Shown: piece after piece, positions 1 through 64,000 of the stretch | Layout: every line of letters begins with the position of its first letter | How positions within the stretch are numbered: position 1 is the first letter of the stretch | Assembly (NCBI RefSeq): GCF_009912395.1 | Contig: NZ_WNDO01000004.1 | Location: forward strand, 124,001 to 188,000 | Direction: 5' to 3' | DNA length: 64,000 nucleotides | Source of the DNA: Luteibacter sp. | GTDB taxonomy: Bacteria > Pseudomonadota > Gammaproteobacteria > Xanthomonadales > Rhodanobacteraceae | Translations under genes and position numbers: made by a program | The notes under the pieces: model-generated | Told to the model about the DNA's origin: nothing | Seen by the model: only the letters and a program-made list of their open reading frames with translations | The model's database searches: none

Positions 1-2348
1 GCAAGCGGTCCGTGTCGATCACCGTACTTAAGAACGGTGCCAACTCGACGCTTTCGATCATCCAGGGCGTCAAGGACGCGTTGCCGCGCGTGCTCGCTGG
101 ATTGCCTGCTGCGCTGAAGCTCACGCCAGTTGGCGACCAGTCCCTGTTCGTCCGCGCGGCGGTCGACGGCGTCGTCCGGGAAGGTGTGCTTGCCGCGGCG
201 TTGACCAGCCTGATGATCCTGCTCTTCCTGGGCTCCTGGCGATCTACCCTCATCATCTGCCTGTCGATCCCCCTGGCGGTGATGTCGGCGGTCGCGCTCC
301 TTTACCTCACCGGACAGACGCTCAACGTCATGACCTTGGGCGGCCTCGCCCTGGCCGTGGGTATCCTGGTGGACGAAGGCACCGTCACGATCGAGAACAT
401 CAACTGGCACCTGGAGCAGGGCAAGCCGACGATCGACGCGATCCTGGATGGTGCCGCGCAGATCGTCCAGCCGGCCTTCGTGTCGATGCTCTGCATCTGC
501 ATCGTATTCGTTCCGATGTTCTTCCTGCCGGGCGTGGCAGGTTTCCTGTTCGTGCCGATGGCGCTGGCCATCGTCTTCGCCGTGGCGTCGTCCTTCGTCC
601 TGTCGCGTACCGTCGTCCCCATGCTTGCCCGCTTCCTGCTCAAGCCGCCGGCATCTGGCACGGGCGACGTGCATCTGGCCGGTGGGGGCGACCATGCACT
701 CACGCGGTTTCAGCATGCCTTCGAGTATCGCTTCGAAAGACTGCGTGCATCGTACGGTGACGTGCTCGCACGGGTGCTCGAACGACCATGGCGTTTCATG
801 GGAATCTTCATGGCGCTGGTCATCGCGTCGCTAGCGCTCACCCCGTTCGCCGGCGAAGTATTCTTCCCTGACGTGGATTCCGGGCAGCTGAAAATCCATG
901 TCCGCACACCGGCGGGTACGCGCATCGAGGAAACGGCGCGAACCTTCGCGGCCATCGAACAGCGCATCTCAACGCTGCTGACGGACCCGATTACCTCCAT
1001 CACCGACAACATCGGACTGCCGGTGAGCTCGATCAACGCTACGTACGACAACTCGGGAACGGTGGGGCCGCAGGACGGCGATATCCTGATCACCCTGGGC
1101 GACGGGCATCGCGCGACCGCCGAGCTGACGGCGCTGCTGCGTGAGGCCTTGCCGCGTGAGTTCGCGGGTGTGCAGTTCGCGTTCCTTCCTGCGGATATCA
1201 CCAGCCAGATACTCAACGCTGGCGCACCTGCGCCGATCCATGTGCTGGTGCGTGGCAAGAAGCTGCCGGCCAACGAAGCGTTTGCCCGCAAGATGATGCA
1301 TGCGTTGCGCGCGGTGCCTGGGCTCGTCGACCTGCGCATCCAGGAGCCTGCTGGTTATCCACAGCTCAACGTCGACGTCGATCGGTCGCGCGTGGCGCAG
1401 TACGGCATGACAGAGCAGGATGTGACAGGAAGCGTGGCGAGCCTGCTGGCAGGCACGATCCAGACGGCGCCGGTCTACCTGCTTAACCCGGACAACGGTG
1501 TGTCGTATCCGGTGGTCGCGCAGGCGACGGACTATGCGTTCCCATTGCTCGATGCGCTTGCCCAGGTACCGGTGGCTTCCGCGACCGGCGACACGGCGAT
1601 ACTGGGCGGCCTGGGCCGGGTGTATCGCGGTAACAGCCGTTCCGTGGTGAGCCACTACGACATCCAGCCGGCCATCAATATCTACGGAGCGGTGCAGGGA
1701 CGTGACCTGGGTGCCGTCGCGCGCGATGTACAAGTCGTGATCGACGACACAGGCAAGCAGGCACCCAAGGGCAGCACGGTGTCGCTGACCGGGCAGGCGA
1801 CGGTCATGAACACGGCATTCCATGGATTGGGATGGGGCGTGGTCGGAGCCATCGTCCTCATCTACCTGCTGGTGATGGTCAATTTCCAGAGTCTCATGGA
1901 TCCATTGGTCATCATCGCCGGTTTGCCCGCAGCCGTGGCGGGTGTCGTGTGGACGCTGTTCCTGACAGGAACACCCTGGTCCGTCCCCGCCTTGACCGGC
2001 GTCCTCATGTGCATGGGGCTCGCGACCGCCAATTCCGTGCTGGTCATCAGCTTCGCCCGCGAACAGCTTGCGTTGCATGGTGATGCGGTGCGTGCCGCGT
2101 TGGAGGCGGGCACGGTGCGCTTCCGTCCGGTGTTGATGACAGCCCTGGCCATGATGCTCGGCATGTTGCCGATGGCCCTGGGGCTGGGCGAAGGGGCCGA
2201 GCAGAACGCGCCGCTCGGCCGGGCCGTCATCGGCGGCCTCCTTGCAGCCACGGCCGCCACCTTGCTTCTCGTTCCGGCGGTGTTTGCCGTCGTCCATCGG
2301 CGTTCCCGAGCGGATGCCGCCTCGATCCAGGACGCATCCCATGTCTGA
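1..2348 (+). CDS. RND efflux permease, 3' part (5' end outside window)
   Basis: This is the inner-membrane proton-driven permease of a tripartite efflux pump. The reading frame is open from the first bases of the window, so the start lies upstream and roughly the first quarter of a usual 1,030-residue protein is missing. The visible 778 residues contain two blocks of hydrophobic helices and a large periplasmic porter region between them. The helix motif VGILVDEGTVTIENI near residue 117 is the RND helix-4 signature with the proton-relay acidic residue. A second helix block sits near the C-terminus. The adaptor gene follows with an 8-base overlap, so the two are co-translated; permease before adaptor is the reverse of the usual order. 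The substrate cannot be read from the sequence; an HAE1-type organic-compound pump is more likely than a metal pump. Confidence 0.93.
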   Translation, partial: KRSVSITVLKNGANSTLSIIQGVKDALPRVLAGLPAALKLTPVGDQSLFVRAAVDGVVREGVLAAALTSLMILLFLGSWRSTLIICLSIPLAVMSAVALLYLTGQTLNVMTLGGLALAVGILVDEGTVTIENINWHLEQGKPTIDAILDGAAQIVQPAFVSMLCICIVFVPMFFLPGVAGFLFVPMALAIVFAVASSFVLSRTVVPMLARFLLKPPASGTGDVHLAGGGDHALTRFQHAFEYRFERLRASYGDVLARVLERPWRFMGIFMALVIASLALTPFAGEVFFPDVDSGQLKIHVRTPAGTRIEETARTFAAIEQRISTLLTDPITSITDNIGLPVSSINATYDNSGTVGPQDGDILITLGDGHRATAELTALLREALPREFAGVQFAFLPADITSQILNAGAPAPIHVLVRGKKLPANEAFARKMMHALRAVPGLVDLRIQEPAGYPQLNVDVDRSRVAQYGMTEQDVTGSVASLLAGTIQTAPVYLLNPDNGVSYPVVAQATDYAFPLLDALAQVPVASATGDTAILGGLGRVYRGNSRSVVSHYDIQPAINIYGAVQGRDLGAVARDVQVVIDDTGKQAPKGSTVSLTGQATVMNTAFHGLGWGVVGAIVLIYLLVMVNFQSLMDPLVIIAGLPAAVAGVVWTLFLTGTPWSVPALTGVLMCMGLATANSVLVISFAREQLALHGDAVRAALEAGTVRFRPVLMTALAMMLGMLPMALGLGEGAEQNAPLGRAVIGGLLAATAATLLLVPAVFAVVHRRSRADAASIQDASHV

Positions 2349-3540
2349 CCATCTTCCTGTCCATCGCTCGTCGCCAGAGAAGGCAACGCTACGCCGCACG
2401 TCGAGCCTTTGGCTCTGGGGCGCGGCGACGATCATGGTCGTTGCCGCGGGTTGGGGAATCCTTGCCCGACGCCATGCGGTCGAGCGTCTTGTCACCGCAC
2501 GCAAGGCGGAGGTCGTCGCGAATGTCGACGTTGTCCGCCCCGTCGATGCGGGCGATGCGCCCCTGACGCTGCCAGGCCGTATCGAGGCCTGGGACACTGC
2601 GCCGATCTATCCGCGCGTCGACGGCTATATCCGGCGCTGGCTCGTCGACATCGGGGATCACGTCCGCGCCGGGCAGGTACTGGCGGAAATCGACACCCCG
2701 GAACTCGACCAGCAGATCGCCCAATCGCGCGCTGAGGCGGTCACGGCAAATGCGGACGCCAACCTGGCGCGCACCACGGCCGATCGATGGACCGCCATCC
2801 TGCGCAAGGATGCCGTGTCGCGCCAGGAAGTGGACGAGAAGGTGAGCGATGCCGTTGCCAAGCGCGCGGCGGCGGACGCGAAGTCGGCCGCGGTGCGGCG
2901 GCTTGAGGCGACGAAAGGATTCGCCTTGTTGCGTGCGCCCTTCGATGGCGCGATCACCACTCGCGCGGCCCAGACCGGTGCCTTGGTGGTGGCCGGCACG
3001 ACGGCGACCACCCCCATATTCACCGTGGCCGACGACCATCGCGTGCGCATCCACGTACGGGTACCGCAAACCATGGTGGATCGCATGGGAGCCACGACGC
3101 ATGCCCACCTGACGCTTCCGGAGTTTCCCGGTCGCGTCTTCGATGCCACCGTAGCAAGGCGCGCAGGGGCGGTGGACCCGGGTGCGGGCACGACCCTGAT
3201 CGAGTTGCAAACGGACAACCCGGAGCACCGGATGCGGCCCGGCGGCTATGCGCAGGTGACGTTCGATGTCGCAGCGGCACCGGGAACGGTGCGCATTCCT
3301 TCGACGGCGCTGGTCCTGGGACAGGACGGCACCCGCGTGGCCGTCGTGGACAGCGATCGCCATGTGCGGTGGCGGACGGTCATGATAGGGCGAGATCTGG
3401 GCGCCATCGTGGAAGTGACCCATGGGCTGAGTGGTACCGACGAGGTGATCGACGCACCGCCGGATGTACTCGACGACGGCGATGCGGTGCGGATCGTCGA
3501 CACGATTCGCTCATCCGGTCAAAGGCCGTCCCGTTCGTAG
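2341..3540 (+). CDS. RND efflux periplasmic adaptor (HlyD/MFP family)
   Basis: This membrane fusion protein links the inner-membrane permease to an outer-membrane channel. I chose the ATG at 2341, which overlaps the permease stop, giving 399 residues beginning MSDHLPVHRS. One N-terminal membrane segment lies at about residues 22-42. It is followed by a lipoyl/barrel-sandwich half (VDGYIRRWLVDIGDHVRAGQ), a helical hairpin rich in Ala, Glu and Arg, the second lipoyl half (LLRAPFDGAITTRAAQTGAL) and beta-barrel and membrane-proximal domains. No outer-membrane channel gene follows, so the pump probably uses a channel encoded elsewhere or upstream. Confidence 0.92.
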   Translation: MSDHLPVHRSSPEKATLRRTSSLWLWGAATIMVVAAGWGILARRHAVERLVTARKAEVVANVDVVRPVDAGDAPLTLPGRIEAWDTAPIYPRVDGYIRRWLVDIGDHVRAGQVLAEIDTPELDQQIAQSRAEAVTANADANLARTTADRWTAILRKDAVSRQEVDEKVSDAVAKRAAADAKSAAVRRLEATKGFALLRAPFDGAITTRAAQTGALVVAGTTATTPIFTVADDHRVRIHVRVPQTMVDRMGATTHAHLTLPEFPGRVFDATVARRAGAVDPGAGTTLIELQTDNPEHRMRPGGYAQVTFDVAAAPGTVRIPSTALVLGQDGTRVAVVDSDRHVRWRTVMIGRDLGAIVEVTHGLSGTDEVIDAPPDVLDDGDAVRIVDTIRSSGQRPSRS

Positions 3541-3549
3541 TGTCCGGTC

Positions 3550-3566
3550 ATCCCTCTCAGAGGGAT
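3550..3566. terminator. Short hairpin between convergent genes
   Basis: ATCCCTC and GAGGGAT pair around a TCA loop, just downstream of the adaptor stop and before the convergent gene ending at 3636. Flanking CCGG bases can extend the stem. No T-run follows, so intrinsic termination is uncertain. Confidence 0.3.
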
Positions 3567-3635
3567 CCGGCTACCTGTCGCGTGTGTCCCGGCATCGACG
3601 ATGTCGTTCCGCCGTAACAGAATCGGGCGGAGCGA

Positions 3636-4301
3636 TCACTTGACCACCGGCCCGACCTTGCGTGGATCGTTGCATCCATAGTTGTCGCGAAGTCGCGCGA
3701 TGTCGGATTCGGACACGTGGTGAGCCACGCGTTCTTCGGGCGTCATGCCCTGCCAAGCGTCGAGATCCAGGCAGTGCTTGTCCACCGCCCCGGTGAAGCT
3801 GCCGATGATGCGCACCACGCCGGCCATGCCCTGCGTACGAGGGTCCACCATGCGCAATGCGGGCGCACCTTTTTGGAGAGGGTCGCCAGGCAGGCGAACG
3901 CCCGACCCCGCGAATGCGCCGTCTTTCTTGAACAGCGCGCCGCCAGGAATGAACGTGCCGAGCTCGTCCCTCGGCACGGCGGGTGTCGGGGAGGCACGGG
4001 CCAGCGTCGGAGGCATCGGAATCTCGGCCGTGTTCCGCGATGGCACCATCGACCGGGTCGCGGCCTTGGCCGGAGGACGCCGCTCGCTTGGCGCGGGTGC
4101 CGCGCTTGCCGGAGGATCCACACGAGGTGGCACGACATCGATGAAACGCACCTCGAGCGCATTCGTCTCCGACATCCAGGACGGTTCGGTGCGAACGGGG
4201 TGCAAGCTGAGAAGGCCCAGCACCAAGGCGATATGCGCCGCGACGACGAAGCCCAGGATCGCCCCGCGAGTCGGCCATCCCGCTTTCAAGGTGTCGGTCA
4301 T
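3636..4301 (-). CDS. Membrane-anchored Pro-rich periplasmic protein of unknown function
   Basis: I do not recognise the family. The chosen ATG gives 221 residues beginning MTDTLKAGW. One hydrophobic segment near residues 13-31 is followed by a long Pro/Ala/Arg-rich linker and a C-terminal domain of about 100 residues with two Cys (DKHCLDLDAW and DNYGCNDPRK). The layout resembles TonB-like energy transducers, but the C-terminal domain does not carry the TonB YP motif. An in-frame ATG upstream would add 36 Arg/His-rich residues that look like translated leader. It stands alone, convergent with the RND adaptor gene. Confidence 0.6.
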   Translation of the reverse strand: MTDTLKAGWPTRGAILGFVVAAHIALVLGLLSLHPVRTEPSWMSETNALEVRFIDVVPPRVDPPASAAPAPSERRPPAKAATRSMVPSRNTAEIPMPPTLARASPTPAVPRDELGTFIPGGALFKKDGAFAGSGVRLPGDPLQKGAPALRMVDPRTQGMAGVVRIIGSFTGAVDKHCLDLDAWQGMTPEERVAHHVSESDIARLRDNYGCNDPRKVGPVVK

Positions 4302-4732
4302 GGCGTCGACGTCAATCCCGCCACGAGCCATGCGGCCATGGAACCCCGCATCGCGCGCATGGCGATGAAATCGTTCCGTCGGTTTACGACGTGGCATCCC
4401 TGTCGGCATTCCCTGTTTCCATGGGTGAACTGCTCTGATTTCCCAACGCGCGACGCAGTGGCCCCTTCGTTTCGCGTCCCGCGGGTGCCGTGGTTCAGCG
4501 CTGTGAAATAGCTTTAAGGATTTAAGGCGTCAACACTTTTTTACGAATCGTCGCTTTCGTTGCAGCGCAAAACGGGTGTGCGGAGGTTCTGGTTAAAAAA
4601 ACTCGGCCAAAATCCCCATGTCCCGAATATGTGTGATGCGGCGCAGGTCTTGGCTTGGCATTCCGAGGCCCTGGTATCGAATTGCGTTATTTCTCAAGTC
4701 ACTAAGGATGGCGGCGCAGGACGCCATCCAGG
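4302..4732. other. Intergenic region, no gene seen
   Basis: This 430-base stretch separates the gene starting at 4301 from the end of the metF-like gene. It is more AT-rich than its surroundings at about 4500-4560 and 4590-4720, and it probably holds the promoter of the downstream minus-strand gene. The open frames here have no start signal or recognisable product. Confidence 0.5.
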
Positions 4733-5602
4733 TCATCGAGCTAACTCGACACGTTCCCGGTACTGCTCCAACCATCGCACCGATTGCACGACGCCGCCGA
4801 ACGGAAAGAAGTGCAGATCGACCTGCCCATGGGCCGCAGTCAGCCCGGTCGCCAGCCGGTCGACAAAATGGTCCGGTCCCGCCGTGCCTAGCAGCTTGCC
4901 GAGCGAAACGCCGTACTTCGACAGCATGGACGCGCAGGCGCCCACGCCACACAAGGCGGCGTAGCGGATGAGCACCGCGATACCCGCGGGGCCCGGTACG
5001 CCTATGCGCACGGGATACGTGATACCGCGCTCGCGTAGCGTCTCCAGCCAGCTCAACGCGATATCCGCATCGAAGACGAACTGGGTGACGATCAGCGGAG
5101 CCATGCCGCGCATGGCGATGCTCCGGCACTTGTGTTCGAGGACATCCCACCGATCGTCCGTGCTCATCACGGGATGGTTATCCGGGTGTCCGCCCACACC
5201 GACGGTCTTGATGCCGGCACGCTCGAACATGCCCGTATCGATCAACGACGCGCTGTCGGGAAAGGGGCCCTTGGGGGTGGCAGGGTCACCCGCGATGACG
5301 AAGCAATGCTCGACGCCGACTTCGACCACGGCGCGTTGGATGAACGACTCCAGCTCATCGTGCGAGGCGATGCGGCGCGCGGCGAGGTGCGGCATCGGCG
5401 TGAAGCCGAGTGCCCGTATGGCTCGGGCAGCGGCCAGCCGTGCGTCGTCGTCCTCGCCCGGTAGATAGGGCACCGACACGATCGACCCGGGGGCAATCCG
5501 AGGCGCGGCGTCGGTCAGCGCAGGCATGGCCTTGGCGCTGACTTCCAGCGAGTAGGCCTGGGTGAGGTCGAGTGCGGCCCGGCGCTTATCGAAAGGAATC
5601 AA
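4733..5602 (-). CDS. Methylenetetrahydrofolate reductase-like protein (MetF family)
   Basis: This is a flavin-dependent TIM-barrel protein of the MetF family, 289 residues, close to the usual 280-300. Family landmarks are visible: an N-terminal Glu in YSLEVSAKA (about residue 20), the GDPATPKGPFPDSASLI segment matching the GDxP loop with its catalytic-site Asp, PHLAARR, and the TQFVFDAD strand with its substrate-binding Gln. No upstream ATG exists in this frame, so a TTG at 5602 is the best start, because the conserved N-terminal strand begins soon after. The gene is divergent from the flavin reductase/MesX/MesD operon. Because MesD-type methionine synthases do not need 5-methyltetrahydrofolate, its role here is open: it may serve folate metabolism in parallel or supply a different intermediate. 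Confidence 0.85.
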   Translation of the reverse strand: MIPFDKRRAALDLTQAYSLEVSAKAMPALTDAAPRIAPGSIVSVPYLPGEDDDARLAAARAIRALGFTPMPHLAARRIASHDELESFIQRAVVEVGVEHCFVIAGDPATPKGPFPDSASLIDTGMFERAGIKTVGVGGHPDNHPVMSTDDRWDVLEHKCRSIAMRGMAPLIVTQFVFDADIALSWLETLRERGITYPVRIGVPGPAGIAVLIRYAALCGVGACASMLSKYGVSLGKLLGTAGPDHFVDRLATGLTAAHGQVDLHFFPFGGVVQSVRWLEQYRERVELAR

Positions 5603-5650
5603 AGGGGCGTGCCTGCACAGTCTTTCGTATGACTGATGTTCATGGGTTGG

Positions 5651-5673
5651 TGAAATTTAACCATTTTATTTCA
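5651..5673. promoter_or_regulatory. Candidate LysR/MetR operator between metF-like and flavin reductase genes
   Basis: TGAAAT at 5651-5656 and ATTTCA at 5668-5673 form a perfect inverted repeat with an 11-base spacer, in a distinctly AT-rich patch of a GC-rich genome. MetR boxes are built on TGAA/TTCA half-sites, and LysR regulators favour dyads with such spacing. A MetR-like gene lies at the far end of the cluster. The position between two divergent genes is right for control of both. Confidence 0.45.
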
Positions 5674-5769
5674 TGGGATCCGGTCGCTACGATCGGTTTC
5701 CCACACCTCGTCCGCACGGTGGGAGCCGCGATGCTCCTTCGTTCCGGGCCATTGATGTTACTGGAAAAA

Positions 5770-6351
5770 ATGACACGTCCACTTCGCGCGGTCGCCGTCT
5801 CTGGCGGCCTGCAACGCCCTTCGAGGGCTGCCACCCTGGCGACCTACCTGCTGGACCTTATCGCCAGCGAGGTCGCATGCGACCGGCACCTGGTCGAACT
5901 GGGGTGTCTTGCGCCGGACCTGGCAGGGGCGATCTGGCGAAACCAGCTCCCCGATACGGTGGAGTGTGAACTGGTGGCCGTTGAGCAAGCCGACATCCTG
6001 GTGGTGGTGACCCCCGTTTTTCGTGGCTCCTACACCGGACTGTTCAAGCACTTTTTCGACTTCATCGATCAGGACGCCCTGGTCGACAAGCCGGTTCTGC
6101 TCGCCGCGACCGGTGGCAGCGAGCGGCATGCCCTGATGATCGACCACCAGCTGAGGCCGCTCTTCAGTTTCTTCCAGGCGCGCACCTTGCCCCTGGGGAT
6201 CTACGCGACCGAGAAGGACTACCTCGATCACCGCGTGCAGAACGAGGCCTTGGTCCAGAGAGCCCAGCTGGCCGTCGAGCGCGCGCTGCCGCTGCTCCAT
6301 CTGTCGCGCGGCAGGGGAGTCGACGCCACCGGAGGCATGGCGGCTGCATGA
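5770..6351 (+). CDS. NADPH-dependent FMN reductase (MsuE/SsuE-like)
   Basis: This is a flavodoxin-fold reductase that would supply reduced FMN to a partner enzyme. With the ATG at 5770 the product is 193 residues beginning MTRPLRAVAVSGGLQRPSR, which is the family's phosphate-binding loop right after the first strand. The segment VVVTPVFRGSYTGLFKHFFD matches the SsuE/MsuE motif around the isoalloxazine ring, and a conserved TGGSERHA loop follows. An ATG at 5755 is an alternative start five codons earlier. It precedes the DUF1852 gene by about 45 bases in one operon. Since MesD activity is reported to require oxygen, a source of reduced flavin beside MesX and MesD makes mechanistic sense. Confidence 0.85.
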   Translation: MTRPLRAVAVSGGLQRPSRAATLATYLLDLIASEVACDRHLVELGCLAPDLAGAIWRNQLPDTVECELVAVEQADILVVVTPVFRGSYTGLFKHFFDFIDQDALVDKPVLLAATGGSERHALMIDHQLRPLFSFFQARTLPLGIYATEKDYLDHRVQNEALVQRAQLAVERALPLLHLSRGRGVDATGGMAAA

Positions 6352-6397
6352 ACCACGTATTTGGAATGGATCACAGAATGTACGGTGCCAGGTCGCA

Positions 6398-7381
6398 ATG
6401 AACAAAGAATTCGCATTCAGCATCAAGAGCACGTCGTTCGACGAGAACTATCGTCCGTCGGATAGCACACGCGTCACCACCAACTTTGCCAACCTGGCCC
6501 GCGGCGAGAGTCGCGAGGAGAACCTGCGCAATACGTTGAGGATGATCGACAATCGCTTCAACAACCTGGCCCATTGGGACAATCCGAACCAGGATCGCTA
6601 TGCCGTCGAACTCGAGATCATCTCCGTGGAGATGGCGATCGGCGACGAAGGCCAGAGCGGCGTGTTCCCGTTGATCGAGATATTGAAGACGAAGATCGTC
6701 GACAAGCAGACCGGTCAATCCTTCGACGGCATGGTAGGAAACAACTTTTCCTCCTATATGCGCGACTACGACTTCAGTGTGGTCTTGCCCGAGTACAACC
6801 AGGATCGTTCCACGTTCGGCGCGCCCGACGACTTCGGCGATCTGCACGGCAAGCTGTTCAAGCACTTCGTCAGCTCGGATGCCTACAAGGACCACTTCCA
6901 CAAGCAGCCGGTCATCTGCATCAGCGCGTCGAGCAGCAAGGTCTATCGTCGCACGGGCATAGAGCATCCCATCCTGGGGGTCGAGTATACGCAGAACGAA
7001 CTGTCGTCGACCGATCAGTATTTCGGAAAGATGGGGCTGCGCGTGCGCTTCTTCATGCCGCCGAACGGCGTCGCGCCGCTGGCGTTCTATTTCCGTGGCG
7101 ACCTGCTCGGCGATTACACCAATCTCGAGCTGATCAGTCTCGTCAGCACCATGGAGACGTTCCAGAAGATCTATCGCCCCGAGATCTACAACGCGAATTC
7201 CGCGGCGGGGCCTTCGTACCAGCCCAGCCTGAAGCATCAGGATTACTCGTTGACCAAGATCGTCTATGACCGCGAGGAGCGTAGCCAGCTGGCCGTTACG
7301 CAGGGCAAGTTCACGGAAGAGCACTTCATCAAGCCGTACAAGCACATCCTCGAGCGCTGGGCCGCCGAGTGCGCCCTCTGA
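6398..7381 (+). CDS. mesX: DUF1852 protein, MesX-type partner of folate-independent methionine synthase
   Basis: This 327-residue soluble protein matches the DUF1852 family by its start (MNKEFAFSIKSTSFDENY), the NNLAHWDNPNQDRYAVELEI segment and its position directly before a core-MetE gene. Genetic work on MesD systems (Price and colleagues, 2021) showed that MesD depends on DUF1852 and on oxygen, but not on methylfolate or cobalamin; the chemistry of DUF1852 was not defined. There is no signal peptide or membrane segment. Several conserved His, Asp and Tyr residues (for example KHQDYS and FHKQP) could bind metal or flavin. The methionine synthase follows 24 bases downstream. Confidence 0.9.
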   Translation: MNKEFAFSIKSTSFDENYRPSDSTRVTTNFANLARGESREENLRNTLRMIDNRFNNLAHWDNPNQDRYAVELEIISVEMAIGDEGQSGVFPLIEILKTKIVDKQTGQSFDGMVGNNFSSYMRDYDFSVVLPEYNQDRSTFGAPDDFGDLHGKLFKHFVSSDAYKDHFHKQPVICISASSSKVYRRTGIEHPILGVEYTQNELSSTDQYFGKMGLRVRFFMPPNGVAPLAFYFRGDLLGDYTNLELISLVSTMETFQKIYRPEIYNANSAAGPSYQPSLKHQDYSLTKIVYDREERSQLAVTQGKFTEEHFIKPYKHILERWAAECAL

Positions 7382-7405
7382 TCCACACAAGAAAAAAGAC
7401 CCTCC

Positions 7406-8434
7406 ATGAAAAAACTGCTCCCCACGTCCACCGCCGGTAGCCTGCCCAAGCCCTCGTGGCTGGCCCAGCCCGAGAAACTCTGGTCCCCCTGGAAACTGCA
7501 AGACGACGAACTCATCGAAGGCAAGCGGGATGCCCTTCGCCTGTCGCTGCATGAGCAGCAGCTGGCAGGCATCGATATCGTCAGCGACGGCGAGCAGACC
7601 CGCCAGCATTTCGTCACGACGTTTATCGAGCACCTGAGCGGCGTTGACTTTGAAAAGCGCGAGACGGTCCGCATCCGTGATCGCTACGATGCGAGCGTGC
7701 CCACCGTCGTGGGTGCCGTAAGCCGACCGAAGCCGGTTTTCGTGGACGATGCCCGGTTCCTCCGCCAGCAGACCAAGCAGCCAATCAAGTGGGCCTTGCC
7801 CGGTCCCATGACCATGATCGACACGCTCTTCGATAATCACTACAAGAGCCGCGAGAAACTGGCCTGGGAGTTCGCAAAGATCCTCAACCAGGAAGCCCGG
7901 GAACTAGAGGCGGCCGGCGTCGACATCATTCAGTTCGACGAACCCGCGTTCAATGTCTTCTTCGATGAGGTCAACGACTGGGGCGTCGCCGCCTTGGAGC
8001 GGGCCATCGAAGGGCTCAAGTGCGAAACGGCCGTGCATATCTGCTACGGCTACGGCATCAAGGCGAATACGGATTGGAAGAAGACGCTCGGATCCGAGTG
8101 GCGCCAGTACGAAGAATCCTTCCCCAAGCTGCAGAAGTCGAACCTCGACATCATTTCGCTGGAATGCCACAACTCGCACGTCCCGATCGACCTGATCGAG
8201 CTCGTTCGCGGAAAGAAGGTGATGGTGGGTGCGATCGACGTGGCAAGCGACACGATCGAAACGCCCGAGGACGTCGCCAACACCCTGCGCAAGGCCCTGC
8301 GCTTCGTCGATGCCGACAAGCTCTATCCGTCCACCAATTGCGGCATGGCACCGTTGGCCCGTCACGTCGCCCGGGGCAAGCTCCATGCCCTCAGCGCAGG
8401 CGCGGACATCATCCGCGGAGAGCTCTCCGCCTGA
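7406..8434 (+). CDS. mesD: Core methionine synthase, MesD type
   Basis: The 342 residues correspond only to the catalytic C-terminal half of cobalamin-independent MetE (about 750 residues); the folate-binding N-terminal domain is absent. The zinc/homocysteine ligands are present: His211 and Cys213 in HICYGYG, Glu253 in SLECHNSH and Cys312 in TNCGMAPL. The IQFDEP strand and GPMTM loop also match. Its position after DUF1852 places it in the MesD family, which transfers a methyl group from an unidentified donor to homocysteine in an oxygen-dependent way. The start has a short AT-rich upstream region. It is the last gene of the flavin reductase-mesX-mesD operon. Confidence 0.92.
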   Translation: MKKLLPTSTAGSLPKPSWLAQPEKLWSPWKLQDDELIEGKRDALRLSLHEQQLAGIDIVSDGEQTRQHFVTTFIEHLSGVDFEKRETVRIRDRYDASVPTVVGAVSRPKPVFVDDARFLRQQTKQPIKWALPGPMTMIDTLFDNHYKSREKLAWEFAKILNQEARELEAAGVDIIQFDEPAFNVFFDEVNDWGVAALERAIEGLKCETAVHICYGYGIKANTDWKKTLGSEWRQYEESFPKLQKSNLDIISLECHNSHVPIDLIELVRGKKVMVGAIDVASDTIETPEDVANTLRKALRFVDADKLYPSTNCGMAPLARHVARGKLHALSAGADIIRGELSA

Positions 8435-8534
8435 GGGCGGATGGCAGGTGTCCCGCCGGCGGATCGGTGCGTAGGGTGAAACGGCTAGCCATGAAGTAAA
8501 GTGCTGGTTCTTCGCCCACCCATCAAAATCGATC

Positions 8535-9434
8535 ATGCTAGAGCGCGGACACCTGACCATCCTTCGAGCTGTCGAACAGCAGGGCTCCCTGACCAAGGCG
8601 GCTGAGTTCCTGTGCCTGACCCAGTCGGCGCTCAGCCACACCATGCGCAAGCTCGAGCGTGAGCTGGGCACCGAGCTGTGGCTGAGACAGGGCCGATCGA
8701 TGCGCCTGACGCAGGCCGGCGAGTACCTGCTCGCGGCCGCCAACCGTCTGCTCCCGCAGTTCGAGTTGGCGGAAACGCGCCTGCGCCAGTTCGCCCAGGG
8801 GGAGCGCGGCACGCTCCGCATCGGCATGGAGTGCCACCCCTGCTATCAGTGGCTGCTGAAGATCGTCTCGCCGTACCTGAAGTCCTGGCCGGAGGTCGAT
8901 GTCGACGTGAAGCAGAGGTTCCAGTTCGGCGGCATCGGCGCGCTGTTCGGTCACGAGATCGATCTGCTCGTTACGCCGGACCCCTTGTACAAGACGGGCC
9001 TCCACTACGAGCCGGTCTTCGATTACGAGCAGGTGCTGGTGGTCAACAACGAGCATGCGCTAGCTGGCCAAGCCTGGCTCCGGCCCGAGCAATTGTCCAA
9101 TGAGGTGCTCATCACCTATCCGGTCACGATCGACCGTCTGGACGTCTACAGCCAGTTCCTGCAACCGGCCGGCATCAGCCCGCGGAAACAAAAAGCCATC
9201 GAGACCACGGACATCATGATGCAGATGGTGGCCAGCGGCCGTGGCGTGGCGGCACTGCCTCGTTGGCTGGCTGAGGAATACGCGGCGAAGATGCCGTTGG
9301 TGGCGTTGCGCCTGGGCAAACATGGCATTGCCAAGCAGATCCACCTGGGGGTTCGTGAGAACGAGCTGGGTATCGATTACGTCACCGCCTTCTTTGAACT
9401 GGCCCGTGCGCACGGGAAGGCGATGGCCCCGTAG
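8535..9434 (+). CDS. MetR-like LysR-family transcriptional regulator
   Basis: The 299 residues have the LysR layout: N-terminal winged helix (residues 1-60, with SLTKAAEFLCLTQSALSHTMRKLE as recognition unit, written here across its ends only as SLTKAAEF and LSHTMRKLE) and an effector-binding domain. The segment GMECHPCYQWL is characteristic of MetR, whose co-effector is homocysteine. It lies about 100 bases after mesD on the same strand. It is the obvious candidate regulator of the methionine cluster, acting at the dyad near 5651. Confidence 0.88.
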   Translation: MLERGHLTILRAVEQQGSLTKAAEFLCLTQSALSHTMRKLERELGTELWLRQGRSMRLTQAGEYLLAAANRLLPQFELAETRLRQFAQGERGTLRIGMECHPCYQWLLKIVSPYLKSWPEVDVDVKQRFQFGGIGALFGHEIDLLVTPDPLYKTGLHYEPVFDYEQVLVVNNEHALAGQAWLRPEQLSNEVLITYPVTIDRLDVYSQFLQPAGISPRKQKAIETTDIMMQMVASGRGVAALPRWLAEEYAAKMPLVALRLGKHGIAKQIHLGVRENELGIDYVTAFFELARAHGKAMAP

Positions 9435-9473
9435 GCCAAGCATCTCCGACACGTCCCCGTGGCAAGAAATTGC

Positions 9474-9512
9474 GAAGCCAAACTTGCAAGTTTAACTTGC
9501 AAGTTTGGCTTC
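9474..9512. promoter_or_regulatory. 39-bp perfect palindrome with two tandem MarR-type operators
   Basis: AACTTGCAAGTT, itself a perfect 12-bp palindrome, occurs twice (9481-9492 and 9494-9505) separated by one T. The flanks extend the symmetry, so 9474-9512 is one perfect palindrome centred on 9493 with 19-base arms. It lies 20 bases upstream of the marR start codon, where it would cover the promoter. This is strong evidence for autorepression by the MarR protein, two dimers side by side. Confidence 0.75.
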
Positions 9513-9531
9513 CGAGGCCTACCGTGAGGGC

Positions 9532-9978
9532 ATGACCCCGCCCAAACCCAACGAACTCGAAACCGTCGCCACCGACCTGCTCGCGGCGTGCGGCCAACTG
9601 GTGGCGCGCTTGCGCGCCGAGTCCAACAGGCTTGAACTGACCTGGTCGCAGTCGGTCATCCTGGCGCGCCTGGACGCGATGGGGCCGACCTCCACGGCCG
9701 ATCTCGCCCGGGCTGAGGCGGTGAAGCCGCAGTCGATGGGCGCGTCGCTTGCGGTGCTCGAAGGCGAGGGGCTGGTGGAGCGTTCGCCTCATCCCAGCGA
9801 CGGACGGCAGTTCCTTTTCTCGCTGACCGACGCGGGGCGCGGCGTGCGCGAGCGCACGCGGAAGATCAAGCTCGCCTGGTTATCGCAGACGCTGGGCAGC
9901 CTGGACGAGACCGAGCGCGAGGATCTGGCGCGCGCGGCCAGCGTTATCGCTCGCCTCGCCAACACGCCGAGCCCCTGA
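9532..9978 (+). CDS. MarR-family transcriptional repressor
   Basis: The ATG at 9532 has a GAGGG ribosome site and gives 148 residues; a TTG at 9505 would lie inside the operator. The winged-helix MarR domain fills the protein, with the helix-turn-helix around TSTADLARAEAVKPQSMGAS and the wing containing DGRQFLFSLTDAG. It probably senses a small phenolic or antimicrobial ligand and represses its own operon through the 9474-9512 palindrome. The following MFS gene starts in a 1-base stop/start overlap (TGATG), so repressor and transporter are coupled. Confidence 0.9.
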   Translation: MTPPKPNELETVATDLLAACGQLVARLRAESNRLELTWSQSVILARLDAMGPTSTADLARAEAVKPQSMGASLAVLEGEGLVERSPHPSDGRQFLFSLTDAGRGVRERTRKIKLAWLSQTLGSLDETEREDLARAASVIARLANTPSP

Positions 9979-11408
9979 TGGCACACGCCGACGGCAGCGC
10001 CGCGGCGGCCAGGGACACGCCCTTTGGTCCGCGATTCGTGGCCCCGCTCGCGCTGGGCTCGTCCCTCAACCCCGTGAATTCCACGATGATCGCCACCGCG
10101 CTGGTGCCGATCTCGCAGGACTTCCACGCGTCCGTGGCGCAGACGGGCTGGCTCATCGCCGGCCTGTACCTCACCAGCGCGGTAGCGCAGCCGACGATGG
10201 GGCGCCTCGCCGACCTGCTCGGCGCGCGTCGTGTCTACATCGCATCGCTGTTGCTGGTGGCCCTGGCGGGTATCGCGGGACGTTGGGCGCCGTCGCTCGG
10301 TTGGCTCGTGGCGGTGCGCGTCATGCTCGGCATCGGTACGTCGGGTGCCTATCCATCGGCGATGCGCCTGTTTCGCGAGCGCGCGGATCGTACGGGCAGC
10401 GCGCCCCCGCGCATCGCGATGGGCGTGCTGTCCTTCACCGGTATCGCCACCTCGGCGGTGGGGCCGGTGCTCGGTGGCGTGCTTACCGGGGCGTTCGGTT
10501 GGCATGCGATCTTCACCGTCAACATTCCCCTGGCATTGTTCACGCTGGCGATGGTGCTGCTCTGGGTGCCTGTCGATCCGCCGCGTGCGACGCCGCGAGG
10601 ATCGCTGCTGCGTGAGCTGGATACCGCCGGGATCGGCCTGTTTTCCGGCATGTTGCTCGCGCTGATGGTGTTCCTGATGGACCTGGAGCATCCGCGCTGG
10701 TCGATGCTGCCGATCGCCGCCGTGTTGTGCGGCGTGCTGGTGTGGCATTCGCTGCGTCGGCGCGATCCGTTCCTCGACCTGCGCATGCTTGCGCGCCATG
10801 TGCCGCTGATCGTGACCTACCTGCGTGCGATGGCCGTGTTCACCACGGTGTACTGCGTTTTCTATGGGTTCGCGCAGTGGCTGGAAAGCGCGGCCGGTTA
10901 CTCCGCCGCAACGGCGGGCCTTGCGACGTTACCGCTGTCGCTCGTCGGTGCCGTGGGGTCCATCCTCGGTGCGCGGACGAACGGCTTGCGCGGGCCGTTC
11001 CTGCTCGCCTTCGTCGCGTCGATGCTTGGTTGCGTGTCGCTGTTGTGCCTGGACTCGTCGTCGCCGCTCTGGCTGATTGCCGCTGCGGTTGCGTTCTTCG
11101 GTATTCCACAGGGACTCGCCTCCACGTCGACGCAGGCGGCCGTCTATCTCCAGTCGCCGCCCGACCAGCTCGGCATGGCCTCTGGCCTGCAACGCACGGC
11201 GTCGTATATCGGCGCGATCCTCGCGACGAGCGTACTTGGCGTCGCCTACGGCCATCACGCGACCGACCACGGCATGCACACGCTCGCGCTCGTGATGGGC
11301 GGCATCAGCGCCGTGCTTCTCGTCGGCACCTTGTTCGACCGTACGCTGCCGCGGGCGGTCACGTCGTCATCCTCCCCACCCTCCGAAGGCCCTCCCCATG
11401 CCGCTTAG
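9978..11408 (+). CDS. MFS transporter, DHA2-like (about 14 membrane segments)
   Basis: The 476-residue integral membrane protein has the MFS signature GRLADLLGARRVYIASLLLV between segments 2 and 3 and the drug:H+ antiporter motif in GIATSAVGPVLGGVLTGAFG. Length and segment number fit the 14-segment DHA2 group. It is translated in overlap with marR and overlaps the downstream hydrolase gene by 11 bases. A regulated drug or xenobiotic exporter is the likely role. Confidence 0.9.
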   Translation: MAHADGSAAAARDTPFGPRFVAPLALGSSLNPVNSTMIATALVPISQDFHASVAQTGWLIAGLYLTSAVAQPTMGRLADLLGARRVYIASLLLVALAGIAGRWAPSLGWLVAVRVMLGIGTSGAYPSAMRLFRERADRTGSAPPRIAMGVLSFTGIATSAVGPVLGGVLTGAFGWHAIFTVNIPLALFTLAMVLLWVPVDPPRATPRGSLLRELDTAGIGLFSGMLLALMVFLMDLEHPRWSMLPIAAVLCGVLVWHSLRRRDPFLDLRMLARHVPLIVTYLRAMAVFTTVYCVFYGFAQWLESAAGYSAATAGLATLPLSLVGAVGSILGARTNGLRGPFLLAFVASMLGCVSLLCLDSSSPLWLIAAAVAFFGIPQGLASTSTQAAVYLQSPPDQLGMASGLQRTASYIGAILATSVLGVAYGHHATDHGMHTLALVMGGISAVLLVGTLFDRTLPRAVTSSSSPPSEGPPHAA

Positions 11409-11949
11409 TCAACTCGACGCCAACGCCGCCCTGATCGTCATCGATCTGCAGAAGGGCATCGTCGGCCTGCCCACCTTCTCGCCGACCGCGCCCGTCGTGG
11501 CGCGTTCCGCCGCGCTCGCGAAGGCTTTCCGTGCCAGCGGTCGTCCCGTCGTGCTGGTGAACGTCGTCGCCGGCGCGCCCGGTCGCACCGATGCCGAGCA
11601 CCGCGCGTTCCCGGAAGATCCCGCCTTCGTGGAACTGGTGCCCGAACTCGAACAGGCATCGACCGACCATCTCGTCAGCAAGCACCGTTGGGGCGCGTTC
11701 CAGACCACGGACCTCGACAGCTGGCTGCGCGGCAAAGGCGTGGAACAACTGGTGATCGTCGGTATCGCCACCAGCGTCGGCGTGGAGTCGACCGCCCGCT
11801 ACGCCCATGAGCTGGGGTATCACGTGGTGCTCGTGCCCGACGCCATGACCGACCTCAACGCCGACGCGCACCACAACAGCGTCACGCGTATCTTCCCGCG
11901 CATCGCCGAAACCACCGATACGCAGACGCTACTCGCCAAGCTCGGCTGA
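11398..11949 (+). CDS. Isochorismatase-family hydrolase lacking the usual nucleophilic Cys
   Basis: The 183-residue alpha/beta protein has the family Asp (Asp16 in ALIVIDLQKG) and Lys (Lys95 in VSKHRWGAF). In the third motif, GIATSVGVESTARYAHELGY, a Gly (residue 128) sits where amidase-type members have the catalytic Cys. It therefore may act like isochorismatase-type members that do not use a covalent Cys, or on another substrate. It is the last gene of the marR-MFS operon, so it may process the transported or inducing compound. Confidence 0.85.
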   Translation: MPLSQLDANAALIVIDLQKGIVGLPTFSPTAPVVARSAALAKAFRASGRPVVLVNVVAGAPGRTDAEHRAFPEDPAFVELVPELEQASTDHLVSKHRWGAFQTTDLDSWLRGKGVEQLVIVGIATSVGVESTARYAHELGYHVVLVPDAMTDLNADAHHNSVTRIFPRIAETTDTQTLLAKLG

Positions 11950-11970
11950 TCGCTTCGTCCCGGCGGGCGC

Positions 11971-12639
11971 CTAGTGGTGCTCGCCGGGATGATCGTCACC
12001 CAGCGCCATGCCGGCGCCGAGGCCCATGCCCGCGCCGGCCATGCCGCCGCCACCGCCGCCACCCTTGCCGCCACGGCCTCCGTCGTCGCGACCGCCGCTG
12101 CTCTTCCCTCCACCGGACACCGTACGCGAGGGCCCCTGGTTGGGAATGACCACGCTGAGGGGAATCGGCTCGAGGTCGAGCACCTTGCGGATGAACCCGC
12201 GCAGCGACACCACCAGCTCATGCGTATGCACGGGCCGGCCAGCCACCAGTTCTTCCGCCGCGTTCGCCGCGAGGGCCACCTGTTCCTCGGTGCCGAGCAG
12301 GATGATGTCCGAGAGCGCGGCTTCCACGGCATCGCGCACACGGCGCGACCGCTCCGCGCTGGGTAGCACGTCCGTCGCCGCGTCGCCTTCGAGCCGGCGC
12401 AGGTCGCGAAGATGGCGTGGGTCCACGGTGAGTTCGCCGGTGAACGAACCGCCCAGTGTCTTGTAGGCGGCGATGAGGCTGCGCAACCGCTCGTTGATCT
12501 GCCGGTTTTCCCGTTCGCGTCGCTGTTGCACCAGTTGCATGGTCAGCAGCCGGATGCCCACGCCGATGAGCGTGATGATCGCCAGGCCGAACAAGGTGGA
12601 CAGCAGGGCCTGCCAGGAACTGAAGTCGAGGTTTCGCAT
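11971..12639 (-). CDS. Single-pass membrane protein with Gly-rich C-terminus, unknown function
   Basis: I do not recognise the family. The ATG at 12639 with an upstream AGGAT gives 222 residues. One membrane helix spans about residues 12-32, followed by a charged helical stretch (QQRREREN region) that may be a coiled coil and an alpha-helical domain rich in Asp, Glu and Leu. The last 50 residues are almost entirely Gly, Ser, Ala and His and end in DDHPGEHH. A longer frame upstream runs antiparallel to the LysR coding region and is a shadow. Confidence 0.7.
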   Translation of the reverse strand: MRNLDFSSWQALLSTLFGLAIITLIGVGIRLLTMQLVQQRRERENRQINERLRSLIAAYKTLGGSFTGELTVDPRHLRDLRRLEGDAATDVLPSAERSRRVRDAVEAALSDIILLGTEEQVALAANAAEELVAGRPVHTHELVVSLRGFIRKVLDLEPIPLSVVIPNQGPSRTVSGGGKSSGGRDDGGRGGKGGGGGGGMAGAGMGLGAGMALGDDHPGEHH

Positions 12640-12680
12640 GGCGCCATCCTCGCGACGATGTCGGGGAGATGGCGTGATGA

Positions 12681-13565
12681 TCACATGGCCGGTGCCGCCA
12701 GGCGTTCGAGGATCAGCGTGGACAAACGCTCCACGGCCGGCGTCGCCGCCGCGTTGGCGTGATACACGCCCAGGCCGAGGACGGGCAGGGCGGGTAGGCC
12801 GGCCTCGTTCGGTTCCAGGGCACGCACGCTGGCAGGCAGACCCAGCGGCGTACGAATGCTCACGCCCAGCCCGGCACGCACGGCCGCCCAGATGCCGGCG
12901 AGGCTGGCGCTGGTGAAGGCGATGCGCCAGGGGATGCCTGCGCGGTCGAGGGCCTCGATCGCGGCGGTGCGCATCATGCACGGCGCATCCAGCACGATCA
13001 GGGGCAGGGGATCGCTGGTGTCGAACGTGATGTCGGGATGACCGGTGCTCGCGCCGATCCAGCGCATGGGCACGGCATCGATACGACCGAAGGGCAGGCG
13101 ACGGGCTTCGGTCGTCCAGGCGAGGGCCAGGTCCAGTTCGCCGCCGCCCACACCGTCCATCAACGCCGTGTTGCGCGCGATCCGCACCTCGATGCGCAGC
13201 TTCGGATGCGCGCGGGCGAAGTGCCCCAGCACATCGGGCAGCAGCCATTCGCCGAAGTCTTCCTGCAAGCCCAGGCGCACGCGGCCTTCGAGGGGCTGGC
13301 CCTGGATGGCGGCGGCCGCCTCGTCATTGAGTTCGAGCAGTCGTCGCGCGTAACCGAGCAGGGTCTCGCCCGCCTCGGTAAGGGCCATGCCGCGACCGTT
13401 CCGCCGCAGCACCGGTGTGCCGGCCTGTTCCTCCAGTTTCTTCAGCTGCGCGCTCACCGCCGACGTGGAGCGCCCCAGGCGATCGGCGGCCCGGGCGAAG
13501 CTGCCCAGGTCGATGCCCACGACGAAGCTGCGCAGCACGTCGAGATCGAAGTTCACCCGCCGCAT
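12681..13565 (-). CDS. LysR-family transcriptional regulator
   Basis: The 294 residues show an N-terminal winged helix (DLGSFARAADRLGRSTSAVS) and a two-lobed effector domain. It is divergently placed from the DUF4865-tautomerase pair, the classic LysR arrangement for a regulator and its target. The AT-rich space between (13566-13678) contains a repeated GGGATGAA (13588-13595 and 13616-13623) that may belong to the binding region. Confidence 0.9.
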   Translation of the reverse strand: MRRVNFDLDVLRSFVVGIDLGSFARAADRLGRSTSAVSAQLKKLEEQAGTPVLRRNGRGMALTEAGETLLGYARRLLELNDEAAAAIQGQPLEGRVRLGLQEDFGEWLLPDVLGHFARAHPKLRIEVRIARNTALMDGVGGGELDLALAWTTEARRLPFGRIDAVPMRWIGASTGHPDITFDTSDPLPLIVLDAPCMMRTAAIEALDRAGIPWRIAFTSASLAGIWAAVRAGLGVSIRTPLGLPASVRALEPNEAGLPALPVLGLGVYHANAAATPAVERLSTLILERLAAPAM

Positions 13566-13678
13566 GGTGATGATCCTGTTTTTTGGGATGAATAATTCTA
13601 AATTTTCTGATTTTCGGGATGAACTGTCCTCGCTAACGTAGGCAGCGTCAAGTCTCGTTCCTTCCGGAGGACCTCCCC

Positions 13679-13723
13679 ATGCAGACGTCGCCCGACCAGC
13701 CCACCCGCGCCAGGGAAGACTGA
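13679..13723 (+). CDS. Possible 14-residue leader peptide
   Basis: A very good ribosome site (GGAGGACC) at 13666-13673 precedes an ATG whose frame, MQTSPDQPTRARED, ends in TGA only three bases before the start of the DUF4865 gene, which has no clear ribosome site of its own. The short frame could drive translation of DUF4865 by coupling, or be the stump of a deleted gene. Confidence 0.3.
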   Translation: MQTSPDQPTRARED

Positions 13724-13726
13724 CCG

Positions 13727-14305
13727 ATGCTCGCCATGCAGTATCGATTCGTCCTGCCTGCCGACTACGACATGGCGATCATCCGCCGGCGCATCGCCGA
13801 ACGGGGCCGCCGCACTGACGGGCTGCGTGGGCTGCGCTTCAAGGCCTACCTGAACGCGGATCGCGGCATGGTCGACCTGCCAACACGCGAGAACCTCTAT
13901 GCGCCGTTCTATCTCTGGGACGACAACGAAGGCATGAACGCCTTCCTGTGCGGCGATGGCTTCGCTGGCGTGTCGGATGCGTTCGGACGTCCATCCGTCG
14001 CGAGCTGGTCGGTATGGGGTGCGGAGCTTTCCCCGATGCTGGCGTCCGCCCGCTTCGCGACGAGCGTGCACGAAACGATACCGCCCCACGCCGTGCTCGC
14101 CGAATGGCGACATCGCGAGATCGAGCGCAACGCCCGCGCCCGTGCCGACGGCGCGCTTGCGGCGGTCAGCGCGTTCGAGCCGACCACATGGAGCCTCGTG
14201 CGCTTCCGTCTATGGCCAGAACCTCGCCCCGATCACGCCCGCGATGGCGCGCAGATTTACGCGGTCGGACACGTCTCGACGGGTCCCGCCCCCACTACCG
14301 ACTGA
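13727..14305 (+). CDS. DUF4865 family protein
   Basis: The 192-residue soluble protein matches DUF4865 by MLAMQYRFVLPADYDM at the start and the FYLWDDNEGMNAFLCGDGF segment. The biochemical role is not established. Members are commonly found beside tautomerases and LysR regulators in Proteobacteria, as here, where it is followed after 13 bases by a tautomerase gene. It may be a ferredoxin-fold enzyme acting on the same substrate. Confidence 0.82.
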   Translation: MLAMQYRFVLPADYDMAIIRRRIAERGRRTDGLRGLRFKAYLNADRGMVDLPTRENLYAPFYLWDDNEGMNAFLCGDGFAGVSDAFGRPSVASWSVWGAELSPMLASARFATSVHETIPPHAVLAEWRHREIERNARARADGALAAVSAFEPTTWSLVRFRLWPEPRPDHARDGAQIYAVGHVSTGPAPTTD

Positions 14306-14318
14306 CCAGGAGAATCCC

Positions 14319-14702
14319 ATGCCCCTCGTTCGCATCGCCTTGCGCCGCGGCAAGCCATCCAGCTACCTCGCCGCGCTACGCAACGGCATCTACACCGCCA
14401 TGCGCGAAGTCTTCGACGTGCCCGAGAACGACCGCTTCATCCTCGTCAGCCAGCACGACGCGGACGAATTCGACTACGACCCGGGATACCTGGGCATCTC
14501 GCGCAGCGACGACCTGGTGATCGTGCAGATCTTCTGCAACGACTCGCGCACGGTCGACACGAAGAAGGCGCTCTACCGACGTATCGTGGAGCACCTTGAG
14601 GAATCGCCGGGCATCCGCCCCGAGGATGTCTTCATCAACCTCAGCGAAACCAACAAGGTGAACTGGTCGTTCGGCAACGGCATCGCGCAGTACGCGCTCT
14701 GA
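14319..14702 (+). CDS. Tautomerase-family protein (4-oxalocrotonate tautomerase-like)
   Basis: The ATG at 14319 follows AGGAGA and gives 127 residues beginning MPLVRI, so that after Met removal Pro is N-terminal, the catalytic base of this superfamily. Length fits the longer single-chain tautomerases. Sequence such as LGISRSDDLVIVQIF and the C-terminal NLSETNKVNWSFGNG match the family annotated beside DUF4865. Probably acts on an aromatic breakdown product under control of the divergent LysR protein. Confidence 0.85.
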   Translation: MPLVRIALRRGKPSSYLAALRNGIYTAMREVFDVPENDRFILVSQHDADEFDYDPGYLGISRSDDLVIVQIFCNDSRTVDTKKALYRRIVEHLEESPGIRPEDVFINLSETNKVNWSFGNGIAQYAL

Positions 14703-15184
14703 TCGACCTGCGGCCTTGGCGTCCCCCTTCGCGATGGACGGGGACGCCATTGGACGCCACCCGACCCGGCTGCTACTCTCCGGGTCACCGTCATCCAGCG
14801 TGCCGTCGCGGCCGCCATGACCTAACACACAGACCGACCCGATGACCCGCAACACTTCGCTCTGCATTGCCAAGTGGTGGCGCTTCCCCTAGGAAGCGGC
14901 ACGTCGTCGCGGTTCGTCCGCTACCTTGCCGCCGTATCGGTGGACAAGGTCATTCGTAGCAAACCCTCCCCCGACACGGCGGCTCCCATACCGAGGAGAA
15001 CGCCCTTGTCCCCCCATGAAATGTCCAGGCCGTCCCCGCTCCCCGAGCCCGGGTCTGGCCGGCCCATGCCTGTGTCCGCCATCATTCCCGCCGCTGGCAT
15101 GCCGCGCGCCCGCGCATCGGCGAGTGCGCGCAAAAGCCGTTTCCGGCGCGAAATGTCATTGAAAATCAGCCTATTGGGTGCCCT
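14703..15184 (+). other. 482-base region before trpG with two hairpins and no clear gene
   Basis: Two strong hairpins follow the tautomerase stop: GGCGTCCCC (14718-14726) with GGGGACGCC (14740-14748), and GACCCGG (14763-14769) with CCGGGTC (14780-14786). Neither has a T-run. The rest probably carries the trpG promoter; a 106-codon frame at 14874 has no family resemblance and is rejected. I saw no Trp-rich leader peptide. Confidence 0.5.
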
Positions 15185-15781
15185 GTGCTCTTGATGATCG
15201 ATAACTACGACAGCTTCACCTTCAACCTCGTCCAGTACCTGGGCGAGCTGGGACAGGAGGTGAAGGTGGTGCGCAACGATGCGCTCACGGTGGCGGACAT
15301 CCGGGCCATGGCGCCGTCGCGGATCATGATCTCGCCGGGACCGGGCACGCCCGACGATTCCGGCGTGTCCATCGATATCCTGCGCGAGATGGCCGGCGAG
15401 CTGCCGATCTTCGGCGTGTGCCTCGGCCACCAGGCCATCGGCCAGGTGTTCGGCGGCAAGGTCATCCGGGCGCGCGAGATCATGCACGGCAAGACCTCGC
15501 CGGTGCGGCATAAGGGCCTGGGCGTCTTCGCTGGCCTGCCGAATCCGTTCGAGGCCACCCGTTACCACTCGCTGGTGGTCGAGAAAGACTCCGTGCCCGA
15601 CTGCCTCGAAGTCACCGCCTGGACCGAACGCGAGGATGGGTCCATCGACGAGATCATGGGGCTGCGCCATCGCACGCTGAATATCGAAGGCGTGCAGTTC
15701 CATCCCGAATCGATCCTCACGCAGCACGGCCATGACCTGCTGCGCAATTTCCTCGGCATGCCGTTGCCGCTTGCCGCGTAA
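15185..15781 (+). CDS. trpG: Anthranilate synthase glutamine amidotransferase subunit
   Basis: This class I amidotransferase supplies ammonia to TrpE for anthranilate synthesis (and may serve PabB). The 198 residues carry the triad Cys79 (GVCLGHQ), His173 and Glu175 (FHPES). The GTG at 15185 gives [11 protein letters not shown], the standard TrpG start; an ATG three codons later is possible. trpD and trpC follow on the same strand; trpE is not in the window. Confidence 0.95.
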
Positions 15782-15801
15782 AGCCCAGGGATATTCGTTC
15801 C

Positions 15802-16833
15802 ATGCCGATTACCGCTTCCGAAGCGCTACAGCGCACCATCGAACATCGCGAGATCTTCCATGACGAGATGATCGAGCTGATGCACCAGATCATGCGCGGC
15901 GATGTCAGCCCGCTCATGACCGCGGCCATCCTCACCGGCCTTCGCGTGAAGAAGGAAACCGTAGGTGAGATCACCGGCGCCGCGCGCGTGATGCGCGAGC
16001 TGTCGACCAAGGTGGATGCCGGTGCGCATCCGCATTTCATCGATATCGTCGGCACCGGCGGGGACGGTGCCTCCACCTTCAATATTTCCACGGCGTCGAT
16101 GTTCGTCGCCGCGGCGGCTGGCGCTCGGGTGGCCAAGCATGGCGGCCGCAGCGTCTCGTCCAAGTCCGGCAGCGCCGACGTGCTGGAAGCCCTGGGCGCC
16201 CGTATCGACCTGCTTCCTGCGCAGGTGGCCGTTTGCATGGACGAGACCGACATCGGCTTCATGTTCGCGCCGAACCACCATCCGGCCATGAAGGTCGTGT
16301 CGCCCGTGCGTCGCGAAATGGGCGTGCGCACCATCTTCAACATCCTGGGTCCGCTGACCAATCCGGCTGGTGCGCAGAACATCCTCATGGGCGTGTTCCA
16401 TCCCGACCTGGTGGGCATCCAGGTGAGGGTGTTGCAAGCGCTGGGCGCGAAGCATGCCCTCGTCGTGTGGGGCCGCGACGGCATGGATGAGATTTCCCTC
16501 GGCGCCGCCACCCTCGTTGGAGAGTTGCGGGACGGCAAGGTCACCGAGTATGAAATCGAGCCCGAGGACTTCGGACTCGCGATGGCCTCCAGCCGCAACC
16601 TGCGCGTGGAGGACTCGGCCGAGTCCCGGGCGATGCTCCTGGACGCCATTTCCGGCGTGCCGGGGGTGCCACACGACATCGTCTGCCTCAACGCGGGCGC
16701 GGCCCTGTACACGGCCGATGTGGTCCCGTCCATCCAGGCCGGCATCGATCTGGCGCGCGAGACCATCGCAAGCGGTGCGGCTCGTGCAAAAATGACCTCG
16801 TTCGTGGCCGCCACCCAGCGGCTCGGCGCCTGA
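15802..16833 (+). CDS. trpD: Anthranilate phosphoribosyltransferase
   Basis: TrpD joins anthranilate to PRPP in the second step of tryptophan synthesis. The 343 residues include the PRPP loop [15 protein letters not shown], the anthranilate-contact segment [18 protein letters not shown], and the acidic Asp/Glu pair in DGMDEISLG. Length is normal. It starts 20 bases after trpG. Confidence 0.96.
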
Positions 16834-16883
16834 TATCGCCGACGCGTCCCCGCGCGTCGGCCTTACCACTAGGAAGCGCATCG

Positions 16884-17732
16884 ATGCCTGACATTCTCCA
16901 CCGCATTCTCGACCGCAAGCTGGAAGAGATCGCCGAACGCAGTCGCAAGCGCTCGCTCGACGATCTCGTCGCGCGCGTGGCCGACCTGGACGACACCCGC
17001 GGATTTGTCGCCGCCATCGACGCGAAGCTGCACGACCACCAGCCGGCGGTCATCGCGGAGATCAAGAAGGCCAGCCCGAGCAAGGGTCTCATCCGTCCGG
17101 ACTTCGATCCGGCGGCCATCGCCCGCAGCTACGAAGCCGGCGGTGCCGCCTGCCTGTCCGTGCTGACGGACGCCGATTTCTTCCAGGGTCACGAAGACTT
17201 CGTCGGCCAGGCCCGTGCGGCCTGCCAGTTGCCGATCCTGCGCAAGGATTTCATCGTCGACGAATACCAGGTGTACGAGGCGCGCGTGATCGGCGCCGAC
17301 TGCATCCTGCTGATCGTCTCGGCCTTCGCGCAGAAGGAGGCCGACGGCGACCGCATCTACGACGAGAGCCGCCTCACCGAGCTGTCGCTGCTGGCCGCCG
17401 AGCTGGATCTCGACGTCCTGGTCGAAGTGCATAACGAGGAAGAACTCGAGATCGCCCTCGGCATGCCCGCGCCGCTGATCGGCGTGAACAACCGCAACCT
17501 GCGCACCTTCGAGACCTCGCTGGGCACGTCGCTGCGCCTCAAGGACCGCGTGGGCGAGGAAACCGCCATCGTGGCGGAGTCCGGCATCCACACGCCGGAA
17601 GACGTCCGCATCCTGCGGGAAAAGGGTATCCACACCTTCCTGGTCGGCGAGGCGTTCATGCGCGCTCCCGATCCGGGCGAGGAACTGAAAAAGCTCTTCT
17701 TCGGGGCGCACCCGCACTCGCACCGGCACTGA
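16884..17732 (+). CDS. trpC: Indole-3-glycerol-phosphate synthase
   Basis: TrpC closes the indole ring in the fourth step of the pathway. It is a monofunctional TIM barrel of 282 residues, not fused to TrpF. Visible catalytic segments are EIKKASPSKG, LRKDFIVDEYQVYEAR, GVNNRNLRTFE and VAESGIHTPED. It follows trpD by 50 bases. The C-terminal tail ends in a His-rich HPHSHRH stretch. Confidence 0.96.
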   Translation: MPDILHRILDRKLEEIAERSRKRSLDDLVARVADLDDTRGFVAAIDAKLHDHQPAVIAEIKKASPSKGLIRPDFDPAAIARSYEAGGAACLSVLTDADFFQGHEDFVGQARAACQLPILRKDFIVDEYQVYEARVIGADCILLIVSAFAQKEADGDRIYDESRLTELSLLAAELDLDVLVEVHNEEELEIALGMPAPLIGVNNRNLRTFETSLGTSLRLKDRVGEETAIVAESGIHTPEDVRILREKGIHTFLVGEAFMRAPDPGEELKKLFFGAHPHSHRH

Positions 17733-17739
17733 CGAAACG

Positions 17740-18447
17740 ATGACACAGGGGATCGAGACGGTGGAGGCGCAAGCCTCCGCCGCCGACGCGCAACGCGTCG
17801 TTCTGTTCGACTTCGATGGCGTGATCGTGCGCCACCAGACCCTCGAACTGTTCTACCGCGACCGCCTCAAGGGTCTCGGGCGCTGGCGCTTGCTGCTCGC
17901 GTTGCCGGTGGTGCCATTCGTGCCCTTTCTTATCCCGACGGTGGCGGGCAATCGCTTCCTGGGGCGCCTGTTCCTGCGCGTGGTCACCTTCGGTCGCTCC
18001 GAGGCCAGCTATCGCCGACAGGTCACCGCCTTTGCTCGCGCCTACGCGCGTAAGCCCGGGGTGTTCGTGCGCGATGCCGTGGCCGGCCTGCGCCGCCACG
18101 TCGATGCGGGCGACCGCGTGGTCATCGTTACTGGCAACGATCGGACCCTGGTCGAGGCGATCCTCGACGAGGTGAACCTGGGAGGCTGCGAACTCCTGGC
18201 CTCGCAGACCCGGGGCGGGCTGTTCGGCGTTCACTTCACGCGGCACAACGTGGAAGGCGTGAAAGTCACCTCGCTTCGCCGGGAAGGCATCCCGCAGCCC
18301 TGGGCTATTGCCTATGCGGATTCGCTGTCCGACCTGCCCATGCTGAAGGCCGCCCAGTCGGCCCGCTTGGTCAACGCCAACGCGAAGACGATCAAGAAGG
18401 CCGGCAAGGCCCTCGGTCCCAAGATGCAGGTGATGGACTGGTTCTGA
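17740..18447 (+). CDS. HAD-superfamily (subfamily IB) phosphatase
   Basis: The 235 residues have the HAD motifs: nucleophile Asp in LFDFDGVIV, the Thr of motif II in VVIVTGNDRT, a Lys in motif III (VKVTSL), and motif IV in YADSLSDLPML. The cap is of the phosphoserine-phosphatase type. It starts eight bases after trpC and is probably cotranscribed with it. The substrate is unknown. Confidence 0.88.
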   Translation: MTQGIETVEAQASAADAQRVVLFDFDGVIVRHQTLELFYRDRLKGLGRWRLLLALPVVPFVPFLIPTVAGNRFLGRLFLRVVTFGRSEASYRRQVTAFARAYARKPGVFVRDAVAGLRRHVDAGDRVVIVTGNDRTLVEAILDEVNLGGCELLASQTRGGLFGVHFTRHNVEGVKVTSLRREGIPQPWAIAYADSLSDLPMLKAAQSARLVNANAKTIKKAGKALGPKMQVMDWF

Positions 18448-18450
18448 TCC

Positions 18451-19197
18451 TCAGCCCAGGAAGTGGCGGCCGAGCTGGAAAAGGCTGATGCCCACGATGA
18501 GGCAACCCACGGCCACCATCACGTAGCGTGGTGGCAAATGTTTCACCAGCCACGCGGCAACGGGCGCCGCGATCACGCCGCCGGTGAGCAGGCCGAGCAC
18601 GATCGGCCAGTGCTGCACGCCCATGTGGGCGATGAGGGTGGTGGAGATGGCGATGGTCACCACGAACTCCGCCGCGTTGACGGTGCCGATGGTCTGTCGC
18701 ACGGCGCCACCGCGGGCGAGCAGGGTGGACGTGGCGATCGGCCCCCAGCCACCGCCGCCGATGGCGTCGAGCAGACCCGCGAAAAAGCCGAGCACGCCCT
18801 TGTGCCGTACCCGGTGGTGCGACACCACGCGCCCGGCGGCCCGCACCAGCACCACGGTGCCCAGGATCAGCAGGTACACATAGACGAAGGGCTTGATCGC
18901 CTCGCCGGGCATGCTGGCCAGGAACCACGCGCCGATGATGCCGCCGATCACCCCGGGAATCGCCAGGCGGCGAAAGGCCTTCCAGTCCACGTTGCCAAAG
19001 AAGGCATGGGCGCCACCCGACACACCGGTGGTGAACACCTCGGCCGTATGCACCGTGGCGCTCGCCACGGCCGGTGGCAGGCCGAGCGCCAGCAGCACCG
19101 AGTTCGATACCAGTCCGTAGGCCATGCCGAGGGCCCCGTCCACCAGTTGGGCGAGCAGGCCGACGCCGGCGAACAGGAGGAACTGGCTCCAGTCCAT
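18451..19197 (-). CDS. TauE/SafE (TSUP) family anion permease
   Basis: The ATG at 19197 gives a 248-residue integral membrane protein with two related halves. The motifs GLLAQLVDGALGMAYGL and GFFAGLLDAIGGGGWGP are the paired TSUP signatures. Members export or import sulfite, sulfonates or other sulfur-containing organic anions. An upstream in-frame ATG at 19287 would add an implausible soluble leader. It is convergent with the HAD gene. Confidence 0.9.
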   Translation of the reverse strand: MDWSQFLLFAGVGLLAQLVDGALGMAYGLVSNSVLLALGLPPAVASATVHTAEVFTTGVSGGAHAFFGNVDWKAFRRLAIPGVIGGIIGAWFLASMPGEAIKPFVYVYLLILGTVVLVRAAGRVVSHHRVRHKGVLGFFAGLLDAIGGGGWGPIATSTLLARGGAVRQTIGTVNAAEFVVTIAISTTLIAHMGVQHWPIVLGLLTGGVIAAPVAAWLVKHLPPRYVMVAVGCLIVGISLFQLGRHFLG

Positions 19198-19336
19198 GCA
19201 ACTTCCTGAATGAAATCCGCTTCCACCATAGCCCAACCCTCTGCCCGGACGGGATGAAGAGGCGGCAAAATCGCTTGCGTGCGGCATCGCGCCGCCGTAG
19301 GCTGCGGCTTATTCGGGAATACGTTAGGACTTACGC

Positions 19337-20287
19337 ATGTATCTGTCGTCCCTTCGCGAGCTGGCCCTGGGGAGTCGCCTCAAGGCGCTGAGCGACCACT
19401 TCTACCAAGTGGTGGACGACGTCTATCGGACCTGCGGCGCAGGGATCGAATCGCGCTGGTTTCCGGTGCTGCGCTTCCTTCGCGATGTCGGCCCTACCAC
19501 CGTCACCGACGTGGCCCTGGCCATCGGGCAGACCCATTCGGCGGTGAGCCAACTGGCCGACCGGCTGGTCGAGGCCGGCATGGTGATCCGCCAGCGCGAC
19601 CCGCAGGATGGCCGACGCAGCGTACTGGTGCTGACCGAGGCGGGCGATCGCGCGCTCGGTGCGCTGGGGCCGGTATGGCTGGCGATCCGGCGGGGCATCG
19701 CCGATTCGCTCGGGCCGCGTGGCGCGGCCTTGCTGGAGGCGATCGACGGTTGCGAGGAAGGCCTCGCGGAGCGCCCTCTCGTGGACGCGATCCTTGGTCA
19801 GCACGCGATGCTGGCCGCCACGGAGGTCACGGTGGTGCCGTTCGACGCGGCGCATCGCGACCACTTCCGCCGCCTCAACCAGCAATGGCTGGAGCGCTAC
19901 TTCCGGGTGGAGGACGTGGACCGCGCCGTGCTGGCCGATCCGGAAGGCCTGATCGTCGCGACGGGCGGCATGGTGTTCTTCGCCCTCTACGCGGGGGAAG
20001 TCATCGGCACCTGCGCACTGCTGCACGAAGGCGACGGCGTCTACGAGCTGACCAAGATGGGCGTGGACGAGAACTACCGGGGCCTGGGTGCCGGTCGGAA
20101 GCTGCTGGATGCCGCCATCGCCCAATACCGCCGCCTGGGCGGCACGCGGCTGTTCCTGGAATCGAACAGCCGGCTGGGGCGGGCGCTGGGCATGTACGAG
20201 CGGGCCGGCTTCGTGATGCAGCCGGCGACTCGGCCCGGTTCGCATTACGAGCGGGCCGACGTCTACATGGTGTTCGAAGGCGCCTGA
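19337..20287 (+). CDS. MarR-GNAT fusion: winged-helix regulator with acetyltransferase domain
   Basis: The 316 residues fuse a MarR winged helix (about 1-150, with TVTDVALAIGQTHSAVSQLA and DPQDGRRSVLVLT) to a GNAT domain (about 165-316, with the acetyl-CoA loop MGVDENYRGLGAGRKLL and LFLESNSRLGRALGMYERAGF). Such fusions are a known regulator-enzyme type in which an amino-acid-like or antibiotic ligand may be acetylated or sensed. Its target is not evident from the neighbourhood. Confidence 0.9.
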   Translation: MYLSSLRELALGSRLKALSDHFYQVVDDVYRTCGAGIESRWFPVLRFLRDVGPTTVTDVALAIGQTHSAVSQLADRLVEAGMVIRQRDPQDGRRSVLVLTEAGDRALGALGPVWLAIRRGIADSLGPRGAALLEAIDGCEEGLAERPLVDAILGQHAMLAATEVTVVPFDAAHRDHFRRLNQQWLERYFRVEDVDRAVLADPEGLIVATGGMVFFALYAGEVIGTCALLHEGDGVYELTKMGVDENYRGLGAGRKLLDAAIAQYRRLGGTRLFLESNSRLGRALGMYERAGFVMQPATRPGSHYERADVYMVFEGA

Positions 20288-20294
20288 CGGCGGC

Positions 20295-21002
20295 TTAGCG
20301 GGTGCCGCGCACCACGATGGTCTTGCCGGAAACGTCGATCATCCGCTCTTCCTCGAGCTGCTTCAGCACGCGGCCGACCATCTCGCGCGAGCAGCCCACG
20401 ATGCGGCTGACTTCCTGGCGGGAGATGCGGATCTGGGTGCCGTCGGGATGGGTCATCGCGTCCGGCTCCTGGCACAGGTCGAGCAGGGTGCGGGAGACGC
20501 GGTTGGTGACGTCCATGAACGCCATGCGGCTGACCTGGCGCGAGGTGCGCAGCAGTCGCTGGGTCAGCTGCGAGCCGATGGCGAACAGCAGCTTGGGGCA
20601 CTCGGCGGCGAGCGGGCCTTCCAGCAGCTGGAACAGGCGCTCGTAGCTGATCTCGGCCATTTCGCAGGCGGTGCGGGTACGCACCAGCGATTCGCGCTGG
20701 GCCTGCTCGACGAACAGGCCCATCTCGCCGATGAACTGGCCACGATTGATATAGGCGAGGATCAGCTCACGGCCTTCCTCGTCCTCGGTGCAGACGGCCA
20801 GGGAGCCGTCGACCACGTAATAGAGGGTGTTGGCGGGGTCGCCGGGGCGGATGATGGCGGTTTTGCCCGGGTAACGGCGCCGGTGGCACGCGTCCAGGAA
20901 CCGGCTCATGGATGCAGGGTCGGGGGCGAAGCTCGTGGGAGCCTGGGACCGTTCGAACGCCTGTTGCAACAAATATTTGAGTTGAGCCACAGCAGATTCC
21001 AT
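20295..21002 (-). CDS. clp: Crp/Fnr-family global regulator, Clp type
   Basis: The ATG at 21002, with AGAGG upstream, gives 235 residues. A cyclic-nucleotide-binding beta roll (about 35-140, RPGDPANTLYYVVDGSLAV and FIGEMGLFVE) is followed by a Crp helix-turn-helix (ISRQEVSRIVGCSREMVGRV). The sequence closely follows Xanthomonas Clp (for example HRRRYPGKT, RTRTACEMAEISYERL, VRGTR at the end), a regulator of virulence and exoenzyme genes that is released from DNA by cyclic di-GMP. It is divergent from speD, as in Xanthomonads. Confidence 0.9.
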   Translation of the reverse strand: MESAVAQLKYLLQQAFERSQAPTSFAPDPASMSRFLDACHRRRYPGKTAIIRPGDPANTLYYVVDGSLAVCTEDEEGRELILAYINRGQFIGEMGLFVEQAQRESLVRTRTACEMAEISYERLFQLLEGPLAAECPKLLFAIGSQLTQRLLRTSRQVSRMAFMDVTNRVSRTLLDLCQEPDAMTHPDGTQIRISRQEVSRIVGCSREMVGRVLKQLEEERMIDVSGKTIVVRGTR

Positions 21003-21338
21003 TGAGCCTCTATGGCATGGCGCCCCTTTTTCGGGTCGGTCGGCCGACGGAAAACCGTCAGGCGACGCCGACTCGCCATGTCCCCGGGGGATTATGGCAG
21101 ACAACCGCCATACGGAATCCACCATTTAGGGCGATGCGGGGCGGATGGGGCCGGGCGTGTTCAAATCCTCGCCATCTTGCCCCATAATTTCACCCCCTCG
21201 GTGTCTGGGCCCTTGTCTCACACCGTTCACAAAGTGCGGGCAGACTGCCCGTCTGCACGTCACTTATCTTCACCTGCGGGGATCCTTGCTGCTAACCCGT
21301 GTCTACTGCTGGCCGTCCCCCGGCCTCGGAGAGTCGCT
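21003..21338. other. Intergenic region between clp and speD
   Basis: This 336-base divergent control region has no gene I can support. CGGGCA and TGCCCG near 21237-21251 can pair. I found no perfect Crp/Clp site (TGTGA-N6-TCACA). Promoters for both flanking genes must lie here. Confidence 0.5.
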
Positions 21339-22124
21339 GTGGTCAAACCGCTTCCCCGCCTTCGCCTGCAGGGTTTCAACAACCTCACCAAGGCGCTGAG
21401 CTTCAACATCTACGACATCTGCTACGCCGTCTCTGAGCAGCAGCGTCAGAACTACATCGAATACATCGATGAACAGTACGACGCCGACCGCCTGACCCAG
21501 ATCCTCACGGACGTGGCCGAGATCATCGGTGCCAACATCCTGAACATCGCCCGCCAGGACTACGATCCGCAGGGCGCCTCGGTCACCATCCTCATCTCCG
21601 AGGAGCCGGTGGTCGAGAAGCTCGGCCGCGACACCATCTCCGGTGCCGTCGTCGCGCACATGGACAAGAGCCACATCACCGTCCACACCTACCCGGAAAC
21701 GCATCCGCATAACGGCATCGCGACCTTCCGCGCGGACATCGACGTGGCCACCTGCGGCGTGATCTCGCCGCTGAAGGCGCTGAACTACCTGATCGACAGC
21801 TTCGAGTCGGACATCGTCATCGCCGACTACCGCGTGCGCGGCTTCACGCGCGACGTGAAGGGCAAGAAGCACTTCATCGACCACAAGATCAACTCGGTGC
21901 AGGACTACCTGGCCAAGCACATCCGCCAGAAGTACGAGATGTTCGACGTGAACGTCTACCAGGAAAACATCTTTCACACGAAGATGCACATCAAGGACTT
22001 TGACCTCGACACCTACCTGTTCGAGGCCCAGGCCGACGACCTCTCGTTCAAGGAGCGCCAGCGCATCGAGTCGCTGCTCCGCCGCGAGATCGAGGAACTC
22101 TTCCACGGCCGCAACCTGATGTAA
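21339..22124 (+). CDS. speD: S-adenosylmethionine decarboxylase proenzyme
   Basis: SpeD makes decarboxylated SAM for spermidine synthesis. I set the start at the GTG at 21339 (GGAG upstream), giving [20 protein letters not shown], as in Xanthomonas; upstream codons in the frame are not coding-like. The proenzyme of 261 residues self-cleaves at Lys110-Ser111 ([16 protein letters not shown]), where the Ser becomes the pyruvoyl cofactor. The catalytic Cys lies in [10 protein letters not shown] strong intrinsic terminator follows. Confidence 0.94.
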
Positions 22125-22125
22125 C

Positions 22126-22155
22126 AAAAAGCCCCGCGAAAGCGGGGCTTTTTTT
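22126..22155 (+). terminator. Intrinsic terminator of speD
   Basis: GCCCCGC (22131-22137) pairs with GCGGGGC (22142-22148) around GAAA, extended by five A before and seven T after. A-tract, tetraloop and T-run make it effective, and probably usable from both directions. Confidence 0.9.
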
Positions 22156-22194
22156 AGGGGGCGCTACGCCTCGGAATACACCCGGGACTACGCC

Positions 22195-22262
22195 TGTAGG
22201 AGCGCGCTCGCGCGCGATGGGTGCTCGCGACAACCCCCATCACGCGCAAGCGCGCTCCTACA
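22195..22262. repeat. REP-type inverted repeat pair
   Basis: A left arm starting TGTAGGAGCGCGC and a right arm ending GCGCGCTCCTACA face each other across about 20 bases, forming a BIME-like pair between the speD terminator and coq7. Related copies lie at 42738, 43901 and 44089. Confidence 0.8.
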
Positions 22263-22271
22263 GAATCCCGA

Positions 22272-22913
22272 CTAAACCCGATACGCCACCGTCTTCATCA
22301 CCACCGACGCCGCATGCATGATCTTCGGCAACGGGAAGGGCAGGTCGATCCCGCCCCGCGCCTGCGCCGCATCGGCATGGCGGATCTCGTCGGCCTGCAT
22401 CTGGCGGAGGATCGCCCGGGACCGGTCGTCCTGCGCGGGCAGGCGCTCCAGGTGCTCGGCAAGATGGGCCTCCACCTGATGCTCGGTCTCCACCACGAAA
22501 CCCAGGCTGATCGGATCGCCCACGGCGGCGGCGGCCATGCCGATCGCGTAGCTGCCGGCGTACCACAGCGGATTGAACAGGCTGGGCCGGCTGTCGAGCT
22601 CCTTCAGGCGCTCGGCACACCAAGCCAGGTGATCGGTTTCCTCCTGGGCCGCGTGCAGCAGGTGCGCACGGGTCTCCGGCGTGCGGGCGAGGGCGGCCTG
22701 GCCGTAATAGAGCGCCTGGGCGCAGACCTCGCCGACATGGTTGATGCGCATCAGGCCGGCGGCGTGGCGACGCTCAGCGTCTTCCATGGGCGCGTCGGGC
22801 ACCGCATCGCCCGGCGAGGGGCGGGCGGCCTCGGGCGAGCCGCCGACGGCTTCCATGGCCCGCTCCAGGCCGGCCAATAGGCGGTCGAGGGGGCTGAGGA
22901 TGCGGACGGACAT
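22272..22913 (-). CDS. coq7: Ubiquinone biosynthesis monooxygenase Coq7
   Basis: Coq7 hydroxylates 2-polyprenyl-3-methyl-6-methoxy-1,4-benzoquinone in ubiquinone synthesis. The ATG at 22913 follows AGGAG and gives 213 residues. The di-iron ligand segments are visible: [29 protein letters not shown] and ADEIRHAD. A central hydrophobic helix ([11 protein letters not shown]) is the membrane-surface segment. Convergent with speD. Confidence 0.94.
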
Positions 22914-23024
22914 GGAAAACTCCTGACGAAAGGGACGACACACGTTACAATGCGCGGCTACCGAAACGGGACACGGTCGCTGCGGCTGCTTGTCGCGCCC
23001 GACGTTCCGTTGTTCGTGGACAAC

Positions 23025-23055
23025 TTGTGAAACGGCCCGGTCATCATGTTATGAT
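23025..23055 (+). promoter_or_regulatory. Candidate sigma-70 promoter of rplM-rpsI
   Basis: TTGTGA (23025-23030) and TATGAT (23050-23055) form a plausible -35/-10 pair with a 19-base gap, slightly long. The start codon lies about 120 bases downstream, leaving a structured leader. Confidence 0.4.
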
Positions 23056-23065
23056 TGTCGGCCCG

Positions 23066-23088
23066 AAGCTCACCTGATAGGTGGGCTT
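23066..23088 (+). promoter_or_regulatory. Hairpin in the rplM leader
   Basis: AAGCTCACCT pairs with AGGTGGGCTT around GAT, a ten-pair stem with one U-G pair, in the untranslated leader about 95 bases before rplM. Its position suggests an L13 autoregulatory leader, but I could not match it to a described motif. Confidence 0.35.
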
Positions 23089-23182
23089 GCACGGTGAGGG
23101 AAGTTTCAGCTATTCTCTCCCGTCTTTGCTTTCACCGATTCCGTGTTCCGCCTCTCAAGGCGGCAAACCAGGTATTTTCGAA

Positions 23183-23611
23183 ATGAAAACGTTCAGCGCC
23201 AAGCCGGAGAGCGTCAAGCGCGATTGGTTCGTGATCGACGCCACGAACAAGACCCTGGGTCGTCTTTCGACCGAGGTCGCGCGTCGCCTTCGCGGCAAGC
23301 ACAAGCCGGAGTTCACCCCGCACGTCGATACCGGCGATTACATCGTCGTGATCAACGCCGGTAAGGTCGCCGTGACCGGTGCGAAGCTGGACGACAAGAT
23401 GTACCACCGCTTCACCGGCTACGTCGGTAACCTGAAGACCACCAGCCTCAAGGATCTTCTGGCCACCTACCCGGAGCGCGTGATCGAGATCGCCGTCAAG
23501 GGCATGCTGCCGAAGAACCCGCTGGGCCGCGCGATGTATCGCAAGCTCAAGGTGTACGGCGGTGCCGAGCACCCGCACACCGCCCAGCAGCCGCAGGCGC
23601 TGGAAATCTAA
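23183..23611 (+). CDS. rplM: 50S ribosomal protein L13
   Basis: The 142 residues equal the Escherichia coli length and begin [20 protein letters not shown] with the family's [18 protein letters not shown] next. An ATG further upstream in frame is not needed. It forms the conserved rplM-rpsI operon, with nine bases between the genes. Confidence 0.98.
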
Positions 23612-23620
23612 GGAACCGAT

Positions 23621-24013
23621 ATGGCTACCCAGCAGAATTACGGTACCGGCCGCCGCAAGACCTCCGCCGCCCGCGTGTTCCTTCGTAAGGGCACCGGTGG
23701 CATCGTGGTGAACGGCAAGCCGCTCGACATCTTCTTCGGCCGCGAAACCTCGCGCATGATCGTCCGTCAGCCGCTTGAGCTGACCGACAATGTCGAAAAG
23801 TTTGATATCATGGTCACCGTTGCCGGTGGCGGCATCACGGGCCAGGCCGGCGCTATCCGCCTCGGCATCGCCCGCGCCCTCGTCGAGTACGACGAAGCGC
23901 TCAAGTCGCCGCTTCGCAAGGCCGGTTTCATGACCCGCGACGCTCGCGAAGTCGAGCGTAAGAAGGTCGGTCTCCACAAGGCCCGCCGCGCTACGCAGTT
24001 CTCGAAGCGCTAA
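23621..24013 (+). CDS. rpsI: 30S ribosomal protein S9
   Basis: The 130 residues include [18 protein letters not shown] at the start and the RNA-contacting C-terminal tail ending QFSKR, both diagnostic of S9. Second gene of the rplM operon. Confidence 0.98.
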
Positions 24014-24025
24014 TCGCGCTTCACC

Positions 24026-24057
24026 ATTCGGTGCACTAAGGTCAGAGCGCACCGAAT
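24026..24057 (+). terminator. Hairpin after rpsI
   Basis: ATTCGGTGC (24026-24034) pairs with GCACCGAAT (24049-24057). No T-run follows, so it may act as a weak terminator or as a 3'-end stabiliser between rpsI and the tRNA gene. Confidence 0.4.
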
Positions 24058-24067
24058 CCCGGTTTAA

Positions 24068-24141
24068 TGGGAGATCGTCTAACGGTAGGACAACGGACTC
24101 TGACTCCGTTTATCTAGGTTCGAATCCTAGTCTCCCAGCCA
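24068..24141 (+). tRNA. tRNA-Gln (anticodon CTG)
   Basis: The 74 bases fold as a tRNA: acceptor TGGGAGA/TCTCCCA, anticodon stem ACGGA/TCCGT enclosing CTCTGAC with anticodon CTG, T arm with GGTTCGAATCC, discriminator G and encoded CCA. It reads the glutamine codon CAG. Confidence 0.95.
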
Positions 24142-24146
24142 AATTG

Positions 24147-24180
24147 AAAAGGGCCCTGAGAAATCAGGGCCCTTTTCTTT
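24147..24180 (+). terminator. Intrinsic terminator of tRNA-Gln
   Basis: AAAAGGGCCCTGA pairs with TCAGGGCCCTTTT around GAAA and continues into a T-rich stretch. A textbook terminator five bases after the tRNA. Confidence 0.93.
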
Positions 24181-24264
24181 TTTGGTTATAGCGCTTGGTT
24201 AACGTGGTTGATCAACACATGCATATGTGTCGGTCGCAGCTCCCTTCACGTTTGAAGTATCAGG

Positions 24265-24535
24265 TTACCCGATGCGTCTTTCCAGGGCGGTTGCCCTTGC
24301 AGCTGTCTGGCTCAGCAAGCATTGATTGGAATCCAGCATATCGGCTGTTCCGCCATTCGGATCGGGTGCGCAGGCTTTATCGCGCTCGGCGATCCAGCCC
24401 CGTTCCTCGTCACGTAGCACCTTGCGTTGTTCCGGCGAAAGGGGCGCTCGCATCTGCTGACCCGGAAGGCTCCTGCCCGAATGCCGAGATGGTGGTGGTT
24501 ATACCGAAGCCGATTCCGATGATCCATCGAAGCAT
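24265..24535 (-). pseudogene. Frameshifted small secreted protein, LprI-like C-terminal segment
   Basis: From the ATG at 24535, with AAGAG upstream, the frame encodes a clean signal peptide (MLRWIIGIGFGITTTISAFG) and then stops after about 41 codons. The next frame, open from 24453 to 24265, carries the segment LRDEERGWIAERDKACAPDP and a later Cys, which resembles the second half of lysozyme-inhibitor LprI-type (DUF1311) domains. Joining the two frames near 24454 gives one continuous protein of about 90 residues, so a single-base shift splits the gene. The first half of the LprI domain seems absent, which argues for decay rather than a sequencing slip alone. Confidence 0.45.
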
Positions 24536-24733
24536 ATGATTCTCTTGGAATAACGTGGCCGATCAAGCTATCTGACGCCGACTATATCCAAGTGGGCGTG
24601 ACGTAGTCTGACCAAGCGTCCAGATGGGGGCGCCTCGCTTTGTGGTCCTTCAAGGGCTGGATCTGATGCGAAATTGATCGAGCTGGGCGATGATTGTTCA
24701 CCGATTTCCTCACAACACACGGGGCATGAACCC

Positions 24734-25699
24734 ATGAGCAGGTTGACGTGCATCGTGCTGGACGACTACCAGGGTGCCGCGAAAGCCGACGCCAGTTGGA
24801 CACGGCTGAGCCATGGGGTGGACGTGACCTTCATCGATCGTCACATCGAGCACGACGAAGAGCTCATCCGTACGTTGCGCAAGGCTGACGTGGTCGTCGT
24901 AATGCGCGAGCGCACGCCCCTCCCCGGACACATTCTCGAACAGCTGCCTGGCCTGAAGCTCATTGTGACCAGCGGTATGCGCAACGCATCGATCGATCTG
25001 GCGACGGCAACGGCACGTGGCATCGTTGTGTGTGGCACGGCGAGTGAATCGGGGCCGCCGGCAGAACTGACCTGGGCCTTGCTGTTGGCCTTGGCCCGCC
25101 ATCTGGGGGATGAGCGCGATGCCATGCGCAGCAATGGGCCTTGGCAGAGTTCGGTAGGCGCTGATCTGGAAGGGCGCACGCTCGGCATCCTTGGTCTCGG
25201 CAAGATAGGCAAGCGCGTATGTCGGGTTGCCAAGGCCTTCGGCATGCGTGTGTTGGCCTGGAGTCCGAACCTGGACGAGCAGCGTGCTGCGGCGGAGGGT
25301 GCCGTCCTCGCTTCATCCAAGCGGGCGCTGTTTGCGGAAAGCGACTTCGTCTCGCTGCATCTGGTGCTGAGCGAACACACCCGCGGTATCGTGGGGCGAG
25401 CGGAGCTGGCGGCAATGCCGCCCCACGCCCTGCTGGTGAACACATCACGCGCCGGCTTGGTGGATCGTGATGCGTTGCTGGAGGCCCTGACGACACACCG
25501 CATCGCTGGGGCAGCCCTGGACGTGTACGAGCAGGAGCCACTGCCTGCTGATGATCCTTTCCGGGTGCTGCCCAACGTGCTTGCCTCTCCTCACCTTGGC
25601 TACGTGACCCAGCGCAATTACGCCACGTACTTCGGTCAGGCCGTTGAAGATATCGAGGCGTGGTTGGCTGGCGCTCCCATTCGGGTGATCAACGAGTAA
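24734..25699 (+). CDS. D-isomer 2-hydroxyacid dehydrogenase family protein
   Basis: The ATG at 24734 gives 321 residues beginning MSRLTCIVLDDYQ. The NAD-binding domain shows GRTLGILGLGKIGKRVCRVA, and the active-site residues appear as Arg in NTSRAGLVDRDALL, Glu in DVYEQEPLP and His in ASPHLGYVT. It would oxidise or reduce a 2-hydroxy/2-keto acid with NAD(P). A TTG start 20 codons upstream is possible but poorer. Stand-alone gene. Confidence 0.9.
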   Translation: MSRLTCIVLDDYQGAAKADASWTRLSHGVDVTFIDRHIEHDEELIRTLRKADVVVVMRERTPLPGHILEQLPGLKLIVTSGMRNASIDLATATARGIVVCGTASESGPPAELTWALLLALARHLGDERDAMRSNGPWQSSVGADLEGRTLGILGLGKIGKRVCRVAKAFGMRVLAWSPNLDEQRAAAEGAVLASSKRALFAESDFVSLHLVLSEHTRGIVGRAELAAMPPHALLVNTSRAGLVDRDALLEALTTHRIAGAALDVYEQEPLPADDPFRVLPNVLASPHLGYVTQRNYATYFGQAVEDIEAWLAGAPIRVINE

Positions 25700-26055
25700 G
25701 AAAGACCCGGCGCACCGCATAGTGTGTGCTGGCGAATATGGCGCAGGGGACCGTCCTGGGCATGGGCATCGACGAGCGCAGCGTATCCACAGCCGGGCTC
25801 GCCTGGGATTGAGGGAGGTTTGCCTAACCATGGCTCTTGCGATGGTGCATGCCTGCACTTACGTGTTGCGCGCGCGGTGTGCTGAAATGAACGACACCAC
25901 GCACACCAGGATGGGGCAAGGATGAGCAACCCGGGCGGTCATGGGACACCGATGTTGATGGAGGTGTCTTGCCTTGATGTGTACCCAATGCACAGTCAGG
26001 GCATTACCAAGTCAAGGCTCGAAACAGGGTGTTGGCGCGTGACGAGGATGCTCGC
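25700..26055 (+). other. Intergenic region before the protease gene
   Basis: Nothing firm is seen in these 356 bases. A 45-codon frame from 25922 (preceded by GGGGCAAGG) ends in an ATGA overlap with the protease start and could be a coupled leader peptide, but it has no family resemblance. Confidence 0.4.
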
Positions 26056-26934
26056 ATGAAATGGCCACTCGCCTTCTGCCTATGGGCGATCTCGACCTCC
26101 GTTGGTGCCGTCGTGATCCGCGCCGATGTCGACGACGCCAGGTATCGAGCCCCAGCATCGGTCTTCCCTGCGCTGGCGGACCTCCCCGGTGAAGGGCATG
26201 GCGTCCTGATCGCGCCCCAATGGGTCGTCACCGCAGCTCACGCGGCACCCATGCAAATGGAGGGTATGGAAACGGACGTCTCCATCGGCGGGGTGCCCCG
26301 CAAGGTGAAGCGCGTCGTCGTGCATCCCGGTTACCGGAAGCTGTCCGAGCAAGTGGCCAGCGAAGCGGTGGCATCCGGGGATGTATCTAAGATCTACTCA
26401 GTGCTTGCGTCTTCTGACGACATCGCGCTGATCGAACTGGCTTCCCCTGTGACCGATGTGGCTCCGGTGCCACTCTATCGGGAGGCTCAGGAGGTCGGGA
26501 TGACTGCGGAACTCGTTGGGAAAGGCGCCACGGGCGATGGTGTGAAAGGCAAGGATCCCCAAAGCCCGCATCGCAATGTTCTTCGTCGGGCGTTCAATGT
26601 CATCGTGGGCGCGGACACCCGTTATGTCTGGTATCGCTTCGACGCACCGCCTTCCGCATTGCCGTTGGAGGGCATCACGGGCAGCGGCGACAGCGGTGGT
26701 CCCTTGTTTATCGGGGAGGGGCGTTCCATACAGCTTGTCGGCCTTGCGTCCTGGAGCAAGTACCCACCGGACCATCCGTTCTGGAAGACGTGGGCACCGA
26801 GCCACCCGTTCGTGGAAGGCCTCTACGGTGTCGTCGTGAACGCCGTTCGTGTTTCACGCTATATCTCTTGGATAGAAAGCGTGATGTCTGCGTCAGGGAA
26901 TAGCGCCACTCCGGTTTCATCAAAGCAGGGGTGA
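26056..26934 (+). CDS. Secreted trypsin-like serine protease (S1 family)
   Basis: The ATG at 26056 (GAGGAT upstream) gives 292 residues. A signal peptide covers about residues 1-18. The triad is readable: His62 in VVTAAHAAP, Asp122 in DDIALIEL and Ser213 in GSGDSGGPLF. It acts in the periplasm or outside the cell. No pro-domain or C-terminal targeting domain is obvious. Neighbours are other secreted proteins of unknown role. Confidence 0.9.
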   Translation: MKWPLAFCLWAISTSVGAVVIRADVDDARYRAPASVFPALADLPGEGHGVLIAPQWVVTAAHAAPMQMEGMETDVSIGGVPRKVKRVVVHPGYRKLSEQVASEAVASGDVSKIYSVLASSDDIALIELASPVTDVAPVPLYREAQEVGMTAELVGKGATGDGVKGKDPQSPHRNVLRRAFNVIVGADTRYVWYRFDAPPSALPLEGITGSGDSGGPLFIGEGRSIQLVGLASWSKYPPDHPFWKTWAPSHPFVEGLYGVVVNAVRVSRYISWIESVMSASGNSATPVSSKQG

Positions 26935-27024
26935 CGATCCGCGCTGACATCTATCATTCAGCGCTGCCATGTCGTTGGCGATGGCGTTGAAGCCATAACC
27001 ATACTCAGGAAAGGACGACCCTGC

Positions 27025-27744
27025 ATGAACCGGATGTTTGCACGTTTCGCCGTGACGGCAGTGATGACGGCCATGGTGGCTATCCCGTTGAAAGCCAGGG
27101 CCGAAGATGGTCGGAATACGTCCTTACAGGACATGCTTGCCAAGCCTTGTCCTACGGCGGCGCAGTGGATGAAGATCCGCGAAAAACAGGCTCTTTCCGA
27201 ACGTGAAACGGCACCAGTGGCCAAGCCCCTGGACATGGCGCTGTATGACGAACTGGTGAGGATGAGGGCGGAAGATAGGCGAGTTCGTACGCCTCTTCAG
27301 GAGGGTGGTGAGCACCCGTCCTCTGCAGTGATCCAGGCGGTGATGGATGTCGACAAGCGGAATCTCTCACGATTGCGCGACATAACGGCCCACGGGCTAC
27401 CCACACGCGAGGCCATTGGTAGTGATGGGCAGGCGGCGCTTTTCATCTTGATCCAGCACGCTGACATGGATCCTGCCCTGCAAGCGCGTTTGCTGGCGGA
27501 AAACGAAAAAATGGGGAGCAAGGGCTTTGAGCCAGGCGATGTAGCGATGCTGTCGGACCGGGTCGCGCTACGCCTGGGTAAAGAGCAACCCTATGGTTCG
27601 CAGCTATGGTACGTCAACGGCCACCTTGCGCCAAAGAAGCCTGTCGGCCAGCTTGATGCCGTGGAAAAGCGGAGGCAGTCGGTGAACCTCATGCCTCTTT
27701 CCGATTACATATGCATGATGGAAGTGCTGCAAAAACCGCGCTAA
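27025..27744 (+). CDS. Secreted DUF6624-like protein
   Basis: The 239 residues begin with a signal peptide ending near AKA/ARA (about residue 26). The C-terminal half has the run LPTREAIGSDGQAALFILIQ, then HADMDP and later MLSDRVALRLGKEQPYGSQL, which resemble the DUF6624 family (whose members often share GWP, QHAD and YGTQ motifs). Function is unknown. It follows the protease gene by 90 bases, perhaps in the same transcript. Confidence 0.7.
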   Translation: MNRMFARFAVTAVMTAMVAIPLKARAEDGRNTSLQDMLAKPCPTAAQWMKIREKQALSERETAPVAKPLDMALYDELVRMRAEDRRVRTPLQEGGEHPSSAVIQAVMDVDKRNLSRLRDITAHGLPTREAIGSDGQAALFILIQHADMDPALQARLLAENEKMGSKGFEPGDVAMLSDRVALRLGKEQPYGSQLWYVNGHLAPKKPVGQLDAVEKRRQSVNLMPLSDYICMMEVLQKPR

Positions 27745-27812
27745 AATCAACGGGGACGAGCCCCATGACGTTCCATCGTGAATTGATGGGCTCGATGGGG
27801 ATACATCAAGAC

Positions 27813-28193
27813 CTACGCGAACGGAGCGCAAGGCGTCCCCTGATGGAATCGCATGCGCCAGCCCAAGGTATCCCGCTGCCACAGGGAGCTACGCAACGTG
27901 TGCGATCCCGTGATGCCCTGTGCGTCCGTCCGTACGGATCGATACGTCAGCAATGCCAGACCGTCCGCGAGGAGGCTCAGTTGAAACGCGTCGCCATGGA
28001 TCGCATCCGGCGACGCCTCCCTGGGTAGCGCGTCGAGTACCTGGTCGCGATCGTATGTCAGTCCGGATCGACCGATCTCCCGAAAATCGTCATGCAGCAA
28101 GGCGGCCAGCCGTTGGCGGTCGCCTCGCGTGGACGGTTGATGGAGCTTCGTTTCCAGGGCTACCAGTTCGTCGAGCAGTGCTTTGGTATGCAT
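27813..28193 (-). CDS. DUF4440 (NTF2-like fold) protein
   Basis: The 126-residue soluble protein fits the DUF4440/SnoaL-like cone fold by LVALETKLHQPSTRGDRQRLAALLHDDF (ends quoted: LVALETKLHQ and LAALLHDDF), FREIGRSG and the final WRMRFHQGTP. Members are small ligand-binding or enzymatic proteins of varied role. Stand-alone gene. Confidence 0.8.
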   Translation of the reverse strand: MHTKALLDELVALETKLHQPSTRGDRQRLAALLHDDFREIGRSGLTYDRDQVLDALPREASPDAIHGDAFQLSLLADGLALLTYRSVRTDAQGITGSHTLRSSLWQRDTLGWRMRFHQGTPCAPFA

Positions 28194-28279
28194 CGTGGTT
28201 TGGAGTCGCCGACAAGGTGATGACCACCCTATCGCCGATGCAGGGAAACGCCAAACGATCGAGGCAGCGTAAGCGGCAT

Positions 28280-29767
28280 CTACTTCGCCGAAGCATCCAT
28301 GGCCTTCAGGCGATCGATGGCATGCTGGTTCGAAGGATTAAGCACGAGCGAGCGCTTGTAGTTATCGAGGGCCTTCGCTTTCTCGCCCATGCCTTCGTAC
28401 GCTTCACCCAGGCTATCGAACGCGTTCGCGCTCTTCGGCCATTGCTTCGTGTTGTATACGAACAACGCAATCGCCTGCGTGCTTCGCTTGGCCGATAGCA
28501 GGTTGTAACCCCACTGATTGACGAAGCCTTCCGTGAGATTCAGTTCCGGGTGATCGCGGCGAACGTCCGCGGCCACGGTGTCAACATGCTGGTAATTGTC
28601 CTTCTCCATGGCATCGTGCAACGCCGTGAGCACGGCAGGCATGCCGAAGATGTCCTTGTACGCCGCATCGGCGAGCTGGTGCAGTTTTTCCTGGGCGCTG
28701 CCGGCACGGTTGGCCAGCAAGACGATGCCGTAGCCCTTGTCGGGATACATCTCGATATAGCTGGAAAACCCGAACGCGCCGCCGGAGGTGCGCAGGTGGC
28801 GCTGGCCGTCGATGGTCTTCTCGAAGATCCAGTTGTAGCCGAAGGCAAACTCGTTGGGATTGCCCCAGGTGGCGGTATGGCTCAGCTTCACCGCCGGATC
28901 CGTTGCCTTCAACTGCGCCTGGAGGAACTTCGCCATGTCCGCGCTGCCATAGCGCAGGCCACCGGCCGGCATCACCGCCGGCCCACGTAAGGGGGGCATC
29001 ACCGCATGCTTTTCGTCGTAGCCGGTGGCGATCGTCGCGGCCTGTTCGTCCGTGCCGTGGCCCGTCATGCCGAACGGCTTTTCCACATAGCGCGAGAGCA
29101 GGTTGGCATAGCTGTCCTTGTAGACCCGTTCCAGGATGATGCCGAGCAATTCCGCGGCCACGTTCGAATGACGCGGTTCGACACCGGGCGGACGATCCAG
29201 TTTGACGGCCTTCAGGTCGATCAGCAGTTGGGCAGGGGTGTAATCCTTCAACGAGCCGTAGAAGATGGCTGCCAGCTTTTCCGGTGGCACACCGGCCATG
29301 AGCTTGCTCACATCGGGCAGGTTGTCGGGTAGGGCGGAAGTGGTGTTCGCCAGTTGCGCGATAGTGACCGGCTTGCCACCGAAGGCTAGCTGAGGATAGT
29401 CGGGCGGTAGATAGGTGCGGATATCGGCGTTGGGATCGATCTTTCCCTCGACCACCGCGTGCGCAAGGATCAGCGACGTGAACGTCTTCGTGATGGAGGC
29501 GATCTCGTAGACGGTGCGTTCCGTGGCGGCCTTATGCGCACCGCGTACCGTGCTGCCGAAGTTGTAGACGTGCGTCTGTCCGTCCCTGACGACCGCGATG
29601 GACAGGCTGTCCGTGAGGTCGGCATCCACCATCTGCGAGCCCAGCTTCTGGAACACCGCATCCATGGTCGCCGTGCTCGCGACAGGGCGTGGCGTTTCCG
29701 TCGCGTGTGTCGGCGTGGTGCCGAATGAAAGCGCGGCGATGCACGCCACGATGGCCAGATGCTTCAT
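28280..29767 (-). CDS. Periplasmic serine hydrolase (beta-lactamase-fold) with C-terminal TPR-like region
   Basis: The ATG at 29767, after GGGGGAGA, gives 495 residues. A signal peptide ends near residue 22 (THA). The SxxK motif is Ser91-Ile-Thr-Lys94 (ASITKTFTSL). The second motif, usually YxN, reads His200-Ser-Asn202 (PRHSNVAAELLG), so the general-base Tyr is replaced by His. The last 110 residues, with NAFDSLGEAYEGMGEKAKAL and NPSNQHAIDRLKAM, look like tetratricopeptide repeats. It may be a peptidase or esterase of class-C type. A longer upstream frame crosses the Fur-box region and is not real coding. Confidence 0.88.
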   Translation of the reverse strand: MKHLAIVACIAALSFGTTPTHATETPRPVASTATMDAVFQKLGSQMVDADLTDSLSIAVVRDGQTHVYNFGSTVRGAHKAATERTVYEIASITKTFTSLILAHAVVEGKIDPNADIRTYLPPDYPQLAFGGKPVTIAQLANTTSALPDNLPDVSKLMAGVPPEKLAAIFYGSLKDYTPAQLLIDLKAVKLDRPPGVEPRHSNVAAELLGIILERVYKDSYANLLSRYVEKPFGMTGHGTDEQAATIATGYDEKHAVMPPLRGPAVMPAGGLRYGSADMAKFLQAQLKATDPAVKLSHTATWGNPNEFAFGYNWIFEKTIDGQRHLRTSGGAFGFSSYIEMYPDKGYGIVLLANRAGSAQEKLHQLADAAYKDIFGMPAVLTALHDAMEKDNYQHVDTVAADVRRDHPELNLTEGFVNQWGYNLLSAKRSTQAIALFVYNTKQWPKSANAFDSLGEAYEGMGEKAKALDNYKRSLVLNPSNQHAIDRLKAMDASAK

Positions 29768-29871
29768 GGTCTCCCCCTTCCTGATCCCTTGGTGGTCCCG
29801 ATGCTGGAGGGGCGGCCAGCCGGGAGCGACTGCCGGAAGTAACGCGATGGACAGGGGGATCTCACTAGCTA

Positions 29872-29890
29872 AATGCGACTGACTCGCATT
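29872..29890. promoter_or_regulatory. Fur box upstream of the FecI sigma gene
   Basis: AATGCGA (29872-29878) and TCGCATT (29884-29890) form a perfect inverted repeat with a 5-base gap, 19 bp in all, matching the Fur-box form of gammaproteobacteria. It lies about 45 bases before the sigma gene and 105 bases before the divergent serine hydrolase gene. Iron repression of the uptake locus follows naturally. Confidence 0.75.
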
Positions 29891-29932
29891 ATCATGCGAG
29901 CCTATCGGCTTCGCCCTGTCACATCCCGCTTC

Positions 29933-30430
29933 ATGTCCAACGCGTCCACCCTCACCGATCTTCTTCAACAGGAGCGGCCCGCCCTGCTGCGGCTGGCCCA
30001 TCGCATCCTGGGCACCGAGGGTGCGGCGGAGGACGTGATCCAGTCGATGTGGTTCAAGGCGCGCGGCGTGGACGAGGCGCAAACCATCGCCAATCCCAGG
30101 GCCTACCTCTATCGCCTGGCGACCAACCTCGCCACGGACTATGGACGTGAGCGAACCCGCCGAGCGCGATTGCTGGCGGATCATTACCTGTGGGGGCCGG
30201 AAGAGGCGGTGTCTGCGGAAGAGCAGGCCATGGCCCAGGACGAACTGCGCCGGGTCCTCGATGCCGTGGGTCATCTGCCCGAACTGACGCGCAGCATCTT
30301 TCGGTTACATCGCCTGCAAGGGCTGACGCAGAGCGAGGTCGCCCGTCGCCAGGGCGTTTCCGTCACCACGGTGGAGAACCACGTGCGGGGTGCCTTGCAG
30401 CGCCTGGCCTGGATTCGCCAGGGGCGATAG
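29933..30430 (+). CDS. FecI-type ECF sigma factor
   Basis: The ATG at 29933 gives 165 residues. Region 2 covers ERPALLRLAHRILGTEGAAEDVIQS (ends quoted: ERPALLRLAH and AAEDVIQS) to YLYRLATNLATDYGRE, and region 4 holds LPELTRSIFRLHRLQGLTQS and VSVTTVENHVRGAL. The FecI group controls TonB receptors through FecR. It lies directly behind a Fur box and is followed by fecR and the receptor. Confidence 0.92.
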   Translation: MSNASTLTDLLQQERPALLRLAHRILGTEGAAEDVIQSMWFKARGVDEAQTIANPRAYLYRLATNLATDYGRERTRRARLLADHYLWGPEEAVSAEEQAMAQDELRRVLDAVGHLPELTRSIFRLHRLQGLTQSEVARRQGVSVTTVENHVRGALQRLAWIRQGR

Positions 30431-30448
30431 GCACACGGTCTGGGGGAA

Positions 30449-31471
30449 ATGGCTTCGCCATACGTCTATGATCCAAAGGCCGTGTCGTGGCCTGTCCCTT
30501 CCGACCGCCAGCCCATGAGCCCGCCGACCTCGTTCCAGGATCCGCCACCCTCGATACCCAGCGACGATGTCGCCGACGAGGCGCGCACGTGGATCGCGTG
30601 GCTGGCGTCGGATCGCGTGGATGAAGCAGGCATGGATACCTTCGAGCGCTGGCTGGCGGAGCCAGCACACCGTCGTGCGTTCGAGCACGAACGCGTGCTC
30701 TGGCGTAGTTTTGGTCCGAAGCCCTCGGCGGCCGTATCGCCTCGTCGAGGCCGATCGCGTCGGCGCTTTGTCGCCCTTGCCGCCGTGGCGATGTTGGCGG
30801 CGTGGTTCATGGCGCCTTCGGTAGCGCTGCGCGTACGCGCCGACTATCGCAGTGGCCATGCCGTCGAATCGATCACTTTGTCCGACGGAAGCCGGGCTGT
30901 GCTCGATGCGGACAGCGCGATCGCGGTGCACTATGATGAAGGCCGTCGCCGCGTGTCGTTGCTCGAAGAGCGGGCCTGGTTCGACGTGGCCCCGGATGCG
31001 CGGCGACGTTTCAGCGTGGACGCCGATGGCGGTATCGTCGAGGACATCTCCACGATCTTCACCGTTGCCCGCGAGCCGGATCACGTCGAGGCCGTAGTGG
31101 CACAAGGGCGTGTGCGCGTCGCCACGAACGGCGACGACTGGACGTATCTGGCGATGGGACAGGGTGTGCGCTTTGGCGCAGGGCAGGCAATCCAGCGCTT
31201 GCCGGATGTGCCGGCGGATCGTGTTGGCGCATGGCGGCAGGGCGAATTACTGCTCGATGATATGGATGTCGCCAGCGCGATCGATCGTATCGGCCGCTAC
31301 CGGCCGGGCCGAATCATCGTGCGCGGCGACCTCTCGGCACTGCCACCCGTCAATGCCGCCTTTCGCATCGACCAGCCCGAACGCGCGCTCGACACGCTGG
31401 CCGCCAGCGCGGGGCTGAGCGTGACGCGGCTGCCCTTCGGCATCGCCATCGTCGGTAAGGCGGCACGCTGA
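30449..31471 (+). CDS. FecR-type anti-sigma/transmembrane sensor
   Basis: The 340 residues show the FecR order: cytoplasmic N-terminal DUF4880-like part (DEARTWIAWLASDRVDEAG, FERWLAEPAHRRAFE), one membrane helix near residues 107-125 and a periplasmic FecR domain (ITLSDGSRAVLDADSAIAVHY, RVSLLEERAWFDVA). It relays the receptor's occupied state to FecI. The ATG at 30449 is used; a second ATG at 30515 would trim 22 residues. The C-terminal end has the STN-like DUF4974 region (FRIDQPERALDTLAASAGL). Confidence 0.92.
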   Translation: MASPYVYDPKAVSWPVPSDRQPMSPPTSFQDPPPSIPSDDVADEARTWIAWLASDRVDEAGMDTFERWLAEPAHRRAFEHERVLWRSFGPKPSAAVSPRRGRSRRRFVALAAVAMLAAWFMAPSVALRVRADYRSGHAVESITLSDGSRAVLDADSAIAVHYDEGRRRVSLLEERAWFDVAPDARRRFSVDADGGIVEDISTIFTVAREPDHVEAVVAQGRVRVATNGDDWTYLAMGQGVRFGAGQAIQRLPDVPADRVGAWRQGELLLDDMDVASAIDRIGRYRPGRIIVRGDLSALPPVNAAFRIDQPERALDTLAASAGLSVTRLPFGIAIVGKAAR

Positions 31472-31604
31472 GCGTTTCTTGATATTGCCCTTGGGGGAAT
31501 CCGTTTCCCGTTCGTCTTAGGCATCGAAGGTACCCGCCGCCGCCAGTGCTTTCGACGTGCCCGCGTGCCGCGCGGGTGGTGCCGTTCCTTCGCCAGGGTT
31601 CCCC

Positions 31605-34514
31605 ATGCCTACTCCGCTTCGTTCGGACCGTTCGCCGTGTCCGTCCCGTCTTTGTCTTGCGCTGGCCGCTGTGCTCGCCAGCGTCTCGTTCCCCGTCCTT
31701 GCCGATGTCGCGCCGTCGAGCGTCGCCGCCGCCCGCCACTTCGACATTCCCGCCCAGCCGCTTGCCGAAGCGTTGCGCGGCTGGATGCGTCAGTCCGGGC
31801 AACAGGTGGCGTATCCGGCCGCGTTGGCCGACGGCGTCACGTCGCATGCCGTCAGCGGTGATCTCGATGCGCAGGCGGCGCTCACCCGTCTTCTCCAGGG
31901 CAGCGGCCTGACCGTGCGTCGCGTCGCCGATGATGCCGTGACGCTGGAGAAGATCGACGGCAAGCAGGATGGCAAAGGCGCCATCGTCACCGATACGCTG
32001 AGCGTCTCCGGTAGCCACGCGGGCCTCGACGGCACCGATGGGGATCGCAGCATGGCGCCGTATCGCGAAAGCGGCTCCAGTGCCTTCATCGACCACACCA
32101 CCATCGAGCGCTTCCGCGGCACCTCCACCGCCGATATCGTCAAGGGCGTGGCCGGTGTCACCGCAGGCGATCCGCGCGTGGGCAACGCGCTGGACGTGAA
32201 CATCCGTGGCATCCAGGGCCAGGGTCGCGTGCCGGTGATCATCGATGGCGGCCAGTCCACGATGGATACCTATCGCGGTTACGCGGGCCAGTCGCAGCGT
32301 ACCTACCTCGACCCGGATCTCATCTCCAACGTCACCATCACCAAGGGGCCGAGTCTCCAGGCCAACGCCTCCGGCGGTATCGGCGGTGTCGTGGAGATGG
32401 AGACCCTGAAGGTCGACGACATACTGCGCGAAGGCCGCGACATGGGCGTGCGCGTGCGCACCGGCCTGGCCAACAACAGCGCGAACAATCTTCCTGCGTA
32501 CAGCGCGATGCCGCGCACGGACCGCAACGCCACCGGCAACCAGTTCGCGAACATCGCCCTTGCCGGGCGTTGGGATCGTTTCGACCTGCTCGCCGCGTAC
32601 GCCTGGCGCGATACCGGCAACTATTTCTCGGGCAAGCACGGCTACGACGACTTCCCGCAGAAGCCGCGTACGCTCGCCACACTGAATCCGCCACGGACGG
32701 AAGTGTTCAACACCTCGTCGCGCTCGGAATCCACGCTGCTCAAGGGCACCTGGCGCATCGACGATCAGCAGACGCTGGAAGCGGGCTATCGCCACTACAA
32801 GGGCTCGGCCGGCGAAATCATGGCCTCGCAGATCACCCGTGTGAATCGTGATCGCGTGCCGCAGTGGGACCCGGGCCATATCGACATGGACAGCTACAAC
32901 CTGCGCTATCGCTTCAAGCCGGACAGCCCGCTGGTCGACCTTCGCGCAAACCTCTGGTACACCGACGCCGACAGCCTGATGTACAACGGCCTTACGGGCA
33001 TCACGCCGTGGTACTTCAACCGGCGTACGGAGTGGTACGACGGCCCCACGTTCAACACCGACCCAGGCTACAAGGACGCGTATCGCAACGCGCAGCACCA
33101 GCGCCGCTTCGGCCTGGATGTGACCAATACCTCGCTCGTGGAGTCCGGCGTGGGTCGCTTCACTTTTGACTATGGTCTGTCCTACACCAAGGAAGACGTG
33201 GGGCCGGGCGAGAACTCGCCGATCCTGCAGGATGACCTGGTCAACAATCGTTTCCTGCGCAACGCCTATCGCAAGGAATACAGCGCCGTCGCGTCCGTGA
33301 AATGGCAGCCCGATGATCACTGGGAATTCCTGGTGGGTGGGCGCTGGAACCAGGTGGACGTGCACGACCGCAATAGCCTGGCCACCCCCGACAAGGAAGA
33401 AGTGATCGGCAAGTATCGCTATACCGAGCTGCTGAGCGGCGATCCGTCGAAGCCGCTGCGTGGCAAGCGCATCGCCTTGCTGAACTGGTATCCGGACGCC
33501 AACGGCAACTTCACCGAGGAGTCGCTGCGTGCGTCGCCCTACAAGAAGGGTACCGTGGGCGATATCGCTGGCTGGAACTTCTACAGCGCCGGCAAGCCGC
33601 AGGATCTGAGCGTGCCGGTTAGCTGGACCTGGTCGGATCGCATCCATCGTCGCGATAACGCGTTCACGCCCACGGCGAGCGCTACGTATCATTTCGACGC
33701 CGATTCGCTGGTGTATGTGAAGTATGCCGAGGGCGTGAAGCTGCCCAGCCTGTTCGAGACCACGCTGGGCTTGTTCACGGCGGCCAAGCCCACGGGTGAG
33801 CTGAAACCCGAGCATGCCCATAGCTGGGAAATCGGTGCGAGCACGGTCAAGCACGACCTCTTCACTGGCGGCGACCGCATGGCGCTCAAGCTGGCCTACT
33901 TCAACACGCGCATCGACGACCTCATCACCCGCGACTACCGCACGCTGTCGGCGGGCCTGATCCGCAATGTCGATCGCTTCAAGGTCTCGGGCCTCGAGTT
34001 CCAGTCGAACTACGACAGCGGCCGCATCTTTGCCGACCTGTCCGCGCATTACTACTTCAAGGCCAAGACCTGTGCGCCGGATATCGCCGCCGAACGCCGC
34101 GCCTATGGCGTGAAGTGGAAGATCGACGAACTCACCACCACGCCCAACTGCGTGGATGGCGGTTTCGAGGGTTCGTACAGCAACACGCAGAATCCGCCAC
34201 GCTACAACGTCAACCTGACCCTGGGTTCGCGCTGGTTCGACGAACGCCTGACCTTTGGTACCCGTGTGATCCACAACGCCGGTCCGATCAGCAAGCTGGA
34301 CAAGGAGTGGAACGTCGGCCTGTCGGCCATCCAGCAGTTGTACCGCTCGGCGACCATCGTCGACCTGTTCGCCAGCTATGCGGTGAACGACCAGTTCGCG
34401 GTGGACGTGAACCTGGATAACGCGACGGACCGGTACTACCTCGATCCGCTGGCGCTGGGCGTGATGCCGGCACCCGGTCGCACCGCGCGACTGGCGGTGA
34501 CCTGGCGTTACTAA
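31605..34514 (+). CDS. TonB-dependent receptor with STN signalling domain, probable heme receptor
   Basis: The ATG at 31605 gives 969 residues. Signal peptide about 1-34 (FPVLADVA); STN domain about 45-115 (HFDIPAQPLAEALRGW); plug from about 160 (VKGVAGVTAGDPRVGNALDV, IRGIQGQGRVPVIIDG, GPSLQANASGGIGGVVEMET) and a 22-strand barrel ending in Tyr (VTWRY), the usual outer-membrane C-terminus. Plug features resemble the heme/hemoglobin receptor group. The STN domain and upstream FecI-FecR mean that ligand binding should switch on this gene. An own ExbB-ExbD-TonB set follows. Confidence 0.92.
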   Translation: MPTPLRSDRSPCPSRLCLALAAVLASVSFPVLADVAPSSVAAARHFDIPAQPLAEALRGWMRQSGQQVAYPAALADGVTSHAVSGDLDAQAALTRLLQGSGLTVRRVADDAVTLEKIDGKQDGKGAIVTDTLSVSGSHAGLDGTDGDRSMAPYRESGSSAFIDHTTIERFRGTSTADIVKGVAGVTAGDPRVGNALDVNIRGIQGQGRVPVIIDGGQSTMDTYRGYAGQSQRTYLDPDLISNVTITKGPSLQANASGGIGGVVEMETLKVDDILREGRDMGVRVRTGLANNSANNLPAYSAMPRTDRNATGNQFANIALAGRWDRFDLLAAYAWRDTGNYFSGKHGYDDFPQKPRTLATLNPPRTEVFNTSSRSESTLLKGTWRIDDQQTLEAGYRHYKGSAGEIMASQITRVNRDRVPQWDPGHIDMDSYNLRYRFKPDSPLVDLRANLWYTDADSLMYNGLTGITPWYFNRRTEWYDGPTFNTDPGYKDAYRNAQHQRRFGLDVTNTSLVESGVGRFTFDYGLSYTKEDVGPGENSPILQDDLVNNRFLRNAYRKEYSAVASVKWQPDDHWEFLVGGRWNQVDVHDRNSLATPDKEEVIGKYRYTELLSGDPSKPLRGKRIALLNWYPDANGNFTEESLRASPYKKGTVGDIAGWNFYSAGKPQDLSVPVSWTWSDRIHRRDNAFTPTASATYHFDADSLVYVKYAEGVKLPSLFETTLGLFTAAKPTGELKPEHAHSWEIGASTVKHDLFTGGDRMALKLAYFNTRIDDLITRDYRTLSAGLIRNVDRFKVSGLEFQSNYDSGRIFADLSAHYYFKAKTCAPDIAAERRAYGVKWKIDELTTTPNCVDGGFEGSYSNTQNPPRYNVNLTLGSRWFDERLTFGTRVIHNAGPISKLDKEWNVGLSAIQQLYRSATIVDLFASYAVNDQFAVDVNLDNATDRYYLDPLALGVMPAPGRTARLAVTWRY

Positions 34515-34520
34515 ACCGAA

Positions 34521-34551
34521 GCGAGGGCGTCGCCTGGTGCGACGCCCTCGC
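34521..34551 (+). terminator. 13-bp perfect hairpin between receptor and exbB
   Basis: GCGAGGGCGTCGC pairs with GCGACGCCCTCGC around CTGGT, just after the receptor stop. There is no T-run, so it more likely protects the receptor mRNA or reduces read-through into exbB than ends transcription fully. Confidence 0.5.
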
Positions 34552-34581
34552 CATGTAAGCGTTCTCCTTTCACAAGGAACT

Positions 34582-35301
34582 ATGACGATGCAACATCCCG
34601 AAGTCATCGCAGCGGACCTGACACCCTGGGGCATGTATCTTTCCGCCGACCTCGTCGTGAAGATCGTGATGATCGTGCTGGCCGTGGCGTCCATTGCCAC
34701 GTGGACCGTGCTGGTGGCGAAGTCCTGGGAGTTGTCGCGAGCCGCGCGGCAGCTGCGTCAGGCCCGCGCCTTCCTGCTCGATACGCCCAGTCTTCCCGTG
34801 GCGCAGGCGCCGGTCGGGGCCGGCGTGACCCGGGAGCTGGTGGAGGCCGCGCAAGGCGAATTGACTCTGTCGCACGACGTGACCGAGCGCGAAGGCATCA
34901 AGGAGCGCGTGGCCTCACGGCTGGAGCGCATCGAGCTGGCCCATGCGCGCGAGCAACGCAGCGGCGTGGGCGTCTTGGCGAGCATTGGTGCCGTGGGACC
35001 GTTCGTCGGACTGTTCGGCACGGTCTGGGGCATCATGAATAGCTTCGTCGGCATCGCGGGTGCAAACACCACGAATCTCGCGGTGGTGGCGCCGGGTATC
35101 GCGGAGGCCTTGCTCGCGACCGCGCTCGGTCTGGTGGCCGCGATTCCCGCCGTGCTGGTGCATAACCACATCACCCGCACGCTTGCGGGCGTGCGCCTCC
35201 TGGTGGGCGACGTGTCGGCGGCGGTGCAGCAGCTGGTATCACGCGACCTTGACCGCCGTACCGTGCGGCCATCGGTCACCCCCTTGCGTATGGCGCATTG
35301 A
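34582..35301 (+). CDS. exbB: ExbB-type proton channel subunit
   Basis: The ATG at 34582 (AAGGAAC upstream) gives 239 residues with three membrane helices: about 18-40, a second in GVLASIGAVGPFVGLFGTVW (about 130-150) and a third in ALLATALGLVAAIPAVLVHN. The second and third carry the conserved MotA/ExbB residues. It energises TonB together with ExbD. exbD follows at once. Confidence 0.94.
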   Translation: MTMQHPEVIAADLTPWGMYLSADLVVKIVMIVLAVASIATWTVLVAKSWELSRAARQLRQARAFLLDTPSLPVAQAPVGAGVTRELVEAAQGELTLSHDVTEREGIKERVASRLERIELAHAREQRSGVGVLASIGAVGPFVGLFGTVWGIMNSFVGIAGANTTNLAVVAPGIAEALLATALGLVAAIPAVLVHNHITRTLAGVRLLVGDVSAAVQQLVSRDLDRRTVRPSVTPLRMAH

Positions 35302-35303
35302 GC

Positions 35304-35726
35304 ATGGCGATCAGGACTGCACGCCATGACGATGCGCCGGAAGAACAGCATGGCATCAATGTCACGCCGTTCATCGACGTCATGCTCGTGCTGCTCATCA
35401 TCTTCATGATCGCCGCGCCGATGGCGACCGTCTCGGTCCCCGTGCAGTTGCCGGCCAGCCAGGCGAAGACGACTCCGGACGAGCGGTCGCCGGTATTCGT
35501 GACCCTCCAGGACGACCTGTCGCTGCGTGTCGGCGAGTCGACGGTGTCGCGGGATGGCCTGAAGGCGGCGTTGCAGGAGGCGACGGCCGGCGATCCGGAA
35601 CAACGGATCTATCTGCGCGCGGACCGGAAGGTGCCCTACGGCGACCTGATGAGCGCGCTCGACGCGCTGCGCGACGCGGGCTACCTCAAGGTCGCGTTGG
35701 TCGGCATGGAGGGGCCGCTTCCATGA
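35304..35726 (+). CDS. exbD: ExbD-type proton channel subunit
   Basis: The ATG at 35304 gives 140 residues; a TTG two codons earlier is also in frame. The single membrane helix begins with INVTPFIDVMLVLLIIFMI, whose Asp is the proton-carrying residue of ExbD/TolR. The periplasmic domain follows. Overlaps tonB by four bases (ATGA). Confidence 0.94.
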   Translation: MAIRTARHDDAPEEQHGINVTPFIDVMLVLLIIFMIAAPMATVSVPVQLPASQAKTTPDERSPVFVTLQDDLSLRVGESTVSRDGLKAALQEATAGDPEQRIYLRADRKVPYGDLMSALDALRDAGYLKVALVGMEGPLP

Positions 35727-36433
35727 GGTTGGCGGGGTGGGCATGCAGCTTGCTGGTGGTCTTGTTGGTGCATGCGCTCGTCATCGCACTGGTCTGCACA
35801 TGGCCGGCTGCACCGGTGGCCGTCACGCGTGCGCCGCCGGAAGGTCTTGTCGTGGAACTGGCGCCCGTACCGGAATCGCCCCCGGCGCCGCCGCGCGAAG
35901 TGCCACCCGGCCCGCCGCGTCAGGAGCAGCATCGGCAGGCTCCCCGGGTGGAGAAGAAGGTGACGGTGAAGACGGTGCAACGCCCGGACGCCGAGCTGTC
36001 GAAACCCGACGAGGCACCGCAGGCCACCCACGACGACACGGCGACGGCCAACGTCGAGCAGACCCAGGCACCGCCCAGCGTGAAGGCGGACGCGAGTGCG
36101 CGCTATGCGGCGTCGACCACCAACGCCGGTCAACGCAGCACGGCCACGGCGACATGGCAGGGTGCGTTGCTCGCCCACCTGGAGCGCTTCCGTCGTTATC
36201 CGAGGCAGGCCGAACGCTTGCATCAACAGGGCGTGAGCTACGTACGGTTCGCGGTGGACAGGCAAGGCCATGTGTCCTCCATCCGGCTGAATCGAAGCAG
36301 TGGCTTCGAGCTGCTGGACCGGGAAACGCTGGATACCGTGTCACGCGGCAATCCGGTGCCGCCGCCCCCGGCAGAGATCGAAGGCGACCCCATCGACGTG
36401 CTGGTGCCGGTGGCGTTCTTCCTGCGCCGTTGA
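35723..36433 (+). CDS. tonB: TonB energy transducer
   Basis: The 236 residues have an N-terminal membrane anchor (about 7-27) with the conserved His (LLVHALVIAL), a Pro/Glu-rich then Lys-rich periplasmic spacer, and a C-terminal TonB domain with FRRYPRQAERLHQQGVSYVR and RSSGFELLDRETLD. It drives the adjacent receptor. Last gene of the iron/heme operon. Confidence 0.94.
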   Translation: MRLAGWACSLLVVLLVHALVIALVCTWPAAPVAVTRAPPEGLVVELAPVPESPPAPPREVPPGPPRQEQHRQAPRVEKKVTVKTVQRPDAELSKPDEAPQATHDDTATANVEQTQAPPSVKADASARYAASTTNAGQRSTATATWQGALLAHLERFRRYPRQAERLHQQGVSYVRFAVDRQGHVSSIRLNRSSGFELLDRETLDTVSRGNPVPPPPAEIEGDPIDVLVPVAFFLRR

Positions 36434-36496
36434 CGGGGCCTTGTGCGTCCCGCGCCGCCGCTTCACCATGGCGGCTATCAGGGAACGGAGTCCGCC

Positions 36497-36940
36497 ATGC
36501 CGATCACGATACGCGTCGCCACCGCGCGGGATCTGCCGGCGTTGCGCGAGCTGTTCCTTCGATCGCGTCGCGACACGTTTACCTGGCAACCCTGCCATCT
36601 TTTCCAGCTGGCCGATTTCGACGTACAGACGGAAGGCGAACGGATCCTTATCGCGGAAGAGGGGATGCGCCTTGCCGGTTTCGTGTCGGTCTGGGAGCCG
36701 GACGCGTTCATCCATCATCTGTATGTGGATGGCGCGTTCCTTCGTCGCGGTATCGCTCGCCAATTGCTGAACGCGCTACCCGACTGGCCGCTGACGCGTT
36801 ACCGGCTCAAGTGCCTTGTACGTAACCTGGGTGCGCTGCGCTTCTATGAGGCGACGGGTTTCGTGGAGGTAGGGCGAGGTACGAGTGACGACGGCGATTT
36901 TCTTTTACTGGAATCGCCACGAGCCGAAGGCGCAGACTAG
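36497..36940 (+). CDS. GNAT-family N-acetyltransferase
   Basis: The ATG at 36497 follows GGAG and gives 147 residues. The acetyl-CoA loop is LYVDGAFLRRGIARQLL and the C-terminal strand RNLGALRFYEATGFVEV. Acceptor substrate unknown. Confidence 0.88.
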   Translation: MPITIRVATARDLPALRELFLRSRRDTFTWQPCHLFQLADFDVQTEGERILIAEEGMRLAGFVSVWEPDAFIHHLYVDGAFLRRGIARQLLNALPDWPLTRYRLKCLVRNLGALRFYEATGFVEVGRGTSDDGDFLLLESPRAEGAD

Positions 36941-36969
36941 TCGTACCCTCACCCTTCGGACGATCCTCG

Positions 36970-37731
36970 ATGAACGTGCAGAAGAACCAGCAGTGGGACC
37001 CGGCCAGTTACGATCGCCACGCCCGTTTTGTCTCCGACCTCGGCGGCCCGGTGCTCGATCTACTCGATGCCGCACCGCGTGAACGGATCCTCGACCTGGG
37101 CTGCGGCGATGGTTCGCTCACGTTGAAGCTGGTTCGGATGGGATGCGATGTCCTCGGTGTCGATGCCAGTGCCGCCATGGTGGACGGTACGCGGAAGCTG
37201 GGTGTCTCGGCGATTGTGATGGATGGGCAGGCGCTGACCTTTCAGGGGGAATTCGATGCGGTATTCAGCAACGCCGCGCTGCACTGGATGCCCGATGCCG
37301 ACAAGGTCATCGCGGGCGTGTGGAATGCGCTGAAGCCGGGTGGCCGTTTCGTTGCCGAGTTCGGCGGCCATGGCAATGTGGAAACCATCGTGCGCGCGGC
37401 GGAGGTGGCGTTACAGGCGCGAGGCTTGCCCATCGCACGCCCCTGGTTCTTTCCGACGGCGAAGCGCTACCAGTCCATGCTGGAAAACCAGGGCTTCCAG
37501 GTCACATCCATCGCCTTGATTCCACGCCCGACACCGTTGCCCGGTGACGTGGGGCAGTGGCTCACGACGTTCGCCCAGCCGTTCCTGCGCACCGTGCCGG
37601 AAGAGCATCGCGAAGACTTCGTCGCCTCGCTGGTGGAAGACCTGCGCCCGACGCTGCTGGGTGACGATGGCCTCTGGCGCGCCGACTACGTTCGCCTACG
37701 CTGCCGGGCCGTTCGTCCCGCGTCGACGTGA
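36970..37731 (+). CDS. SAM-dependent class I methyltransferase
   Basis: The 253 residues have the SAM-binding loop ILDLGCGDGSLTLKL, the acidic residue after strand 2 (VLGVDAS) and the post-motif FDAVFSNAALHWMPDADKV, typical of the Tam/UbiE-like group. It starts 30 bases after the acetyltransferase gene and may share its transcript. The methyl acceptor is unknown; trans-aconitate methyltransferase-like proteins look similar. Confidence 0.88.
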   Translation: MNVQKNQQWDPASYDRHARFVSDLGGPVLDLLDAAPRERILDLGCGDGSLTLKLVRMGCDVLGVDASAAMVDGTRKLGVSAIVMDGQALTFQGEFDAVFSNAALHWMPDADKVIAGVWNALKPGGRFVAEFGGHGNVETIVRAAEVALQARGLPIARPWFFPTAKRYQSMLENQGFQVTSIALIPRPTPLPGDVGQWLTTFAQPFLRTVPEEHREDFVASLVEDLRPTLLGDDGLWRADYVRLRCRAVRPAST

Positions 37732-37784
37732 CCATGCCACGCCGTCTCGGCTAGGATCGTCGTCGTCTTTCGGACGGCTCATCC

Positions 37785-38594
37785 ATGGAACTACCCTTCG
37801 GCACCCGCATTCACGCGGAGCAGCGCTATCGCATCCGCACGCTCGCGATCCACCTCGATTTTTTCGTGGCGGTCGTGCGCGGGCGGAAAGGCCTGTTCGC
37901 GGCGGGGGAGATGATCGAAGCGGGGCCATCCGAAGGCATGCTGGCGGCGCGCGGCACGCATTGGGACGTGATCAACGACCCTGCCGGCCAGTCCCACTAC
38001 GAGGCGATCAGCCTTTCCCTGGATGATGCCATCCTGGCCGAGTTCGCCAAGCTGCCGATCGCTGCACAGGCCACACCGGTTACGGCCGCGAGTGTCGTAC
38101 GTGTGGATCATGCCCTGATGGAGGCCATGCGACGGACCTTGCCGGCCTCGGACGAGCAGCCCGTGTCCGAGTTACTGCTCAGGCATCGCGCCATGGAAGT
38201 GCTGATCCTGCTGGCCGAGCGCGGCTGGTGTTTCCTCCCCGGTGAAGCGCTCGATTGGCCGGAGCGGGTCCGCCGCCTTGTCGCCCAGCGTCCTGACGCG
38301 GCATGGAGCGTGGCGGCGCTTGCCACGACCTTTCATCTCAGTGAGTCCACGCTGCGTCGGCGACTGGAATCCAGCGGTATCACGCTGGCCGCGCTGGTGC
38401 GCGAGGTTCGCCTGGAAACGGCGCTGGGCATGTTGCAAACCACGGGCTTGCCGGTGAACGAGGTGGCGCACCGGTGCGGTTGGGATTCGCATAGCCGCTT
38501 TTCCGCAGTGTTCCAGCAGCGTTGGGGCGTCGCGCCCTCGGTGGTTCGCGCACGCTTGAAGGAAACGGGACAGCCGCTGACGGAAAACGGCTAA
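37785..38594 (+). CDS. AraC-family transcriptional regulator
   Basis: The 269 residues have an N-terminal cupin-like sensing part and a C-terminal double helix-turn-helix from about residue 165 (WSVAALATTFHLSESTLRRR; LPVNEVAHRCGWDSHSRFSA; FQQRWGVAPSVVRA). Genes on either side may be targets, but none is clearly implicated. Confidence 0.9.
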   Translation: MELPFGTRIHAEQRYRIRTLAIHLDFFVAVVRGRKGLFAAGEMIEAGPSEGMLAARGTHWDVINDPAGQSHYEAISLSLDDAILAEFAKLPIAAQATPVTAASVVRVDHALMEAMRRTLPASDEQPVSELLLRHRAMEVLILLAERGWCFLPGEALDWPERVRRLVAQRPDAAWSVAALATTFHLSESTLRRRLESSGITLAALVREVRLETALGMLQTTGLPVNEVAHRCGWDSHSRFSAVFQQRWGVAPSVVRARLKETGQPLTENG

Positions 38595-38650
38595 TCGGCC
38601 ATCCGGCGGTTCGCGATCATGGGCCCTGTTCAATCCACGAGGGCACGACG

Positions 38651-39205
38651 ATGACATTCATCCGCACACTGGGCGCGCTGGCCTGCCTGGCCACCGTGCC
38701 GGCGGCGTTCGCCGGCGATTTCACGGTATCGAGCACGTCCGTCGACGGTCGCGGCACGCTTTCGAGCGCGCAGGTGCTTGAAGGTTTCGGCTGCCACGGC
38801 GGCAACCGGTCGCCTGCGCTGGCATGGAAGGGCGAGCCGACCGGTACGCGCAGCTTCGCCGTCACCGTCTACGATCCCGATGCGCCTACCGGATCGGGTT
38901 GGTGGCATTGGGTGGTTATCGATCTTCCCGCGACGACGCATGGCCTGGCCGAAGGCGTGGGCGACGCGTCGGGCAAGGCGTTGCCGGCGGGCGCCGTGCA
39001 GGGCAGGACGGACTACGGTGCGCCGGGCTTCGGTGGCGCCTGCCCGCCGCCGGGTGACAAGCCGCATCGCTACGTCTTCACCGTTTATGCGCTGAAGGTG
39101 CCGCACCTCGACGTGCCGAAGGACGCATCGGCCGCGATGATCGGCTACATGATCCACGGCAACAGCCTGGGTAGCGCGTCGATGCAGGCGACCTACGGTC
39201 GTTGA
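38651..39205 (+). CDS. Secreted YbhB/YbcL-type PEBP family protein
   Basis: The ATG at 38651, after GAGGG, gives 184 residues with a signal peptide (cleavage near AFAGDF). The phosphatidylethanolamine-binding fold shows YDPDAPTGSGWWHWVVIDLP and the later FTVYALKV and MIGYMIHGN. Bacterial members are of uncertain function and have been linked to inhibitor or ligand binding. Convergent with the tetR-type gene, overlapping it by 13 bases. Confidence 0.9.
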   Translation: MTFIRTLGALACLATVPAAFAGDFTVSSTSVDGRGTLSSAQVLEGFGCHGGNRSPALAWKGEPTGTRSFAVTVYDPDAPTGSGWWHWVVIDLPATTHGLAEGVGDASGKALPAGAVQGRTDYGAPGFGGACPPPGDKPHRYVFTVYALKVPHLDVPKDASAAMIGYMIHGNSLGSASMQATYGR

Positions 39206-39903
39206 GCGGCGCGGGTCCTGGTCCCTTGGCGGTGTTGCGCTTGCACACCGTCGAGCAGAATCTTCATGCCAACCTCGAAAAGCCGGTCGGGGTCGATCGT
39301 CGTCAGGGCGTTCGCCGCACCGGCCAGGTGAGGATAGTCGGCGGAGGCTTGTTCCAGGGTCGACAGCTCGACGCCGAGCGCATAGGCGGAAACGGGTGAC
39401 TCTCGTTTCCCGTGCGCCTGTTCGCGTGCTTCTTCCGTGATCATGCCGAGCAGGTAATGGCGGTAGAACGTCGCCATGGTGACCGCATCGGTGGACGAGA
39501 AGCCCTCGTCCACGAACGCGCCGACGGCCACCTCGTAGAGATGGATGCGGTTCGGACCGGTGGGTGGTTGTTCGGCGAACAGCCGGGCGGCATCACGATA
39601 GGCGAGTAGCACGCGCCGATATTCATGCGCGATGACTTCGAGTCGTTCGCGTGGACTGCGGGTGCGATCGGGAAAATCCATCTGTCCGCAGATGGCGTCG
39701 GCAACCATCTGCAGCAGTTCGTCCTTGTTGCGGACATGCCAGTAGAGCGCCGGCGATTGCACTTGCAGGCGTTCGGCGAGGTTCCGCGTGCTGAGGCCGG
39801 TCAGGCCGTTCGCCTGGAGCGCATCGAGCGCCGCCTCGATGAGGCGTTCGCGGGAAAGTGGCGATTTTGCCGCGTTCGCAGGCTTTTTCGATTTTGTTGC
39901 CAT
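39193..39903 (-). CDS. TetR-family repressor with TetR_C-type domain
   Basis: The 236 residues have an N-terminal helix-turn-helix (ERLIEAALDALQANGLTGLS, AERLQVQSPALYWHVRNKDEL as LQVQSPALYWHVRNKDEL) resembling classical TetR, and an alpha-helical ligand domain. The Lys/Ala-rich start is exposed. It is divergent from the dipeptidase gene, with a large palindrome between them. Confidence 0.9.
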   Translation of the reverse strand: MATKSKKPANAAKSPLSRERLIEAALDALQANGLTGLSTRNLAERLQVQSPALYWHVRNKDELLQMVADAICGQMDFPDRTRSPRERLEVIAHEYRRVLLAYRDAARLFAEQPPTGPNRIHLYEVAVGAFVDEGFSSTDAVTMATFYRHYLLGMITEEAREQAHGKRESPVSAYALGVELSTLEQASADYPHLAGAANALTTIDPDRLFEVGMKILLDGVQAQHRQGTRTRAAQRP

Positions 39904-39916
39904 GACGTGCGATCGT

Positions 39917-39959
39917 ATTGACGGCGCGAATTTATCACTGATAAGTTCGCGCCGTCAAT
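39917..39959. promoter_or_regulatory. 43-bp near-perfect palindrome, TetR-type operator
   Basis: ATTGACGGCGCGAA (39917-39930) mirrors TTCGCGCCGTCAAT (39946-39959), and the core TTATCA-C-TGATAA (39932-39944) is itself a perfect dyad resembling tetO. Only the pair 39931/39945 breaks the symmetry. It lies between the divergent tetR-type and dipeptidase genes, 13 bases from the former, so it probably represses both. Confidence 0.75.
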
Positions 39960-39992
39960 GTCGCCTGGCACCAGGCCTTTCCGGATACCATC

Positions 39993-41132
39993 ATGCAGAA
40001 ACCGATCACCCGCCGGAGTTTTCTCGGGCTTACCTGCGGCATCACGCTCGCGCCGCTCGTTCCGGCCTGGGCGCTGGCCAGTGGCCGTGACGACATCGTC
40101 ATGCCGTCGGCGAAAAAGAGCCTGTATGACGCCGCGTTCGTGCTGGATGCCAATAGCCTGGGTGGAATGGGTGATCCGGAGAACTACGCACCCGACGTGG
40201 CGAAGAGCCTGCGCCTCATCCGCGAGTCCGGTGTCTCGGTGCTCAAGAGTTCGCTGGGCTACGACAGCTACGACTTCGAGGCAACGGTGAAGGAGATCGC
40301 GGACGCGCAAGCGCTGATCGAGACGTACCCGGAGACGTTCCTCCAGGTGAAACGACCGGACGACATGTTGCGCGCGAAGCGAGAGGGCAAGCTTGGCGTG
40401 ATCTTTTCCTTCGAGGCGGTCACCATGCTCGAGGACAAGATCGAGCGCATCGACCTGTTCCGGAATTTCGACGTGCTGGTGATGCAGCTGACCTATAACC
40501 GTAAGTCGCCCTTCGGCTACGGTTGTCTTGAAGGCGACACCGGCGGCGTCACCGCGTTGGGGGCCAAGGCCATTGCGCGCATGAACGAGCGTGGCATCAC
40601 CCTCGATCTCAGCCACTCGAACGCGCAGACCACGGCGGATGGCATCGCGTTGTCGAAGAAGCCTTGCGTGGTGACGCATGCCGGTTGCCGCGCGGTCTTC
40701 GACCATCCGCGCAACAAGCGCGACAAGGAGATGAAGGCGCTGGCGGAGAAGGGCGGCGTCATGGGCATCTACATGCTTCCATTCCTGACGCCGGACAACC
40801 GCCAGCCGATGCTCGCCGACTACATGGCGCACATGACGCATGCGCTGGATGTCTGCGGTGAAGACCACGTCGGTATCGGTACCGATCTGGGCTTCTTTCC
40901 CGAGACCGACGATGACATCAAGCGGCATCTCGCGGAAGAAGAACGTCGGCGCAAGCTGGGTATCGGTGCAACGGGCGAGAATCGGCCGTTGTACATTCCC
41001 GATGCGAATTCCACGCGTAAGCTGGAGATCGTGGCGAATGCCTTGCAGAAGAAGGGCTATGGCGCCCGGACGGTCGAGAAGGTGTTGGGCCTGAATTTCA
41101 GGCGGGTGTTTACGGAGACGTGGACGGTCTGA
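39993..41132 (+). CDS. Tat-exported peptidase M19 (membrane dipeptidase) family protein
   Basis: The 379 residues begin with a twin-arginine signal (TRRSFLGLTC). The TIM-barrel of renal-dipeptidase type is clear: ITLDLSHSN, VVTHAGCRAVFDHPRNKRD and EDHVGIGTDLGF supply the two later His, the Arg and the Asp. The first metal motif, normally HxD near residue 52, reads Asp-Ala-Asn (FVLDANSLG), so one zinc site lacks its usual ligands. It may be a mononuclear enzyme or have other activity. Probably controlled by the divergent TetR protein. Confidence 0.87.
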   Translation: MQKPITRRSFLGLTCGITLAPLVPAWALASGRDDIVMPSAKKSLYDAAFVLDANSLGGMGDPENYAPDVAKSLRLIRESGVSVLKSSLGYDSYDFEATVKEIADAQALIETYPETFLQVKRPDDMLRAKREGKLGVIFSFEAVTMLEDKIERIDLFRNFDVLVMQLTYNRKSPFGYGCLEGDTGGVTALGAKAIARMNERGITLDLSHSNAQTTADGIALSKKPCVVTHAGCRAVFDHPRNKRDKEMKALAEKGGVMGIYMLPFLTPDNRQPMLADYMAHMTHALDVCGEDHVGIGTDLGFFPETDDDIKRHLAEEERRRKLGIGATGENRPLYIPDANSTRKLEIVANALQKKGYGARTVEKVLGLNFRRVFTETWTV

Positions 41133-41598
41133 AGACGCGGGCTTCCAGCGTGTGGCGCGTGCCGGAAAGCACGCGTCCGACCGTACGCCGTACGATGACG
41201 CGGTAAGGGCCTTTGGTGCCCATGGCGTCGCGTCGGCCAGCGGGAAGGATCGCGATGTCACCGATGTTCATGGGGACGACGATGGCGCGTGACTGCATGC
41301 GTGGGCGTTGTTCCACGAGGATAAGCTCGCCGCCGGTGAAGTCGTGTTCCGGTTTCGATAGCAGAGTGATGGCGACGTAGGCGTCGTCATCGTCGTGATG
41401 AAGCGGGCGTTCCGTCGTCGGGTCGTCATGATACGCATGGACGGTGATGGTCGAGATATCCCGGTCAATCCGTGTCGATACGATGCGACGAAAGGCTTCA
41501 TCGTCGTATGCAGGCAAAAGGCCGGTGAGCAGCACGTAGCCATCGCGATCGATATCGCGGCGTATCGCCTCTGGCGAAAGAAGCTCACGTCGCGTCAT
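41110..41598 (-). CDS. Short 2OG-Fe(II) oxygenase-like protein lacking the distal His
   Basis: The 162 residues are a shortened relative of the upstream gene's product. The HxD motif is present (LHHDDDDAYVAITLL), followed by FTGGEL. At the distal site the sequence VRRTVGRVLSGTRHT has Arg where the partner has His (MRHGVSRIRQGHR), so the Fe(II) facial triad is incomplete while the 2OG-binding Arg seems kept. The start overlaps the upstream gene by 14 bases, so the pair is co-translated. It may be an inactive regulatory partner. Confidence 0.7.
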   Translation of the reverse strand: MTRRELLSPEAIRRDIDRDGYVLLTGLLPAYDDEAFRRIVSTRIDRDISTITVHAYHDDPTTERPLHHDDDDAYVAITLLSKPEHDFTGGELILVEQRPRMQSRAIVVPMNIGDIAILPAGRRDAMGTKGPYRVIVRRTVGRVLSGTRHTLEARVFRPSTSP

Positions 41599-42292
41599 GG
41601 AAGATCACCCCCACCGTATAGCGATGACCCTGCCGTATCCGGCTGACGCCATGGCGCATCGCCACACGCCGCACGCCGCGTCGCCCTGGGCCGGGGCGAT
41701 GGTTTACGGCGAACAGCACGGCATCACCCTGCCTCAAATGCACCACCTCTGCACTCTGGCCATCGGTGGATTGCTGGGTCACCACGAACTCGCCGCCGGT
41801 AAAGTCCCTGCCGGGTTCCGATAGAAGGATCGCGACCTGGAGCGGAAAGACATGTTCGCCATAGAGGTCGCGATGCAGGCAGTTGTAGTCGTCGCGGCCG
41901 TAGCGAAGAATGAGCGGGGTAGGGCGTGATTGGCCCGCGTCGTGGCACCGTGACAGGAAGGCGTCGTAGTCGTCGGGAAAACGCGTCTCGATCCGTAGTG
42001 CATCGTGCCAGCGATTGGCGATGGGCACGAGCTGTGGATAGAAGGCTCGTCGAAGCGATTCGATGGTATTGGGCAACGGATAGGCAAAGTACTTGTATTC
42101 GCCACGACCGAAGCCATGCCGGGCCATGACAACGCGCGAGCGATACAGATCGTCCTTCAGGTAGTCCTTGCGCAGCGTGTCGCAATGCGCGGCTGGCAAT
42201 AAGCCAGGCAGGATGGCGTGCCCATGCCGATCGAGGGCGCTGGCGATGCCTTCCCAGTTCATTTGGGCGATGGCGGTTTCGAGGGTGGGCAT
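41585..42292 (-). CDS. 2OG-Fe(II) oxygenase
   Basis: The 235 residues contain a complete facial triad: HxD in CLHRDLYGEHVF, distal His in AMRHGVSR and the co-substrate Arg ten residues on (GHRYTVG). The FTGGEF segment between them is typical of prolyl-4-hydroxylase-like or DNA/protein oxygenases of this group. Substrate unknown. First of an overlapping two-gene unit with a shortened paralogue. Confidence 0.82.
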   Translation of the reverse strand: MPTLETAIAQMNWEGIASALDRHGHAILPGLLPAAHCDTLRKDYLKDDLYRSRVVMARHGFGRGEYKYFAYPLPNTIESLRRAFYPQLVPIANRWHDALRIETRFPDDYDAFLSRCHDAGQSRPTPLILRYGRDDYNCLHRDLYGEHVFPLQVAILLSEPGRDFTGGEFVVTQQSTDGQSAEVVHLRQGDAVLFAVNHRPGPGRRGVRRVAMRHGVSRIRQGHRYTVGVIFHDAT

Positions 42293-42737
42293 GGGGCGAG
42301 AATGTCGTTGGGAGTGGCGTCAATGTAGACCTCGTAGGAAATGCCACCCTCCGAATCTTGCGTTGGGAAAGGTTGGCTGCTGCGCAGCCCGTGTATTTAA
42401 CGGCTTGCGCCGTACAGCCGCTTCGTAGGGTGGGCTCGCCTTCGGCATCGCGCGCGGCGCTCGGGCGTGGCGGTGGAGCCGTCGGGCCGCCGTCGGGGCG
42501 CGCCGGCTCCGCCGTCCCTCGGGAAAGGTTGGCCGCTGCGCGGCCCGTGTTTTATGGCTTCGCCCCTTCGGGCTCGGGCAGGTGGTCGGGATTTTTCGAC
42601 TCGACATCCTGTCTCGGCGAAAAAGGCCGGTCATCCTGACCGGCCCCGCTGCGCGGTCTTGTCCGCCCACCTGCCCTCGGCTCCTCAAGTCGCGCCCCGG
42701 CGGCGACCCGACGGCTCTCCAGGCGTTACGGTGACCT
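42293..42737. repeat. Non-coding repeat-rich region
   Basis: No gene is supported here. A motif starting GGGAAAGGTTGGC(T/C)GCTGCGC occurs twice (about 42364 and 42519), both continuing into GCCCGTGT. GGGCAGGTGG (42576-42585) pairs with CCACCTGCCC (42667-42676), enclosing a hairpin GGCCGGTCA/TGACCGGCC near 42627-42647. Frames on both strands are by-products of the repeats. It adjoins a REP pair at 42738. Confidence 0.6.
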
Positions 42738-42820
42738 TGTAGGAGCGCGCCTCGCGCGCGACCCGCGGCAGCGGCAATCTGGCCCGCTGCCGCGGGTCGC
42801 GCGCAAGGCGCGCTCCTACA
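42738..42820. repeat. REP-type inverted repeat, 83 bp, near perfect
   Basis: Arms TGTAGGAGCGCGC and GCGCGCTCCTACA are extended inward by CGCGCGACCCGCGGCAGCGG and its complement, leaving a loop of only a few bases. The resulting RNA or DNA hairpin is very stable. Its right end supplies the stop codon of the minus-strand gene that ends at 42816. Confidence 0.85.
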
Positions 42821-43121
42821 GTTCGGGTTCCCGCGAGATGAACCACATCCAAATCGCGCCCAGCGTCGAACCGATCAGCAATGCCCCGGAGAATTCCAGC
42901 CAGTTATCCGGCCATTCGTATTGGTGGGGACGCAGGTCATAGCGACCGGCGAAACTGCCTAGCGCGAAGGCTGCGACGATAAAGGCGATCAAGGAAATCC
43001 CGGTGAATACCTTCGCGCCGATGGCTAACGAACAATGCTGGTAGCGGCGGGCGATGAAGATCAGCGCATTGATCGGTAAAAGGATCAGGGCCATGGCAAT
43101 CTCCCATAACTCGATCGTCAT
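42816..43121 (-). CDS. Small membrane protein of unknown function, three membrane segments
   Basis: I do not recognise the family. The 101 residues contain hydrophobic stretches at about 8-24, 35-58 and 77-95 with a short periplasmic or cytoplasmic RYDLRPHQYEW loop. It overlaps the preceding gene by four bases (ATGA). Its TAG stop is formed by the end of the REP repeat. Confidence 0.6.
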   Translation of the reverse strand: MTIELWEIAMALILLPINALIFIARRYQHCSLAIGAKVFTGISLIAFIVAAFALGSFAGRYDLRPHQYEWPDNWLEFSGALLIGSTLGAIWMWFISREPEL

Positions 43122-43408
43122 TTCGCACCGCCTAATGCACGTACTTCATCCCACATGCGCCGGACATTCGCCTGCTTTGTGCATTGCAGGCTCATGCGAT
43201 GAAGAAGATTCACCCCCGACATCGCCCGCGTGAGATACCGCCGATTCGGCACTTCGTTCTCGGCCATGTACTCGGTCAACATCGCCTGCATCGCTTCGGC
43301 ATACGCCTGCATCGCCGTCGCGTCATTCATCAGCATGTCCACGCTGGCTTCTAAATTCAGGGCAAAGCTGCCCTCCCCAAGGACGCTGTCGTCTTTCGGT
43401 TCAGTCAT
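43118..43408 (-). CDS. Small soluble protein of unknown function
   Basis: The 96 residues are predicted to be mostly helical (VDMLMNDATAMQAYAEAMQA) with no signal peptide. No family recognised. Coupled by a 4-base overlap to the small membrane protein gene, so the two may form one complex. Confidence 0.55.
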   Translation of the reverse strand: MTEPKDDSVLGEGSFALNLEASVDMLMNDATAMQAYAEAMQAMLTEYMAENEVPNRRYLTRAMSGVNLLHRMSLQCTKQANVRRMWDEVRALGGAK

Positions 43409-43587
43409 TTCTCAAATCCTCATCCACCGCTTCCGAGCGGGGCACGCCAACGGCCGTGCCCCTCATCGACTCGGGCGGTTCGATCTCACAAGGTCCGACT
43501 GTCCGATGTTCTCATTCGCCCACGGCGCTACGCGCCGGGAGGCTCGGCGGAGGGAAATACCATGAGAATGCCGGACAGGCCGGGCGT

Positions 43588-43677
43588 TTAGCCGCGTCCG
43601 GAGGGGTTCCGGGACGTCCGTGGACCGCGTGGGTCGGGCGGTGGGTGTGAGAATGCCTTAGACTTTGGCTTAGCCAT
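43588..43677 (-). CDS. Possible 29-residue basic, Pro-rich peptide
   Basis: A good ribosome site (AGGAG, six to seven bases before ATG) precedes the frame MAKPKSKAFSHPPPDPRGPR and nine more residues before TAA. A wobble-paired hairpin (GCGGGTCGTAGGTG with CACCTGCGGCCCGC, 43707-43740) lies directly upstream. No family known. Confidence 0.33.
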   Translation of the reverse strand: MAKPKSKAFSHPPPDPRGPRTSRNPSGRG

Positions 43678-43900
43678 CGTCAACTCCTATGGTTGATTGG
43701 TGGTTAGCGGGTCGTAGGTGTTGTAGCACCTGCGGCCCGCGCTTCTTACCGCTTACGAACGATGGTTGCCCGCCACGACACGTGACATGAACGAGCAGGC
43801 AACGCGTGCACGGTAGCAAATTACGTGCGTGCTTGCATATGGAAGGATTCTCAAAAAGTGCCGCGTTTTTTTTGCGCGCGATCACACGTTATCGATGACC

Positions 43901-43940
43901 TGGCCCGCTGCGCGGGGTCGCGCGCAAGCGCGCTCCTACA
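43901..43940. repeat. Single REP unit
   Basis: One arm ending GCGCGCAAGCGCGCTCCTACA (last 13 bases GCGCGCTCCTACA shift-matched to the other copies), preceded by GGCCCGCTGCGCGGG. Same family as 22195 and 42738. Confidence 0.7.
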
Positions 43941-44088
43941 AGAGGCGGGATGCGATAACCGGATGCATCGCTGTGGGCACCGGCCTCGGTCTACCAGCAC
44001 TGCGACGATGCTGCATCGGCATTTGCGTGGGTAACGTGCTTGCTGGAGCGACGTGATGAGGTGCGATCAGACGGTGACGGCCGTGTGG

Positions 44089-44124
44089 CCTGCTGCGCGG
44101 GATCGCGCGCAAGGGCGCTCCTAC
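44089..44124. repeat. Single, diverged REP unit
   Basis: CCTGCTGCGCGGGATCGCGC and then GCAAGGGCGCTCCTACC match the unit at 43901 with a few changes. Confidence 0.65.
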
Positions 44125-44164
44125 CGGGGGCGGTGTCGATTTGAGGTATCGAGTGCGCCGATGC

Positions 44165-44198
44165 GGGGTGTCAACACCCCGGCTTTTGAGAAGCCGGG
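44165..44198 (-). terminator. Two overlapping hairpins after the 44218 gene
   Basis: CCCGGCTT (44178-44185) pairs with AAGCCGGG (44191-44198), and GGGGTG (44165-44170) with CACCCC (44175-44180). The two share bases 44178-44180. They lie 20-50 bases past the stop on the minus strand and probably end the nSTAND operon. Confidence 0.5.
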
Positions 44199-44217
44199 AT
44201 GTCTATTGCGCTAAGAC

Positions 44218-44655
44218 TTACTCGCAGCCGCCCGGGGGCGGGTCGTTGGTCATCTGCGGGTCGCACTGGACGATGCCTGACAGGCGATCGGTGACGTTCA
44301 CGAACACCGTGATGAGGCCCTTGCGCTTGTTGCGATGCGATACCCACACGGCTGCGCCGTCTTCGGAGAATTCGGGCTCGCTCAGCTCAGTCTGGAAGTC
44401 GGTACCGTAGAGATCTTCCATGGAGAAGCGCTTGAGGTCGCAGCCGGTCAGTTCGTACCGGATGACCGTGCCGGCTTTTTCGATATGGACGCTTTCCGGA
44501 TCGAACTTGTAATGGTAGTCACCGCCGCGGGTGCTACGAAAACCCTTCGGAGCGATGTCATCTTTGATGGAGGGCACAACGGTGAGTGCCACCTTTAACA
44601 CCGGTGCATCATCGGCAGGAGTACCCGTTTCCGATTGAATCGTGGTCTCGCTCAT
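44218..44655 (-). CDS. Small protein coupled to the nSTAND1 regulator, unknown function
   Basis: The 145 residues lack a signal peptide. A beta-rich domain is suggested by ALTVVPSI, YHYKFDPESVHIEKAGTVIR and AVWVSHRNKRKGLITVFVNV. The tail SGIVQCDPQMTNDPPPGGCE is unusual, with two Cys bracketing a Pro/Gly stretch. I cannot assign a family with confidence. The start overlaps the stop of the 1,090-residue regulator by four bases, so the two proteins are made together. Confidence 0.65.
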   Translation of the reverse strand: MSETTIQSETGTPADDAPVLKVALTVVPSIKDDIAPKGFRSTRGGDYHYKFDPESVHIEKAGTVIRYELTGCDLKRFSMEDLYGTDFQTELSEPEFSEDGAAVWVSHRNKRKGLITVFVNVTDRLSGIVQCDPQMTNDPPPGGCE

Positions 44656-47600
44656 TGCATCTTTCCTTGGTTGGTGTGACTGACGAAAGTCTCGAACGCC
44701 GGGGCGCGGTATCCGGCCTGCCGCAAGCGTTCCAGGTAGGGAGCGGCCTCATCCTGGTGGCCAAGGAGTGTCGCGATCCTCACGTAAGGATCGAGAACGC
44801 GGGGGTCCGTGCTCTTTTCGGCACGTGGACGCAATTCGGTGAACGCGCGGTCCAGGTGGGTGGACGCGGTGCTGGCGTCGCCGCGCTGGCGGGCGATCTC
44901 GCCGGCGGTCATGTCGGCCAGGGCGCGCAGTACGCGGCTGGACGCGGCGGTGGCGGGGACGTCGCCGAACAGCGATAGCGCGTCGTTGGCGGCGGTGGCG
45001 GCGGGAGCGAGATCGCCCAGGCGCAGGTGGGCCATGCTTTCCCAGGTGCGGTTGACGGCCAGCAGCGTGCGCCAGTCGTTGACCTTGCCGTCCACGGCGA
45101 GCAGCTTTTGCAGCAGTTCGCCGGCGTCGGCGTAGCGACGCAGTGCGAGTGCGGCGTCGCCGGTGCCGTAGGCGAGCCAGCCTTGTTGCGAGCGGGTGAG
45201 GGCGAGGTCGCGCTGCCACTTGCGGTTGTCGGGTACGTCGCGGACAAGCTGTGCGAAGGTGGTTGCGGCCGCGGTGTAGTCGGACTCGGCTTGGGCGATC
45301 ATGCCCAGGTCGGCGCGCGCGCGGGCGAGGTGCAGGTCGGAGAGGGCGCGGCGGTAGAGCCACAGGTTGGTGGGCTCGCCGGATTCGCGCGCGGCGTGCA
45401 CGGCTTCGCGCTCCTGCACGAGGTGACCCAGCGCGTCGCGCAGCTTGCCGCGCTGTTGTTCGACGCTGGCTTCCCAGCTCATCGTGTCGGCCAGTTCCAG
45501 CCACATCTTGCGGGCGGCGGGCTGCATGCCGAGCACGCGGCGTTTCAGCGACGACGAGATGTCGAATTCGCTGGTGGCTTCTTCGGCGTTGTCCGTGCGC
45601 TGGGCGATGGAACCGAGGCAGTTGTGCGCGTAGGACAGTTCCTGCCACGCATCAGGTACGTCCGGTTCCAGTTTCGCGCGTAGCGTGGCCTGTTCCAGGT
45701 AGTTGCGCCATTCCAGTTTCGTTTCGTCGTACTTGCCGCGTCCGAAGGCGATCTGTCCGCGCCAGTAGGCGAGCTTGCCGCGTTCGGCATAGGCTTCGGT
45801 CTGGTCGGGGTGTTCCTTCACGAGGTGGGCGAGGCTGGTGTCGGCGCTCTGGAAGGCCTGGATGGCGCCGTCGCTGTCGCCGCGCGCGTAGCGGATCTCG
45901 CCGATCTCGCGCAGGGCCTTCGCCTGGCGCAGCACGGCTTCGGGGGCATCGCTCTTCCAGTCGTGGCCGCCCATGACTTGCATCGCGCGGTGGGTGACTT
46001 CGTCGAGCAGGTCGAGGCGACCTAGTGCATCGAGGCGTTCGTTCATGTCGCCGAGCATGAAGTCGAGGAGCGACTCGGCATCGGCGCGGCGGGCTTCGGC
46101 GTGGCGCTCGGCCTTGCGGGCGTTGACGGCGGCGAAGGTGGAGATCACGGCGAGCACCGCGATGGCGGCGGCCATGCCGGCCAGGGTCATCATGGCGTAG
46201 CGCGCATGGCGCAACGACAGGCGGACGAAGCGGCGCTGGTCGGCGTCGAGCGGCGGATGCGCTTCGCGCGACAGGCGTCTGGCGTCGGCGAGCAACTGGC
46301 CGCGGGGGATCAGGTGTTCACGACGCTGGCCTTCGGCGGCCCAGCGTGCGGCCATCTCGGCGATGCGCGCGCGGGCACGCAGGTCGGCGCGATGGGTCTG
46401 CACCCAGTCGGCCACGCGCGGCCAGTGGCGCAGCAGGGCTTCGTGGGCGAGGGTGAAGCAGGGTTCGTCGTCTTCCAGCAGGCTGACCAGCAGGCGGGCA
46501 TCGATCAGCTGGCGTACGGCGTGTTGTTCGTCGTCGTCGATGTCGATCCAGCGCACGGTGCGCGCGGTGACGCCGTCGCCGGCCACCGCCACCAGTCGGT
46601 GCAGCAGTCGGGGGAAGGCGCGGATGGCGCGAGCGTCGAGGCTGTCGTGGATGCGCTCGGCGCGCTGGGCGAGCGCGCCTTCCAGGCCGCCCATGGCCTC
46701 GTAGGCCGCGAAGGTCAGCGTGCCGTCGTCGTCCTTGACCTCGTACAGGGCCTGCAAGGTGTACTGGAGCAGGGGCAGGGCGGTGGCGTGGCGGCAGGCG
46801 GCTTCGAGCAACACGTCGTCGAGCATGCGCTCGCCCTGCGGGTCGCGGTCGAAGCTCAGGCCGGCGGCTCGGGTGGGCAGGCGGATGATCTGCGCCATCT
46901 CGCCGGGGCTGGGTGAGCCCAGGTCGTAGCTGCCGCCGTCGTGTTTCAAAGCGAGCAGGCCGGGGATGGCCATCAACTGCGGATAGAAGTCGTTGCGGCA
47001 GGTGCCGAGCACGATCACTCGGCCGCTGCGGGCCAGGCGGTCGAGGGCCCGAATCGCGGTGGCGACCTGGTCGGGCGGCTGGGTGACCAGGCCTTCCATC
47101 GCGTCGACCACGATCAGCAGTCGATCGTCGCGCCCGGCGGTCTCGCGTTCGATGCGGTCGATGACGAAGTCGAGGTCGTTCGCCAGCGCCTTGGCCAGGG
47201 CATGGCGCTCGCTGTCCACGAAGACCGGGCGGCCACCCGGCGTCCAGCGGCACAGGGCGCCGGCCAGGGTTTCGATGAGCGGGGAGGTGGGCGTGCGGGC
47301 CACGAACGAGGTCCAGGCCGAGACCCGCAGGCCGTCGTGGCCGGCTTCGCCGAGCAGGCTCGGCACGATGCCGGCCTGGACCAGCGAGGACTTGCCGCAT
47401 CCGCTCGGTCCGGCCACCAGCACGAAGGCGCAGCCGTCGGCGTCGCTGCGGCGGATCGCGCGCAGCAGTTCCGCCGTGGCGCGGGCCCGGCCGAAGAAGA
47501 CGTCGCTGTCCTCGCTGCCGAAGGCGAGCAGGCCGCGGAAGGGCGAGCCGTCGTTCCAACTGCGTCGGCCGACGGTGGCGCGCTCGCGGGCGTCGGCGAA

Positions 47601-47924
47601 GGCGACCTTCGCCACCACCTGGTAGCCGCGCTTGCGGACCGTGGCGATGTAGCGGGGGGAGCGGGCGTCGTCCTGGAGCGCCTTGCGCAGCAGGGCCACG
47701 GTCTTGTGGACCGGATTGTCGCCATAGAAGGTGCCCCGCCAGCAGGCCGCCAGCAGTTGTTCGGTGCTCACCACCTCCCCGCCGGTGCCGGCCAGGTAGG
47801 TGAGCACGTCGATCAGTTTCGGCTCGAGGACGAGTCGCTCATCCTGCCGCTCGATGGTTCGCTGGGCCGGTCGCACGGTCCAGTCGCCGAAGCTGAAGAA
47901 CGTCGGATCGTCGCTGCTCTGCAT
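44652..47924 (-). CDS. CadC-like transmembrane regulator with nSTAND1 NTPase and TPR region
   Basis: The ATG at 47924 (GGAAGGGG upstream) gives 1,090 residues. Order: winged helix of OmpR/CadC type (about 10-107, LVLEPKLIDVLTYLAGTGGE); nSTAND1 NTPase from about 118 (PFRGLLAFGSEDSDVFFGR) with Walker A GPSGCGKSS (162-170, Lys168) and Walker B LLIVVDAME (Asp264); helical lid with HEALLRHWPR (about 484-493); a single membrane helix at about 567-590; then nearly 500 residues of TPR-like repeats. With CadC topology the repeats would face the periplasm and the DNA-binding and NTPase parts the cytoplasm. This suggests a membrane one-component sensor that oligomerises through a STAND switch. Confidence 0.85.
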   Translation of the reverse strand: MQSSDDPTFFSFGDWTVRPAQRTIERQDERLVLEPKLIDVLTYLAGTGGEVVSTEQLLAACWRGTFYGDNPVHKTVALLRKALQDDARSPRYIATVRKRGYQVVAKVAFADARERATVGRRSWNDGSPFRGLLAFGSEDSDVFFGRARATAELLRAIRRSDADGCAFVLVAGPSGCGKSSLVQAGIVPSLLGEAGHDGLRVSAWTSFVARTPTSPLIETLAGALCRWTPGGRPVFVDSERHALAKALANDLDFVIDRIERETAGRDDRLLIVVDAMEGLVTQPPDQVATAIRALDRLARSGRVIVLGTCRNDFYPQLMAIPGLLALKHDGGSYDLGSPSPGEMAQIIRLPTRAAGLSFDRDPQGERMLDDVLLEAACRHATALPLLQYTLQALYEVKDDDGTLTFAAYEAMGGLEGALAQRAERIHDSLDARAIRAFPRLLHRLVAVAGDGVTARTVRWIDIDDDEQHAVRQLIDARLLVSLLEDDEPCFTLAHEALLRHWPRVADWVQTHRADLRARARIAEMAARWAAEGQRREHLIPRGQLLADARRLSREAHPPLDADQRRFVRLSLRHARYAMMTLAGMAAAIAVLAVISTFAAVNARKAERHAEARRADAESLLDFMLGDMNERLDALGRLDLLDEVTHRAMQVMGGHDWKSDAPEAVLRQAKALREIGEIRYARGDSDGAIQAFQSADTSLAHLVKEHPDQTEAYAERGKLAYWRGQIAFGRGKYDETKLEWRNYLEQATLRAKLEPDVPDAWQELSYAHNCLGSIAQRTDNAEEATSEFDISSSLKRRVLGMQPAARKMWLELADTMSWEASVEQQRGKLRDALGHLVQEREAVHAARESGEPTNLWLYRRALSDLHLARARADLGMIAQAESDYTAAATTFAQLVRDVPDNRKWQRDLALTRSQQGWLAYGTGDAALALRRYADAGELLQKLLAVDGKVNDWRTLLAVNRTWESMAHLRLGDLAPAATAANDALSLFGDVPATAASSRVLRALADMTAGEIARQRGDASTASTHLDRAFTELRPRAEKSTDPRVLDPYVRIATLLGHQDEAAPYLERLRQAGYRAPAFETFVSHTNQGKMQ

Positions 47925-47980
47925 GTTTCCCCTTCCGTGGCGCCCGTCAGGAGGCGCAACGTAAGTCCCCGTGTTTAAAG

Positions 47981-48002
47981 GGTTTCGTAAACCGTAAGGT
48001 TT
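47981..48002. promoter_or_regulatory. Candidate operator before the nSTAND1 regulator
   Basis: GGTTT (47981-47985), AAACC (47989-47993) and GGTTT (47998-48002) form two interlocking inverted repeats, 57 bases upstream of the regulator start and between two divergent genes. A winged-helix autoregulatory site is possible. Confidence 0.3.
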
Positions 48003-48158
48003 CCGGAAGGACGCAAGAGGGTACTCCCCGCGAGGGTGTGCCCACCGCTGCTTCCCATGGATTCCCCCCATGCATGGTTTCCCGCTTTCCGGTCACCACG
48101 CCTCTCGCATTCTGTCACACGCCTCCGGCGCTTGCCGGGTGTCGAAAGGGGTGTCGGC

Positions 48159-48734
48159 GTGACGCTCCCGATCACCGTCCTGCTCGCCGACGAGCATGAG
48201 GCCGTCCGCGACAGCCTCGCGACCCTGCTCTCGTCGACCCCTGGCTTCCAGGTGGTCGGCGCCACCGACGACGGCCTCGAGGCTGTCCGCATGGCGATGG
48301 CCACCCGGCCCTCCCTGATGGTTTTCGACAGCTCGATGCGGGGCTTGAGCGGTTTGCATGCCGCTCGCCGGATCGCGGGGCTGTGTCCGGAGACCCGGCT
48401 GCTCTGCCTGACCGCCCAGGAAGAGGCGAGCAGCATCCGTTCGGTGTTCGACGCCGGCGCCCATGGCTTCGCCCGCAAGCGCGATGGCTACGAGGTGCTG
48501 ATGGAGGCCATCGAGGCAGTGATGCGCACCGGTTACTACGTCAGCGCGGAGGTCGCGGCCTTCCTGCTGCATGGCAAGCGCTGGCAGCGGCTGGCTCCGA
48601 TCGCGGGCCGCCATGCGCCGGACCTGCTGCCGGACCTCGACGCGCTGCGGATGGCGCCGCCCCCCGTCGTGAGCCGCTACCCGCGGCCGATGCCGCGGCC
48701 CGGCCTGCGCGAGCCCTGCGCCTTCGACGCCTGA
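48159..48734 (+). CDS. Receiver-domain response regulator without output domain
   Basis: The GTG at 48159 (AAGGGG upstream) gives 191 residues. The receiver is complete: acidic pair Asp11/Glu12, phospho-acceptor Asp57 (MVFDSSMRG), Thr85 and Lys107. It resembles the NarL group, yet after residue 120 only a short Arg/Pro-rich tail follows, with no LuxR-type helix-turn-helix. No histidine kinase is nearby. It is divergent from the nSTAND1 gene and precedes the muramidase gene by 45 bases. Confidence 0.82.
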   Translation: MTLPITVLLADEHEAVRDSLATLLSSTPGFQVVGATDDGLEAVRMAMATRPSLMVFDSSMRGLSGLHAARRIAGLCPETRLLCLTAQEEASSIRSVFDAGAHGFARKRDGYEVLMEAIEAVMRTGYYVSAEVAAFLLHGKRWQRLAPIAGRHAPDLLPDLDALRMAPPPVVSRYPRPMPRPGLREPCAFDA

Positions 48735-48778
48735 TTCCCTTTTTTTCGTTCCACCGTCACGTCTTACCGGAGAGACCC

Positions 48779-49333
48779 ATGGCCGATTTCCAGCGCTTCC
48801 TGCCAACCCTGCTTCGCTTCGAGGGTGGCTATTTCAATGACATCACCGGCCCGGGGATCATGTACAAGGGCATCACCCTGGCCACCTTCCAGCATTGCGC
48901 CGAGCGCCTGCTGGGCATCGAGCCGACCCTGCACGCCCTGCTGGCCCTGACCGACGAGCAGGCCGGCACCATCTACAAGGCGCTCCACTGGGATGTGGTG
49001 GGCGGCGACCACATGACCTTCCAGCCCGTGGCGAACATCGTCTCGGACTTCCACGTGAGTTCGGGCGAGGCGGCCACCCGCCTGCTGCAACGGGTGCTCA
49101 ATGCCCTGGGGTCATCGCTGAACGTGGACGGCCGGGTGGGGCCGGTCACGCTGGCCGCCCTGCATGGGGCCGACCAGTACGCGGTGTATACCCGCTACAA
49201 GCACGCCCGCGGCGAGTACTACCGGGAGCTGGTGAGGTCGCGGCCCGTGCTGGCGCGCTACCTCCACGGTTGGCTGGAGCGGGTGGCGGCCTTCCCGGAC
49301 TTTCCCGCGGTCGAGCGAGCGCGGGAGCACTGA
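48779..49333 (+). CDS. GH108-like muramidase (secretion-activator/endolysin family)
   Basis: The ATG at 48779 (GGAGAG upstream) gives 184 residues with no signal peptide. FLPTLLRFEGGYFND supplies the catalytic Glu in the EGGY motif of GH108, followed by YKGITLATF. The second domain with VDGRVGPVTLAALHG is the family's peptidoglycan-binding-like helix bundle. Such enzymes are typical of phage endolysins and need a holin or secretion system. The two small genes downstream are in the same run. Confidence 0.82.
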   Translation: MADFQRFLPTLLRFEGGYFNDITGPGIMYKGITLATFQHCAERLLGIEPTLHALLALTDEQAGTIYKALHWDVVGGDHMTFQPVANIVSDFHVSSGEAATRLLQRVLNALGSSLNVDGRVGPVTLAALHGADQYAVYTRYKHARGEYYRELVRSRPVLARYLHGWLERVAAFPDFPAVERAREH

Positions 49334-49335
49334 CC

Positions 49336-49722
49336 ATGATCGAGTGTGCCCTGGACACCTTATTATATACGTTGCGCGATGCCGTGGAAAAGGCGGCGGA
49401 CGAAGGCAGCGTCCGCGTGGACCTGCCGGGCGGCACGTCGCCGGCCGAACCGTTGACCATGCCGCTGTCCACCTTCCGCGACCACCGTCAACCGGATATG
49501 ACGCTGCTCTCGCTGGAGTTCGATTGTTTCCTGCGCATGCGCCGCCTGCGTGGCCAGGCGCTGCCGGAACTGATCCTCAACCTGGGCAAGCCGCGCTGGC
49601 GCTGGTTCACCCGCAGCCGCCCGCACCGCATGCGCATTTCCTACCGCGCCGTCGATGGCTGGCGCCCCCGGGTCGAGCTCGATGGCCGACCGTTGCCCCT
49701 GAACTATGCCGGAGAGGAGTGA
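49336..49722 (+). CDS. Small protein of unknown function after the muramidase
   Basis: The ATG at 49336 lies two bases past the muramidase stop. The 128 residues are soluble, with an Asp/Glu-rich first half and an Arg/Trp-rich second (LGKPRWRWFTRSRPHRMRIS). No family recognised. The tight spacing suggests co-expression with the muramidase, possibly as an inhibitor or immunity partner. Confidence 0.55.
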   Translation: MIECALDTLLYTLRDAVEKAADEGSVRVDLPGGTSPAEPLTMPLSTFRDHRQPDMTLLSLEFDCFLRMRRLRGQALPELILNLGKPRWRWFTRSRPHRMRISYRAVDGWRPRVELDGRPLPLNYAGEE

Positions 49723-49726
49723 ACCC

Positions 49727-49897
49727 ATGGAACGTCACGTGCAGATCAAGCGAATCCGGATACCGGTCGAATGGCAGGCGATTGTCCTGGCGGATGTGGG
49801 CGGCAGGCGGTTAGCGTCCCGATGGCCACATGCCAGGATGGCGGCACTGGGACTGATGCTGGTGGCGACCGGAGCGTGCCTGCTTCCGGGGTTCTGA
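49727..49897 (+). CDS. Small single-pass membrane protein, possibly holin-like
   Basis: The ATG at 49727 follows GGAGAGGAG, which overlaps the upstream stop. The 56 residues have a charged N-terminal half and one hydrophobic helix near the C-terminus (MAALGLMLVATGACLLPGF). Position after a muramidase gene would suit a holin or spanin-like role, but nothing proves it. Confidence 0.5.
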   Translation: MERHVQIKRIRIPVEWQAIVLADVGGRRLASRWPHARMAALGLMLVATGACLLPGF

Positions 49898-49925
49898 TCC
49901 GGTGATGCAAGCACGCCTGGCGGGG

Positions 49926-50981
49926 CTAGGCGTGTCCGCCACCAATCAACTGCCCGTGAACGTCGTATCGCATGCCGTCGACGCCAAGATACTGCGGACT
50001 GAAGGCATGGCGGATGGAGCGCATCGGAATCAGCGCAAGCAGGGCGACCCAGGCAGATGCGCCTGCCATGCGGTATGACCACAGGCGGGGCGTCAGCTTC
50101 TGCGTCCAGATGAGCCAGGACGAGATAGCCAGGGCAAGGAGGATCTCGGTCGGAATCAACGAGGGATCGCGTGTGTCCAACGATGTCGCGCTCAGGAAGA
50201 GCGCCGAGATCATGCCGCTCACCGCGGTGCCATGCCAGCCGTACCGAACGCTCAGCACGACAACGGGGAAGACGAGCGCCGTACGGAAGTACGTCAGACC
50301 CTGCCATTCGACGAGATAGTTCGCGGCAAGGACCATGGCCAGCGCGATGGGTAACTGGAACACGAGCACGTCGCGAAAGAGGGAGCCTCTCATCAATGCG
50401 CTCCAGGTCAGTGGGACCTTCTGGCTAAGGAGCCGCTCGCGAATGGCCAATACGCATGGAGTGATGGCCAGTGCACCGAGGTAGGCACCGAGCACCCATT
50501 CGAAGATGACCCTTCCCGTGAGGAGCATGTTGGGCGAACCGTCCTGCATCGATAGCGCGGACATGGCGATGCTGCCTCTTAGTGTCAACGCCAGGGCGAA
50601 GAGCAGCGAGGCGACGAGCAGGGCTGACGTATTGATCTGCCCATCTCGGCGGAAGAGGGGCATGCGTTGCTGCATGAGGACGATCAGCGGCATGCAGAAG
50701 ATCATGTGGGGGATGAGTACGGCCGTTTCCCATTCGATGCCGTAGAGCGCGGCCTTCGGCAACGTGGTGGTGGCGATATCGATCAGCTCGCCGATGGCGA
50801 GGGCCGCCCAGAATCGCCGGGGAACCAGCAGCAGGCAGGTCAGGCGAAGACCGGTGGTGAGGATCCAGTAGTTCGTACCGAACGAAGAAAGGATCTCATA
50901 GGTGCCCGCATAGGCAGCCATGACCGCCACATGATGCCACCATGGCGTTAGCAGCGTTTTGTCCAGGGATGTGTCGGTCAC
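49926..50981 (-). CDS. MASE1-like integral membrane protein, tandem copy 1
   Basis: The GTG at 50981 (AGGAACC upstream) gives 351 residues, the same length as the neighbouring paralogue, and aligns with its start (LLTPWWHHVAVMAAY). About eight to ten membrane segments fill the protein (for example GLRLTCLLLVPRRFWAALAI). The pattern resembles MASE1 sensory membrane domains, but no GGDEF, kinase or other output domain follows. Function unknown. Confidence 0.7.
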   Translation of the reverse strand: MTDTSLDKTLLTPWWHHVAVMAAYAGTYEILSSFGTNYWILTTGLRLTCLLLVPRRFWAALAIGELIDIATTTLPKAALYGIEWETAVLIPHMIFCMPLIVLMQQRMPLFRRDGQINTSALLVASLLFALALTLRGSIAMSALSMQDGSPNMLLTGRVIFEWVLGAYLGALAITPCVLAIRERLLSQKVPLTWSALMRGSLFRDVLVFQLPIALAMVLAANYLVEWQGLTYFRTALVFPVVVLSVRYGWHGTAVSGMISALFLSATSLDTRDPSLIPTEILLALAISSWLIWTQKLTPRLWSYRMAGASAWVALLALIPMRSIRHAFSPQYLGVDGMRYDVHGQLIGGGHA

Positions 50982-51013
50982 ATGAGGTTCCTGCAATCGT
51001 ACAGTCTGGGTAT

Positions 51014-52069
51014 TCAGCCAGCGGCGCTTGCGATCATTCGGCCATCGGCGCCATACAGTGTGCCATCCAGCCCCCTGTAGCGGGGGCTGAGCGCGTATCG
51101 GATCGATTGCACGGGCACGAGCGACATGAGGCTGGCCCACGCCGACGTGGGAATCGATCCGGGCGGTAGTGACTTGGGGGTGCCTCTTTGCGCCAACAGA
51201 AGCCAGAAGGAAATGGTAAGTGCCAACGTGGCCTGGGTCGGAAACAGGGAAGGGTCCCGGTGATCCAGTGCCGTCGCGGTAAGGAAGAACGATGCGACCA
51301 TGCCGCCGACCGCTGCGCCATGCCAGCCATGGCGAAGGCCGAGCATGACGACGGGAACGATCATCAAGGCACGGAACCAGGCCAGGTTCGTTCCTCCGAT
51401 CAGGAAAGTGGCCGCCAGGAACAGGCCGGCAACGATGGGTAATTCGAACATCAGTACATCGCGGAAAAGCGAACGCTTCATGAGTTCATGCCACGATAAA
51501 GGTTGGGTCCGTCGTAGCAATCGCTCCCGGACCGCCAGAACGAAAGGTGTGATCGTGAGGGAGCCCAGGTACGATCCAAAAGTCATTTGACCTGTGCTGT
51601 TCCAGCTCACCCCCCTGAACGATGAACCATCCTGCATCACGACGGCAAGGAAGGTCAGGTCCGTTCTGAGCGCGCTCAATAGCGCGCACAAGGATGTCGC
51701 GATGAGAAGCGGAACGGGTCTGATATACCCATACTGATCGAAGACGGAAACATGGTTCTGCATGAAAAAGACCAAGGGAATGCAGTACAGCATCGGGGGG
51801 ATGAGCACGGCCGTCAGCCACGTCGTTCCAAAGGCGGACACACAGGGGATCGTTATGACGGCGATCGACAGGATTTCGCCTACGATGATGGCGCCCCAGA
51901 AGCGTCTGGAGACAAGCAGAAGGCAGCTCAGTCGCAATCCGGCCGTGAGTACCGAGGTCCTGTAGGACATTCCGCTGAGGATCTGATCAGTCATCACGTA
52001 GGCGGCCATGACACAAAGGTGCTGCCACCATGGCGTCAGCAGGGTGCGGTCCACGTGTTGATCGATCAA
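51014..52069 (-). CDS. MASE1-like integral membrane protein, tandem copy 2
   Basis: The 351 residues match copy 1 through the full length (LLTPWWQHLCVMAAYVMTDQ; SRRFWGAIIVGEI; SLFRDVLMFELPIVAG). Same membrane layout and no output domain. It lies 32 bases before copy 1 in the same direction. The duplication is old enough for clear divergence. Confidence 0.7.
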   Translation of the reverse strand: MIDQHVDRTLLTPWWQHLCVMAAYVMTDQILSGMSYRTSVLTAGLRLSCLLLVSRRFWGAIIVGEILSIAVITIPCVSAFGTTWLTAVLIPPMLYCIPLVFFMQNHVSVFDQYGYIRPVPLLIATSLCALLSALRTDLTFLAVVMQDGSSFRGVSWNSTGQMTFGSYLGSLTITPFVLAVRERLLRRTQPLSWHELMKRSLFRDVLMFELPIVAGLFLAATFLIGGTNLAWFRALMIVPVVMLGLRHGWHGAAVGGMVASFFLTATALDHRDPSLFPTQATLALTISFWLLLAQRGTPKSLPPGSIPTSAWASLMSLVPVQSIRYALSPRYRGLDGTLYGADGRMIASAAG

Positions 52070-52095
52070 GGGTACGACTCCGTGTGGTTTGGGTT

Positions 52096-52230
52096 GTGCA
52101 TTGATCGCGACCAGAGGATGGGTCTGAGGGGCGCCTTGAGCCTTACGGAAATGGCCATTGCCATGAGGGTTTCCATCGGAATCAATAAAGGATCGTTCTC
52201 GTCCAGCGAACGGGTACTCCGAGCGAGTAA
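52096..52230 (-). pseudogene. Relic of a third MASE1-like copy
   Basis: In the frame covering 52066-52335, residues 36-80 read ARSTRSLDENDPLLIPMETL and then MAMAIS...RPILWSRSM. This matches a segment near the C-terminus of copy 1 (SATSLDTRDPSLIPTEILLA...PRLWSYRM). The rest of the protein is gone, and the frame runs into the start of copy 2. It is a decayed third paralogue upstream of the pair. Confidence 0.55.
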
Positions 52231-52264
52231 TTGCCGATTTTGAGCATTGATGTGACGCCCCGAC

Positions 52265-52858
52265 TCAATGTTCAGGGCCGCCCGTACCACTGCGTTTGCC
52301 GAAGTGGAGTTCGTGCTGGAATGCCTCGTTGACATCGCAATAGCGCTTCTTCGCCTGCGTCTCCCGCGCCTGCTTGAAGTACAGCGCCGGATAGCCGACT
52401 AGGCCGTCTTCATTCTTCGTCAGGTTGTACCAGGTGAAGTGGACGAGCGCCGCGTCGGCATAGCTTTCTCCTGCATCGCGTTGCGCGATGACCAGGGTTT
52501 CCGTTTTCCCATCGGCGGATCGAAGAAGGCGGAAATCGTGCAGCGTGCAGTCGGCGCCTCCGCTGACGCCGATAGTCAGCTTCTCGTCGTCGCCTCCCTT
52601 CGGTGAGTTGCTGAATACCGGTACGAGGTTCCAGGTCGATTTGCCCTCGCTCGATTCGCGCACATAGAAGCTGATGACGTCGAAGCCATGAGCGTTGAAA
52701 TTTTCGCGCCACGCACGCATCGCCATGGCGGGTTGGCCTGCCAGGGTAATGTCGTTAGGACCGTTGTTCACGGGTATCACGCGGGGTGCTCCCACGCTGT
52801 CGGCCTGGGCGGCGCAGGTGACGAACAGGGCGGCAGCTAGCCAGGGGGCAAGGCGCAT
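52265..52858 (-). CDS. Secreted protein of unknown function
   Basis: The 197 residues have a signal peptide (cleavage near AAQADS). The domain includes FDVISFYVRESSEGKSTWNL, GGADCTLHDFRLLRS and a second Cys in KRYCDVNEAF. It faintly recalls the CarG family linked to carbapenem self-resistance, but I would not assign that without a search. Confidence 0.65.
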   Translation of the reverse strand: MRLAPWLAAALFVTCAAQADSVGAPRVIPVNNGPNDITLAGQPAMAMRAWRENFNAHGFDVISFYVRESSEGKSTWNLVPVFSNSPKGGDDEKLTIGVSGGADCTLHDFRLLRSADGKTETLVIAQRDAGESYADAALVHFTWYNLTKNEDGLVGYPALYFKQARETQAKKRYCDVNEAFQHELHFGKRSGTGGPEH

Positions 52859-52898
52859 CGAATCGATTCCTTCGAGAAGATGCGCCAGTCTAACGCCG

Positions 52899-53540
52899 CT
52901 ACCAGCGCAGAACTCTCGGCCCGATCACGGCGCCGACCAACGCTGGAATCAGCATGCCGGTCAGGTACCAGACCGACCAGAAGGGCGGGGCCATTTCGGG
53001 GCAGTGCAGGCAGTACGCCACGGTCGCTGTCGCACCCGCGAACAGGCCGATGGTGGCGCCGGTCGTGCGGGGGCGGGTGGGGGCCATGCCGCGTACCGCG
53101 TACAGCATCGCGACGAAAGCCGGCGTGGAAAGCGTGGCGATGAGGATCGCGCAAACCTTCCATGTATGTCCCAGTACCAGCGGGATGCGTTCGTCCGCGA
53201 GGGTGCCGGCGAGGATCGTCGCGGCCGCGAGCCACGCCAAGAAGATGGGCAAGGCGATGGCGGACCAGCGGGGTCCCACGCGCAGGCCAGGGCGGGCGAG
53301 TCGGCTGAGGGCCCACAGGGCGCCTGCCGCGATGCTCGCCGCGTAGCCCATGCGCCACCAGAACATCGGCAGGCGGATGGCCTCGGCGATATCGGGACGC
53401 AGACCGAGTAATACCGCCATGAGCAGCAGGGCGCCACCGAGTCCGGCCACCACGGCCAGCGCGTAACGGCGCGTCGGCTGGCGTCGATCGATGGCCGGCG
53501 CTTCACTGGCGAGCAGGGAGATCAGATCGTCGGTCTTCAT
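52899..53540 (-). CDS. nrsF: NrsF-type membrane anti-sigma factor (DUF1109), copy 1
   Basis: The 213 residues hold six membrane segments and match DUF1109, the NrsF family that restrains SigF-like ECF sigma factors and releases them under metal or oxidative stress. Typical segments: LGHTWKVCAILIATLS, and the Cys-containing YCLHCPEMAPPFW near the last helices. The start overlaps the sigma gene by four bases (ATGA). A second, diverged copy lies on the other side of the sigma gene. Confidence 0.88.
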   Translation of the reverse strand: MKTDDLISLLASEAPAIDRRQPTRRYALAVVAGLGGALLLMAVLLGLRPDIAEAIRLPMFWWRMGYAASIAAGALWALSRLARPGLRVGPRWSAIALPIFLAWLAAATILAGTLADERIPLVLGHTWKVCAILIATLSTPAFVAMLYAVRGMAPTRPRTTGATIGLFAGATATVAYCLHCPEMAPPFWSVWYLTGMLIPALVGAVIGPRVLRW

Positions 53541-54109
53541 GTCGAGCCTCGCAGGCTGGCGGCCAGGGCCTTCAGGCCTCGGTGCACGCCCACCTTCACC
53601 GCCGATTCGGACATGCCGCTGCGTTGCGCCGCCTCGGCCACGGACAGGCCCTGCAACTTCACCATCTCGATCGGCAGGCGATGGCGATCGGGAAGGGTTT
53701 CAAGCAGGCGGCCGACATCGCGCCGCGCGTTGGCGGGTTCGGTATCCGGGGCCACGAAGATGTTGGCATCCTCTTCGAGCGGATCGTGCAGGGCCTCGCG
53801 GCGGGCGTGGGCGCGGAAGAAGTCCATGAGCTTGTAACGGGCGATGGCGTGGACCCAGGCCGTAAGCGGCTGGTCCTCGCGGTAGGTGTGGCGTGCATTG
53901 TGAACGGCCAGCAGGGTTTCCTGAAGGATGTCCTCCACGTCGTCCTGCGCACGCGGCAGGCGACGACGCAGGTAGGCGCGTAGAAAGCCCGTCAGGCCGT
54001 CGAGGAAACGTCGATACTCGGACGCGTCGCCGCGCAGGCCGGCGACGAAGCGCCCGCGCAGTTCGATTTCGGCGGCGGAGGGACCGGAGGTATCCATGGG
54101 GGTCATCAT
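53537..54109 (-). CDS. SigF-like ECF sigma factor
   Basis: The 190 residues begin at an ATG at 54109 or 54106 (GGAAAC upstream). Region 2 covers FLRAYLRRRLPRAQDDVEDI and WVHAIARYKLMDFFRAHARR; region 4 covers LPDRHRLPIEMVKLQGLSVA and SESAVKVGVHRGLKAL. It belongs to the sigma group partnered with NrsF. In Caulobacter such a factor drives DUF2282-DUF692 (bufferin) genes. Here the bufferin operons are divergently encoded, with matching promoters. Confidence 0.92.
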   Translation of the reverse strand: MMTPMDTSGPSAAEIELRGRFVAGLRGDASEYRRFLDGLTGFLRAYLRRRLPRAQDDVEDILQETLLAVHNARHTYREDQPLTAWVHAIARYKLMDFFRAHARREALHDPLEEDANIFVAPDTEPANARRDVGRLLETLPDRHRLPIEMVKLQGLSVAEAAQRSGMSESAVKVGVHRGLKALAASLRGST

Positions 54110-54164
54110 GCGTGTTTCCGTACCGTGCTGGGTAGCCACGCCGTCGTGTATAGCGAGTGGACTT

Positions 54165-54806
54165 TCACCATCGCAACAGCCTCGGTCCCAGCAGGGCCCC
54201 CGCCGCCGTGGAGAGGAGCATGCCCAGAACGTACCAGGTGGCCCAGAATGGCGCGGCCATCTCAGTGCAGTAAAGCGTATAAACGAGCACGGCCTGTGCG
54301 CCGGCCAGTACACCCGCGCCTGTGCCAGCCAGGACAAGCCTTGTAGGCGCGAGCCCCCGAACCGCCCAGAACGTGGCGCTGAACGTGGGCACCGAAAGCG
54401 CAAGAATGTTGAAACAGCACACGCGCCAGGTGTGTCCCAGAAGCAATGGCATGCGTAATTCCGCAGGGGCCGATTGCAGCACCCAGCCTGCGGCGATCCA
54501 CACGGCGACCATGGGCAGCGCCACCAGCACCCATGCCTGTCGCGTCCGAGCGCCGGGGCGTCCGAGCCGCGCGGCCAATAGCAGGGCGGCTGTCGCCACC
54601 GACGCGGGGAACAGGGCCTTCAGCCAGAAGACCGGGTTGTCCAGGACGGCCGGCAGGTCGTCGCGCATGCCGCCGAACGCCAGCAGCATTGTCAGGGCCA
54701 TGCCGACACCGATCGCGGTCGATCCTGCGAGCCGTCGTGCGACCGCATGGCGGTCGACCGGGCGCAGGTCGGTGACGAGGGCGTCGATGAGTTCTTGGGT
54801 ATGCAT
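54165..54806 (-). CDS. nrsF: NrsF-type membrane anti-sigma factor (DUF1109), copy 2
   Basis: The ATG at 54806 gives 213 residues, the same as copy 1, aligned at the start (MHTQELIDALVTDL versus MKTDDLISLLASEA). Landmarks are LGHTWRVCCFNILALSVPTF and YTLYCTEMAAPFW. It is first in the nrsF-sigma-nrsF operon. Cys and His residues in the membrane loops differ between copies, so they may sense different metals or redox states. Confidence 0.88.
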   Translation of the reverse strand: MHTQELIDALVTDLRPVDRHAVARRLAGSTAIGVGMALTMLLAFGGMRDDLPAVLDNPVFWLKALFPASVATAALLLAARLGRPGARTRQAWVLVALPMVAVWIAAGWVLQSAPAELRMPLLLGHTWRVCCFNILALSVPTFSATFWAVRGLAPTRLVLAGTGAGVLAGAQAVLVYTLYCTEMAAPFWATWYVLGMLLSTAAGALLGPRLLRW

Positions 54807-54815
54807 ATACCGCTG

Positions 54816-54842
54816 TTCGTTTGCGCGTGCCGCTCGGTTACA
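54816..54842 (-). promoter_or_regulatory. SigF-type ECF promoter of the nrsF-sigma-nrsF operon
   Basis: On the minus strand TGTAACC (54842-54836), 16 bases, then CGAA (54819-54816). The pattern is identical to that before bufA1 and bufA2. The expected start point lies only a few bases before the ATG at 54806, so the message is almost leaderless. It implies autoregulation of the sigma factor. Confidence 0.72.
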
Positions 54843-54862
54843 CCGATTTCGTCGATCCGAGC

Positions 54863-54889
54863 TGTAACCGCTAGGCAGTTGCCGGCGAA
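54863..54889 (+). promoter_or_regulatory. SigF-type ECF promoter of the bufA1 operon
   Basis: TGTAACC (54863-54869), 16 bases, CGAA (54886-54889). It lies 50 bases before the bufA1 ATG and only 20 bases from the divergent copy of the same motif. Confidence 0.75.
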
Positions 54890-54938
54890 TGGGTAAGGGA
54901 ACCCGGACATGTCGTCCGGCCAACCCAGGAGATTCCCC

Positions 54939-55205
54939 ATGAACCGTCACGCCGCTTCGCTCGCCCTCGCCGTTGCCGCCCTCGTCGCCGGCGCCGCCCA
55001 TGCCGACGAGGCCAAGCAGCCCGCCGTCGAGAAGTGCTGGGGCGTCGCCAAGGCCGGTCAGAACGACTGCGCCGCCGGCCCGGGCACCACCTGCGCCGGC
55101 ACCGCCAAGGCCGATTACCAGAAGAACGCATGGAAGAACGTGCCGACCGGCACCTGCACCTCGATCCAGACCCCGAAGGGTCACGGTTCGCTGACCAAGG
55201 GCTGA
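54939..55205 (+). CDS. bufA1: Bufferin precursor, DUF2282 (BufA1-type)
   Basis: The ATG at 54939 (AGGAGA upstream) gives 88 residues. A Sec signal peptide ends near residue 22 (AHADEA). The core has four Cys, 33, 44, 52 and 73 (EKCWGV, QNDCAAG, TTCAGT, GTCTSI). In the bufferin model the MNIO enzyme BufB turns certain Cys into thiooxazoles and the exported peptide binds copper. It leads the bufA1-bufB1-bufC1-doxX operon. Confidence 0.9.
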
Positions 55206-55209
55206 TGCC

Positions 55210-56043
55210 ATGACCTCGCTCACCGCCGGCATCGGCTTCAAGCCGCAGCACATCGACGAGGCGCTGGCCTGCGCCGAGGCCGGCGTGTGGCTCGAGGTGC
55301 ATCCCGAAAACTACATGGTGGATGGTGGCCCGCGCCTGGCGATGCTGGATGCGCTGGCGGAACGACATCCGCTGTCGCTGCATGGCGTGTCGTTGTCGTT
55401 GGGCTCCATCGAGCCGCCGGATACGAATCACCTTGCACGCCTGCGTCGCCTCGTGGATCGCGTGGACCCCGCGCTCGTCTCCGAGCACCTGGCCTGGTCG
55501 TCGTGGGAGGGACGCTACCTTCCCGATCTGCTGCCGTTCCCACGCAGCAGCGAGGCATTGTGTCGCGTGGTGGACAACGTCCAGCGCACGCAGGATGCGC
55601 TGGGTCGGCGCATCGCGGTGGAAAACCCCTCGCACTACGTCTACGTGGAAGGCCACGAGTGGGGCGAGACCGATTTCCTCGGCGAGCTGGCGCATCGCAG
55701 CGGATGCGGCCTGCTGCTCGACATCAATAACGTGCATGTAAGCGCACATAACCTTCGTTACGACGCGGGTGAATACCTGGACCGATTCCCGCTGCACGAG
55801 GTAATGGAAATCCACCTCGCCGGCCACACGGTGGACGACACGGTACGTGGCGGCCTGCTCGTTGATTCGCACGATACGGCGATTGGCGAAACGGTATGGG
55901 CCTTGTATGAACGAGTCATCGCGCGTGCCGGTCAACGGCCCACCCTGATCGAACGCGATGGCGACGTACCCTCGTTTGCCACGCTCATGGACGAGCGGCG
56001 TCGCGCGCACCATCGCCTCGCCGGCGACGCGGTGGCGGCATGA
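55210..56043 (+). CDS. bufB1: MNIO (DUF692) multinuclear iron RiPP enzyme, first copy
   Basis: The 277-residue TIM barrel uses two or three iron ions to modify Cys of the precursor. Metal-ligand segments of DUF692 are visible: VHPENYMVDGG, LHGVSLSLGS, VENPSHYV, LLLDINNVHVSAHN, EIHLAGHTV and LIERDGD. It starts four bases after bufA1 and overlaps bufC1 by four. Confidence 0.93.
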   Translation: MTSLTAGIGFKPQHIDEALACAEAGVWLEVHPENYMVDGGPRLAMLDALAERHPLSLHGVSLSLGSIEPPDTNHLARLRRLVDRVDPALVSEHLAWSSWEGRYLPDLLPFPRSSEALCRVVDNVQRTQDALGRRIAVENPSHYVYVEGHEWGETDFLGELAHRSGCGLLLDINNVHVSAHNLRYDAGEYLDRFPLHEVMEIHLAGHTVDDTVRGGLLVDSHDTAIGETVWALYERVIARAGQRPTLIERDGDVPSFATLMDERRRAHHRLAGDAVAA

Positions 56044-56792
56044 GCGATCTGGCCTGCTATCAGCGTCGTTTCCTGCATGCGCTGCGCGATACGGAAAGCA
56101 CGTTTTCGTCCGCGCGACAGCCCGCCTTCGATGTGTATCGCAATACGACCTTGCGTGGCTGCATCGACGCACTGGAAGCGAATTATCCGGCCGTAGCGTG
56201 TCTTGTCGGTCGCGACTGGTTTCGCGCCGCGGCGGCTGCGTATATCGAGGTCTCACCGCCGACCGATGTGCGCATGCTCTTCTACGGCGACGGCTTCGCC
56301 AGCTTTCTCGACGACGCGCCGCAGGCGGCCGAGCTGCCTTACCTGGGCGATGTCGCCCGGCTGGACCGTCTGTGGACGGAAAGCCAGCACGCTGCCGACG
56401 ATACACCGCTGCCAGCGGCGGCATGGGCGATGCTCGGCGCGGACGAACTGGCCACGATGCGCGTGCGTCCGCATGCATCGCTTCGCCTGTTTCGTGCACC
56501 GCGTCCTGCCGTCACCATCTGGCGTGCCAGTCGCGACGGGCGGCCGGTCGGCGACGATCTTCCGTGGCGTGCCGAGTGCGCGATCGTCATCCGTCCGCAC
56601 ATGAACGTGACGGTCCTCGATGTCGACCCGGCCGCCTTGAGCCTCATCCAGATGTGCGCCTCCGGGCATTCGCTCGGCGACGCCATCGTTCACACCCTCG
56701 ACCTTTATCCCGATGTCGCCATCGACCGCATCCTCGGCGGTTGCCAGCTGGCCGGCGTCTTCGCCCTTTCGCCAGGAGAACCCTCCCCATGA
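56040..56792 (+). CDS. bufC1: BufC/DUF2063 partner protein, first copy
   Basis: The 250 residues carry the DUF2063 N-terminal domain (VYRNTTLRGCIDALEANYPA) and a C-terminal part with LSPGEPSP at the end. BufC-type proteins bring precursor and MNIO enzyme together. ATGA overlaps on both sides show tight coupling with bufB1 and doxX. Confidence 0.92.
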   Translation: MSDLACYQRRFLHALRDTESTFSSARQPAFDVYRNTTLRGCIDALEANYPAVACLVGRDWFRAAAAAYIEVSPPTDVRMLFYGDGFASFLDDAPQAAELPYLGDVARLDRLWTESQHAADDTPLPAAAWAMLGADELATMRVRPHASLRLFRAPRPAVTIWRASRDGRPVGDDLPWRAECAIVIRPHMNVTVLDVDPAALSLIQMCASGHSLGDAIVHTLDLYPDVAIDRILGGCQLAGVFALSPGEPSP

Positions 56793-57262
56793 ACCGTCAC
56801 GATGTTGTTGCGACGCAGCAGTCCTTTTCCCTTCGCGACCGCTGGAACGCGCTCGCCGATCGCATCGGTGGGTGGATCGGCCACGACCTGCTCGCGATCG
56901 TGGCGCGGCTTTCCATCGCCGCGATCTTCTTCCAGTCCGGCCGCACCAAGGTGGAGGGCTTCCTCACCATTACCGAGGGCACCTACGAGCTGTTTCGCAG
57001 CGAATACAAGGTGCCGCTGCTTCCGCCGGAGATCGCCGCCCACCTGTCGGCTGGTGTGGAGACCTTCGTGCCGGTCCTGCTCGTGATGGGGCTCTTCACG
57101 CGGGCGTCAGCGCTCGTATTGCTGGGTATGACTACCGTGATCGAGCTTTTCGTCTATCCGGACGCCTGGCCTACCCACTTGTCCTGGGCGGCCATCCTGC
57201 TGTATCTCATCGCGCGGGGAGGGGGCCGGTTGTCGCTCGATCACATCTTCCGCATCCGTTGA
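56789..57262 (+). CDS. DoxX-family membrane protein
   Basis: The ATG at 56789 (AGGAGAA upstream) gives 157 residues with four membrane segments (LSIAAIFFQSGRTKVEGFL, then VPVLLVMGLFTRASALVLLG). DoxX proteins often close bufferin operons and may couple to the respiratory quinone pool. It overlaps bufC1 by four bases and lies between the two buf operons. Confidence 0.9.
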   Translation: MNRHDVVATQQSFSLRDRWNALADRIGGWIGHDLLAIVARLSIAAIFFQSGRTKVEGFLTITEGTYELFRSEYKVPLLPPEIAAHLSAGVETFVPVLLVMGLFTRASALVLLGMTTVIELFVYPDAWPTHLSWAAILLYLIARGGGRLSLDHIFRIR

Positions 57263-57283
57263 TGCAATTCGTCCGTATACGTG

Positions 57284-57310
57284 TGTAACCAGAACCGCAG
57301 CGGGCACGAA
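57284..57310 (+). promoter_or_regulatory. SigF-type ECF promoter of the bufA2 operon
   Basis: TGTAACC (57284-57290), 16 bases, CGAA (57307-57310). Same elements and spacing as at 54863 and 54842, 44 bases before the bufA2 ATG. It shows that the second operon has its own start as well as possible read-through from doxX. Confidence 0.75.
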
Positions 57311-57354
57311 TATCATCGTGCCACTTCGGCACAACCCAACCCGGAGAAAGACCC

Positions 57355-57621
57355 ATGCAAACCTCGACCAGCAGCATCGCCGCCGCCGCCGCCATCTTCG
57401 CCGTCTCGGCCGTCGCCATCTCCGCGCCCGTGCAGGCGGCGGAAAAGGGCGGTGACGCCGTGCATTGCTACGGCATCAACAGCTGTAAGGGCACCTCGGA
57501 CTGCAAGACCGCCAACAATGCCTGCAAGGGTCAGAACAGCTGCAAGGGCCAGGGCTTCAAGGCCGTGTCCATGAAGGAATGCAAGGCCGCCGGCGGCAGC
57601 ACCACCGCGCCGGCCAAGTGA
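57355..57621 (+). CDS. bufA2: Bufferin precursor with six Cys (BufA2-type)
   Basis: The 88 residues begin with a signal peptide (cleavage near PVQAAEK, residue 29). The core has six Cys at 38, 44, 50, 57, 63 and 76, many in a repeated KG/CKG setting (HCYGINSCKGTSDC, ACKGQNSCKGQGF), the BufA2 pattern. Unlike BufA1 it is Lys- and Gly-rich. It has its own MNIO and partner genes downstream. Confidence 0.9.
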   Translation: MQTSTSSIAAAAAIFAVSAVAISAPVQAAEKGGDAVHCYGINSCKGTSDCKTANNACKGQNSCKGQGFKAVSMKECKAAGGSTTAPAK

Positions 57622-57668
57622 TCCGCCGGCCCGGCCGTCGCGAGGCGGCCGGGCCACCGGAGTACGTC

Positions 57669-58508
57669 ATGAACGCATCCTCCCTGCCAGGTTTCCACGG
57701 GTTCGGCCTGGGCCTGCGCATACCGCACTACAGCGATTTCCTCGACCATCGCCAGCCGGTCGATTTCGTCGAGGTCATATCCGAAAACTTCATGGTCGAG
57801 GGCGGCCGCCCGCTGGACGTACTCGCCCGCATCCGTGAACGCCACCCGGTGGCCTTGCACGGCGTCTCCATGAACATCGGCGGCGAAACGCTGGATCGCG
57901 ACTACCTGCGCCGCCTTCGCGCGCTGGCCGATCGCATCGACCCGCTATGGGTGTCCGACCACCTGTGCTGGACAGGCATCGCCGGATTCAATTCGCACGA
58001 CCTGCTGCCCCTGCCGTATACCGAGGAAGCGCTCGGCCTCGTTGCGGAGAACATCCTGTTGGCCCAGGACATCCTGGGACGTTCGCTCGTGCTGGAAAAT
58101 CCGTCCACCTACCTCGCGTTTCCGGGGCAAGGCATGAGCGAGGCGGCCTTCATCGCCGAGCTGTGCGCCCGTACGGACTGCCATCTCCTGCTCGATGTGA
58201 ATAACATCTACGTCAGCGCCACCAATCATGGATTCGATCCACAGGACTGGCTCGATCGCCTGCCGCTGGATCGCGTCCGCCAGATCCATCTCGCCGGACA
58301 CAGCCAGGGACGCGACATGTTGGTCGATACGCACGACGCGCCGGTGCCCGACGCGGTATGGGATCTGTATGCGCGATTCATCGCGCGACTGGGCGATGTC
58401 GCGGTAATGATCGAACGCGACGACCATATTCCGCCCCTTGCCGACCTGCTGTCTGAAGTGTCGAAGGCGCGCGACATCGCCGACGCGTCGCGGCGCCAGG
58501 TGGCATGA
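57669..58508 (+). CDS. bufB2: MNIO (DUF692) multinuclear iron RiPP enzyme, second copy
   Basis: The ATG at 57669 gives 279 residues. DUF692 segments are VISENFMVEGG, LHGVSMNIGG, LENPSTYL, LLLDVNNIYVSATN and IHLAGHSQ. It is clearly diverged from BufB1, as expected if each recognises its own precursor. Overlaps bufC2 by four bases. Confidence 0.93.
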   Translation: MNASSLPGFHGFGLGLRIPHYSDFLDHRQPVDFVEVISENFMVEGGRPLDVLARIRERHPVALHGVSMNIGGETLDRDYLRRLRALADRIDPLWVSDHLCWTGIAGFNSHDLLPLPYTEEALGLVAENILLAQDILGRSLVLENPSTYLAFPGQGMSEAAFIAELCARTDCHLLLDVNNIYVSATNHGFDPQDWLDRLPLDRVRQIHLAGHSQGRDMLVDTHDAPVPDAVWDLYARFIARLGDVAVMIERDDHIPPLADLLSEVSKARDIADASRRQVA

Positions 58509-59239
58509 ACCTTCGCGACTGGCAGAAAGCCTTCGTGGCTGCGCTCGCTGCGGGCCTCGTGCCCGCCGATACGGATCCACGCGGCATGGCCGTTTACGCG
58601 AACAACTACCGCACGCAATTGATCGCCGGCCTCGGCGAGACCTACGCGAAGACGCGATTGTGGCTGGGTGACTCCGCCTTCGATGCGGCGGCCGGTCGCT
58701 ACATCGATGCGCATCCTCCGTCGTCGTGGACGCTCGATGCCTACGGCGAGACCTTCGTCCAGCAACTCGAGACCGAGTATTCCCTCGATCCGGAGATCGC
58801 CGAGCTGGCATGGCTCGACTGGCACCTGCGCCGTGCGTTTTCCGGCCCGGATGCCCCGTCGCTGGACGTGCGCGACCTCGTCGCCGACGATTGGGACCGG
58901 GTCGAATTCGATTTCGTGCCGACGCTGCGCTTCCGTCGTGTACGCAGCAACGCGGTGGCGATCTGGCGGGCGATCGCCGACGAGGTTCCGCCGCCGGCCG
59001 CCGTGTTCGTGGAGGAAGGGCTCGGGGCACGCGTGTGGCGACAGGGGCTGTCGCCCCGGTTCGCCAGCATGACGGCCGACGAGACCGCCTGCCTGGACCT
59101 CGCCCTCGCGGGGGCCAGTTTCGGTGAGATCTGCACGTATCTCGGCCGTACCTGGGAAGGCGAACAAGCCGCCCGCATCGCCGGCGGTTGCCTCGGCGCC
59201 TGGACGGCCGAAGGCATGATCCAGGGCCTCAGGGGCTAG
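58505..59239 (+). CDS. bufC2: BufC/DUF2063 partner protein, second copy
   Basis: The 244 residues carry the DUF2063 start (NLRDWQKAFVAALAAGL) and VYANNYRTQLIAGLGETYAK, then a C-terminal domain. It closes the bufA2 operon, which has no doxX of its own. Confidence 0.92.
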   Translation: MNLRDWQKAFVAALAAGLVPADTDPRGMAVYANNYRTQLIAGLGETYAKTRLWLGDSAFDAAAGRYIDAHPPSSWTLDAYGETFVQQLETEYSLDPEIAELAWLDWHLRRAFSGPDAPSLDVRDLVADDWDRVEFDFVPTLRFRRVRSNAVAIWRAIADEVPPPAAVFVEEGLGARVWRQGLSPRFASMTADETACLDLALAGASFGEICTYLGRTWEGEQAARIAGGCLGAWTAEGMIQGLRG

Positions 59240-59566
59240 GCCTCTCCCACCGATTTTTGCGATCTTTTTACAGTCGCGGAAAGCGACTCGAAAGACGGCA
59301 GATATACGTTGACTCCGCCGCATCGCAGCAAGACAATGCGCACACCCGGGGACCTCCCGTTTCCGGGTTTTCCGTCCAACCAGACAAAGGCATATGGACA
59401 CCTACCCTAGTCGCCACGTCGACAGCCGCTCGCTTCGGTTGCCGACGCAGCATCACAACCCGATTGCCTGCGGCGACCGCCAGCGGTCGGCCGGAGCCTT
59501 CCTCGACTAGGGAAGACCGGCCCACCTCTCACGGCAGCCACAGGCGCCGTAACGAGGAGATGGGCC
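59240..59566 (+). other. Intergenic region after bufC2 with a candidate sigma-70 promoter
   Basis: TTGACT (59309-59314) and GACAAT (59332-59337) with a 17-base gap make a good housekeeping promoter toward the small gene at 59567. GTCGC-GGAAA-GCGAC near 59277 is a small hairpin. I found no copy of the TGTAACC-N16-CGAA motif here, so the pump genes may not belong to the sigma regulon directly. Confidence 0.45.
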
Positions 59567-59785
59567 ATGAAGCTCGTTAACGCTGTACTCCGCCTGCTCG
59601 CCGCAGGCCGTTTCGCCACGGACCGCCCGGTCCGTCCGCGCACCTGGAACATCACCGTGCCCGCGTCGCATGACGCCGCGCAGGTGTCCCCGCTTCTTAT
59701 CGACATGCATTGGGAGACCGATCCCGGCTGCGGCCGGCCGGTCGCTCGCTGGCATGGTCACGCCGCGTCGCATCTCGCGGCCTGA
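59567..59785 (+). CDS. Small protein of unknown function before the metal pump
   Basis: A strong ribosome site (GAGGAG) precedes the ATG. The 72 residues are basic at the start (MKLVNAVLRLLAAGRFATDR) and have no clear signal peptide, one Cys and several His (DMHWETDPGCGRPVARWHGH), compatible with metal contact. No family recognised. Confidence 0.45.
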   Translation: MKLVNAVLRLLAAGRFATDRPVRPRTWNITVPASHDAAQVSPLLIDMHWETDPGCGRPVARWHGHAASHLAA

Positions 59786-59822
59786 CCGGCCCCGTCCCAT
59801 GAAGGAGAACGAGGACCTTGGA

Positions 59823-59844
59823 CCCAGACCCTAGCCCTGACCCC
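59823..59844 (-). promoter_or_regulatory. Canonical G-quadruplex motif on the minus strand
   Basis: On the plus strand the tracts CCC, CCC, CCC and CCCC (59823-25, 59829-31, 59835-37, 59841-44) are each separated by exactly three bases. The minus strand therefore reads GGGG-TCA-GGG-CTA-GGG-TCT-GGG, an ideal four-tract quadruplex with short loops. It sits between the 59567 gene and the metal pump genes. Confidence 0.55.
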
Positions 59845-59953
59845 AGCCTGCCACCGTACTGAACGCCGCTTCCCCGGACGCGGCGGACGGTGACGATTCC
59901 ACCGCGGACGGGCACCCATGGATTCGACCATGGGCCACTCCCTTCCGCATGCC

Positions 59954-59987
59954 CCCACGGCGCTCGCCTCAGGTGACGCGCCGTGGG
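59954..59987 (+). promoter_or_regulatory. 10-bp perfect hairpin in the pump leader
   Basis: CCCACGGCGC (59954-59963) pairs with GCGCCGTGGG (59978-59987), followed by TGCGTTTTGCC. It is 28 bases before the adaptor ATG and could act as an attenuator or terminator. Confidence 0.4.
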
Positions 59988-60014
59988 TGCGTTTTGCCCG
60001 AACAAGGGAATTCC

Positions 60015-61139
60015 ATGTCGCTCCGCCTCTCCATTCCGCTTCGCCATACGCTGCTCGCGACCGCCGTCGTCCTTGGGCTCGCGGCCTGTTCGCACGGCGC
60101 GGCCGTGCAGGACGCCACCCCTGATGTCGTGAACGACCATGGCGTCCGCCATGTGCCCGAGCATTCGCCCTTGCGCGAGCGACTGAAGGTGCAGCCGGTG
60201 GAAGTACGCGACATCGACCATCCGCTCTCCACGCCCGCCATGGTCGAGGCCGATCCGGCGCATACACTCAACATCCTGCCGCCGGCGACCGGCCGCGTGC
60301 TCGAACTGAAGGTGGCGCTCGGCGACCGCGTCACGCGCGGACAGGTACTGGCGGTGATCGCCTCCGGTGACTATGCGCAAGCGGCAGCGGACGAGGCTCG
60401 CGCGCACGACGCACTGGACCTCGCCGCCAAGGCGATGGAACGCGCCAAGGGCGTGAACGAAGCGGGCGGCGCAGCGCAGAAAGACCTCGAAGCCACACAG
60501 AGTGCCTATGCGCAGGCCCAGGCCGAATACCAGCGTGCCGCGAACCGCCTCGCCGCGCTCGGCAAGGTGTCGGGTAGCGGCAGCTCACGTGGCGTCGCGG
60601 TGGTGTCGCCCGTGGACGGCAGCGTGACGGCCCTGTCCGCGGCCACCGGTGGCTTCGTGAACGACCCGAACGCCTCGCTGATGACCATCACCGACCTGGG
60701 CCACGTCTGGGTTACCGCCAACCTCGCGGAGAACGACGTGCGCGAAGTGACGCGTGGCCAGCGCGCGGACATCGTGTTGCCCGCGTGGCCGGGACGTACC
60801 TTCCAGGGTGTCGTGCAGTCGGTCAGCGACGTGCTCGACCCGGATTCGCGCCGCGTGAAGGCACGCATCGCGGTGCCCAATGACCAGGGCGAACTCAAGG
60901 CCAACATGTATGCCACGGCCACCTTCGAGGTGCCGCGCGAGAAGGCCGTGCTGGTGCCGCAGTCGGCGTTGCTGATGAACAACGACGACGTCACCGTGCT
61001 GGTGGAGACCGCGCCGTGGACCTTCACCCGCCGCGCGGTGGTGCTCGGTGGCGATGAAGGCGACGACGCGCGGATCGTGAAAGGCCTCGCCCCGGGAGAC
61101 CGCGTGGTGACGGCGGGCGGAGTGCTCATCAATGATTGA
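60015..61139 (+). CDS. Periplasmic adaptor lipoprotein of a metal RND pump (CusB/CzcB-like)
   Basis: The ATG at 60015 (AAGGGAA upstream) gives 374 residues. The signal peptide ends in a lipobox (LGLAAC, Cys24), so it is a lipoprotein. Lipoyl halves (ILPPATGRVLELKVALGDRV and VVSPVDGSVTALSAATGGFV) flank an Ala-rich coiled coil. It joins the downstream permease to an outer-membrane channel that is not in the window. Overlaps the permease gene by eight bases. Confidence 0.9.
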   Translation: MSLRLSIPLRHTLLATAVVLGLAACSHGAAVQDATPDVVNDHGVRHVPEHSPLRERLKVQPVEVRDIDHPLSTPAMVEADPAHTLNILPPATGRVLELKVALGDRVTRGQVLAVIASGDYAQAAADEARAHDALDLAAKAMERAKGVNEAGGAAQKDLEATQSAYAQAQAEYQRAANRLAALGKVSGSGSSRGVAVVSPVDGSVTALSAATGGFVNDPNASLMTITDLGHVWVTANLAENDVREVTRGQRADIVLPAWPGRTFQGVVQSVSDVLDPDSRRVKARIAVPNDQGELKANMYATATFEVPREKAVLVPQSALLMNNDDVTVLVETAPWTFTRRAVVLGGDEGDDARIVKGLAPGDRVVTAGGVLIND

Positions 61140-64000
61140 TCGTTTCATCGCCTGGTGCCTGCACCGCCGGGCCATCGTGTTTGGCGTGTCGCTGCTGGTG
61201 CTCGTCTACGGCTACTACGCCTGGACGCAGCTGGCGGTGGAGGCCTATCCCGAACTCAGCGACGTCACCGCGCAGGTCACCACGCAGGTGCCCGGCCTGG
61301 CCGCCGAGGAAATCGAACAGCAGATCACGACGCCGCTGGAGCGTGCGCTGGCGGGCACGCCGGGTGCCGTCTCCATGCGCTCCAGCAGCACGTTCGGCCT
61401 CTCGCTCATCACCCTGACCTTCCGCGAGGGCGCCGAAGACTACTGGTCGCGCCAACGTGTCACCGAACGCCTTGCCGGCGTGACCCTGCCGCCGGGCATC
61501 ACGCCCACGCTGGACCCGGTGTCGGGACCGGCGGGCGAGATCTACCGCTACACGCTCGAATCGGACACGAAGAACCTGATGCAGCTGTCCGAGATCCAGC
61601 GCTGGAAGGTCATCCCTGCGCTCCAGCAGGTGCCGGGTGTCGCCAACGTCGACAACTTCGGCGGCTTCACCAAGGAGTTCCAGCTGGAGGTGGACCCGGA
61701 GAAGCTGTTGCAGTTCGGCGTGGGCATGAACGATGTCGTCAACGCGCTCAGCGCCAACAACACCAATGCCGGTGGCGGGCGTGTGACGCGCGGCGAACAG
61801 TCGTACGTGATCCAAGGCGAAGGCCTGATGCGCTCGCTGAAGGACATGGGCGACGTGGTGGTCACCCAGCACAACGGCGACCCGGTGCGCGTGCGCGACC
61901 TGGGCAAGTTGCAATACGGTCACCAGATCCGCGAAGGCATCCTCGGTAAGGACAACAATCCGGATGCCATCGAAGGCATCGTCGACCTGCTGCTGCATGA
62001 AAACCCCTCGCAGGTGCTGAAAGGCATCCATGCCCGCGTCGACGAGCTGAACAAGGAACTGGCCCCGCAGGGTGTACGCGTTGTGCCATTCCTCGACCGT
62101 GACGAATTGGTCCAGGCCACGGTGGAAAAGGTCTCGCACACGGTCATCGAAGGCGTCGGCCTGGTCTGCATCGTGCTGATCCTGTTCCTGGGCAGCCCGC
62201 GCAGCGCGATGGTGGCGGCGGTGACGATCCCGTTCGCGCTGGTCACCGCCTTCATCGTGATGCATTTCACGAAGATGCCGGCGAACCTCTTCTCGTTGGG
62301 TGCGATCGACTTCGGCGTGATCGTGGATGGTGCCATCGTCGTGACCGAGGCCATCCTGCGCAAGCGCGAATCGCGCCCGGAAGGCTGGCTGCACGAGACC
62401 GACGTGCTCGCCGCCACGAAGCAGGTGGCTCGCCCCATTTTCTTCGCGACGCTGATCATCATCACGGCCTATGCGCCGCTGCTGGCCTTCGAACGCGCGG
62501 AAGGCAAGCTGTTCTCGCCGATGGCCCACACCGTGGGTTACGCACTGATCGGCGCGTTGATCTGCGCCATCGCCATCGTGCCCGCGCTGGCCTGGCTGGC
62601 GCTGCGCAAGCCGCGGAAGATCTTCCACAACAAGCCGTTGGAACGTCTGCAGCTGGGCTATCGGCGTTCGCTGGAACGTCTGCTCGGACGGCCGCGTATC
62701 GCCTATGCCATCGCCATCGCGGCGCTGATCGCCGTGCTGACGTTGGGTGCTTCGATCGGACGCGAATTTCTTCCCGACCTCGACGAGGGTTCGCTCTGGG
62801 TGCAGGTCCAGTTGCCCAGCGGCCTGTCGCTGGAAAAGGCCAGCGAGATGGCCAGCGAGTATCGCCACGCCGTGCGCGAGTTCCCCGAGGTGAGTTACGT
62901 GGTCACCCAGCTGGGGCGCAACGATACGGGTAGCGATCCGTGGACGCCCTCGCACATCGAATCGGGTGTGGGTTTGAAGCCTTACGACCAGTGGCCGTCC
63001 GGCGAGACCAAGGCCGAGTTCATCCGTCGTCTCAATAAGCGGCTCCAGGCCATCCCCGGTATCAGCGTGGGTATCAGCCAGCCGATCATCGACGGCGAGA
63101 ACGACATGGTGGGTGGTGCGCACAGCCCGCTGGTGCTGCGCATCTACGGCGACGACTTCAAGGAACTGCGCCGCATCGGCAGCGAAATCGTCGACGTGCT
63201 CCACGAAACGCCGGGCACGGCGGATGCATCGCTGTTTCAGGAGCCGCCGATTCCGCAGCTCACCATCAGCGTCGATCGCGACGCCGCCGCGCGTTATGGC
63301 ATCAACGTGTCGGACATCAATACGCTGATCCAGACGGGCGTCGGTGGCGCCGCGATTACCCAGGCGTATGTGGAAGACCGCGTCTACAACGTTACCGCCC
63401 GCGTGCCGCATACCATCGCGGCCGATCCGGATGCGCTTGGTCGCCTCGTGCTGACCGCGCCGTCCGGTGCGCGCGTGCCGCTGGCGATGGTCACGCGGAT
63501 CACGATGCAGACGGGCGAGAGCACGATCGCGCACGAACAGGGCCACCGGCAGATCACGGTGCGTATCGATAATCGCGACCGTGCCCTGTCGGAGTATCTC
63601 GCGGACGCACAGTCACGTATCGCGTCGAAAGTGCACTTCGATACGTCGAAGTACCGCCTGCAGTGGGCGGGTCAGTTCGAGAACCAGCAGCGTGCGCAGT
63701 CGCGCCTGGTACTGGTGATGGGTCTGGTGCTGGCCGTGATGGCGGTGTTCCTCTTCGCCGAGTTCGGCAACCTGCGCCAGGCCGTGCTCGTGCTCGCGGT
63801 GGTGCCGCTGGCGGCGCTCGGTGGCCTGATCTCGTTGCATGTGAAGGGCGAGACACTGAATATCGCAACGGCCGTCGGCTTTATCGCGTTGTTTGGCGTG
63901 GCCGTGCAGAACGGCATCATCATGGTGGCGAACTTCAACCGCATGCGACGCGAAGGCCACGACGTGCGGGAATCGGTGCTGACGGGTGCGAGCGAACGTT
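61132..64000 (+). CDS. Heavy-metal RND permease (CusA/CzcA-like), 3' end outside window
   Basis: The ATG at 61132 opens a frame that runs off the window end after about 956 codons. The N-terminus (MIDRFIAWCLHRRAIVFGVS) and the helix-4 motif GAIDFGVIVDGAIVVTEAIL are typical of the heavy-metal-efflux RND class rather than the drug class. Substrate class (Cu/Ag or Zn/Co/Cd) cannot be fixed from the visible motifs. The nearby copper-linked bufferin operons favour copper, by context only. Confidence 0.92.
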   Translation, partial: MIDRFIAWCLHRRAIVFGVSLLVLVYGYYAWTQLAVEAYPELSDVTAQVTTQVPGLAAEEIEQQITTPLERALAGTPGAVSMRSSSTFGLSLITLTFREGAEDYWSRQRVTERLAGVTLPPGITPTLDPVSGPAGEIYRYTLESDTKNLMQLSEIQRWKVIPALQQVPGVANVDNFGGFTKEFQLEVDPEKLLQFGVGMNDVVNALSANNTNAGGGRVTRGEQSYVIQGEGLMRSLKDMGDVVVTQHNGDPVRVRDLGKLQYGHQIREGILGKDNNPDAIEGIVDLLLHENPSQVLKGIHARVDELNKELAPQGVRVVPFLDRDELVQATVEKVSHTVIEGVGLVCIVLILFLGSPRSAMVAAVTIPFALVTAFIVMHFTKMPANLFSLGAIDFGVIVDGAIVVTEAILRKRESRPEGWLHETDVLAATKQVARPIFFATLIIITAYAPLLAFERAEGKLFSPMAHTVGYALIGALICAIAIVPALAWLALRKPRKIFHNKPLERLQLGYRRSLERLLGRPRIAYAIAIAALIAVLTLGASIGREFLPDLDEGSLWVQVQLPSGLSLEKASEMASEYRHAVREFPEVSYVVTQLGRNDTGSDPWTPSHIESGVGLKPYDQWPSGETKAEFIRRLNKRLQAIPGISVGISQPIIDGENDMVGGAHSPLVLRIYGDDFKELRRIGSEIVDVLHETPGTADASLFQEPPIPQLTISVDRDAAARYGINVSDINTLIQTGVGGAAITQAYVEDRVYNVTARVPHTIAADPDALGRLVLTAPSGARVPLAMVTRITMQTGESTIAHEQGHRQITVRIDNRDRALSEYLADAQSRIASKVHFDTSKYRLQWAGQFENQQRAQSRLVLVMGLVLAVMAVFLFAEFGNLRQAVLVLAVVPLAALGGLISLHVKGETLNIATAVGFIALFGVAVQNGIIMVANFNRMRREGHDVRESVLTGASER

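Follow-up and report, generated by a model that had tools for sequence, protein, structure and literature searches.

A probable sigma-F type regulon joining two bufferin operons and two NrsF genes in Luteibacter

The same promoter-like motif, TGTAACC-N16-CGAA, stands before a sigma factor operon and before two bufferin operons in a 64,000-nucleotide stretch of a Luteibacter genome (the window), which raises the question of whether one sigma factor governs all three. Very probably, the three identical sites let one stress regulator drive its own operon as well as two that encode metal-binding peptides. We assign a probability of about 0.92 to the reading of the locus as a compact regulon of the ECF16 (sigma-F) type that also controls its own expression, with metal-stress release and metal binding by the peptides as its proposed steps. 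Metal-stress circuits of this kind are known from another genus; the one described here has a second brake protein of different build.

Promoter sites and the genes behind them

The motif has exactly three matches in the window and exactly three in the whole genome (5,393,736 bases), all at this locus. A sequence-only reading had placed three identical, equally spaced motifs before nrsF-sigma-nrsF, bufA1 and bufA2, and all three were found there, with 16 bases between GTAACC and CGAA each time. The site of the nrsF1-sigma-nrsF2 operon (54816..54842, minus strand) ends in a CGAA 9 bases from the nrsF1 ATG; those of the bufA1 operon (54863..54889, plus strand) and the bufA2 operon (57284..57310, plus strand) lie 49 and 44 bases from the respective ATG. 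Dinucleotide shuffles of the window (n = 100) gave a mean of 0.00 matches, and a reversed control pattern gave 0 matches genome-wide.

The genome scan for GTAACC-N16-CGAA that the same reading had proposed as a check returned five sites: the three at the locus and two others, both inside long coding frames (LanM-like and ComM-like by reading of the translations). These five are among the 17 genome-wide matches to the looser GTAAC-N17-CGAA, for which the control gave 20. Allowing one mismatch in TGTAACC-N15-R-CGAA added 15 sites genome-wide, no more than chance would give (control, 16); further regulon members in this genome, sought in this way and among the two sites within coding frames, did not rise above chance. 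The second bufferin cluster of the genome (contig C48, L199) lacks GTAACC-N15/16/17-CGAA, and every TGTAACC/CGAA pair in it has two mismatches or more.

The sigma gene (53537..54109, minus strand) encodes 190 amino acids comprising only regions 2 and 4, as in an ECF sigma factor (Sigma70_r2, 4.3e-11; Sigma70_r4_2, 9.1e-12), and the protein scores above the NCBIfam NF009188 cut-off (288 versus 250 bits). It is probably of the sigma-F/ECF16 type. Two PF06532 proteins adjoin it, the expected linkage of DUF1109/NrsF to the sigma gene: NrsF1, an anti-sigma paralog of what we call the B clade (54165..54806, minus strand), and NrsF2, an anti-sigma of the usual (A) type (52899..53540, minus strand). 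Both score 235 bits against PF06532 and were placed by trees; both fall below the cut-off of the NCBIfam NrsF equivalog NF042994 (150 and 155 versus 300 bits), and both carry C130 and C180 in the alignment.

Buf1 precursors are DUF2282 proteins with four cysteines and Buf2 precursors have six, their genes lying beside those for MNIO and DUF2063 proteins. On the plus strand of the window, the first operon encodes a BufA1-type precursor (54939..55205; DUF2282, four cysteines counted in the translation), the MNIO maturase BufB1 (55210..56043; NF050167, 362 bits, cut-off 310), the DUF2063 partner BufC1 (56040..56792; profile match) and a DoxX/HvfX-like membrane protein (56789..57262; a DoxX match, with the HvfX model below its cut-off). 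The second, also on the plus strand, encodes the precursor BufA2 (57355..57621; NF050166, 110.5 bits, cut-off 60; six cysteines), the MNIO maturase BufB2 (57669..58508; NF050167, 366.8 bits) and the DUF2063 partner BufC2 (58505..59239; profile match). Both precursors thus adjoin MNIO and DUF2063 genes, and their signal peptides were judged by eye.

Conservation of the sites and relatives of the circuit

Among 23 Luteibacter genomes, TGTAACC-N16-CGAAY occurs in 18/18 that bear NrsF and in 0/5 that lack it (one of the five being only 80% complete); one genome without NrsF, G062, has a single match to the plain pattern, without the following C/T. All three promoters stand in the same places in each of the 18. 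The T before GTAACC, which was not part of the search pattern, is present at 54/54 sites, and spacer identity is near random (0.37 versus 0.32 expected from composition). Many genomes do contain about one chance match to the plain pattern, and at least 90 of 147 genomes of the host's family have at least one match in a scan that cannot alone split real from chance sites and served only to locate the loci of the genus. However, because positions, number and flanking bases are kept in 18/18 genomes while the spacers vary, it is highly improbable that the three sites arose by chance or serve a different sigma factor. The comparison therefore supports the earlier proposal that one sigma factor is tied to two bufferin operons and to its own expression, sigma dependence being the inferred part. 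The divergent heptamers, which that proposal had put only 20 bases apart, are indeed so spaced here, but the distance is not a conserved one: it runs from 10 to 123 bases over the 18 genomes, which rules out a fixed spacing of this promoter pair.

Other Luteibacter genomes carry recurring satellite promoters. An in-frame test of 26 sites flagged 18, many of them directly before recurring genes, the test being uninformative in such GC-rich DNA. The sharpened motif TGTAACC-N15-R-CGAA-Y locates further targets, and the role under metal stress of a CxxCxxCC protein, a beta-propeller protein and an extra BufA1 becomes directly testable.

At least one exact N16 site is also found at 80/80 NrsF loci kept from genome contigs (8 of them from Luteibacter), a set chosen by likeness to the window's NrsF and hence not an even sample. 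The 86 non-Luteibacter loci, which are related rather than independent, hold 152 N16 sites, with T in front of 149. A phylum-wide draw gave a site at 13/14 of the top-scoring NrsF loci (one with spacing 15) and at 0/15 of the next ones. Target classes outside Luteibacter are rough, as the reading frame was sometimes wrongly chosen; many sites at Burkholderiaceae loci precede a cytochrome b561/molybdopterin-oxidoreductase-like operon, and a methionine-rich small protein is among the targets at one locus (L157).

In Caulobacter, we take CC2907-2905 to be the second bufferin operon. The described sigma-F/NrsF system of Caulobacter crescentus (CC3253-CC3252, with CC3254-3257, CC2907-2905 and CC2748) has an identical motif and the same kinds of operon (PMC3511200): its motif is given as GTAACC-N16-CGAA (Fig. 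2B of that paper), and the ECF16 consensus is quoted as tGTAACc-N16-CGAA in PMC3420878. The resemblance to the Caulobacter SigF promoter type suggested by the sequence-only reading is thus an identity with the published motif and the ECF16 consensus, and the targets at our locus are, as for Caulobacter sigma-F, DUF2282, DUF692/MNIO, DUF2063 and DoxX genes. With the same motif and the same target operons, the regulon belongs to an already known kind; the regulon claim stands, well supported by the published motif and by the three promoters before the same operons in 18/18 genomes, whereas its novelty does not, since such a regulon has been described in Caulobacter. The sigma-F bufferin circuit of Caulobacter, with the same promoter, appears to be kept whole in a gammaproteobacterial genus. 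Compared with the Caulobacter arrangement as published, Luteibacter has both bufferin operons at the sigma locus and the sigma operon back to back with bufA1, and in this genome two NrsF genes flank the sigma gene and no fourth (CC2748-like) target appears at exact match. The Caulobacter sigF promoter is reported to be under a second regulator too (PMC3511200).

The wider ECF16 group (Bradyrhizobium EcfF/OsrA, Sinorhizobium RpoE7/EcfR7 and Brucella B0022/B0023) shares a six-helix DUF1109/NrsF with two cysteines, but these systems, as described in PMC3420878, PMC6180224 and PMC8315932, have one anti-sigma per sigma factor, versus two here. The conserved cysteines are 131/181 in Caulobacter NrsF (PMC3511200) and 129/179 in OsrA (PMC3420878). 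Unlike the Luteibacter sigma factor, Bradyrhizobium EcfF is described with the motif GTAAC(g,a)-N14-15-(c,t)CG(t,a), and its targets are different. In Cupriavidus metallidurans, gigPABT and rpoQ-rsqA (names assigned to an unannotated record from the gene order in PMC10304878) are arranged as here, the Buf1-type operon being transcribed away from genes for an ECF sigma factor and its anti-sigma. Between the gig-type and the rpoQ-type genes we find two TGTAACC-N16-CGAAT sites, both perfect and divergently oriented; unlike here, the NrsF-type gene is single and a Buf2-type operon is absent within 10.6 kb. Control of gig by RpoQ is an assumption in PMC10304878, where deletion of rpoQ raised gig expression. 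Given the two perfect sites, an RpoQ start of gig transcription becomes directly testable.

Proposed circuit and its inducing signal

Promoter use, stress release and metal tolerance are proposed by analogy with work in Caulobacter and Bradyrhizobium. At rest, NrsF would hold the sigma factor at the inner membrane. The conserved Cys/His face of NrsF would sense envelope metal or thiol stress, most likely from copper, whereupon the sigma factor would be released and RNA polymerase would start at the three TGTAACC-N15-R-CGAA-Y promoters. Two of these would yield the bufferin precursors, MNIO maturases, DUF2063 partners and the DoxX protein, and the bufferin peptides would reach the periplasm and bind metal there. 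The third would raise the level of the sigma factor and also that of both NrsF proteins, each presumably able to bind this sigma factor, so that a negative loop closes and the response ends.

The signal itself is uncertain, since the Sinorhizobium meliloti RpoE7 promoters showed no response to H2O2, cadmium or chromate (PMC6180224). The regulon could be real and yet answer mainly to an oxidant that damages thiols or methionine (hypochlorite or peroxide) rather than to copper, with the bufferins acting as a general thiol/metal buffer. Responses to hypochlorite or peroxide are described for related sigma-F/NrsF systems in Brucella (B0022/B0023; PMC8315932), in perchlorate islands with yedYZ and mrpX (PMC4623255) and in Bradyrhizobium (EcfF/OsrA; PMC3420878), and the oxidoreductase-like operon behind many Burkholderiaceae sites and the methionine-rich target at L157 are in keeping with them. 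We nevertheless regard an oxidant as a rather unlikely main signal, as both operons at our locus are bufferin operons, and the same operons in Caulobacter are induced by copper, chromium and cadmium, not by ROS-generating agents (PMC3511200, PMC8224329). The Caulobacter regulon is copper-induced, and a sigF mutant is copper-sensitive (PMC8224329).

Two lineages of NrsF

NrsF1 and NrsF2 share 43% identity. NrsF-B forms its own clade in a first tree (19 rows, support 100/98) and in a second (27 rows, support 98), and both trees rule out a recent origin of NrsF1 by duplication of NrsF2. The second tree holds identical sequences once, with the A side cut down to 67 rows from listed loci, and leaves out low-scoring or fragmentary matches and one sequence with an internal stop; three Caballeronia loci (L094, L096 and L098), whose frame stops after 106 residues, were left out of the cysteine count. 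Within the sensor motif CLHCPEM, C177 and H179 are absent in 27/27 NrsF-B; residue 179 is Tyr in all 27 and His in 97% of the 67 A sequences. C130 is absent in 17/27 NrsF-B. The window's NrsF1 retains both C130 and C180, and its N-terminal segments follow the same pattern.

B genes sit behind a sigma-F type promoter in 18/19 cases in the first tree, and eight copies lie inside the sigma operon (four in Herbaspirillum, one in Pinirhizobacter and three in Luteibacter). An even draw of 150 genomes from one family (inferred to be Burkholderiaceae) gave 43 with NrsF, and among the part of these that was classified, B occurs in at least 10 genomes, and these 10 also have A, A in one of them (G676) being assigned through contig identity to L089. 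That B never occurs without A is a limited statement for the 80-locus set, which was picked by likeness to NrsF2. A literature search by title and abstract found no account of a second NrsF or of two anti-sigmas.

Our tentative explanation, which we hold at somewhat less than even odds, is that one sigma factor is under two anti-sigmas of different, old lineages with different sensing. NrsF-A, with C130, C177, H179 and C180 as a possible metal-ligand set, would begin the response by releasing the sigma factor; B, which would itself be expressed from the regulon's promoters, would be a brake that is deaf to stress or tuned differently, and its accumulation would end the response even with metal still there. 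It is somewhat unlikely that NrsF1 is instead a redundant copy with the same sensing. The residues and segment pattern that it retains would fit such a copy, as would the fact that a single NrsF suffices in most genomes (15 of the 18 in the genus), but NrsF1 stands in its own well-supported clade, altered at sensor residues in every member. Loss of binding to this sigma factor, with another partner or none, seems quite unlikely: the OsrA cysteine equivalent to C130, the residue that most B sequences lack, is required for EcfF binding (PMC3420878), but the window's NrsF1 has it, and the promoters and sigma operons in which B genes are found also argue against such a loss. Why a second NrsF with altered sensor residues is kept in several lineages becomes directly testable. 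In the window, the B gene nrsF1 is the first of its operon, and since its start codon follows the promoter by only 9 bases, the transcript would have almost no leader.

A known type of regulon in the window

The Luteibacter regulon is a further case of the sigma-F bufferin regulon and is not new in kind, since the motif was published for Caulobacter in 2012 (PMC3511200), along with control by sigma-F of both its own sigF operon and the DUF2282/DUF692/DUF2063 operons. The sequence-only reading had pointed to this resemblance, and rightly so. Copper induction and the copper sensitivity of a sigF mutant were reported in Caulobacter in 2021 (PMC8224329). A 2025 gene-neighbourhood study (PMC12452194) places sigma and NrsF genes in Buf1 clusters and finds them absent from Buf2 clusters; in Luteibacter a Buf2 operon is joined to the sigma/NrsF/Buf1 locus and carries the same promoter. 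In the open-licence literature searched, no prior description was found of the second NrsF type or of the satellite targets (extra, non-core promoters in sister genomes).

The three proposed TGTAACC-N16-CGAA sites are all present, at 54816-54842 (minus strand) before the sigma operon and at 54863-54889 and 57284-57310 (plus strand) before bufA1 and bufA2, while 100 shuffles of the 64 kb window gave a mean of 0.00. The same pattern occurs three times in the 5,393,736 bases (56 contigs) of the genome, always at this locus, and its reversed control not at all. A looser GTAAC-N17-CGAA gave 17 matches against 20 for the control; five of the 17 are GTAACC-N16-CGAA, and two of these lie elsewhere in the genome, both within long coding frames. 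Allowing one mismatch brought in 15 further sites, compared with 16 for the control. At exact-match strictness the predicted targets of the sigma factor in this genome are three, all core sites, with no satellite target at this motif.

The sigma operon (minus strand) consists of NrsF1 (54806-54165), the ECF sigma factor (54109-53537) and NrsF2 (53540-52899). On the plus strand, a first operon encodes a DUF2282 BufA1-type precursor, the MNIO maturase BufB, a DUF2063 protein and a DoxX protein, and is followed by a second encoding BufA2, an MNIO BufB and a DUF2063 protein. CGAA and ATG are separated by 49 bases at bufA1, 44 at bufA2 and 9 at nrsF1, the last spacing being repeated in both other NrsF1-bearing Luteibacter genomes. 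Because the mapped start of Bradyrhizobium ecfF lies about six bases behind CGAA (PMC3420878), the NrsF1 message would be nearly leaderless if it starts likewise. This genome has a further bufferin cluster on a contig of 9.5 kb (L199, contig C48, 3067-6504), which contains a BufA1-type gene with DoxX, a hydrolase-like frame, and BufA2-, BufB2- and BufC2-like genes; the promoter motif was looked for in this cluster and is absent.

Core sites and satellite targets across Luteibacter

NrsF scored above the cut-off in 18 of 23 Luteibacter genomes, and in all 18 the stretch read contains exactly three GTAACC-N16-CGAA sites, one each ahead of bufA1, bufA2 and the sigma operon. The preceding base is T in 54/54 sites, though it lay outside the search pattern; A or G precedes CGAA in 53 of the 54, and C or T follows it in 53. 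Identity in the 16-base spacers is 37%, against 32% expected from composition. The 20-base divergent gap noted earlier is not constant in the genus: it varies from 10 to 123 bases over the 18 genomes.

TGTAACC-N16-CGAAY gave 79 matches over the 23 genomes: 53 core sites and 26 elsewhere, the latter to be set against 9 matches of the reversed control, a 54th core site, before the sigma gene of genome G147, falling outside owing to a different final base. Matches occur in 18/18 genomes with NrsF and 0/5 without (one of the five being only 80% complete); dropping the final Y gives a single match among the five, in G062. Of these NrsF-lacking genomes, G062 and G133 have no MNIO gene either, and each of the remaining three has one, fragmentary in G152.

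All 26 non-core sites were retrieved and their downstream genes read. Twenty precede five recurring families, labelled by Pfam on one member each and otherwise by translation likeness: six of these sites lie before a CxxCxxCC (PF03692) protein, five each before a DoxX protein and a lactonase-like beta-propeller protein, three before an extra BufA1-type precursor and one before a cytochrome b561. The remaining six precede an RpoH-like sigma factor, an alpha/beta hydrolase, a thioredoxin-like protein, a protein without assigned family and, in two cases, no clear gene. Similar CxxCxxCC and beta-propeller targets follow the motif in Burkholderiales (L093, L147, L142). At L231-L255 in other Luteibacter, sigma-F-type promoters recur ahead of genes for CxxCxxCC, DoxX, beta-propeller and extra BufA1 proteins. 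In G112, G147 and G156 the main locus (L037, L073, L074) reads bufA1-bufC1-doxX, without bufB1; as each has a further, motif-free BufA1/MNIO cluster elsewhere (L200-L202), the MNIO may act in trans.

Distribution in other bacteria and on plasmids

At least one exact N16 site is found in each of 80/80 NrsF loci kept from a named-contig search, where a hand estimate gives about 0.03 per 16.6 kb. A phylum draw of 398 genomes gave NrsF in 81, 75 over the cut-off; among 29 other loci of this draw the motif is present in 13 of the 14 best-scoring (one with spacing 15) and in 0/15 of the next, so the motif belongs with a subset of NrsF proteins. The 86 non-Luteibacter loci (72 of the 80, plus 14 from the phylum draw) hold 152 N16 sites, 149 with the preceding T. 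Roughly classed, 53 sites precede a sigma gene, 11 NrsF and 11 BufA1, the remainder forming smaller classes or having been read in a wrong frame; behind 37 (27 and 10) lies a cytochrome b561/molybdopterin-oxidoreductase-like operon, labelled from translations and by Pfam on one b561 protein. At L157 (2824-3206) the motif precedes a small protein that looks secreted, contains Met-Ser-Lys-Asp repeats and has no Pfam match; in our judgement it resembles the methionine-rich MrpX of hypochlorite defence (named in PMC4623255).

Cupriavidus metallidurans CH34 (NC_007974.2; L273 4211-4296) has two perfect divergent sites between a Buf1-type operon and a sigma/NrsF pair, which by the gene order in PMC10304878 are gig and rpoQ-rsqA. 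According to that paper, no promoter had been identified upstream of gig and RpoQ can be assumed to regulate it; deletion of rpoQ is also reported there to have increased gig expression, a result at odds with a simple reading.

On conjugative plasmids of Stenotrophomonas and Pseudomonas (L274, L275) the system includes two BufA1-type genes and two NrsF genes, and each plasmid has four sites (three TGTAACC, one TGTAACT). HD-domain and chemotaxis-receptor genes lie among the regulon genes on both, and mercury-resistance genes lie close by on the Stenotrophomonas plasmid.

A second type of NrsF

NrsF1 and NrsF2 of the window share 43% identity, and a tree built from 122 NrsF proteins places NrsF1 within a clade of 19 (support 100/98), here called B. 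These second copies come from Luteibacter (3, including the window), Pinirhizobacter (1), Herbaspirillum (4), Dyella (2), Burkholderia/Paraburkholderia (8) and one other. By gene order, 18/19 B genes lie downstream of an exactly matching site in the same orientation, the exception being locus L151; these 18 belong to the sigma operon, adjoin it, or come last in a bufA1 operon.

The cysteine equivalent to Caulobacter C131 is lost in 11/19 B proteins and 0/103 others, through two changes on the tree. Adding 150 evenly drawn genomes of a single family, of which 43 have NrsF, enlarged the clade to 27 members (support 98), in which C130 (window numbering) is lost in 17/27 against 0/67 others, and Cys at 177 occurs in 0/27 against 60/67. 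The clearest column differences fall in the sensor, where CLHCPEM of the usual A type becomes (S/T/A)LYCxEM, with H179 replaced by Y in 27/27. The second Cys of the sensor motif is itself Gly in both Dyella copies, and NrsF1 of the window retains C130 and C180. In OsrA, C129S abolished EcfF binding and C179S the peroxide response (PMC3420878); by analogy with the former, B proteins that lack the first Cys may bind the sigma factor weakly or in some otherwise altered way. We propose that B would act as a brake whose production the sigma factor drives and which does not respond to the signal. In three Caballeronia loci (L094, L096, L098) the NrsF frame stops after 106 residues.
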